Positions 1-36,369 of a stretch of DNA of 36,369 nt are shown here, one piece after another. The DNA lies in NCBI RefSeq assembly GCF_028290885.1, contig NZ_JAQGIZ010000242.1, positions 1 through 36,369 of the forward strand. Reading direction: 5' to 3'. The stretch's first letter is position 1. Each line of letters starts with the position of its first letter. The position numbers were made by a program, and so were the translations under genes. This DNA comes from Phenylobacterium sp. (lineage in GTDB: Bacteria; Pseudomonadota; Alphaproteobacteria; Caulobacterales; Caulobacteraceae). The notes under the pieces are model-generated. The model was given only the letters and a program-made list of their open reading frames with translations. It was not told the origin of the DNA and searched no databases.

Positions 1-2
1 AA

Positions 3-506
3 GAGTTCCGCAAGCGCGGCGTCCTGGTCCGCGCCTACTACTACACCGCCCTGGTGGAGAACGAGGAGTACTCGCCGATCCGGCCGCTGGTCGACTGGCT
101 GGACTACAACGGCTACCGGCTGGTGACCAAGGCGGCGCGCGAATACACCGACGGCCAGGGCCGCAAGCGCTGGCGCGGCGACATGGACGTCGAGATCGCC
201 GTCGACATGATGGAGATGGCGCAGTCCGCCGACCATCTGGTGCTGTTCTCCGGCGACGGGGACTTCCGGGCGCTGGTGGCCGCCGTGCAGCGGCGCGGCG
301 CGCGGGTGACGGTGGTCTCGACGGTGAAGTCGCAGCCGCCGATGGCCTCCGACGACCTGCGCCGCCAGGCCGACAACTTCGTGGACCTGGCCGACCTCTC
401 CGACATCATCGGCCGGCCATCGCGCCTGCCGCGGTTCATCCAGGAGAGCCGCACCGAACGCGAACGCCACCACGAGGACGAGCCGGAGGCCGATGCCGAG
501 GCCTGA
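3..506 (+). CDS. NYN-domain (LabA/DUF88-like) protein, 5' partial
   Basis: The reading frame is open from base 3, so the true start lies upstream of the window. A GTG at 54 is only an internal codon, because the sequence before it (EFRKRGVLVRAYYYTALVEN) continues the fold. The pattern is that of a NYN/PIN-like nuclease domain: an acidic stretch in RGDMDVEIAVDMM, then LVLFSGDGDFRALVAAVQRRG, where the SGDGDF acidic motif is the family's metal-binding hallmark, and a final VDLADL strand. The last 30 or so residues are charged and low in complexity. The stop overlaps the next gene by 14 bp, suggesting translational coupling with the uracil-DNA glycosylase. By family it is a putative metal-dependent RNase or nucleic-acid-binding protein; its substrate is unknown. 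Confidence 0.85.
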   Translation, partial: EFRKRGVLVRAYYYTALVENEEYSPIRPLVDWLDYNGYRLVTKAAREYTDGQGRKRWRGDMDVEIAVDMMEMAQSADHLVLFSGDGDFRALVAAVQRRGARVTVVSTVKSQPPMASDDLRRQADNFVDLADLSDIIGRPSRLPRFIQESRTERERHHEDEPEADAEA

Positions 507-1140
507 GCTGTCGCCGGAGCCGCCGCGCGACTGTCCGATCTGCCCGAGGCTGGTGGCCTACCGCGCCGCCAACGCGCAGGCCCATCCGGAGTGGTTCAAC
601 GGCCCCGCGCCCTCGTTCGGGGACGAGGAGGCGCGGCTGCTGGTGGCGGGTCTGGCGCCCGGCCGGCAGGGCGCGAACCGGACGGGCCGGCCGTTCACCG
701 GCGACCACGCCGGCTGGCTGCTCTACGCGACGCTCGCCAAGCTCGGCTTCGCCCGCGGAACCTACGACCCCAACGGCGACGACGACCTGCGGCTGGTCGA
801 CTGCATGATCACCAACGCGGTGCGCTGCGCCCCGCCTGGCAACAAGCCTGAGACCGGCGAAGAAGCGAGCTGCCGGCCGTTCCTGACCAACCGCATCGCC
901 GCCCTGCCCCGCCTGAAGGTGATCGTGACCCTGGGCGACGTCTCGCGGCGCAACGTGCTCCGGGCGCTGGGCCTGAAAGCCTCGGCGGGGGTCCCGGGCC
1001 ATGGCTCGGAGTTCCAGGCCGGGCCTTACGTGGTGCTGAACAGCTACCACTGCTCCCGGCTCAACACGAACACCGGCCGGCTGACGCCGCAGATGTTCGA
1101 GGCGGTATTCGAGCGGGCCAGGACCCTGCTGGACGGTTAG
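493..1140 (+). CDS. Uracil-DNA glycosylase, family 5 (UDGb)
   Basis: The protein has 215 aa, normal for the Fe-S uracil-DNA glycosylases. Motif A at about residues 53-71 contains GLAPGRQGANRTGRPFTGD; the GANRTGRPFTGD signature is that of family 5 (UDGb) rather than family 4. Motif B is SYHCSRLNTNTGRLT (184-198), with the catalytic-site histidine at 186. Four cysteines suit a [4Fe-4S] cluster: Cys14 and Cys17 (CPIC) with Cys112 and Cys127. The enzyme excises uracil, and in this family also hypoxanthine or other deaminated bases, in base excision repair. The ATG lies inside the end of the NYN gene. The stop codon overlaps the convergent ECF sigma stop in the four bases TTAG. Confidence 0.93.
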   Translation: MPRPELSPEPPRDCPICPRLVAYRAANAQAHPEWFNGPAPSFGDEEARLLVAGLAPGRQGANRTGRPFTGDHAGWLLYATLAKLGFARGTYDPNGDDDLRLVDCMITNAVRCAPPGNKPETGEEASCRPFLTNRIAALPRLKVIVTLGDVSRRNVLRALGLKASAGVPGHGSEFQAGPYVVLNSYHCSRLNTNTGRLTPQMFEAVFERARTLLDG

Positions 1141-2008
1141 AGCCGCACGACCGCCAGGTTCTCGGTCACGTAGCGGGCGTATCGGAAGTCGCGGATCGCC
1201 GCGATCCGCGCCCCGGCCCAGTCAAGCAGCACCACCCACAAGACTGCGCCGTCCGGGTCGGCCGGATCGCTGACCAGCAGCGCCGGGCGGCCCTCGGCCA
1301 GGCCCGGAGCGACGCGCCAATCCTCGACCTGGCTGTAGCGGGTGAAATAGTCGCTCACCTCCTTGCGCCCGGCGAGGCGGGTGCGGTTGGCGAGATCCAG
1401 GCGGACGTCCTCCGCCAATAGGGCGCGCAGGGCGTCGAAGTCGCGGGCGTTGAACCGGTCCGCGTAGGCTACGAGCCGCGAGCGATCCTCGGGCGAGAGA
1501 CTGCTCGCCGGGCCGTCCGGCGTCTCGGCGATGGTCCTCAGCCGGGACCGGCCGCGGTGCAGGGCGGCCTTCGCGGCCGGCAGGCTGACGTCGAGGATCT
1601 CCGTAGCCTCCGCCAGGGAATGGCCGAGGACGTCGATCAGCACGACGCAGGGGCGCTGGGCCGCGGGCAGGCAAAGCAGTGTCGCCAGGCTGGCCGCGGC
1701 CGCCACCCGCCGATCGGCGGCGGCCGGCGGCTCGCCCGGCTCGAGACGCGCCTGCAGGGCGGCCTGGCGCTTGCGCCGGCGAAGCACGTCCAGCGCGGCG
1801 TTGTGGGCGATCCGGTAGAGCCAGCTTTCCGGGCGCTCGACGACACCCGCGGCCGGCCAGGCTTCGATGGCCTTGGCGAGCGCCTCTTGGACGACATCCT
1901 CGCCCTCGAAGGCAGAGCCGACCATGCGGGGCAATACCGGTGCAGGCCGGGGCGCAGCTCGCCCATCAGCCGGGTCAGGGCGTGCGGCGGGGCGTTTCCA
2001 TCGGCCAT
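1137..2008 (-). CDS. ECF sigma factor with SnoaL-like C-terminal domain, apparent frameshift near 1930
   Basis: Two minus-strand frames together make one sigma-70 family protein. From the ATG at 2008 the first frame reads MADGNAPPHALTRLMGELRP and ends in GLHRYC. The second, open from about 1934, continues RMVGSAFEGEDVVQEALAKA, which is sigma region 2. One extra base at about 1930 would join them as RYCARMVGS. The second frame carries WLYRIAHNAALDVLRRRKRQ (region 2.4), then region 4 (SLAEATEILDVSLPAAKAAL), then a SnoaL/NTF2-like domain of about 120 residues ending RDFRYARYVTENLAVVRL. A TTG at 1934 is the only start for the second frame, and it would delete region 2.1. No anti-sigma gene is adjacent; in SnoaL-fused ECF factors the tail often controls activity. 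The stop overlaps that of the glycosylase gene. Confidence 0.8.
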
Positions 2009-2104
2009 TGGCGCTCCTCTTGTCCTGGGCCGCCCGCGGCGGCGCCCTGCCTATGACGACGCTCGGGGCTCAGAGGATTCGACAGCCGGACTTTTTCTTC
2101 GCCG

Positions 2105-2133
2105 GGAATCTTTTCGCGCAGGTCCGGCGTCAT
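2105..2133 (+). promoter_or_regulatory. Candidate ECF-type promoter for the ABM-domain gene
   Basis: GGAATC (2105-2110) is followed after 17 bp by CGTCAT (2128-2133). This is the general shape of ECF promoters: a GGAA-type -35, 16-17 bp, and a CGTC-type -10. It lies between the ECF sigma gene and the divergent ABM gene and would start transcription about 50 bases before that gene. That the neighbouring sigma factor reads it is inference. Confidence 0.4.
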
Positions 2134-2190
2134 GAACCCATCGGCATTGGTGCGCATCGGGCGCGCCGGCCGCGACAAGGGATCAGCATC

Positions 2191-2514
2191 ATGCAGAGGG
2201 TTACGTTGGTGCGCTACACGGCCAAGCCGGATCGCGCGGGCGAGAACGAGGCGCTGTCGCGCGCTGTGTTCGCCGAACTGCGGGCCAAGACGCCCGGACA
2301 TATCGGCTACGCGCTGTTCCGGGACGGAGCGGACTTCCTCCACCTGTTCGTCAACCTGCGGGACGAGGACGCCGGCCTGCTGACCGACCTCGATAGCTTC
2401 AAGGCGTTCGGCAAGGACAGCCAGGACCGCTGGGTTGCGCCGCCGGAGGTGAGCCGGTTCAACATGCAGCTCGTGGACTCCTACGGGTTCGAAGCCGCCA
2501 TGGCCGCGGCCTAA
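2191..2514 (+). CDS. Antibiotic-biosynthesis-monooxygenase (ABM) domain protein
   Basis: The protein has 107 aa and an open start MQRVTLVRYTAKPDRAGENE. The ATG at 2191 is chosen because upstream in-frame sequence is not protein-like and there is an AAGGGATC-like SD before it. The layout suits a dimeric ferredoxin-like ABM fold: an N-terminal strand, the ALSRAVFAELRAKTPGHIGY helix and strand, LFRDGADFLHLF, then a helical segment and a final strand. Relatives are small monooxygenases or haem-degradation-like proteins, but many have no known reaction. It is divergent from the ECF sigma gene and sits behind an ECF-like promoter, so it may be that sigma factor's target. Confidence 0.72.
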   Translation: MQRVTLVRYTAKPDRAGENEALSRAVFAELRAKTPGHIGYALFRDGADFLHLFVNLRDEDAGLLTDLDSFKAFGKDSQDRWVAPPEVSRFNMQLVDSYGFEAAMAAA

Positions 2515-2605
2515 ACCCCCGGTGGGCCGTGAGGCGATCGGGCGAAGCTTGCCAGCGACGTGCTTGCGGGTCTTAGCTCGAACGCCTCACGGTCCGGGGA
2601 CCAGT

Positions 2606-3634
2606 ATGATCTTCGAGCAGATCGCGACCGGCGGGTGCCAGTCCTACCTGGTGGGCTGCGAGGCCACCTGCGCGGCCGTGCTGATCGACCCGGAGCTCAG
2701 CCAGATCGACCACTACCGCGGGCTCTGCGCCCAGCACGGGCTTTCCGTGAAATACGTCGTCGACACCCACACCCACGCAGATCACTTCTCGGCGAGCCGC
2801 GAACTCGGCAAGGCGCTCGGCGTCCCGGTGGTGATGCACCGCCTGGCGCCGGCCCCCTACGCGGACCTGAGGCTCGACGACGGCGACATGCTGATCGCGG
2901 GCGAGCTGCGGCTGAAGGCGCTACACACGCCCGGACACACGCGCGATTCCATGAGCCTGGTCATGGGAGACCGGGTGTTCACCGGCGACGCGCTGCTGAT
3001 CGGCGGCACCGGGCGCACCGACCTGCCGACCGGCGACCCGCACCAGCTCTACGAGAGCCTGTTCGAGGGCTTGCTGAAGCTGCCACCGGAGACGCAGGTC
3101 TATCCGGCCCACGATTACAAAGGGCGCGGCCACTCCACCATCGGCGCCGAGATCGCGGACAATCCTCGGTTGCAGAAGACCGAGCGGGCCGAGTTCGTAG
3201 CGATGATGCAGGCGCTGGACCTCGCCGCGCCGACTCATCTGACCGAGGCGCTGCGCACCAATATGAGCGGCGGCAAGACGGTGGCGCAGCTCTTGTCGGA
3301 GGCGGCGGCGAAGGTGCCGTTCATGGCGCTGGCCGAACTCAACGCCCGGCTGGGCGGCAACAGCCGCGATCTCGTCATCCTCGACATCCGCGAGAAGGAC
3401 GCCTTCGACGCGGGCCATGTGCCCGGCGCCGTCCACCTGCCGCGCGGCCAGCTGGAGCTTAGGGTCAACAGCGCGCTGCCGGACCCGACGGTGCGCATCC
3501 TCACCTGCTGCGAGTTCGGCAAGATCTCGACCCTGGCGGCCGCCACCCTGCGCGAGCTGGGCTATGGCCGCGCGGTGGCGCTGGACGGCGGCATGAAGGC
3601 CTGGCGCGAGGCGGACTTCCCGCTGGAGAGCTAG
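2606..3634 (+). CDS. MBL-fold hydrolase fused to rhodanese (persulfide dioxygenase-like)
   Basis: The protein has 342 aa from the ATG at 2606, which follows a GGGGA SD. Residues 1-200 are a metallo-beta-lactamase domain with metal ligands in THTHADH (His55, His57, Asp59, His60), His111 (HTPGHT), Asp128 (FTGDALLIGGTGRTD) and His169 (PAHDY). This pattern is that of ETHE1/BLH-type persulfide dioxygenases. Residues about 240-342 are a rhodanese domain (ILDIREKDAFDAGHVPGAVH) with Cys302 in CEFGKIS at the active-site loop. The usual Arg of CxxGxRS is Ile here, so sulfur-transfer chemistry may be altered. Its role is probably glutathione persulfide oxidation in sulfide detoxification. It is convergent with the NADH dehydrogenase gene, and the stops share CTAG. 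Confidence 0.85.
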   Translation: MIFEQIATGGCQSYLVGCEATCAAVLIDPELSQIDHYRGLCAQHGLSVKYVVDTHTHADHFSASRELGKALGVPVVMHRLAPAPYADLRLDDGDMLIAGELRLKALHTPGHTRDSMSLVMGDRVFTGDALLIGGTGRTDLPTGDPHQLYESLFEGLLKLPPETQVYPAHDYKGRGHSTIGAEIADNPRLQKTERAEFVAMMQALDLAAPTHLTEALRTNMSGGKTVAQLLSEAAAKVPFMALAELNARLGGNSRDLVILDIREKDAFDAGHVPGAVHLPRGQLELRVNSALPDPTVRILTCCEFGKISTLAAATLRELGYGRAVALDGGMKAWREADFPLES

Positions 3635-4899
3635 GCGCCGGTGATCAGCCGCGCGCCGCGGTGGTAGGTGACGTAGCTCCACAGCCAGTCCAGCGCGACG
3701 AAGAAGCGGGCGCGCAGCCCGACCAGGAAATAGACGTGGATGAAGCCCCAGAACAGCCAGCCGAGCAGGCCGGTTAGCTCGATGCGACCCAGTTTCACCA
3801 CTGCCGCGCCGCGGCCGATGGTGGCGAGGTCGCCGGCGTGCCGATAGCGGAACGCCGGCGGCGGCGGCCGTCCGGACAGGCGGGCGGCGATCACGTGGCC
3901 GACGTAGCCGCCCATCTGCTTGGCGGCCGGGGCGATACCGGGGACGGGCTGACCGTCCGGCGAGGCCACGGCCGCGCCGTCGCCGACGACGAAGATGTCC
4001 GGATGCCCGGGCAGCGACAGGTCCGGCGCCACCTCCACCCGCCCGGCCCGGTCGTGCTCGCCGGGAAGACCGGCCACCAGCGCCGCGGCCCTGACGCCGG
4101 CGCCCCACAGGACCGTCGCTGCGTCGATCCGCCCATCCTCGAGCGTGACGCCGGCCGCATCGATGTCCACCACCATGGCGTTGGTCCTGACATCGACCCC
4201 GTAGCGGGCCAGTCGGCGCGCGGCCTCTGCGGCCAGGTTTTCGGGAAAGGTCGGCAGGATGCGCGGCCCCGCCTCGACCAGCACGATGCGGGCCATGGCC
4301 GGATCGATGTGGCGGAACTCCGACTTGAGGGCGTCGCGGGCGATCTCGGCGATCGAGCCCGCCAGCTCGACCCCGGTCGGTCCCCCGCCGACCACCACGA
4401 AGGTGGTGAGCTCGGGCCCCGCCCTGCCCTTGCCGGCCAGCTCGGCGCGCTCGAACGCCGAGAGGATCCGCCGGCGGATGTCGAGCGCATCCTCGAGGCT
4501 CTTCAGGCCAGGCGCGAAGACCGCCCAGTCGTCGTGGCCGAAATAGGAGTGCGCGGCGCCCGCGGCGATCACCAACTGGTCATAGGCGACGGGCCCGGCG
4601 TCGGTCAGCACCTCATGCGCGGCAGGATCGACGCCCGTCACCCGGCTCATCAGCACCTGGGCGTTGGCCTGGGTCTTCAGCAGGTTCCGGATCGGCCAGG
4701 CGATCGCGGCCGGCGACAGGGCCGCCGTCGCCACCTGATAGAGCAAGGGCTGGAAGGTGTGATGGTTCTTCGTGTCGATGACCACCACCTCGGCCGCGGC
4801 ATGCGCCAGGGCGCGCGCCGCCTCGAGGCCACCGAAGCCGGCGCCGACGATCACTACCCGAGGCCCGCTCGCGGCCGTGCTGGCCGCCGGCTGTCCCAT
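3631..4899 (-). CDS. ndh: Type II NADH dehydrogenase (NDH-2), FAD-dependent
   Basis: The 422-aa protein starts at the ATG at 4899, after a GGAGGGG SD about 7 bases upstream. The N-terminus has the FAD Rossmann motif VVIVGAGFGG (residues 15-24). NHHTFQPLLYQVATAALSPA is the characteristic NDH-2 quinone/FAD-site sequence. A second dinucleotide motif, FVVVGGGPTGVELAGSIAE, binds NADH. The C-terminal 60 residues (GLLGWLFWGFIHVYFLVGL) form the amphipathic membrane anchor. It passes electrons from NADH to quinone without pumping protons. The quinone-site signature argues against sulfide:quinone reductase, despite the sulfur-related neighbour. The upstream inverted repeat at 4938-4957 may regulate it. 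Confidence 0.9.
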   Translation of the reverse strand: MGQPAASTAASGPRVVIVGAGFGGLEAARALAHAAAEVVVIDTKNHHTFQPLLYQVATAALSPAAIAWPIRNLLKTQANAQVLMSRVTGVDPAAHEVLTDAGPVAYDQLVIAAGAAHSYFGHDDWAVFAPGLKSLEDALDIRRRILSAFERAELAGKGRAGPELTTFVVVGGGPTGVELAGSIAEIARDALKSEFRHIDPAMARIVLVEAGPRILPTFPENLAAEAARRLARYGVDVRTNAMVVDIDAAGVTLEDGRIDAATVLWGAGVRAAALVAGLPGEHDRAGRVEVAPDLSLPGHPDIFVVGDGAAVASPDGQPVPGIAPAAKQMGGYVGHVIAARLSGRPPPPAFRYRHAGDLATIGRGAAVVKLGRIELTGLLGWLFWGFIHVYFLVGLRARFFVALDWLWSYVTYHRGARLITGA

Positions 4900-4937
4900 C
4901 TGCGTTCCCCTCCGGCCCACAGCCTCTCTTATAGAAC

Positions 4938-4957
4938 CGAGACGGACCGCCGTCTCG
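4938..4957. promoter_or_regulatory. Inverted repeat upstream of ndh, candidate operator
   Basis: CGAGACGG-ACCG-CCGTCTCG is a perfect 8-bp inverted repeat with a 4-base centre, in the ndh/DUF1326 spacer. Read toward ndh, a TATAAG-like -10 lies just downstream (about 4929-4934), so the repeat would cover the -35 region. It could also be a 5'-UTR hairpin if transcription starts further upstream. Confidence 0.4.
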
Positions 4958-5061
4958 CCGGGTCCGGTGGCTTGCATAGGTTCGTAGATCGGTGTTCTTT
5001 GACGTCAGGCGGCGCCGGCCGCAACAGGCCATGGATCCCCAGCCGCTTCACGGAGGGCCCC

Positions 5062-5706
5062 ATGACGCCTTGGGAGATCAAAGGCCGGGAACTGGTCAAC
5101 TGCACCTGCGAATACGGCTGCAATTGCCAATTCAACGGGCTGCCGGACAAGGGCCACTGCTACGCGGTGGCCGGGATCATCGTCGATCAGGGGCATTTCG
5201 GCGACACGCGCCTGGACGGACTGCGGCTCGCCGCCATCTTCAAATGGCCGCGGGCGATCCACGAGGGTAACGGCGAAGCGATCGCCTTCGTCGAGCAGGC
5301 CGCGGATGAGGCCCAGCGCGAGGGGCTGCTGCGCATCATGACCGGGCAGGACACCGCGCCGTTCGCCACCATGTTCGCGGTCTACGCCTCCACCGTCACC
5401 AAGATGCACGCCCCGGTGTTCACCGATATCGACATCGAGCTGGATGTGGAGGGCCGCAAGGGCCGGGTGTTCATCAAGGACTACATCGAGACCACCGGGC
5501 GGCCGATCCGCAACCCCGTGTCCGGCGCCGAGAGCCGGGCGGAAATCGTCCTGCCGGACGGGTTCGAATACGAGGTCGCGGAGATCGGCAGCGCTTCGAG
5601 CCGCACCGAGGGCCCGGTGCGCGTGGAGATCGACGACAAGTACGGCCAGTTCGCCCACCTGCACCTCAACAACAACGGCGTCGTGCGCTCCCGCGCTGCG
5701 GCTTGA
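5062..5706 (+). CDS. DUF1326 domain protein
   Basis: The protein has 214 aa from the ATG at 5062, with a CGGAGGG SD. Near the N-terminus is a tight cysteine cluster, CTCEYGCNCQF (Cys14, 16, 20, 22, spacing CxCxxxCxC), the conserved feature of DUF1326 and a likely metal- or redox-active site. The rest is soluble alpha/beta with no signal peptide or membrane segment. DUF1326 genes often sit next to DUF2182 membrane-protein genes, as here, where the next gene starts 11 bases after this stop. The biochemical role is not established. The pair may handle a metal such as copper, which is inference from the Cys and Met motifs. Confidence 0.85.
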   Translation: MTPWEIKGRELVNCTCEYGCNCQFNGLPDKGHCYAVAGIIVDQGHFGDTRLDGLRLAAIFKWPRAIHEGNGEAIAFVEQAADEAQREGLLRIMTGQDTAPFATMFAVYASTVTKMHAPVFTDIDIELDVEGRKGRVFIKDYIETTGRPIRNPVSGAESRAEIVLPDGFEYEVAEIGSASSRTEGPVRVEIDDKYGQFAHLHLNNNGVVRSRAAA

Positions 5707-5716
5707 GGTGGCCCGC

Positions 5717-6535
5717 GTGGATCAGGCGCCACTCGTCGAAGGCCTGCTGAGGCGCGATCGCGTGATCACCGTCGCCGCGCTCGGCGTGCTGTGTGCGCTG
5801 GCCTGGTTCTACCTGCTCAAGGGGGCTGGGCTCGGCGCGGTCGCCGACGACATGGCCGGCATGGACATGACGGGCATGGCGAGCGGTGGCGCCGAGGCGC
5901 ATCCGCAGGCCTGGAGCGCGGGCTTCTGGGCTCTGAGCGCCGGTATGTGGTGGACCATGATGGTGGCGATGATGGTCCCGAGCGCGGCGCCCACGATCCT
6001 GCTCTACGGCCAGGTGCAGCGGCGGGCTTTGGCGCAGGGTCAGTCCGCCGAGCTGGCGCCGATCGGGGTTTTCGCCGCGGGCTATCTGCTGGTCTGGCTG
6101 GGCTTCTCGCTGCTCGCCGTGCTGGCGCAGTGGTTTTTGCAGCGGAATGGGCTGATTTCGCCGTCCGGGATGGCGTCACAGAGCCGGTGGTTGTCCGCGA
6201 GCGTGCTGATCGGGGCGGGGCTCTACCAGCTCTCGCCGTTTCAGAATGCCTGCCTCAGTCATTGCAGGTCGCCGGCGGCGTTCCTGTCGCGGCACTGGCA
6301 GGCGGGGCCTTGGGGCGCGCTGCGGCTGGGCGTCCTCCACGGCGCCTATTGTGTCGGCTGCTGCTGGATGCTGATGGCGCTATTGTTCGTCGGGGGCGTC
6401 ATGAACCTGGCCTGGGTTGCAGCGCTGACCCTGCTGATCATGGCCCAGAAACTCCTGCCCGGCGGGCAGTGGGTCGGCCGCGTCTGTGGCGTGGCGCTGC
6501 TGGCGTGGGGCGTCGCGGTGATCTTCCGGGCCTGA
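5717..6535 (+). CDS. DUF2182 integral membrane protein (putative metal-binding)
   Basis: The 272-aa protein starts at the GTG at 5717, chosen over the GTG at 5708 because GAGGTGG (5705-5711) then stands as its SD. There are about six hydrophobic segments: residues 16-34, then after a loop MWWTMMVAMMVPSAAP (77-92), and four more toward the C-terminus. The first periplasmic loop is Met-rich (DDMAGMDMTGM, about 44-54). The loop sequences CLSHCRSP and AYCVGCCWM carry further Cys/His. These are the hallmarks of DUF2182, described as a predicted metal-binding membrane family. It is co-transcribed with the DUF1326 gene. Substrate and direction of transport, if any, are unknown. Confidence 0.85.
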   Translation: MDQAPLVEGLLRRDRVITVAALGVLCALAWFYLLKGAGLGAVADDMAGMDMTGMASGGAEAHPQAWSAGFWALSAGMWWTMMVAMMVPSAAPTILLYGQVQRRALAQGQSAELAPIGVFAAGYLLVWLGFSLLAVLAQWFLQRNGLISPSGMASQSRWLSASVLIGAGLYQLSPFQNACLSHCRSPAAFLSRHWQAGPWGALRLGVLHGAYCVGCCWMLMALLFVGGVMNLAWVAALTLLIMAQKLLPGGQWVGRVCGVALLAWGVAVIFRA

Positions 6536-6550
6536 CGCAGGCGAGGCCCC

Positions 6551-7276
6551 TCAGCGCCAGTAGTGGTAGCGCCATACGGGCATGAAGCCGGCGCGGCGGT
6601 AGATGGCGCGGGCGGGGTTGGCTTCCTCGACCTGCAGGAAGACCTGGCTGACCCCGCGGGCCTGGGCGGCGCGGCCGAGGGCGGCGAGGATGGCGCTGGC
6701 GAGGCCCTTGCCGCGGTGGGCGGGCGCGGTGCGCATGCCATGGATCCCGGCCCAGCGGGCGCCGAAGCTCATGACGCCGACGGCCTGGGTCTCGCCGCCC
6801 TCGCCGGCCGCGCCATAGACCGCGTCGGGCGAGCAGGTCAGCGCCGCGACGCGGTGCGCGCCGTCCGCGGGATCGAATCCCTCGCCCAGGAAGACCGCGC
6901 CCCAAGCGTCGTCGGGCTTGTTCAAGACCCTCGCCGAACCCTCTGAAAAGGCAGCGAGTTGCGCGATGGAGCCGGTCTTGAAGACGGTCGGCTGCTGGGC
7001 GCTGAAGCCGCGGCGGGCGAGCTCGGCGCAGACCGGCTGCAGGGACGGGACGTCGGCCATGCGGAAAGCCGGCTTCAGGCCGCGGTCGCGATAAACGGCC
7101 TCGATCTCGCCGAGGGCGTCGGGCCCGACGTCGTGGCTGAGCGGGACGGCGCTCTTGGCGCGTCCAATGGTCCCGTTGTCCAGGGGGACCAGCCAGCCAC
7201 CGATCTCCAGGGTCTGCGGCGGGGCGACGGCGGCGACCGTATCGCGCTCAAGGGCCCCAATCTCGCTGGCGTCCAA
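6551..7276 (-). CDS. GNAT family N-acetyltransferase
   Basis: The protein has 241 aa. The start is a TTG at 7276, one base after the smpB stop (TGAGTTG), with a GGGAGAAGGG SD inside the end of smpB. The last 100 residues carry GNAT motif A, IHGMRTAPAHRGKGLASAIL (the RGKGLA acetyl-CoA pyrophosphate loop), followed by FLQVEEANPARAIYRRAGFM. The N-terminal half resembles the degenerate first half of tandem GNAT proteins. The substrate is not predictable from sequence. It is the last gene of the dapA-smpB run. Confidence 0.85.
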   Translation of the reverse strand: MDASEIGALERDTVAAVAPPQTLEIGGWLVPLDNGTIGRAKSAVPLSHDVGPDALGEIEAVYRDRGLKPAFRMADVPSLQPVCAELARRGFSAQQPTVFKTGSIAQLAAFSEGSARVLNKPDDAWGAVFLGEGFDPADGAHRVAALTCSPDAVYGAAGEGGETQAVGVMSFGARWAGIHGMRTAPAHRGKGLASAILAALGRAAQARGVSQVFLQVEEANPARAIYRRAGFMPVWRYHYWR

Positions 7277-7277
7277 C

Positions 7278-7736
7278 TCAGCCCTTCTCCCGCATGAGCC
7301 GGGCCTTGTCCCGCTGCCAGTCGCGCGCGGCGGTGGTTTCGCGCTTGTCGTGCTCCTTCTTGCCCTTGGCCAGCGCCACCTCGAGCTTGGCCAGACCCCG
7401 GTCGCTCCAGAACAGCTTGGTCGGGATGATCGTGCGGCCCTCGCGCTGCACCGCGCCGATCAGGCGGTCGATCTCCTTGCGCTTCAGGAGCAGCTTCCGC
7501 GGGCGGCGCGGGTCGTGGTTGAAGTGCGGGCCGGCCTGCGCGTAGGGCGGGATGTCGGCGTTGACGAGCACGATCTCGTCGCCCTCCACCGCCGCATAGC
7601 TCTCGGCGATGTTGGCGCGGCCGTTGCGCAGCGACTTCACCTCGGAACCGGTCAGCGCGAGGCCCGCCTCGAAGGTCTGTTCCAGGAAGTAGTCGAACCG
7701 CGCGCGGCGGTTCTCGGCGATGGTCTTGCCGGCCAT
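7278..7736 (-). CDS. smpB: SsrA-binding protein SmpB
   Basis: The protein has 152 aa, normal length. It is recognised by [38 protein letters not shown], and the basic C-terminal tail ([20 protein letters not shown]) that enters the mRNA channel of the stalled ribosome. SmpB brings tmRNA to stalled ribosomes for trans-translation. It lies one base after the dapA stop and one base before the GNAT start, so the three are almost certainly co-transcribed. The dapA-smpB order is common in Caulobacterales and related alphaproteobacteria. No tmRNA gene is visible in the window. Confidence 0.97.
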
Positions 7737-7737
7737 A

Positions 7738-8622
7738 TCAGATCACGCCCGCGTCCCGCATGGCGGCCAGGACTTCGGTGCGCGAGACCTCGGAGGCCGG
7801 CACGATCGGCAGGCGCACGTCTTCAGCGCAGAGACGGAGGTGGGCCAGGGCGAACTTGGTCGGCGACGGCGAGGCGTCGGTGAACAGCGCCTTGTGCAGC
7901 CGGATCAGCCGGTCCTGGCCATAGAGGGCGTCGGGCCAGCGTCCCGCCATCACGGCGTTGTAGAAGGCCGCGCACGGCTCGGGCGCGACGTTGGCGGTGA
8001 CCGAGATGCAGCCGTGGCCGCCGTGCGCCATGTAGCCCAGCGCGGTGGGGTCGTCGCCGGACAGCATGGTCCAGTCCTCGCCGCACATCAGCCGCTGGAA
8101 GCTGGCGCGCGTCATGTCGCCGGTGGCGTCCTTGACGCCGACGATGTTGGGCAGCCTGGAGAGCCGGGCCAGGGTCTCGTTGGAGATGTCGACGCTGGTC
8201 CGCGACGGTACGTTGTAGACCACTACCGGCAGTTGCACGGCCTCGCTGATCGCCGCGTAGTGCGCGTAGAGGCCCTCCTGGCTCGGGCGGTTGTAATAGG
8301 GCGTCACCACCAGGGCGGCGTCGGCGCCGACGGTCTTGGCGTGCCGCACCAGCTCGACGGCCTCGTCGGTGGCGTTGGAGCCGGCGCCGGCGATCACCGG
8401 CACGCGGCCGGCGGCGGTCGCCACACAGAGCTCCACCACCCGGCGGTGCTCGTCGTGGCTGAGTGTCGCGGTCTCGCCGGTGGTGCCGACGGGGACGAGG
8501 CCATGGACGCCGCCCGCGATCTGCCGCTCGACCAGGCGCACGAAGGCGTCCTCGTCTACTGCGCCGTCGCGGAAGGGCGTCACGAGCGCTGGAAGCACGC
8601 CCTTGAACAAAGGCTCAGACAT
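7738..8622 (-). CDS. dapA: 4-hydroxy-tetrahydrodipicolinate synthase
   Basis: The protein has 294 aa, the usual length. It condenses pyruvate with aspartate semialdehyde in the lysine/diaminopimelate pathway. [10 protein letters not shown] (residues 41-50) is the family signature, Tyr136 ([10 protein letters not shown]) is the proton relay, and Lys164 (VGVKDATGD) forms the Schiff base. The ATG at 8622 lies where the conserved N-terminus begins; in-frame coding-looking sequence upstream is antisense to the transglycosylase gene. No strong SD precedes the start. A hairpin-forming inverted repeat (8646-8663) begins 23 bases upstream and may lie in the leader. Confidence 0.96.
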
Positions 8623-8645
8623 ATTCGTGCAAATTGCCGTGATTG

Positions 8646-8663
8646 GACGCTTGTTGAAGCGTC
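8646..8663. promoter_or_regulatory. Inverted repeat in the dapA / transglycosylase spacer
   Basis: GACGCTT-GTTG-AAGCGTC is a perfect 7-bp inverted repeat with a 4-base loop, 24 bases upstream of dapA. It could be an operator serving either divergent gene or a hairpin in the dapA leader. No regulator can be assigned from the sequence. Confidence 0.35.
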
Positions 8664-8748
8664 GTTCAGATTCGCCGCGACAATATGGTGGGGTGGGTAT
8701 CCCCCGCAATGTCCTATTGATTCGGCTCGAATTTCGTTGGGGCGTCCG

Positions 8749-10866
8749 TTGCATTCGATCGCACGAAAAGCCTTCCTGATCGCCGGGGTCGCCGTAATGG
8801 CGAGCGTGGCCGCGCGCGCGCAGCCCGCCGATCCCCTGGGCGACCTGCTGGCGAGCGTCACCAAGTCCGCGCCGCTGGACACGCCGGCGCCGCCGCACGC
8901 CATCTCGCATGCCCTGTCCGACCGCGACGTCACCCTGTTCCGCCAGGCGATCGAGGCCGCCAAGCGGGCCAATGTGAACGAGGCGCGCACGGCGATCGCG
9001 GAGATGATCGACCCGCTCGCCCGCAAGACCGCCACCTGGGTGCTGGTGGACTGCAACGCCGACTCCCTGGGCTTCTTCGAGGCGGACAACGCCCGGCGCG
9101 AGCTCGCCGGCTGGCCGCGCGCCGGCCGCCGCCAGGCCGCCGCCGAGCGCCTGCTGGAAACCTCCGGCAAGACCCCGCAGCAGACGCTGGACTGGTTCGC
9201 CGGCGCCGAGCCCGCCACCGCCCAAGGCGCCATGGCGCTGGCCTCGGCCTACCGCGGCCTCGGCCGGCCCGCCGAGGCGGCCGCGCTCATCAGGCATTGG
9301 TGGCGCGACAAGAGTTTCGAGGCCGACGCCCAGCGCACCATGCTGGCGCGGTTCAGCGACGTGCTGACCATGGACGACCACGCGCGGCGCGCCGACATCC
9401 TGCTCTATGGCTCGCAGGGCCCCGCGGCGCGCGAGATGATCGCGCTGCTGCCCGCCGACCAGCAGGACGCCGCCAGGGCGCGCCTGGCGTTGCGCGCCGA
9501 GGCCCGCGACGCCAACGAGCTGCTGGCCGCCCTCCCCCCCACGGTCGCCCAGACGCCGGGCGTGGCCTTCGAGCGGGCGGCCTACCTGCGGCGCAAGGGC
9601 CTGGACACCCTGGCGCTCGGCCAGGTGCAGAACTTCCCCAAGGAGGTCGCCACCGCCGACCAGGGGGACCGCGTGTGGGACGAACGGCGCCATCTGGTGC
9701 TGGCCGCGTTGCGCGCGGGCGATTCGAAGAGCGCTTACGCCGCGGCGGCCGACAGCGGCCTGACCACGGGCTCCGACGCCGCGGACGCCGAATTCTCCGC
9801 CGGCTGGATCGCGCTCACCAAGCTGAACGATCCGGCCAAGGCCGCGACCCATTTCGCCGCCCTGGAGCGGATCGGCACCTCGCCGGTCACCCGGGGCCGC
9901 GCGCTCTACTGGCAGGGCCGCGCGGCCGCCGCCCGCGGCGACAAGGCCGCCAGCGCCGAGTTCTACGGACGCGCCGCCCAGTACTACACGAGCTTCTACG
10001 GCATGCTGGCCGCCGAGAAGCTGGGCCAGCGGCTGACCCTGCCGGGCGACCCGGTCATCACGCCGCAGGCCCGCGTGACCTTCGAGGGCCGCGAGCCGGT
10101 GCAGGCGACGCGGCTCTTGTTCGACTACGGCCCGCGCGAGCTCTTCCGGGCGTTCGTGCTCAACCTCGACGACACCCTGCCGACAGTCGAAGACGAGGCG
10201 CAGCTCGTCGACCTGGCGCGCAACTACGGCGAGATGGACACCTCCATGAAGGCCGCGCGCGCCGCGGCGCAACGGGGCTTCATCCTGCCGCAGCGGGCCT
10301 ATCCGATGCGCAATCTGCCCGAAGGCGGCGGGGCCGCCGAACCGGCGCTGGTGCTGGGCATCACCCGCCAGGAGAGCGGCTTCGACCCCAACGTCCGCTC
10401 CGGCGCCGGCGCACGGGGCATGATGCAGCTGATGCCGTCCACCGCGGCGATCCTCGCACGGCGGATCGGGATCAGCTATTCGCCGGGCAAGCTCGACGAG
10501 CCGGACTACAACATGCGCCTCGGATCGACCTACCTCGGCCAGCTGGTGACCCAGTTCTCCGGCTCTTACGTGATGGCCGCGGCGGGCTACAACGCCGGCC
10601 CCGGGCGGCCGACCCAGTGGACCTCGTTCTGCGGCGACCCGCGTGGTGGTTCAACCGACCCGGTCGACTTCATCGAATGCATCCCGTTCTCGGAGACCCG
10701 CAACTACGTCATGCGGGTGATGGAGAACATGCAGGTCTACCGCGCCAAGCTGAACGGCGGCTCCGCCCCGATCACGCTCTCGGCCGACCTGAAGCGCGGG
10801 GCCTACGGCTATCCGGCCGCGCAGATGCCGGCGGTGGCGCAGGCGGGAAGCCCGTCGGGGCGGTGA
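8749..10866 (+). CDS. Soluble lytic murein transglycosylase (Slt70-like)
   Basis: The protein has 705 aa from a TTG at 8749. This start is preferred over the ATG at 8797 because it gives a full signal peptide (basic SIARKAF, hydrophobic [12 protein letters not shown], cleavage after ARA). Residues about 60-480 are an alpha-helical superhelix of the Slt70 U/L type. The C-terminal SLT domain has the catalytic Glu542 in [10 protein letters not shown], then [13 protein letters not shown] and [11 protein letters not shown]. It cleaves the MurNAc-GlcNAc glycosidic bond in the periplasm, forming 1,6-anhydroMurNAc during wall turnover. It is divergent from dapA, another cell-wall-related gene. The last 40 residues are Pro/Ala-rich. 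Confidence 0.93.
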
Positions 10867-10913
10867 CACGAGAGAAAGGAAGGTAGGGCTCGCGCCGGAC
10901 CTTCAGTTCAGCC

Positions 10914-11546
10914 CTAATCCACCACCAGGCCGTTCAGCAGGCCCTCGAGGGTGACCTGGATAAGTTCGTCGCGGTCGGCCCAGTGGAAATTCGGGCGCGA
11001 GGCGAGCAGCGCCACCACGCCGTGGCAGGACATCCAGAGCGCCTGGGCGGCGGAGTCCGCCGTGCCGGTGCGCAGGCGGCCGGAGGCGGCGATCTCGCGC
11101 ACCACGTCGCGGAAGATCTCATAGCACTGGTCGGGGACGTCGCGGGTGTCCTCGGGCCAGAGGCCGGCCGACACGGGACGGCCGGTATAGACCAGCTGGT
11201 AGGCGTTGGGATGCTCCAGGCCCCAGCGCATATAGGCCTCCAGCATCATCTTCACGCGCACCACCGGGTCCAGCGGCTTGGCGGCGATCTCGCGGTTGCG
11301 CTCCAGCAGCAGCGTCAGGGTCCGCTCACAGATCTCGAGCAGAATGCAGCCCTTGTCCTGGAAGTGCATGTAGAGCGCGGTGGAGGAGACGCCGACCTCA
11401 TCGGCGATCTTGCGGATGGTGGCGCCCTCATAGCCCTCGGCGACGAAGATGCGCTCGGCCGCCTCGAGGATTTCGGCGCGACGGAGGTGGCCGTCGCCCT
11501 TGGCCTTGCGGGCGGATCGGCGAGGGGTAGTGGCTGCGACCGACAA
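10914..11546 (-). CDS. TetR/AcrR family transcriptional regulator
   Basis: The protein is about 210 aa from a TTG at 11546, which has a clear GGAAGG SD six bases upstream. An ATG at 11597 would add 17 residues but has no SD. The N-terminal helix-turn-helix domain reads RRAEILEAAERIFVAEGYEG, then IRKIADEVGVSSTALYMHFQ, typical of TetR. The C-terminal ligand/dimer domain contains MMLEAYMRWGLEHPNAYQLV and a TetR_C-like WMSCHGVVALLASRPNF region. The natural target may be its own promoter: a 9-bp palindrome, TTGTGACAA, lies at 11597-11605. The ligand is unknown. It is divergent from an RNA methyltransferase-like gene. Confidence 0.9.
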   Translation of the reverse strand: MSVAATTPRRSARKAKGDGHLRRAEILEAAERIFVAEGYEGATIRKIADEVGVSSTALYMHFQDKGCILLEICERTLTLLLERNREIAAKPLDPVVRVKMMLEAYMRWGLEHPNAYQLVYTGRPVSAGLWPEDTRDVPDQCYEIFRDVVREIAASGRLRTGTADSAAQALWMSCHGVVALLASRPNFHWADRDELIQVTLEGLLNGLVVD

Positions 11547-11596
11547 GTGCGACCTTCCGCTGTTATCCGTTCGGGTACCGGACGCCAATTCCGCCA

Positions 11597-11605
11597 TTGT
11601 GACAA
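11597..11605. promoter_or_regulatory. Short palindrome, candidate TetR operator
   Basis: TTGTGACAA is symmetric around its central G and lies upstream of the preferred TetR start. The 10-mer GACAAGTGCG occurs at 11601-11610 and again at 11542-11551, flanking the region. This is suggestive of self-regulation but very short. Confidence 0.25.
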
Positions 11606-11703
11606 GTGCGGGTTGCAAATCCGCAACGCGAAACGCGCCTTGCGCGGCTGGCGCTGCGCGGCGCCTCTGGACGAGCAGCCGCGCGACCGCGTAAGCGCGG
11701 ACC

Positions 11704-12648
11704 ATGAGCGCAGCGGACGCCCCCAGGGACCCGAAGGTCGCCGAGACGCCCGGCGTTATGCGGACGCGCGGCTGGGCGGACTATGCGCTGCTGGACTCCG
11801 GCCATGGGCGCAAGCTGGAGCGGTATGGCCGCTTCAGCGTGGTGCGGCCCGAGCCGCAGTGCCTGTGGTCGCCGGCCCTGCCTGCGGAGGTCTGGGACGC
11901 GGCCGACGCGATATTCGATCCCACCGACGAGGAGGACGCCGGGCGCTGGAAGCTGAAGGGACAGCCGCCGGAAGCCTGGCCGCTGGCCTGGGGCGAGGCG
12001 AAGTTCAACGGCCGCTTCACCAGCTTTCGCCACCTGGCCTTCTTCCCGGAGCAGGCGGCGAATTGGGCCTGGCTCGACACGGCGCTGCGCCACGCGGGCA
12101 GCTCTGGAGAAAGGGGCGGGCCCAGGGTGCTGAACCTGTTCGGCTACACCGGCGTGGCGAGCCTGGTGATGGCTGCGGCCGGGGCGGCGGTGACCCACGT
12201 GGACGCCTCCAAACGCGCGGTGGGCTGGGCGCGGGAAAATGCGGAGCTCTCCGGTCTCGCCGATCGGCCGATCCGCTGGATAACCGAGGACGCCCGCAAA
12301 TACGTCCAGCGGGAGGTGCGGCGGGGCTCCAAGTACGAGGGGATCATCCTCGACCCGCCGAAATACGGCCGCGGGCCCGACGGCGAGGTCTGGCGGCTGT
12401 TCGAGAACCTGCCTGAACTTGCCGGCCTATGCGCTGAACTTCTTTCCGAAAACGCCCGGTTCCTGGTGCTGAACGCCTATGCCGAGCGGATCAGCGGGGC
12501 AGCGCTCTCCGGGCTGCTGGCCGACAAGCTGAAGGGGCGCGGCGGGACCATCGAATGGGGCGAGCTGGCGCTGGTGCAGGAGGACGGCGCCCGGGAGATC
12601 GGCATGTCGTTTTACGCGCGTTGGCAGGCAGAGGGGGGGCAGGCATGA
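11704..12648 (+). CDS. Class I SAM-dependent methyltransferase, COG1092/RlmI-like
   Basis: The protein has 314 aa. The SAM-binding motif is RVLNLFGYTGVASLVMAAAG (residues 141-160), followed by THVDASKRAVGWARENA and the catalytic DPPKYG (217-222). This places it with the RlmI/RlmK rRNA methyltransferase group. The Cys-containing FSCS-type motif of the m5C enzyme RlmI is not seen; the equivalent strand reads FLVLNAYAERISG. A 23S C1962 m5C activity should therefore not be assumed. The stop overlaps the start of the next gene in ATGA, implying translational coupling to a second RNA methyltransferase. Confidence 0.85.
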   Translation: MSAADAPRDPKVAETPGVMRTRGWADYALLDSGHGRKLERYGRFSVVRPEPQCLWSPALPAEVWDAADAIFDPTDEEDAGRWKLKGQPPEAWPLAWGEAKFNGRFTSFRHLAFFPEQAANWAWLDTALRHAGSSGERGGPRVLNLFGYTGVASLVMAAAGAAVTHVDASKRAVGWARENAELSGLADRPIRWITEDARKYVQREVRRGSKYEGIILDPPKYGRGPDGEVWRLFENLPELAGLCAELLSENARFLVLNAYAERISGAALSGLLADKLKGRGGTIEWGELALVQEDGAREIGMSFYARWQAEGGQA

Positions 12649-13436
12649 GCAGCCGCACCGTCACCTCGCTGACCAACCCGACGGTGAAGGCGGTCCGCGC
12701 CCTGCACCTGCGCAAGGCGCGCGACGAAACCGGCCTGTTCGTCGCCGAGGGGCTGAAGGCGGTGATCGAGGGGATCGAGACCGGTCACGCGCCGGCGATC
12801 CTGCTGTACGGCGCCGAGGCCGCCGGCCATCCGCTGCTGCAGAAGGCCGTCCAGGCGACCCTGGCGGCGAACGGCGAGGTGATCGAGGTCACCGAAGGCA
12901 TCCTGGCCAAGGTCAGCCGCCGCGATAATCCGCAGGCGGTGGTGGGCGTGTTCGAGCAGGTTTTCCGCCCGCTGGAGGTCATCGAACCGCACGCCGCGCG
13001 CTGCTGGGTCGCGCTGCACCGGGTGCGCGATCCGGGGAACCTGGGGACCATCGTGCGCACCGCCGACGCGGCCGGCTGCGGCGGGGTGATCCTGGTGGGC
13101 GAGTGCTGCGATCCCTATTCGGTGGAGGCGGTGCGGGCGACCATGGGCTCGATCTTCGCCGTGCCGCTGACCCGGGCCACCGAGGCAGAATTCGCCGCCT
13201 GGCGCAACCGCTGGCCGGGCTCGGTCGTGGGGACCCTGCTGTCGGCCGATTGCGACTACCGGCAGGCCGATTACGGCAAACCCACCCTGATCCTGATGGG
13301 CAACGAGCAGCAGGGCCTGCCGCCGGACATGGCCGCCCTGTGCGACGTCAACGTGAAGATCCCCATGCGCGGCCGCGCCGACAGCCTGAACCTGTCGGTG
13401 GCCGCGGGGATCATGATCTATGCTGTGACCGCCTGA
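12645..13436 (+). CDS. TrmH/SpoU family RNA 2'-O-methyltransferase
   Basis: The protein has 263 aa. The N-terminal substrate-binding domain reads SLTNPTVKAVRALHLRKARD and ETGLFVAEGLKAVIEGIETG. The C-terminal SPOUT knot has all three motifs: RDPGNLGTIVRTADAAGCGG (motif 1, with the catalytic Arg), LILMGNEQQGLPPDM (motif 2) and IPMRGRADSLNLSVAAGIMI (motif 3). It transfers a methyl group from SAM to a ribose 2'-OH in rRNA or tRNA; the exact site is not predictable. It starts within the stop of the upstream methyltransferase gene. Confidence 0.93.
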   Translation: MSSRTVTSLTNPTVKAVRALHLRKARDETGLFVAEGLKAVIEGIETGHAPAILLYGAEAAGHPLLQKAVQATLAANGEVIEVTEGILAKVSRRDNPQAVVGVFEQVFRPLEVIEPHAARCWVALHRVRDPGNLGTIVRTADAAGCGGVILVGECCDPYSVEAVRATMGSIFAVPLTRATEAEFAAWRNRWPGSVVGTLLSADCDYRQADYGKPTLILMGNEQQGLPPDMAALCDVNVKIPMRGRADSLNLSVAAGIMIYAVTA

Positions 13437-13487
13437 GGCTTCGCGGCTGGCGCAACGACAGGGCCTGGCCGCCTCCCACTTTTGAAC

Positions 13488-13517
13488 GTCACCCCCGGGC
13501 CTGTCCCCGGGGATGAC
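13488..13517. repeat. Palindromic GTCAYCCCCGGG repeat between convergent genes
   Basis: GTCACCCCCGGG (13488-13499), a six-base loop, then CCCGGGGATGAC (13506-13517). The 12-bp arms differ at one position. Palindromes of this TCATCCCCGGG type are dispersed in many alphaproteobacterial genomes (established knowledge, from memory). It lies between the 3' ends of the SpoU and aminotransferase genes and could limit read-through both ways, although no T-run follows. Confidence 0.6.
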
Positions 13518-13536
13518 TACAAATGATCGGCGATCC

Positions 13537-14745
13537 TTAGGACAGGAACTTGCTGCGGCTCAGGCCGACCGGACCGGGATGCGCGTCGGCGGCCGAGGCC
13601 ACGGCGGGGCTGTCCATCACCTTCTTGAAGGCGACCCTGAACTTGGCCATGTCCTCGGGCGAGCCCACGGAAATGCGCACGGCGTTGGGCCACACCGGCC
13701 AGATGCGGCCGATGTAGACCTTTTCCTTCTGCATGCCGGCGATCACGCCGTGGGCCGGGCGGCCGGTGTCGATCATGAAGCAGTTGGAGACCGAGGTTCC
13801 GATCGGCTTGAAGCCGTTGGCCTTGAGGAAGGCGAGTGTCTCGACGCGGCTGTCGGCGATCCACTTCTTGCGCGTGGGGATCAACTCCTTGTCGGCGAGA
13901 GAGGCGCGCGCCGCGGCGAGCGCGGTCACCGGCATGGCGTTCTGGTAGTAGGGCGTCAGCTTCTCCAGCAGGTCCGGGCGGGCGATGGCCACGCCGCAGC
14001 GGATGCCGGCCATGCCGTAGATCTTGGAGAAAGTGCGCAGGACGATGATGTCCTTGCCCGCCGCCACCTGGTCCAGCACGTGCTGTTCGTCGGACAGGTG
14101 GATGTAGGCTTCGTCCACCAGCAGGATCGACCCCGCCGGCTTGTTCTCCAGGGCCCAGAGGATCTCCTCGCGCGGCGTGATGGTGCCCGTCGGGTTGTTC
14201 GGGTTCACGATGTAGATCAGGCCGGCCTGCGGGTCGGCGGCGATCATCTTCTTGACGTCGTGCGCATAGGTCGGGGTCAGGGCGATCTTGTGCACCGGCG
14301 CCTTGGAGATCTTCGCCGCGGCGGCGGCCGATTCGTAGGACGGGTCGGCCATGACCAGGCTGCGTGACGGCGAGGTGAAGGCGAGCGTGGTGTAGTGCAG
14401 CGGCTCCGAGGAGCCGGCGTAGAAGGCGATGTTCTCGGGCTTAAGGCCGTGCGCGGCGGCATATTCCTTGGTCAGCGCGTCCAGCTCCCCCATGCGGTCG
14501 TAGCGGCCGCCGAGCGGCAGGATCTTGGTGATCGCCTCGCAGGCCGCCTTGCAGGGGCCGAGCGGGTTCTCGTTGGCGTTGATGATCACCGCGTCCGGCG
14601 GCAGCACGCCCATGCTCTGGGAGGCAAGCTTGGCATGGGCCATAGTGGCTTCGCTCACGATGGGCGCGGCGGCGGCTGCGAACGCAGCGACCCGCAGGAA
14701 CGCGCGGCGCGGCATCAGTGATAGGTCAGAGCTGGAGTTGGTCAC
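13537..14745 (-). CDS. Tat-exported PLP-dependent aminotransferase (HisC-like)
   Basis: The protein has 402 aa from a GTG at 14745, with a GAGGAGGG SD 9 bases upstream. Residues 11-38 form a twin-arginine signal: PRRAFLR (Arg13, Arg14), a hydrophobic Ala-rich stretch, and an AHA cleavage site. The mature part is a fold-type I class I/II aminotransferase: INANENPLGPCKAACEAI, NPNNPTG (181-187), LVDEAYI, and the PLP lysine Lys241 in RTFSKIYGMAGIRCG. The ANENPLGP motif resembles histidinol-phosphate aminotransferases. HisC enzymes are cytoplasmic, so an exported member probably acts on another substrate in the periplasm. Tat export fits folding with PLP before transport. It is not next to his genes. 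Confidence 0.87.
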   Translation of the reverse strand: MTNSSSDLSLMPRRAFLRVAAFAAAAAPIVSEATMAHAKLASQSMGVLPPDAVIINANENPLGPCKAACEAITKILPLGGRYDRMGELDALTKEYAAAHGLKPENIAFYAGSSEPLHYTTLAFTSPSRSLVMADPSYESAAAAAKISKAPVHKIALTPTYAHDVKKMIAADPQAGLIYIVNPNNPTGTITPREEILWALENKPAGSILLVDEAYIHLSDEQHVLDQVAAGKDIIVLRTFSKIYGMAGIRCGVAIARPDLLEKLTPYYQNAMPVTALAAARASLADKELIPTRKKWIADSRVETLAFLKANGFKPIGTSVSNCFMIDTGRPAHGVIAGMQKEKVYIGRIWPVWPNAVRISVGSPEDMAKFRVAFKKVMDSPAVASAADAHPGPVGLSRSKFLS

Positions 14746-14942
14746 CGGTAATTACCCTCCTCGAATCGCGGCGGCCGGCGGTTCGGCGTGCGCTCGCGGA
14801 TCAATGCTGGAGGATGGCTGGCCAAGCTTTGCCGACCGCAACCGGAATCCGTCCGCGGGACGGTTGTGGTGGCGCGGTGCATAAGCCGCGCGCAGAAATG
14901 CTGCGCTCAGGTCTGTTTTCGCCACCGGGGGGAGCAGCAGCC

Positions 14943-17408
14943 TCAAGTCCCGCGAGGCTTGGCCCTGGCGGTGGGTTCGGCGCTCGCCGGGTCCTCGGGC
15001 CAGAGGTGCCTGGGGTAGCGGCCGCGCATGTCGGCGCGGACGTCCTTCCAGGAGCCTTTCCAGAAGCCCGGCAAGTCCTTGGTGGTCTGTACCGGGCGGT
15101 GCGCCGGCGACAGCAGCGACAGGGTAAGCGGCGTCCCGGCGACGGTGGGATGCTGGCCCAGGCCATAGACCTCCTGCACGCGGACCTCGACCAGCGGGCC
15201 CGCCTCGGCGCCGTAGTCGATGGCGAAGCTGTTGCCGGTCGGCGCGGTCCAGCGGGCGGGCGCCTCCGCGTCGAGCCTGGGCTGCAGGTCCCAGGGGACC
15301 AGGCTGCGGAGCGCGCCTTCCAAGGCGTCGGGCTTCAGGGCGGCGAGCGAGCGGACGCCGGTCAGCAGGGGCGTGAGCCAGTCGTCGAGCCGGGCCGCGA
15401 GCGCCGCGTCGGAGACGTCGGGCCAGGCGCGATCGCCGGCGCGCAGGAAGGCCAGGCGCTGGCGCAGCGCCATGGCGGCGGGGCCTAAGGGCAAGGCCGC
15501 GACGCCCTCGGCGCGCACGCGCTCGGCAAGCGCGGCGGCGATCAGCGTGGGGTCAGGGTTGTCGTCGACGGTTTCACGGACCGTAAGGCGGCCCAGGCGT
15601 GTGAGGCGTTTGGCGCGCAGCCGTCCTCCCCCGCTTTCCTCCAGCCGGTCCTCGGTCGTGAGCTGGTGGGCAAAGGCGGTGAGGAGCTCGCCCTCCTCGA
15701 TGGGCGCGGCCAGCAGGATGCGGTCACGGCGCTCGCGTCCGCCCAGCTCGGCGACCGCCAGCCAGGCCTCGCGGGCGAGCGCGTCGGTAGGCTCGACGAA
15801 GGCGCCGCGGCCGCTGACCAGCTGGAACTCGCCCTGCGGGCCGCGGGCCCGGGCGATGCGCTCAGGGTAGGCGTAGGCCAGCAGCAGGCCGTCGGACAGC
15901 GGCTCGCCCTTGCCCGCGCGGCCGGTGAGGTTGGCCCAACGCTCGGCCAGCGCCCTGGCGTCGCCGGCGCGGGGGCTGCGGTCGCGGGCGAACGCGTCGA
16001 GGCGGTGGCGCAGGTCGACATCGCGCCCGCCGAGGTTGCGCTCGACGACCAGGGCCGCGATCCGCGCCGCCCGCGGGGCCTGGCCGGTCTCGGCGGCCTT
16101 CAGCACCATGTGTGCGAGCCGTGGCGGCAGCGGGATGTCGGCGAGCGCGCGGCCATGCGGAGTGAGCACGCCATCGTCGCTGAGCGCCTCCAGGCGGACC
16201 AGCAGCGCGCGGGCCTCGGCGAAGGCGGCGGCGGGCGGCGGGTCGAGGAAGGCCAGCGCGCCCGGATCCTTGGCGCCCCAGCGGGCGAGGTCGAGGGCCA
16301 GGCCGGAAAGGTCGGCGTCGAGGATCTCCGGATCCGCAAAAGCCGGCAGGGCGCGCGTCTCGGCCTCGTCCCACAGGCGGTAGCAGACCCCGGGCTCGGT
16401 GCGCCCTGCCCGGCCGCGGCGCTGGTTGGCGGCGGCGCGGCTGACGCGGATGGTGGCGAGCCGGGTCAGCCCGCTGGCCGGGTCGAAGCGCGGCACGCGG
16501 GCCTGGCCGCTGTCGATCACCACGCGAACGCCCTGGATGGTCAGGCTGGTCTCGGCGATGGAGGTGGCCAGCACCACCTTGCGCTTGCCCGGCGGCGGCG
16601 GGGCGATCGCGCGGTCCTGGTCGCGAGGGTCGAGCACGCCATAGAGCGGCGCCACCTCCACCGTGCGATCGCGCAGCCGCTCGCCCAGCCGCTCGACGGT
16701 GCGCAGGATCTCGCCCTGGCCGGGCAGGAAGACCAGCACGCCGCCGGACTGCTCGACGAGCGCGCGGTCGATGGCGCGGACGGCGCGGTCCTCCAGCCGC
16801 AGGCTGTCGTCGCGGCCGAGGTAGTGGGTCGTGACAGGATGGGCGCGGCCGAGGCTCTCGATGACCGGCGAATCGTTGAGCAACCGCGCCACCGCCGCCC
16901 CGTCGATGGTCGCCGACATCACCAGGATTCGCAGGTCCTCGCGCAGCAGGCCCTGGGCGTCGCGGGCCAGCGCCAAACCGAGGTCGGCGTCGAGGCTGCG
17001 CTCGTGGAATTCGTCGAAGATCACGCAGGCGACGCCGGCCAGCTCCGGATCGGCCAGGATCTGCCGGGTGAACACGCCCTCGGTGACCACCTCAATGCGG
17101 GTGGCGGCCGAGACCCTCGACTGCATCCGCACCCGGAAGCCGACGCGCTGGCCCACCGGCTCGCCCAGGGTGGCGGCCATCCGCTCGGCGGCGGCGCGGG
17201 CGGCCAGCCGTCGCGGCTCGAGCACGACGATCCGGCGGCCGGCGACCCAGGGCTCGTCCAGCAGCTCCAGCGGAACCACCGTGGTCTTGCCGGCCCCCGG
17301 CGGGGCGACCAGGACGGCCGCGCTGTGTGTCGACAGCGCCGCCTTCAGCCCCGGAAGGGCCTCCCAAATCGGAAGCTGTGGGATCGGCAGGTCGGGGGGC
17401 GGCGGCAC
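14943..17408 (-). CDS. hrpB: ATP-dependent helicase HrpB
   Basis: The protein has 821 aa, normal for HrpB, starting at a GTG at 17408. DEAH-box helicase motifs in order: Walker A APPGAGKT (35-42), EPRRLAARAAAERMA, DEFHER (132-137), SAT (165-167), then the C-terminal RecA motif QRRGRAGR. The C-terminal HrpB-specific domain contains LPGFWKGSWKDVRADMRGRY and PRHLWPEDP, which separate HrpB from HrpA. It is a putative RNA helicase; its cellular role is poorly defined. It lies 44 bases downstream of the APC transporter gene on the same strand. Confidence 0.94.
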   Translation of the reverse strand: MPPPPDLPIPQLPIWEALPGLKAALSTHSAAVLVAPPGAGKTTVVPLELLDEPWVAGRRIVVLEPRRLAARAAAERMAATLGEPVGQRVGFRVRMQSRVSAATRIEVVTEGVFTRQILADPELAGVACVIFDEFHERSLDADLGLALARDAQGLLREDLRILVMSATIDGAAVARLLNDSPVIESLGRAHPVTTHYLGRDDSLRLEDRAVRAIDRALVEQSGGVLVFLPGQGEILRTVERLGERLRDRTVEVAPLYGVLDPRDQDRAIAPPPPGKRKVVLATSIAETSLTIQGVRVVIDSGQARVPRFDPASGLTRLATIRVSRAAANQRRGRAGRTEPGVCYRLWDEAETRALPAFADPEILDADLSGLALDLARWGAKDPGALAFLDPPPAAAFAEARALLVRLEALSDDGVLTPHGRALADIPLPPRLAHMVLKAAETGQAPRAARIAALVVERNLGGRDVDLRHRLDAFARDRSPRAGDARALAERWANLTGRAGKGEPLSDGLLLAYAYPERIARARGPQGEFQLVSGRGAFVEPTDALAREAWLAVAELGGRERRDRILLAAPIEEGELLTAFAHQLTTEDRLEESGGGRLRAKRLTRLGRLTVRETVDDNPDPTLIAAALAERVRAEGVAALPLGPAAMALRQRLAFLRAGDRAWPDVSDAALAARLDDWLTPLLTGVRSLAALKPDALEGALRSLVPWDLQPRLDAEAPARWTAPTGNSFAIDYGAEAGPLVEVRVQEVYGLGQHPTVAGTPLTLSLLSPAHRPVQTTKDLPGFWKGSWKDVRADMRGRYPRHLWPEDPASAEPTARAKPRGT

Positions 17409-17452
17409 CGGTCCTATATGGCCGACGCCGCCGGCTCAGTCAGCCGCCGCGA

Positions 17453-19048
17453 TCAGACGCCGTCTTTGGGCAGGTCGACGAACGGCTCGGGCTCGTGGCC
17501 CTTGACCACGATCCCGCGCCCGAGCTTGGAGGTCCGGATGCCGTAGGCGAAGTAGACGACGATCCCGACCAGCAGGTAGCCCAGGAAGAAGTTGCGCGTC
17601 GCCGGCGTCGACATCAGGCTCATCAGCAGCACCAGGCACATGATCGCGCCCAAGATCGGCACGGCGGGATAGAGCGGCGTCCGGAACGGCCGCGTCAGGC
17701 CGGGTTCGCTGACCCGCAGGTAGATGACCGTGATGCAGACGAGCGTGAAGGCCGCCAGCGAGCCCACGTTGGACAGGTCCGAGAGCGCGTCGAGCGACAG
17801 GAAGCCCGCCGCGCCCATCGCCGCGATCCCGACGATGATGGTGTTGATCCAGGGCGTGAAGAACTTCTTGTGCACGGTGGCCAGGACGCTCGGCAGCAGG
17901 CCGTCACGGCTCATGGTGTAGAAGATCCGCGTCTGGCCGTAGAGCAGCACAAGCATGACGCTGGAGAGGCCGGCGATGGCGCCGATCTTCACCAGCACCG
18001 AGAACCATTTCAGCCCCATCATGTCCGTCGCCAGCGCGATCGGCGCGGGCACGTCGAGCAGGTTGTAGGGCACGATGCCGACCAGCACCGCCGACGTCAG
18101 GATGTAGAGGATGGTGCAGATGACCAGGGCGCCCAGGATGCCGATCGGCATGTCCTTGCCCGGGTTGCGCGACTCGGCGCCGGCGGTGGAGACCGCCTCG
18201 AAGCCCAGATAGGCGAAGAAGATCACCGCCGCCCCGTGGATCACCCCGCCGATGCCATACTTGTGGGAGGTGTCGCCGGTCACGACAGCGCCCAGCGCGC
18301 GGCCGATCTGGTGCAGCATGTCCATGTTCGCGCCCGGCGGCCGGGCGGGGATCTCGGCCGGCACCAGCGGCGCCCAGTTCGCGGGGTGCACGTACTTGAT
18401 GCCGATGACGATGAAGGCGATCACCACCGTGAGCTTGATGGCGACGATGATGTTGTTGACGGTCGCCGATTCCGTCACGCCACGCACCAGGAGGAGGGTC
18501 ACGAGGCCGATGATCACGATGGCCGGCAGGTTCATGACACCGGTTCCGATCACCGCGCCGGTCGCGTCCTTGACGGCCACCCCAGGGGCCGCCGTGAATT
18601 GGGGTGGAATGAGCACGCCGATGTCCTTCATCAGGCTGACGAAGTAGCCGGACCAGCCGACCGACACGGTCGAGGCCGCCAGGCCGTATTCCAAGAGCAG
18701 CAGGAGGCCCATGACCCAGGCCGCCCCCTCGCCCATCGAGGCGTAGGTGTAGGAGTAGGCCGAGCCTGAGACCGGCAGGGCGGAGGCGAGCTCGGCGTAG
18801 CAGAGCGCCACGAAGGCGCAGAGGGTGCCGGTGATCACGAAGGAGATCATGATCCCCGGCCCGGCGAACTGGGCGGCCGCGCGGCCGGTGAGGACGAAGA
18901 TGCCGGTGCCGATGATGCAGCCGATGCCCAGCAGCACCAGGTTCAGCGCGCCGAGCGAGCGCTTCAGCTCACCGTGTTCGTGCTCGGCCTGGATCTGGCC
19001 GACCGATTTGCGCAGGAAGATGCGCCCTACCCCTGAAGCGTTCGCCAT
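17453..19048 (-). CDS. APC family amino acid permease (cationic amino acid transporter-like)
   Basis: The protein has 531 aa from the ATG at 19048, with an AGGGA SD; upstream sequence in frame lacks family features. The first membrane segment carries the APC signature GIGCIIGTGIFVLTGRAA, where the unwound GTGIF site binds the substrate. LPVSGSAYSYTYASMGEGAA and the segment FAYLGFEAVSTAGAESRNPG are the conserved TM3 and TM6 regions. About 12 hydrophobic segments are visible. The length and AESRNPGKDMPIGI suit the YfnA/CAT-type subgroup. It imports amino acids using the proton or sodium gradient or by exchange; specificity is not certain. Confidence 0.93.
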   Translation of the reverse strand: MANASGVGRIFLRKSVGQIQAEHEHGELKRSLGALNLVLLGIGCIIGTGIFVLTGRAAAQFAGPGIMISFVITGTLCAFVALCYAELASALPVSGSAYSYTYASMGEGAAWVMGLLLLLEYGLAASTVSVGWSGYFVSLMKDIGVLIPPQFTAAPGVAVKDATGAVIGTGVMNLPAIVIIGLVTLLLVRGVTESATVNNIIVAIKLTVVIAFIVIGIKYVHPANWAPLVPAEIPARPPGANMDMLHQIGRALGAVVTGDTSHKYGIGGVIHGAAVIFFAYLGFEAVSTAGAESRNPGKDMPIGILGALVICTILYILTSAVLVGIVPYNLLDVPAPIALATDMMGLKWFSVLVKIGAIAGLSSVMLVLLYGQTRIFYTMSRDGLLPSVLATVHKKFFTPWINTIIVGIAAMGAAGFLSLDALSDLSNVGSLAAFTLVCITVIYLRVSEPGLTRPFRTPLYPAVPILGAIMCLVLLMSLMSTPATRNFFLGYLLVGIVVYFAYGIRTSKLGRGIVVKGHEPEPFVDLPKDGV

Positions 19049-19245
19049 GTTTGGCAAATCCCTGTTGTGACTCGCATGCGCCCCCACCGGGCGTTTGGCG
19101 GCACGCTAGCGGCGACGGCGTGCGCGGGCAATGTCCGCTCGCGCACGCATTTTGCCCCACCTGCCGGAGTTTGTTGTGAATTCGGGCGCCGGACCTATTC
19201 TAAGGGGAAAATCCGGCCACCCCGCCACTGCTTCGAGGAGCAAAC

Positions 19246-19923
19246 TTGGACGGCTCGCAAACCCCGCCTCCGATCCGCGCCCTGATCGCGCCGGTGACGC
19301 CCCTGCAGCAGAACTGCACGATCGTCTGGTGCGCCAAGACGCTGAAGGCCGCGGTGATCGATCCTGGCGGCGAAGTCCCGCGCCTGCTGGAGGCGCTGAA
19401 CGGCCAGGGCCTGACGCTCGAGAAGATCTGGATCACCCACGGCCACCTGGACCACGCCGGCGGCACGGCGGCGCTAAAGGAGGCCACCGGCGTCCCCATC
19501 GAGGGGCCGCACCCCGACGACGCCTTCTGGATCGACCAGATCGACGCGTCGGGCGCCAAGTGGGGCATGCCGGAGGCGCGCAGCTTCACGCCCGACCGCT
19601 GGCTGCAGGACGGCGACAAGGTGACACTGGGCGAGACCGAGTTCGAGGTCTACCACTGCCCCGGCCACACGCCGGGCCACGTGATCTTCTTCCACCGCGA
19701 GGCCCGCTTCGCCCAGGTCGGCGACGTCCTGTTCCAGGGCTCGATCGGGCGCACGGACTTCCCACGGGGCAACCACGCCGACCTGATCGCGGCCATCACC
19801 GGCAAGCTCTGGCCGCTGGGCGACGACGTGCGCTTCGTGCCGGGGCACGGGCCGATGTCGAGCTTCGGCCAGGAGCGGCGCACCAATCCCTTCGTCGCCG
19901 ACGCAGTCTTGTCGCACTCGTGA
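19246..19923 (+). CDS. Glyoxalase II-like metallo-beta-lactamase hydrolase (YcbL-like)
   Basis: The protein has 225 aa from a TTG at 19246 with a GAGGAG SD. Metal ligands appear in THGHLDHAGG (HxHxDH), CPGHTPGH, VGDVLFQGSIGRTDFPRGN, and the final VPGHGP. This is the pattern of short glyoxalase II relatives such as YcbL, which lack the C-terminal glutathione-binding domain of true GloB. It is a cytoplasmic thioester hydrolase or related activity. It ends 49 bases before the response regulator and may be in the same transcript, but the products are not obviously linked. Confidence 0.9.
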   Translation: MDGSQTPPPIRALIAPVTPLQQNCTIVWCAKTLKAAVIDPGGEVPRLLEALNGQGLTLEKIWITHGHLDHAGGTAALKEATGVPIEGPHPDDAFWIDQIDASGAKWGMPEARSFTPDRWLQDGDKVTLGETEFEVYHCPGHTPGHVIFFHREARFAQVGDVLFQGSIGRTDFPRGNHADLIAAITGKLWPLGDDVRFVPGHGPMSSFGQERRTNPFVADAVLSHS

Positions 19924-19941
19924 TTTCAACCGCGAAATCTG

Positions 19942-19966
19942 GACGTTACCCGCTGCAGCCAACGTC
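19942..19966. promoter_or_regulatory. Inverted repeat before the response regulator
   Basis: GACGTT (19942-19947) and AACGTC (19961-19966) are inverted with 13 bases between. TCTGGAC also occurs twice, at 19938-19944 and 19965-19971. This is a possible autoregulatory site for the response regulator that starts at 19973, on weak evidence. Confidence 0.25.
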
Positions 19967-19972
19967 TGGACC

Positions 19973-20707
19973 ATGGAGCAAATTCTCGACATGAGCACGG
20001 GCGCCCGCATCCTGATGGTGGATGACGACCCCGGCATCCGCGACGTGGTCTCGGACTTCCTGGGCAAGCACGGCTACAAGGTCGACACCGCCGGCGACGC
20101 CATCGAGATGGAGCAGGCGCTGGAGCGCGGACCCGTCGATCTGATCGTGCTCGACGTCATGCTGCCGGGCGAGGACGGCCTGGCCATCTGCCGCCGGTTC
20201 GCCAACGGCGAGGGCGGGCCGCCGATCATCATGCTGTCGGCCATGGGCGAGGACACCGACCGGATCGTGGGCCTTGAACTGGGCGCCGACGACTACCTGG
20301 CCAAGCCCTGCAACCCGCGCGAACTTCTGGCGCGGGTGCGGGCCGTGCTGCGCCGCGCCGAACAGCGCAGCGCCGCCGGCGGCGTGGGCGCGGGCTGCGA
20401 GTTCGCCGGCTGGCGGCTCGACCTCGTGCGCCGCGAGCTGCGTTCGCCGCAGGGCGTGGTCGTGAACCTGTCGTCGGGCGAGTTTTCCCTGCTCCGCGCC
20501 TTCGTGGAGCGGCCGCAGCGGGTGCTGACCCGCGACCAGCTGCTGGAATTCGCGCGCGGGCCGGACTCCGACGCCTTCGACCGGGCGATCGACGTGCAGA
20601 TCAGCCGGCTGCGGCGTAAGCTCGACGACGGCGGCGGCGGCCACGAGCTGATCCGCACCATCCGCAACGAGGGCTATATGTTCACCGCCAAGGTGAAGCG
20701 CACATGA
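19973..20707 (+). CDS. OmpR-family response regulator
   Basis: The protein has 244 aa. The receiver domain begins GARILMVDDDPGIRDVVSDF (acidic pocket Asp17/18) with the phosphoacceptor Asp61 in VLDVMLPGEDG and Lys in DDYLAKPCNPRELL. The C-terminal winged helix reads VNLSSGEFSLLRAFVERPQR, then AIDVQISRLRRKLDD and IRTIRNEGYMF, typical of OmpR/PhoB. A second ATG at 19991 is also possible and would remove six residues. It is paired with the histidine kinase 73 bases downstream. Sequence alone does not reveal the stimulus. Confidence 0.95.
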   Translation: MEQILDMSTGARILMVDDDPGIRDVVSDFLGKHGYKVDTAGDAIEMEQALERGPVDLIVLDVMLPGEDGLAICRRFANGEGGPPIIMLSAMGEDTDRIVGLELGADDYLAKPCNPRELLARVRAVLRRAEQRSAAGGVGAGCEFAGWRLDLVRRELRSPQGVVVNLSSGEFSLLRAFVERPQRVLTRDQLLEFARGPDSDAFDRAIDVQISRLRRKLDDGGGGHELIRTIRNEGYMFTAKVKRT

Positions 20708-20739
20708 TCCTCGGTCGCCTCCTCCTTCGCCAGGGCTAT

Positions 20740-20777
20740 GCAGGACCCGTCCTGCGAAGCTCCGCCGGGAGCGAAGC
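20740..20777. repeat. Overlapping hairpins with two GCGAAGC units between the regulator and kinase genes
   Basis: GCAGGAC-CC-GTCCTGC (20740-20755) is a perfect inverted repeat. Its right arm overlaps the first of two GCGAAGC heptamers, at 20754-20760 and 20771-20777. GCGAAGC DNA is known to form a very stable mini-hairpin. The same two-heptamer arrangement recurs at 33761-33791. Here GGGAGCGAAGCGGG also serves as the SD for the kinase start at 20781. Confidence 0.6.
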
Positions 20778-20780
20778 GGG

Positions 20781-22124
20781 GTGAGCCGCCTCGGCGGCGC
20801 CAGGCCGACCGGATCGCTGTTCATCCAGCTGGCGACGCTGACCGGCCTGACCCTGGTGGCCGCCCAGGCAATCAGCCTCTTCCTGCTGTTCAACCTGCCG
20901 CCGCCCAATCCGGATTTCTACCGCCTCTCCGAGATCGAACAGACCATCAAGGGACCCCCGCCGGTCTTCACGGAGCGCCGTCCCTTGGAGGTGCGGACGA
21001 CCTCGCGTCCGCCCGGACCGGCGATGGACGGCGCCGCCGCGCCGGCGATCCGCGTCAAGCTCGCCCAAGACCTCGGCGTGTCCGTCGACCGCGTCGTGCT
21101 GGGTAGCCGGGGCGGCCCCTTCGCCGACCGCCGGGTGTTCCGCATCATCCGCGACCGCATCGCCCGCGAGGGCGTGCGCGAGGAGCACTTCCTGGTGGCG
21201 CCGTTCGACGTGGGCATCCGGCAGCCGGACGGCCGCTGGACCGTCGTGCGTCCCCAGCGGGCGTTCGGGTTCAGCCTCTGGCAACGGCGGATAGCGCTGT
21301 GGTTCGTGCTGTCGGCGCTGGCCATGGCGCCGGTGGCCTACATCTTCGCCCGCCGGCTGTCGGCCCCGATCCGGCTGTTCGCCGACGCGGCCGAGCGGCT
21401 GGGCCGCGACCCGAGCGCCGAGCCCCTGGTGCTGAAGGGCCCCGCGGAGATCGGCGTGGCGGTGCGCGCGTTCAACGACATGCAGGAGCGCCTGCGGCGC
21501 TACGTCGAGGATCGCACCGCCATGGTCGGCGCCATCGCCCATGACATGCGCACGCCGCTGACCCGCCTGCGGTTCCGCATCGAGAGCCTCCCTGACGACC
21601 AGCGCGCCAAGATGTCCAACGACATCGACCAGATGGAGGCGATGATCTCCGCGGCGCTCACCTTCGTGCGCGACGCGAGCCGGCCCGGCGAACGCACGCC
21701 GCTCGAGCTGTCGTCCCTGCTGGAAAGCCTGTGCGACGAGATGGCCGAGACCGGGGCTTCCACCCAGGTGGAGTCCGGCGACAAGGTGGTGCTGGAGGGC
21801 GATCCGATGGCGCTGCGGCGGCTGTTCTCGAACCTGCTGGACAACGCCGTGAAGTTCGGCGGCCGGGCGCGGGCGCGGGTGTTCCGCGACGCCGCCAACG
21901 CGGTGGTCGAGATCGACGACGACGGTCCGGGCATCCCGACCGCCGACCGCGAGAAGGTCTTCGAGCCCTTCTATCGCCGCGAGCCCTCCCGCAGCCGGCA
22001 GACCGGCGGCATCGGCCTGGGACTGGCCATCGTGCGCTCGATCGCCCGCGGCCACGGCGGCGACGTCGACCTGGTCAACAGGGTCGGCGGCGGGCTGACG
22101 GTGCGGGTCCAACTGCCGCTCTGA
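20781..22124 (+). CDS. Sensor histidine kinase (partner of the OmpR-type regulator)
   Basis: The protein has 447 aa from a GTG at 20781. TM1 is about residues 13-38 and TM2 about 170-192, with a periplasmic domain of about 130 residues rich in Pro and Arg between them. HAMP spans about 193-245 (RRLSAPIRLFADAAERLG). The HisKA H-box is AIAHDMRTPLTRLR with His254. HATPase motifs: LFSNLLDNAVKFGG (N box), DDDGPGIP (G1), and QTGGIGLGLAIVRSIARGHG (G2). It phosphorylates the upstream regulator in response to a periplasmic or membrane signal that is not identifiable. This is an EnvZ-like architecture. Confidence 0.94.
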   Translation: MSRLGGARPTGSLFIQLATLTGLTLVAAQAISLFLLFNLPPPNPDFYRLSEIEQTIKGPPPVFTERRPLEVRTTSRPPGPAMDGAAAPAIRVKLAQDLGVSVDRVVLGSRGGPFADRRVFRIIRDRIAREGVREEHFLVAPFDVGIRQPDGRWTVVRPQRAFGFSLWQRRIALWFVLSALAMAPVAYIFARRLSAPIRLFADAAERLGRDPSAEPLVLKGPAEIGVAVRAFNDMQERLRRYVEDRTAMVGAIAHDMRTPLTRLRFRIESLPDDQRAKMSNDIDQMEAMISAALTFVRDASRPGERTPLELSSLLESLCDEMAETGASTQVESGDKVVLEGDPMALRRLFSNLLDNAVKFGGRARARVFRDAANAVVEIDDDGPGIPTADREKVFEPFYRREPSRSRQTGGIGLGLAIVRSIARGHGGDVDLVNRVGGGLTVRVQLPL

Positions 22125-22308
22125 GCCTCCAGGGTTGTGAGATCGCGCCCTTGTGATCGAGGCGGGGCGCCCCCTTAAAAACGGTTCAGCTTGGGCCGAT
22201 CCTCAACCTTCGCCGCGAATAAGCCGCCGTTTTGGACGCAACCTTGGCCGCGCCTTGCGGGTTAGCCCAACCGCAACGCCACAAGACGCCTTGAGGAGCG
22301 TAACCCAA

Positions 22309-22521
22309 ATGCCCACCGCTGACACAGGCAAGCCCCGCGCCCGCCGAGGCTTTGCCGCCATGAACCCCGAACGCCGCCGCGAGATCGCCCGCAAGGGCGG
22401 AGCCAGCGTGCCCGGCGAGAAGCGCAGCTTCGCCAAGGACCGCGATCTGGCGGCCTCCGCCGGCCGCAAGGGCGGCGAAGCCAGCCGCGGCGGCGGCCGC
22501 ACCCGCGGCCGCGAAGCCTAG
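22309..22521 (+). CDS. KGG-domain small stress protein (YciG/con-10-like)
   Basis: The protein has 70 aa from the ATG at 22309, with a TTGAGGAG SD. It contains two KGG motifs: REIARKGGASVPGEKRSFAK (about 25-44) and SAGRKGGEASRGG (50-62). The conserved RRGFAAMNPERRREIARKGG start is typical. It is highly basic and Gly-rich and likely disordered. Relatives are general-stress or stationary-phase proteins, but their mechanism is unknown. No GGAAC-N16/17-CGTT site is visible in the 184 bases upstream. It ends just before a long hairpin shared with the convergent egtBD gene. Confidence 0.85.
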   Translation: MPTADTGKPRARRGFAAMNPERRREIARKGGASVPGEKRSFAKDRDLAASAGRKGGEASRGGGRTRGREA

Positions 22522-22536
22522 AGTCTTTGCCTGGTC

Positions 22537-22582
22537 GCGCTTCCTGGTCGGCGGACTTGTACAAGTCCCCGCCGGGAAGCGC
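22537..22582. terminator. Long hairpin between KGG gene and egtBD, bidirectional terminator candidate
   Basis: The outer arms GCGCTTCC (22537-22544) and GGAAGCGC (22575-22582) enclose a near-complete inverted repeat whose core is the perfect 16-bp palindrome GGACTTGTACAAGTCC (22553-22568). It begins right after the egtBD stop and 16 bases past the KGG gene's stop. No T-run is obvious, so it may act as an intrinsic roadblock or simply stabilise the 3' ends. Confidence 0.6.
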
Positions 22583-24844
<2,262 letters not shown>

Positions 24845-24978
24845 ATGCCTCCTCTCCGCGCCCGGAACCCGGACGCGTCTCTCCCGCGGCGCCAGACCTA
24901 AGCACTCGAAGCTGCGGCGCCAACCGGGCCGGCAACCAGCGTTCCGAAAAAAGCGACGATTCCAGCAGACCAGGAGCC

Positions 24979-25006
24979 GGAACGGATACCGTCGGCCTCG
25001 CGTTCC
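24979..25006. promoter_or_regulatory. Symmetric general-stress (EcfG) promoter, usable in both directions
   Basis: GGAACG (24979-24984) and CGTTCC (25001-25006) are inverted with 16 bases between. On the plus strand this reads GGAAC-N17-CGTT toward ecfG; on the minus strand it reads GGAAC-N17-CGTT toward egtBD. GGAAC-N16/17-CGTT is the established EcfG promoter consensus of alphaproteobacteria. Expected leaders are about 55 bases to ecfG and about 130 bases to egtBD. Activity in either direction is inferred. Confidence 0.7.
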
Positions 25007-25067
25007 CCGAGCGCCGGAGAAGCAGAGTGCGAACCGCCCTGTCGCCGGAAGTCGTATCGAGGGCGTG

Positions 25068-25607
25068 ATGACCGCGACGTCCAGCTGGCGGGATGAAGTC
25101 GTCGCATTGATCCCGGCGCTGCGGGCCTTTGCCTGGTCCCTGAGCCACAACGGATCGGACGCCGACGACCTGGTGCAGGACACCCTGATCAAGGCCTGGA
25201 CCAATCGGGAGAAGTTCGAACCCGGCACCAACCTGCGCGCCTGGCTCTTCACCATCCTGCGCAACACCTACTACACCCACGTCCTGCGCCGCCGCCGCGA
25301 GGTGCGCGACGAGAGCGGCGAGTACGCCGGAACCCTGAAGGCCCTGCCGACCCAGGATTGGAGCGTCGCGATCCGCTCGCTGCAGACCGCGCTGCAGAAA
25401 CTCCCCGTCGAGCACCGGGAGGCGCTGATCCTGGTGGGCGCCGCCGGGCTGTCCTACGAAGAGGCCGCCGAGATCTGCGGCTGCGCGCTCGGCACCATCA
25501 AGAGCCGCGTCAACCGGGCCCGCGCCCGCCTGCTCAAGATCATGGACGCCGAAGACGCCACCGACGTCATGGCGCTGGAGACCCTGCCGGTGGCGGCCCG
25601 GGCCTAG
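25068..25607 (+). CDS. EcfG-type (ECF15) general stress sigma factor
   Basis: The 179-aa protein starts at the ATG at 25068 after a GAGGGCG SD; a GTG directly before it (25065) is a possible alternative. Region 2 reads LRAFAWSLSHNGSDADDLVQDT, then LIKAWTNREKFEPGTNLRAW, then LFTILRNTYYTHVLRRRREV. Region 4 reads LQKLPVEHREALILVGAAGLSYEEAAEICGC and ends GTIKSRVNRARARL. The SYEEAAEICGCxxGTIKSRVNRAR block is characteristic of EcfG/ECF15, the general-stress sigma factors controlled by PhyR and NepR. The symmetric promoter upstream suggests autoregulation. It is convergent with a NepR-like gene, with which it shares the CTAG stop. No phyR is in the window, so this may be a secondary copy. Confidence 0.9.
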   Translation: MTATSSWRDEVVALIPALRAFAWSLSHNGSDADDLVQDTLIKAWTNREKFEPGTNLRAWLFTILRNTYYTHVLRRRREVRDESGEYAGTLKALPTQDWSVAIRSLQTALQKLPVEHREALILVGAAGLSYEEAAEICGCALGTIKSRVNRARARLLKIMDAEDATDVMALETLPVAARA

Positions 25608-25768
25608 CCGGCCTTCTTGGCCGGGTCCGCCGCGCCTTCGTCCAGCTGCTCGGCGACCGACAGGATCCGGTCAGGCACAGGCCGTTGCTCCACCGCGCGG
25701 AACATTGCCTTCAGGCCCTTGTCGAGCGCTTGCCTCTTGGCCCGATCCCCTGCCGATTTGCGCGCCAT
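25604..25768 (-). CDS. Small NepR-like anti-sigma factor
   Basis: The 54-aa protein starts at the ATG at 25768 with a GGAGAGG SD; longer starts at 25795 and between have no better signal. The conserved part is ALDKGLKAMFRAVEQRPVPD followed by RILSVAEQLDEG. The pattern of a short helix, a V..xPVPDR motif and a second helix ending in LD is that of NepR, which binds two surfaces of EcfG and is released by phosphorylated PhyR. The tail is charged (DPAKKAG). Classic nepR genes lie in the same operon as ecfG; here it is convergent, with a four-base CTAG overlap. Assignment is from motif only. Confidence 0.68.
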   Translation of the reverse strand: MARKSAGDRAKRQALDKGLKAMFRAVEQRPVPDRILSVAEQLDEGAADPAKKAG

Positions 25769-25855
25769 GGCCCCTCTCCGACGGTGCATGCCCAACGTGC
25801 CGCAGGGCTGATGTCCGGCAGGTTAAACGCCCTTCCGAACCGTCCGGTACGCGGC

Positions 25856-27592
25856 CTACTTTCCGTCCGGATAGACCACCGGCAGCACCAGGGCCGAGGG
25901 GTGGGCGGCGTCCATATAGACGGTGTTGGCGGCGACGCGGGGGGCCTGCCTGTGCTCGCCGGGCGCCTCTCCGGTGTTGGGGTTCACCTCGAAGCGCGGG
26001 CTGTTGGACGAGGTGATGTGCAGCGCGATCCTGTGGCCCTTCTCGAAGGTGATCGCCGTCGACCATAGGTCGATGTCGAGCTCCTCCGGCGCGCCGGGGG
26101 TCATCATCCTGACGTCGTCCGGCATGCGGCCGTGGCGGAAGCGGGCGCGGACCGGGGCGTCGAGGACCAGCGCCTCGTAGCCGTCCGGGTAGACGTCGAC
26201 GAGCTTGGCCATGAAGTCGGTGTCGAGGCCGTCGGTGGCGCCGTAGAGCTCGACCTTCACCGGTCCGGCGATGGTCACGTCCTTGTCGAGCGCCGGCGTC
26301 TGGAAGCGCAGATAGTCCTGCCGGGCCGGGATCGCGCGCTGGTCCATGGGCCCGCGCTCGAACGTCAGGTTCGCGCCGCCGACGGTCGGGACCGGGTCGG
26401 CCGGATCGAAACGGTAGGAGACCTTCACGCCGTCGCCGCTCGGGGCCTTGCCGGACAGCACCTTGTCTGGGGTCAGGTAGTAGCGGACCTCGCGGTTGGC
26501 CGGCGGCCAGTTGGCCGAGGTCAGCAAACGGTTCTTGGGCGAGAGCTGGCCCTTCTCGGCCCCGGCCATCATGTAGTAGCCGACCGGCGGCTCATCCATG
26601 ATCCCGTTGTCGACGCCCTTCAGCCAGTAGTCGAACCAGCGCAGCTCCTGGTCGCCGGCGAGGTTCAGGCGGTCGAAGCCCGGATATTCCAGATCGCCGC
26701 TCAGGGCGCCGTGGCCGAACGGGCCCATCAGCAGCTTCTGGTTGCCCCGCGCGCCCTTGGCGCCGTGATTCTGCAGGTATTCGAAGTTCGAAACGTTGCC
26801 GTGGTCGAAGATGTCGTACCAGCCGCCGACGTTGTAGATCGGGATCTGGATGTATTTGCGGTTGGTGCTCATCGCCGCGCGGTTCCAGAAAATGTCGTCG
26901 CCGACCCGCCGGCGCTGGGTGTTCAGCACCTCGTCCGAGACCCCCTGCCCCTTCGACCAGCCGAGCACGTCCTTCTCCTTCAGGACGCCGCCCATGTAGC
27001 TGTTCTGCATGAGGTCGTAGGGCGCGACGACGACGTAGGCGGCCTTCAGGTGCGGCGGGGCGGCCATGGCCGCCTCGTTGGCGGTGATGCCCATGGCGGA
27101 GCCGCCGGAAAGGCCGACCTTGCCGTTGCTCCAGGGCCGGGCGGCGGCCCATTCGACGCTGTCGTAGCCGTCCTCGACATCGTTTTCGAAGGCCGCATAG
27201 AAGCCCTGCGACCGTCCCTTGCCGCGGACGTCCTGCAGGACGTAGACAAAGCCTGCGTCGGTGTAATGCTTGGCCTGCTTGACCAGCGCCTCGCGCCGCT
27301 TCGACCCGTCGGGGTCGTGCTCCTTGTCTATCCGGCCGTCCTTCAGATAGGGTGTGCGGGTCATCACCACCGGCCAGGGTCCGGTCCCGGCCGGCTTGAA
27401 GACGTTGGCCGCGAGCTTCACCCCGTCACGCATGGCCGCCATTTCCTCCACGGCGCCCGGCGCCAGGCCCGGCCACCTATAGGGCGCGGCGGCGACGGCC
27501 TCGGCGGCCGGTTTTGCGGGGGCGCCGGCGGCGGCGGTCGCCAGCGTCAGCGCGAGCGCCGAGGCGAGGGCGAGATGAATGGGCTTGCTCAT
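25856..27592 (-). CDS. CocE/NonD family exported hydrolase (X-Pro dipeptidase / acyl esterase-like)
   Basis: The protein has 578 aa from the ATG at 27592. The N-terminal signal peptide is IHLALASALALTLATAAAGA, with cleavage near AGA. The N-terminal beta domain carries AAMRDGVKLAANVFKPAG and VYVLQDVRGKGRSQG; the catalytic serine is Ser165 in VGLSGGSAMG. Asp and His of the triad should lie in the hydrolase domain and were not placed. The C-terminal jelly-roll (about 400-578) holds LDTDFMAKLVDVYPDGYEAL and WSTAITFEKGHRIALHITSS. Family activity ranges from glutaryl-7-ACA acylase and cocaine esterase to X-Pro dipeptidyl peptidase, so the substrate is open. It is likely periplasmic or secreted. Confidence 0.87.
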   Translation of the reverse strand: MSKPIHLALASALALTLATAAAGAPAKPAAEAVAAAPYRWPGLAPGAVEEMAAMRDGVKLAANVFKPAGTGPWPVVMTRTPYLKDGRIDKEHDPDGSKRREALVKQAKHYTDAGFVYVLQDVRGKGRSQGFYAAFENDVEDGYDSVEWAAARPWSNGKVGLSGGSAMGITANEAAMAAPPHLKAAYVVVAPYDLMQNSYMGGVLKEKDVLGWSKGQGVSDEVLNTQRRRVGDDIFWNRAAMSTNRKYIQIPIYNVGGWYDIFDHGNVSNFEYLQNHGAKGARGNQKLLMGPFGHGALSGDLEYPGFDRLNLAGDQELRWFDYWLKGVDNGIMDEPPVGYYMMAGAEKGQLSPKNRLLTSANWPPANREVRYYLTPDKVLSGKAPSGDGVKVSYRFDPADPVPTVGGANLTFERGPMDQRAIPARQDYLRFQTPALDKDVTIAGPVKVELYGATDGLDTDFMAKLVDVYPDGYEALVLDAPVRARFRHGRMPDDVRMMTPGAPEELDIDLWSTAITFEKGHRIALHITSSNSPRFEVNPNTGEAPGEHRQAPRVAANTVYMDAAHPSALVLPVVYPDGK

Positions 27593-27684
27593 GCTGGAAA
27601 TCCCCCCAGGGCGGGTCTGCGCCCGCGCCAAATCAGCTTCGTTTCAAATGCCGAGGGCTGTCCCGCTCCGCGGGCGGCATCTAA

Positions 27685-27866
27685 GCACAGCCACCGCCAC
27701 GCCGTCAGCCGCCCGCCATCGAGACCGACTGGCGCTGGCTGCGGAAGCGCGCCGACAGCCCCTGGTACGCATTGGCCCGTCTCTGCCGCCAACACGCGTC
27801 GGGCAAATCGGGAGCGGCGCTGGGCCAGGTGACTGCCGATCTGGGCGCCCTGGGGCTTCCGTCGCG
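27685..27866 (+). pseudogene. Possible remnant of a TPR/glycosyltransferase C-terminus
   Basis: In one plus-strand frame the bases encode IETDWRWLRKRADSPWYALA followed by RLCRQ, a pattern I associate with the C-termini of TPR-type glycosyltransferases (W-x-W-L-x-x-R-x-D-S-P-W-Y-x-x-x-R-L-x-R-Q). A stop (TAA, 27682-27684) precedes it and no start is present, so it can only be a decayed fragment. It overlaps no clear gene and lies next to the FkbM gene, which is often found in surface-polysaccharide loci. This is a memory-based match without a search, so it is tentative. Confidence 0.35.
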
Positions 27867-27880
27867 CGTTCGATGCCGTG

Positions 27881-28639
27881 CTAAGCCCGGCTGGCGAACA
27901 TGTCGCCATATTCGGCCTGTTCGACCGAAAACCCTTCCAGCCACGCCTTCGCCCCGGCGAGGTCCATCCACTCGGGCGTCGCATAGCGGTATTCGCGACC
28001 GACGATCGGACGGAATCGGTAATTCCGGGCCCCGAGGTGTTCCAGGCATTCGACCGAGGGCGCCTTGCGGCGTGCGCCGAACTCGAAGCTGACGTAGCGC
28101 GGCCGGAAGGTCATGCCCCGCAGGACGTTGATCTCGAACCCCTCCACGTCGATCTTGACGTATTCCGGCTCCCCGAACTCCTTGGCCAGGAGGTCGAGCG
28201 TCGTGACCGGCACCTTCAGGGTATGGGTCCAGCTCACGTCCGCGTAGTCGGGGGAGGTCTCGATCCATTCGGCATGGCGGTCCACGAGGGTGCTGTAGCC
28301 GGGCGTGCTGCAGACGTTCAGCTCCGCCTCGCCCGGCGCCTCGGCGATCGCGGTGAACACCGGGTCGATGTCGAACATGTGCGAAAGGGCGGTCAGGCGC
28401 GGCGCGAAGGCGGTGTTCGGCTCGATCGCCAGCACGCGGCCGCCTTCGCGCGCGAAGATCTCCGAATACTCACCCTGGTTGGCGCCGACGTCGAAGACCC
28501 GCATCCCGGGCTGGAAGAACTGGCTGTAGAACGCCCCCATGCGCGCCTTGTGGGCCGCGATTTCCGGCTTGAAGACCGCCTGGTAGGCGCTGCGCGCCAC
28601 CGGATAGAGCGGCGTCTTCATGAGCAGGGTCTTGAGCAT
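27881..28639 (-). CDS. FkbM family methyltransferase
   Basis: The protein has 252 aa from the ATG at 28639, with a GGGGAG SD; a TTG at 28651 is less likely. It has the FkbM SAM motif MRVFDVGANQGEYSEIFARE (about 46-65), VLAIEPN, and the characteristic EYVKIDVEGFEINVLRGM acidic segment. The C-terminal FEFGARRKAPSVECLEHL also fits. It uses SAM to methylate an oxygen on a sugar or polyketide substrate, probably a cell-surface glycan here; the substrate is not identifiable. It is divergent from the secreted small protein and lies next to a possible glycosyltransferase remnant. Confidence 0.88.
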   Translation of the reverse strand: MLKTLLMKTPLYPVARSAYQAVFKPEIAAHKARMGAFYSQFFQPGMRVFDVGANQGEYSEIFAREGGRVLAIEPNTAFAPRLTALSHMFDIDPVFTAIAEAPGEAELNVCSTPGYSTLVDRHAEWIETSPDYADVSWTHTLKVPVTTLDLLAKEFGEPEYVKIDVEGFEINVLRGMTFRPRYVSFEFGARRKAPSVECLEHLGARNYRFRPIVGREYRYATPEWMDLAGAKAWLEGFSVEQAEYGDMFASRA

Positions 28640-28768
28640 CGGACTCCCCAACGTCGGCCTCGCCGCCGGGGCGCTGCCCCCGGCCGTCCCGACAGCGCGC
28701 GACGACTAGACCATCTGCCCCGCAACTCGCCAAGCGGCATTGCGCGGGCGGCAAACCGGGCAATCGCG

Positions 28769-28793
28769 GGAACTCCGTCCCTTCAGGCCGGTT
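28769..28793 (+). promoter_or_regulatory. Near-consensus EcfG promoter before the small secreted protein
   Basis: GGAAC (28769-28773) is followed after 16 bases by GGTT (28790-28793), one mismatch from CGTT. The expected start is about 28800, 29 bases before the ATG at 28829. If active, it would place the secreted protein in the same stress regulon as egtBD. The mismatch makes it uncertain. Confidence 0.4.
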
Positions 28794-28828
28794 GAAGTCG
28801 GTCCATCAGGGACGCAGGAGACTTCGTC

Positions 28829-29074
28829 ATGAAGAAGAAGATCTTGATCGCCGGCGCCGGCGCAGCGCTGTTGCTTGGGTCCGTCGCCATCGCCCAGACC
28901 GGTTCAGGTTCAACCGGCTCCGCGACGGGCGGCGACCAACCGACCGGCAGCTCCTCCAACAGCGCGGGCTCCAGCCCGGCCACCAGCAACCCCAATGCGG
29001 CAAGCAGCGCGTCGCAGAACGCCACCGACACTGCGGCGACCAGTTCAACCCAGCAGGCCGGGGAGCGCGGCTGA
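28829..29074 (+). CDS. Small secreted Ser/Thr/Gly/Asn-rich protein
   Basis: The protein has 81 aa with a GCAGGAG SD before the ATG. The signal peptide is MKKKILIAGAGAALLLGSVA, with cleavage near the following IAQ. The mature part of about 58 residues is almost entirely Gly, Ser, Thr, Asn, Ala and Gln, with no Cys, aromatic or obvious motif. I do not recognise a family. It is probably an intrinsically disordered periplasmic or surface protein. It is followed after 48 bases by the L,D-transpeptidase gene. The signal and SD make it real with good confidence; its function is unknown. Confidence 0.75.
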   Translation: MKKKILIAGAGAALLLGSVAIAQTGSGSTGSATGGDQPTGSSSNSAGSSPATSNPNAASSASQNATDTAATSSTQQAGERG

Positions 29075-29122
29075 CGCAAACACCGCTCGGCGGGACGAGG
29101 GCGCGAGCGCGGCCGGACACCG

Positions 29123-30531
29123 ATGAGGGCCTTGGCCCGGTCGGACTGCTGGCCTTGGCGAGCGTCCTCGCCCTGGCCCCTTCTCAGGATCTCGGAGGCC
29201 GCCCGCGGGCGATCGCGGCCGTCGAGGCTTCGGACAGGGCGATTGGCGACGCCTTACGCGCCGAGCTGGCGGCGGACGACGCGGCCGACTTCTCTTCGGT
29301 TTATCGCGAGCGCGGCTATCGGCCCCTGTGGTTCGCCGGCTCGCAGCCACGTCCGGAAGCCTACGCCCTCGTGGCGCAGTTGAAGCATGCCGACGGCGAT
29401 GGCCTTGATCCGCGCGCCTATGGCGCAGATCGCCTCGCCGCTGCCGTGGCCCACCTGCAGGGCGACGCGGCCGTCGATGCGGCGCGCACCGAGCTGGCGC
29501 TTTCGAGGGCGTTCGCGCACTACGCCGTCGATCTGCGCAGCCCGCCGCCCTCGGCCGAACTACTGATCACCGATCCGGCGCTCACCCGCCCCCTGACGGC
29601 ACGCACCGCCCTGCAGCGCGCCGCGCGTGCGCCTTCGCTGAGCCAGCACCTGGCCCAGCTCGTCCCGATGAACCCCGTCTACCAGGGCCTTCGCACGGCC
29701 CTGGCCGCCTACAGGGCCGAAAACCCGCTGGCGCCCCAGCAGGACGTCTACGCGCGCCGGCTGCGCATCAACCTCGCCAGGGCCAGGGCGCTGCCGCCCT
29801 ACGCCGACGCCCGCTTCGTTCTGGTGGACGCCGCCTCGGCCCAGCTTTGGCTCTACGACGACGGCAAGGTCCGCGAGACCATGCCGGTGGCCGTGGGCAA
29901 GCTCAGCAACCCGACGCCGCTGATGGCCGGGATGATCCGCTACGCGGTGTTCAATCCCTACTGGAACGTGCCGCCGGACCTAGTGCGGGACAGCTTCGCT
30001 CCGAAGGTGCTGCAACATGGCCTGGGCTACCTCGCCGCGCAGCGGATGGAGATCCTCTCCGACTGGTCGGACCAGGCCAGCGTCGTCGATCCCGCCGCCG
30101 TCGATTGGGCCGCCGTCGCCGCGGGGCGCCAAACGCTTCGCATGCGCCAGCTGCCAGGCCCCGGCAATATGATGGGAGCGGTCAAGCTGATGCTGCCCAA
30201 CAGCCTCGGGGTCTATCTGCACGACACACCGGACAAGACTGTCTTCAACTATGCGGAGCGGACCTTCAGCGCCGGCTGCGTGCGGCTCTCGAACGCCATG
30301 GGGCTCGCCCGCCGGCTGTTGGGCGGGGATCCGCCGGCCCAACCGGACGGCCCGCCGGAGCAAAGGGTCGACCTTCCCGAGCCGATCCCCGTCTACATCG
30401 CCTACTTCACCGCCATGCCCCACGCCGGCGGCATCGCCCTGGCCCAGGACATTTACCGCCGCGACGCTCCGCTCCTGGCCGAGCTTGACGCCAAGGCGCC
30501 GGCAGGACGCATACAGCTCGCCCAGCGCTGA
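29123..30531 (+). CDS. L,D-transpeptidase (YcbB/LdtD-like), apparent frameshift near 29143
   Basis: The main frame, open to the stop at 30529, has an N-terminal scaffold domain (FSSVYRERGYRPLWFAGSQP, then SRAFAHYAVDLRS) and a YkuD domain. The YkuD domain shows FVLVDAASAQLWLYDDGKVR, MPVAVGKLSNPTPLMAG, IRYAVFNPYWNVPPDLVRD, His in YLHDTP and the catalytic Cys in FSAGCVRLSN. The architecture is that of LdtD/YcbB, which makes 3-3 cross-links between meso-diaminopimelate residues. No good start exists in that frame: the ATG at 29123 gives MRALARS in another frame, while the main frame continues GLLALASVLALAPS. One added base near 29143 would make an uninterrupted signal peptide. A TTG at 29155 is the alternative start. 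Confidence 0.85.
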
Positions 30532-30598
30532 CCCTTCCTGCGGGCGGCGGCGCGCACTAAGAACTCCCGATGCCTCGCCGAAGTCCAGGACCGCATCC

Positions 30599-31831
30599 GT
30601 GACCCGCGAGGACGCGCAGGCGCTGGACGCCGCCGACCCGCTGGCGCGGTTCCGCGCGGCCTTCGCCCTGCCGGCGGGGGTGATCTACCTGGACGGCAAC
30701 TCCCTCGGCCCGCCGCCCGTCGCCGTCCACGAACGTCTGGCGCAGGCCTCGCGCGCCGAATGGGGCGAAGGCCTGGTGCGCAGCTGGAACACCGCCGGCT
30801 GGATCGATGCGCCGCTGCGGGTCGGGGCCAAGATCGCCCGGCTGGTCGGGGCTGCGCCCGGCGAGGTGGTGGTCGCCGACTCCACCTCGGTGAACCTCTT
30901 CAAGCTGGCGGCGGGCGCCCTGTCGCTGCGGCCCGGCCGCACGACCATCCTTTCGGAGGCCGGCAACTTCCCCACCGACCTCTATGCCCTGCAGGGCCTT
31001 TCCGCCCTGCTCGGTGACCGCGCCCGGCTGAGGACCGTGGCCGCCGAGGACCTGGCCGGCGCCATCGACGAGGACACCGCCGTCGTGGCGCTGACGCATA
31101 TCCACTACAAGTCGGCCCTGCGCTGGGACATGGCGAGGATCACCGCCGCGGCCCATGCGAAGGGCGCGCTGACGCTCTGGGACCTGTGCCATAGCGTGGG
31201 CGCCGTCGCCGTGGACCTGAACGGGGCGGCCGCCGACCTCGCGGTGGGTTGCAGCTACAAGTACCTGAACGGCGGTCCGGGCGCGCCGGCCTTCCTGTTC
31301 GTGGCCGAGCGCCACCAGGCCGCGATCCGCTCGCCGCTGACCGGCTGGATGGGCCACGCGGAGCCCTTCGCCTTCGAGGACGGCTACCGTCCGGCGGCCG
31401 ACATCCGCGGCCAGATCACCGGCACCCCGCCGATCCTGGGCCTGGCGGCGCTGGAGGCCGGCATCGACCTGCAACTGGAAGCTGATCCTGCGCAGGTCGA
31501 GGCCAAGGGCCTGGCGCTCGCGGACCTGTTCATCGGCGAGGTCGAGGCGCGCGCCGGCGATGGCGAGCTCAGGCTCGCGACCCCCCGCGAGGCGGCCGCG
31601 CGGGGCCTGCACGTCGCCTTCGCCCATCCGGAGGGCTATGCGATCGTCCAGGCGATGATGGCCCGCGGCGTCGTCGGCGATTTCCGCGCGCCGGACATCG
31701 CGCGCTTCGGCTTCTCGCCGCTGTTCCTGAGTTATGCCGAGGTCTGGGACGCGGCCCAGGCCCTGGCGGAAGTGCTCGGCGCCCGGGCCTGGGACCAGCC
31801 GCAGTTCCGCACCCGCGCGGCGGTCACCTGA
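30599..31831 (+). CDS. kynU: Kynureninase
   Basis: The protein has 410 aa from a GTG at 30599 with a CAGGA SD. Kynureninase signatures are YLDGNSLGPPPVAVHERLAQ, GEVVVADSTSVNLFKLAAGA, LWDLCHSVGAVAVDLNG, and the PLP lysine Lys221 in GCSYKYLNGGPGAPAFL. The enzyme hydrolyses kynurenine (or 3-hydroxykynurenine) to anthranilate (or 3-hydroxyanthranilate) and alanine in tryptophan breakdown. kynA and kynB are not in the window, so the pathway genes are scattered. It follows the L,D-transpeptidase gene at 68 bases. Confidence 0.94.
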   Translation: MTREDAQALDAADPLARFRAAFALPAGVIYLDGNSLGPPPVAVHERLAQASRAEWGEGLVRSWNTAGWIDAPLRVGAKIARLVGAAPGEVVVADSTSVNLFKLAAGALSLRPGRTTILSEAGNFPTDLYALQGLSALLGDRARLRTVAAEDLAGAIDEDTAVVALTHIHYKSALRWDMARITAAAHAKGALTLWDLCHSVGAVAVDLNGAAADLAVGCSYKYLNGGPGAPAFLFVAERHQAAIRSPLTGWMGHAEPFAFEDGYRPAADIRGQITGTPPILGLAALEAGIDLQLEADPAQVEAKGLALADLFIGEVEARAGDGELRLATPREAAARGLHVAFAHPEGYAIVQAMMARGVVGDFRAPDIARFGFSPLFLSYAEVWDAAQALAEVLGARAWDQPQFRTRAAVT

Positions 31832-31924
31832 GGTCCGCAAGCGACCCGGCCAACGCAACTATCGGTCGTAACCTTACGTCAGGCATTTTGAATCATCCTG
31901 TGGATCGAGAGGAGTCCCCAACGG

Positions 31925-33721
31925 ATGTCTCCCCGCCCAGGACAGTCACCGACGACGGCCGCCGGCCTGCCGCACGCCGTCGCTTTCGCCATCCAAGCCA
32001 ACCGCAACATCGTGGTGCAGGCGACCGGCCTCATCATGGTGGTCGTGACCGGTCTGGGCGTTGTCCCGGCGCCCAATCTGCTGGCCTGGACCCTCGCCGC
32101 GTTCGTCGTGCTCACGACGGAGAACCTGCTGCTTCATCAAGTGGCGCGCGGCGGACGGTTCGCGCACGCCGCCGGCCGGTGGGCGCCGTGGCTGCGCATC
32201 CTGGCCACCTCGCTCTACGCGCTCGCCGCCTTCGTCCTGATCGTCAAGGGCGGCCCGGTTGAGCGGCTGTTCGCCTTCGCCTTGATGACCGTGTCTATGG
32301 TGCACGTGCTGATGCGCTACTACCGCGCGCGCTGGATCCTGCTGGCCAGCCTGTCGCCCTACATGGTCATCCTGGGCCTGGTGGCCTACGCCCAGGCGCG
32401 GATCGCGCTGGCGCAGCATCACTTGCTGGGCGCGTTCGCCGCCAGCTTCACCCTCGTCCTGTTCGGCGTGCAGTTCTGGTCGGCGCGGGCGCAGCTCGCC
32501 GGGGCCTGGATGGAGCTGATGAGCGCGCGCCAGGCCGCCGAGGAGCGCGAGCGCGCCGCCGAGGCCGCCAACCGCGCCAAGTCCGACTTCCTGGCCACCA
32601 TGAGCCATGAGTTGCGCACGCCGTTGAACGGCGTGCTGGGCATGGCCCAGGCGCTGACCACCGAGCGGCTGACCGAGTTGCAGCACGAGCGGGTCAAGAT
32701 CATCCGCCGGTGCAGCGAGGGCCTGCTGGCGGTGCTGAACGACCTCCTGGACCTCTCCAAGATCGAGAGTTCCTCCCTCGAGCTGGAAGTGGCCGAGTTC
32801 GACCTCGAGCACCTGGTGCGTGGCGCGGTGTCGGCCTACCAGCCGTTGGCCGACAAGAAGGGCCTGTCATTCTCGTTCGCGATCGATGAGGCGGCGCGCG
32901 GCCGCTATGAGGGCGACTCCGCGCGCATCCGGCGCATCCTCTACAGCCTGGCCGACAATGCGGTGAAGTTTACCGAGGGCGGCGGCATTACGCTCAGCGT
33001 GGCGCGAGAGGCGGGCGCCGTGGTGTTCCGCATCGACGACACCGGCGTCGGCATCGCGCCCGAGGACCTGGAACACCTGTTCGACGGCTTCTTCCAGGCG
33101 GACACCGGCCGCACCCGCCGCTATGGCGGCGCGGGCCTCGGGCTGGCCATCTGCCGCGAGCTGACCCACCTCATGGGCGGGACCGTCGAGGCCGTCAGCG
33201 AGCCCGGCGCAGGCTCGACCTTCATCGTGCGGCTGCCGTTGAAGCCGGCTGCGGTCGCCCCCGACGCCGGGCGGTCCGCCGGCTCGTCCGAGCCGGCGGA
33301 CGCCCGCGAGATCCGCGTGCTGGCCGCCGAGGACAACGCCACCAACCAGTTGGTGCTGAAGGCGCTGCTGGCCCAGGCCGGGATCGTCCCCACCATGGTC
33401 GAGAACGGCCGCGAGGCGCTGGAGGCCTGGGAGACCCAGGACTGGGACATGATCCTGATGGATATCCAGATGCCGGTGATGGACGGCGTCGCCGCCACCC
33501 GGGCGATCCGCCAGCGCGAACGGGCGCTCGGTCGCGCCCGAACGCCGATCATCGCCGTCACCGCCAACGCCATGACCCATCAGGTCGCCGAGTACGAGGC
33601 CGTCGGCATGGACGATATGGTCCCCAAGCCGATCGACGTCGCCACCCTATTCGCGGCCATGGAGCAGGCCCTGGAGCAGGGCGCGGCCGAGCCTGCCCAA
33701 GCGTCGGCGGCTCGGGCCTAG
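31925..33721 (+). CDS. Hybrid sensor histidine kinase with C-terminal receiver
   Basis: The protein has 598 aa from the ATG at 31925 with a GAGGAG SD. The N-terminus has about six hydrophobic segments (residues 28-185) with no large periplasmic domain. A short coiled coil rich in Ala/Glu/Arg (200-220) leads to the HisKA H-box SHELRTPLNG with His228. HATPase boxes: LADNAVKFTEGGG, DDTGVGI, and GGAGLGLAICRELTHLMGG. A Pro/Ala/Ser linker leads to a receiver domain with Asp513 (ILMDIQMP) and Lys568 (VPKPID). The receiver may act as phosphate sink or pass it to a histidine phosphotransfer protein not in this window. The sensed signal is probably in the membrane. Confidence 0.93.
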   Translation: MSPRPGQSPTTAAGLPHAVAFAIQANRNIVVQATGLIMVVVTGLGVVPAPNLLAWTLAAFVVLTTENLLLHQVARGGRFAHAAGRWAPWLRILATSLYALAAFVLIVKGGPVERLFAFALMTVSMVHVLMRYYRARWILLASLSPYMVILGLVAYAQARIALAQHHLLGAFAASFTLVLFGVQFWSARAQLAGAWMELMSARQAAEERERAAEAANRAKSDFLATMSHELRTPLNGVLGMAQALTTERLTELQHERVKIIRRCSEGLLAVLNDLLDLSKIESSSLELEVAEFDLEHLVRGAVSAYQPLADKKGLSFSFAIDEAARGRYEGDSARIRRILYSLADNAVKFTEGGGITLSVAREAGAVVFRIDDTGVGIAPEDLEHLFDGFFQADTGRTRRYGGAGLGLAICRELTHLMGGTVEAVSEPGAGSTFIVRLPLKPAAVAPDAGRSAGSSEPADAREIRVLAAEDNATNQLVLKALLAQAGIVPTMVENGREALEAWETQDWDMILMDIQMPVMDGVAATRAIRQRERALGRARTPIIAVTANAMTHQVAEYEAVGMDDMVPKPIDVATLFAAMEQALEQGAAEPAQASAARA

Positions 33722-33760
33722 ACGCCCGCTGCCGGTCGCGTCGCGAATTGTCGGGGGTCG

Positions 33761-33791
33761 ATCCTGCGAAGCTCGCAGAGCGAAGCAGGAT
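33761..33791. repeat. Palindrome with two GCGAAGC units downstream of tRNA-Ser
   Basis: ATCCT, then GCGAAGC (33766-33772), seven bases, GCGAAGC (33780-33786), then AGGAT. The ends are inverted while the heptamers are direct repeats. A diverged relative is at 20749-20780. The last base is the A of the tRNA's encoded CCA (in tRNA sense), so it directly follows the tRNA 3' end and may serve as its terminator or processing landmark. Confidence 0.6.
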
Positions 33792-33880
33792 GGCGGTGAC
33801 GGAGGGATTCGAACCCTCGATACCCTTTCAGGTATGACGATTTAGCAAACCGTTGCCTTCAGCCACTCGGCCACGTCACC
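33791..33880 (-). tRNA. tRNA-Ser (anticodon GCT)
   Basis: In tRNA sense the 5' acceptor strand GGTGACG pairs with CGTCACC, followed by G and CCA (33794-33791). The D-arm region is TGGCCGAGTGGCTGAAGG. The anticodon stem ACGGT/ATCGT (one G-T pair) holds the loop TTGCTAA, giving anticodon GCT for AGC/AGU. A long class II variable arm (CATACCTGAAAGGGTATC) and the T arm GAGGGTTCGAATCCCTC follow. All features fit serine, including discriminator G. The CCA is genome-encoded and abuts a palindromic repeat. Confidence 0.97.
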
Positions 33881-34047
33881 TTATTGAAAACGCTCCGGTA
33901 TTTCGGAGGCCCTCAATGCCCATGTGCAGCCGGTGCGCAACCGGCCCCTGCTGGGACCGCGGTTTCTAGCCGACGCGCGCGGCTCTGCCTAGACGGCTGT
34001 GAGCCGGACGGCGAACGGAGGCCGCCCTCAGGCGGAAGCCAAGGGGC

Positions 34048-34320
34048 TCAGCCCCGGGCCAGCCACTCGCGGGCCTGGCGCTGCGCCTCGGCCACATCGA
34101 GGGAGGCCATCTCTTCCGAGAGCTCCTTGCGGTAGACCTTGGCTTCGACCGACCCGCGCATGGCGGCCAGGTTGAACAGCATGTGGGCGGAAACATAATC
34201 CAGCGGCGCCCCGCCCTGGCCGGTCGAATAGAGCAGACCCAGGCGGAAGAGTTCGTCGCCGGAGGCTTGCGCGCCCGGCAGCGGAAGACCCTCTTTGGCG
34301 ACTTGCAGTTGCGCAAGCAT
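34048..34320 (-). CDS. Small Sel1-like repeat protein
   Basis: The protein has 90 aa from the ATG at 34320, chosen because MLAQLQVAKEGLPLPGAQAS begins a coherent protein; the SD is a modest AAGG. The core ELFRLGLLYSTGQGGAPLDY and VSAHMLFNLAAMRGS is a Sel1-type helix-turn-helix repeat (about two helices), followed by a charged helix with EAQRQAREWLARG. Sel1 proteins are scaffolds in protein complexes; no partner is evident. It lies upstream of tRNA-Ser on the same strand but 167 bases away, with hairpins of the CCGCC/GGCGG kind (34022-34035) between. Confidence 0.72.
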   Translation of the reverse strand: MLAQLQVAKEGLPLPGAQASGDELFRLGLLYSTGQGGAPLDYVSAHMLFNLAAMRGSVEAKVYRKELSEEMASLDVAEAQRQAREWLARG

Positions 34321-34531
34321 GACCTTGTCCCTTTTGCGGCCGCCGGACCCCCGTTCTGGGAAACCTGATCGGCCTATCGCAAGGGCAGGAAACAGGACCC
34401 ACGCTGAACACATGGTTAAGGTCACTGTTGTCCTGCCTTCATCTTGCCGCAGTGGTTAAAAGGTCGCAGGTCATCCGGCCGGGGCATGGCAGGCAAGGCG
34501 TGCGGCGTCGAACGGCGGTTGAGCGGCGTTC

Positions 34532-34551
34532 GTTCAGGCGCAGTTCAGGCG
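34532..34551. promoter_or_regulatory. Tandem GTTCAGGCG repeats, candidate OmpR-type binding site
   Basis: GTTCAGGCG occurs at 34532-34540 and 34543-34551, exactly 11 bp apart, one helical turn. A related GTTGAGCG starts at 34518. Direct repeats with this spacing are typical of OmpR/PhoB-family sites. They lie 55-74 bases before the RcnB-like gene's start. Which regulator binds is unknown. Confidence 0.4.
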
Positions 34552-34605
34552 TAGCTGACATTGTAAGCATCGACCGAGGACGCGTTTTTGAGGATGATTG
34601 GCGAC

Positions 34606-35121
34606 ATGCGACGCCTGATCTCCGTCCTGGCCGCCGCCGCGCTCGCAGCCACACCGCTGGCTACGGCCGGCGCGGCCATGGCGAAGGACCACGGAGACGG
34701 CGGCCGGCCTGAGCAGCGCGGTCCCGGCGGCGATGGCCGCTGGCAGGGCGGCGGGCGCGGCGCGCCTGCGCCCCAGGTCTGGCGTGGCGGGGGCGAAGAG
34801 CGCGGCGGTGGGCGCGAGTATCGCGGCGGCGGCGAATACCGCGGCGGCTATGAGCGCGGCGGCGGACGCGGGGATCGGGCCGAGCCGCGCTATGAGCAGC
34901 GCTACGATCCGCGCGCCTATGCTCCGCCTCGCGGCTCCTATGCGCCGCCGCCGCACCGCGGCGGCTTCCTCCCGCCGCAAGCCGGCGGCCAGGTAATCCA
35001 GGACTACGGCCGCTTCCGGCTGCGGGCCCCGCCACGCGGCTATGAGTGGGTGCGGGTGCCTGGCGGCATGGCGCTGGTCTCGACCATGACCGGCCAGGTG
35101 TTCGACGTGGTGCCCTACTAG
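34606..35121 (+). CDS. RcnB family periplasmic protein (Arg/Gly/Tyr-rich)
   Basis: The 171-aa protein starts at the ATG at 34606; a TTG at 34588 and an ATG at 34594 are in frame but the SD and signal peptide suit 34606 better. The signal peptide is RRLISVLAAAALAATPLATA, cleaving near GAA. The middle is a long run of RGGG/YRGG/YERGG repeats (residues 55-110). The last 45 residues, VIQDYGRFRLRAPPRGYEWV and then PGGMALVSTMTGQVFDVVPY, match the RcnB domain, known from E. coli RcnB in nickel/cobalt homeostasis. In Caulobacterales many RcnB-like proteins lack a proven metal role. Confidence 0.8.
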   Translation: MRRLISVLAAAALAATPLATAGAAMAKDHGDGGRPEQRGPGGDGRWQGGGRGAPAPQVWRGGGEERGGGREYRGGGEYRGGYERGGGRGDRAEPRYEQRYDPRAYAPPRGSYAPPPHRGGFLPPQAGGQVIQDYGRFRLRAPPRGYEWVRVPGGMALVSTMTGQVFDVVPY

Positions 35122-35126
35122 GGTTC

Positions 35127-36369
35127 CTAACCCAGCCCCAGCTTGGTGCGCAGCATCTGGTTGATGACGCCCGGGTTGGCCTTGCCGCCGGTCTCCTTCA
35201 TCACCTGGCCCACGAACCAGCCGATGGCCTGGGGCTTGTCCTTCACCTGGGCAGCCTGGCCGGGGTTGTCCGCGATCAGCTTGTCGATGATCGCATCCAG
35301 CGCGCCGGTGTCCGAGACTTGCTGGAGCCCTTGCTTTTCGACGACCTCGCGGGCGCGGCCTTCGCCGGCCCACATGCGTTCGAACACTTCCTTGGCGATC
35401 TTGGAGGAGATCACCCCCTCCTCGATCAGCTGCACGAGTTCCGCAATGCCGCCTGGCTTGATCGGGCTGTCGGCGATGTCCAGCCCGCCGGCGGTCAGCC
35501 GCGCGGCCAGGTCGTTGGTCACCCAGTTGGCGGTGAGCTTGGCGTCGCGGCCCTTGGCGGCCGCCTCGTAGAAATCCGCCCTCGCCTGCTCGGTGATCAG
35601 CACCTGGGCGTCGTAGGCGGTCAGGCCATACTGCGACTGCAGGCGGGCCTTCTTGGCGTCCGGCAGCTCCGGCAAGGTCGCCTCGATGGCCTTCACCCAG
35701 GCCGGGTCCAGGTCGAGCGGCAGCAGGTCCGGGTCGGGGAAGTAGCGGTAGTCGTGCGCCTCTTCCTTAGAGCGCATGGAGCGGGTCTCGCCCTTGCCGG
35801 GGTCGAACAGGCGGGTCTCCTGGTCAATCTTGCCGCCGTCCTCCAGGATCTCGATCTGCCGGCGCGCCTCGTACTCGATGGCCTGCTGGATGTAGCGGTA
35901 GGAGTTGACGTTCTTGATCTCGCAGCGCGTGCCCAGGTAGCTGAAGCTGCCGGTCTCGCGGAACTTCTCGTAGTCGCCGGGGCGGCAAACCGAGACGTTG
36001 ACGTCGGCGCGCAGGTTGCCCTTCTCCATGTCGCCGTCGCAGGTGCCCAGATAGATCAGGATGGTCCTCAGCTTCTTGACGTAAGCCGCGGCTTCTTCTG
36101 AACTTCTCATGTCCGGCATGGAGACGATCTCCATCAGCGCGGTGCCGGCCCGGTTCAGGTCGACGTAGGTGGAGTTGGGGTCCTGGTCGTGCAGGCTCTT
36201 GCCGGCGTCCTGCTCCAGGTGCAGCCGCTCGATGCGCACCGTGAAGGTCGAGCCGTCGTCGTGCTCGACGATCACCTCGCCGGCGCCGACGATCGGGTCC
36301 TTGAACTGGCTGATCTGATAGCCCTGCGGCAGGTCGGGGTAGAAGTAGTTCTTCCGGTCGAAGTGGCTC
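35127..36369 (-). CDS. gatB: Aspartyl/glutamyl-tRNA amidotransferase subunit B, 5' partial
   Basis: The minus-strand frame runs to the window edge, so about 90 N-terminal residues are missing. GatB features visible: [108 protein letters not shown], and the C-terminal YqeY-like helical domain ending [18 protein letters not shown]. With GatA and GatC it converts Glu-tRNA(Gln) and Asp-tRNA(Asn) to the amidated forms. It ends five bases after the RcnB-like gene, convergent. gatA and gatC, if clustered, lie beyond the edge. Confidence 0.97.

Follow-up and report, generated by a model that had tools for sequence, protein, structure and literature searches.

In a window of 36,369 nucleotides from Phenylobacterium, by which we mean the whole stretch of DNA analysed, a symmetric element lies between divergent genes for ergothioneine synthesis (egtBD) and for an EcfG-family sigma factor. 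We put the probability at about three in four that this element is a one-way EcfG promoter with incidental symmetry, and that a separate egtBD promoter has decayed. The plus-strand reading would drive the gene for the EcfG paralogue, whose expression would then depend on the canonical EcfG factor, on the paralogue itself or on the two together. Across the genus, the sigma-gene promoter would usually diverge from a distinct EcfG-type promoter that lies on the opposite strand and faces egtBD. In the lineage of the window this second promoter appears to have decayed, and egtBD probably depends on an overlapping RpoD-like promoter and on whatever EcfG activity may be left. The symmetry itself would arise because the -35 box often reads GGAACG and, in rare cases, CC follows the -10 box. 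We infer transcription and the acting sigma factor from the sites, conservation, spacing and decay described below.

The original prediction began from a perfect GGAAC-N17-CGTT on both strands, and this observation held. The element occurs once in the window and in none of 100 dinucleotide shuffles of it. Its two readings are the only GGAAC-N16..18-CGTT sites in the window, and two or more such sites appeared in 6 of the 100 shuffles. The element forms an inverted repeat with arms of 6 bases, 16 bases apart. The predicted gene context was correct as to the divergent egtBD and EcfG-family genes and needed correction in two respects: egtB and egtD form one reading frame with the EgtB part first, and the sigma gene is a paralogue (Table 1). 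Where a related region held both the end of EgtB and the start of EgtD (43 of 89), we could check the junction, which was in frame and stop-free in 42 regions and out of frame in L189. In the genus search, the EgtBD protein came in two pieces in genomes G030 and G011. A literature search found no report of an EgtB-EgtD fusion in Caulobacteraceae.

Table 1. Features of the egtBD-sigma factor region, in window coordinates
Feature	Position	Strand	Details
EgtB-EgtD fusion, 753 aa	22583..24844	-	TIGR03440 residues 32-437, TIGR03438 residues 452-750
RpoD-like element	24895..24923	-	TTGGCGC 24923-24917, N13, GCTTAGGTC 24903-24895; kept in the window's clade; weak -10 fit
Apparent decayed remnant of the EcfG-type egtBD promoter that relatives carry separately	24922..24945	-	GGAAC 24945-24941, N15, GGTT 24925-24922; one mismatch
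Putative EcfG-type promoter of the sigma gene	24979..25004	+	-35 GGAAC 24979-24983, N17, -10 CGTT 25001-25004; strict site in 77/79 regions
Symmetric element GGAACG-N16-CGTTCC	24979..25006		GGAACGGATACCGTCGGCCTCGCGTTCC; symmetric in 2/79 upstream regions
Reverse reading GGAAC-N17-CGTT, toward egtBD	24981..25006	-	Strict consensus; unconserved; C before CGTT
EcfG-family sigma factor paralogue, 179 aa	25068..25607	+	Sigma70_r2, Sigma70_r4_2, PhyR_sigma2

In a profile search, the sigma protein matched Sigma70_r2 (3.2e-18), Sigma70_r4_2 (4e-15) and PhyR_sigma2 (8.1e-13), and its closest solved chain was 5uxx_A (4e-49). It thus has the sigma-70 regions 2 and 4 and the similarity to the PhyR sigma-like domain by which EcfG (ECF15) factors are recognized. 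The canonical copy is recognized by its place beside nepR and phyR; the neighbours of this gene in the window are egtBD and a CocE/NonD hydrolase gene. We call it a paralogue because the phyR / nepR-ecfG locus sits on another contig (L007). The gene was found once in the source genome (317 contigs, 89.55% complete, 6.06% contamination), with nine weaker matches to its protein. Passages of PMC3892343 describe non-canonical EcfG copies as common in the class, and autoregulated and hierarchical EcfG paralogues are known from parts of PMC7083833, PMC3892343 and PMC3073932.

To examine conservation we used 97 loci (57 + 40), which after removal of 18 duplicates gave 79 distinct upstream regions. 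From one search with 80 loci, 27 (L070-L096) were used and 53 (L097-L149, at most 63% identity, other groups) were left out. A family search added ten regions, giving 89, and there the 14 weakest among the matches listed were left out. A strict GGAAC-N16/17-CGTT site stood upstream of the sigma gene in 77 of the 79 regions, with a spacer of N16 in 72 and N17 in five, the window among the latter. The two regions that lack it (L094 and L096) are those with the least similar sigma proteins. Within the intergenic parts, 84 of the 89 regions contained a forward site and 60 a reverse site, and 200 shuffles gave means of 0.29 and 0.31, respectively. These results bear out the predicted EcfG-type promoter facing the EcfG-family gene, and indicate that the plus reading is a strongly conserved candidate promoter of the paralogue gene.

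The predicted role of one symmetric element serving both directions was not supported by the alignment of the relatives' intergenic regions, the check proposed with it, in which the symmetry was lost. Only 2 of the 79 regions are symmetric, the window (L001) and L060, with L045 one mismatch short, and L060 additionally carries a separate egt-facing site. The symmetry is absent from the other six members of the clade to which the window belongs; the nearest relatives are just 91% identical in the sigma protein, the best match in a closest-relative search of a genus set of 101 genomes. Given a forward promoter, symmetry requires a G after GGAAC, present in 59 of 77 regions, and CC after CGTT, present in 2 of 77; with independent base frequencies, 1.5 symmetric sites are expected among the forward sites against 2 observed. 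In 100 genus genomes there were 31 symmetric elements (spacers N15 and N16) versus 138 matches in a reversed-letter control, which has the same letters in other dinucleotides and demonstrates only the absence of an excess. Thus neither the 100 genomes nor the forward sites held an excess of symmetric elements over chance, and on these three grounds (2/79 conservation, 31 versus 138, 2 versus 1.5) we rejected symmetry as a selected feature. The perfect two-way match is probably a by-product: the forward -35 box commonly reads GGAACG, and here the -10 box is followed by CC, which is rare. The case carries a caution, in that two chance bases can turn a one-way promoter into a perfect two-way promoter match.

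The predicted link between EcfG and the ergothioneine genes was supported genus-wide, through two separate divergent promoters rather than one element. In 56 of the 77 regions with a forward site, egtB is faced by a strict EcfG-type site of its own on the opposite strand, separate from the forward site, and in 41 of these 56 the two -35 boxes are 32-35 bp apart. Counted over the 89 regions, 85 had a forward site, 57 of them with a separate reverse site, and the forward site was missing from four; a divergent EgtB was observed in 82 of the 89. A search of spacers N15 to N18 in the 79 regions found no strict site with N15 or N18. A purine precedes CGTT in 129 of 133 sites (75 of 77 forward and 54 of 56 separate egt-facing). 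The gaps between -35 boxes (upstream regions L042-L189) fell mostly near 9, 21, 33 and 43 bp, about one helical turn apart, with single cases of 4, 14 and 18 bp; the gap class changes at least six times on the tree, too few changes to test helical phasing. Together, these data support a link of the ergothioneine genes to an EcfG factor in the genus, read from paired promoter motifs. In much of Phenylobacterium, the conserved divergent pair would connect a second EcfG factor with an antioxidant pathway, so that ergothioneine could be tested as an output of the general stress response in this genus.

Next to this genus-wide layout, the clade of the window shows loss of the separate site. In a quick tree of 78 sigma+EgtB rows, the window grouped with L066, L077, L052, L154, L044 and L051 (SH-aLRT 94), with L174 as the next relative (97). 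The strict separate site is missing in six of the seven clade rows, and L077 and L174 retain it. In the window GGAAC-N15-GGTT sits where relatives carry the strict egt-facing site; L052 has GGAAC-N16-GGTT, the -35 box reads CGAAC in L051 and L044, whereas L154 and L066 have lost it and retain GGTTG. Immediately before the egt-facing -35 box lies a T-tract (24947-24952, minus strand), which L154 and L066 keep despite the loss of that box and which is absent in L051 and L174. The decayed site overlaps a clade-conserved RpoD-like element, TTGGCGC/TTGCGC followed by G[CA][CT]TAG, which is found in six of the seven clade members and in L174; this pattern was written after viewing the alignment and matches 7 of the 78 rows. 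Compared with the Caulobacterales RpoD consensus TTGaCgS / GCtANAWC, as given in a portion of PMC8144410, the -35 box fits and the -10 box (GCTTAGGTC) fits poorly. These changes suggest that egtBD shifted from EcfG to housekeeping control in this clade, whose members form a natural series in which the promoter is intact, decayed or perhaps regained.

We also compared genomes with and without the sigma gene. Among 100 genus genomes, the sigma gene had a close match (E below 1e-60) in 69, and 77 had EgtBD (E at most 1e-60); both were present in 68, EgtBD alone in nine, the sigma gene alone in one (G079) and neither in 22, counts that come from many incomplete drafts and from related, non-independent genomes. 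Four of the nine EgtBD-only genomes (G040, G070, G077 and G030) carry a strict egt-facing EcfG site, and in the other five (G074, G050, G067, G098 and G094) this site was absent. G077 holds a 46-residue match to the sigma protein. In G040, G070 and G074 a strict EcfG site on the opposite strand is followed by a small open frame that does not resemble the sigma gene. Three relatives lacking the sigma gene (L214, L215 and L216) have in its place, after a strict EcfG site, a small open frame whose product contains RFGFF. Because the egt-facing sites of G040 and G070 have an N17 spacer and stand at other positions, this group may be able to regain strict egt-facing sites, of which the symmetric element could be an example.

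These possibly regained sites, along with the strict consensus on both strands and the decay of the separate egtBD site in the window, are what could be said for a true bidirectional EcfG promoter, bound in either orientation, with competing directions and a reverse reading that replaced the lost promoter. We regard this as unlikely: no other clade member has the element, its frequency among forward promoters is what chance would give, and L060, where the symmetry also occurs, carries a separate egt-facing site in addition. The C before CGTT in the reverse reading also argues against it, although this purine argument is weakened because C-CGTT sites recur near apparent canonical stress loci; in a genus-wide listing of purines and pyrimidines before CGTT, chance matches dominate. 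That a fully overlapping two-way promoter took over from the lost egtBD promoter in this particular lineage seems improbable as well; if it did, sigma-factor autoregulation would be in competition with ergothioneine synthesis for a single polymerase site. That the element is instead an operator bound by a dimeric regulator is a very remote prospect and was set aside, since relatives conserve the GGAAC and CGTT of the promoter reading and not the bases that turn them into a dyad, even though the element is an inverted repeat.

A rival that we hold to be doubtful, but the most plausible of these, is that the decayed GGAAC-N15-GGTT still acts as a weak EcfG promoter for egtBD, in which case the symmetric element would be irrelevant in that direction. 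It is favoured by the GGAAC and upstream T-tract kept at the homologous position, by the GGTTG common to six of the seven clade members, and by the flexible -10 boxes of the EcfG class in Sphingopyxis, as described in part of PMC7083833. On the other hand, L154 and L066 keep GGTTG without a -35 box, as expected if TTG is part of the RpoD-like -35 box, and strict sites with N15 are absent from the 79 regions. The one-way promoter with incidental symmetry is itself opposed by several observations. The reverse reading is the sole strict EcfG site facing egtBD in the window, the example of G040 and G070 indicates that such an element could be regained, and flexible -10 boxes imply that GGTT may still function. 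Furthermore, the RpoD-like -10 box departs from the consensus and a sigma-70 scan of 24700-25200 gave no match, the relatives do not count as independent cases (on the tree, the separate site is gained or lost at least 12 times), and the C-CGTT sites near apparent canonical loci count here too.

In the open-licence literature searched, we found no paper on this locus in Phenylobacterium and, by title or abstract, none on symmetric or overlapping EcfG promoters. One close comparison is the genome's own phyR / nepR-ecfG locus. There, as in the genus layout of the window, two strict sites diverge, one facing phyR and the other nepR-ecfG, and their -35 boxes are 40 bp apart; the site that faces nepR reaches into the start codon of the predicted nepR frame, whose true start may be later. 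The contig (L007) carries phyR, nepR and an ecfG cut by the contig end, and holds two further strict EcfG sites. The window differs in that its divergent gene is egtBD and its sigma gene has no adjacent nepR or phyR. SigU (CC_2883) of Caulobacter crescentus, named ecfG2 in a section of PMC3892343, is an ECF factor under SigT and likewise the product of an additional EcfG-type gene, whose promoter carries a SigT motif according to passages of PMC3073932. In Sphingopyxis granuli TFA, the putative ergothioneine genes egtB and egtD belong to the EcfG regulon, which the corresponding part of PMC7083833 reports as the first such case; unlike in the window, egtB and egtD carry two locus tags (SGRAN_4050 and SGRAN_4049), and the ecfG genes appear to lie elsewhere, in the SGRAN_1162 region.
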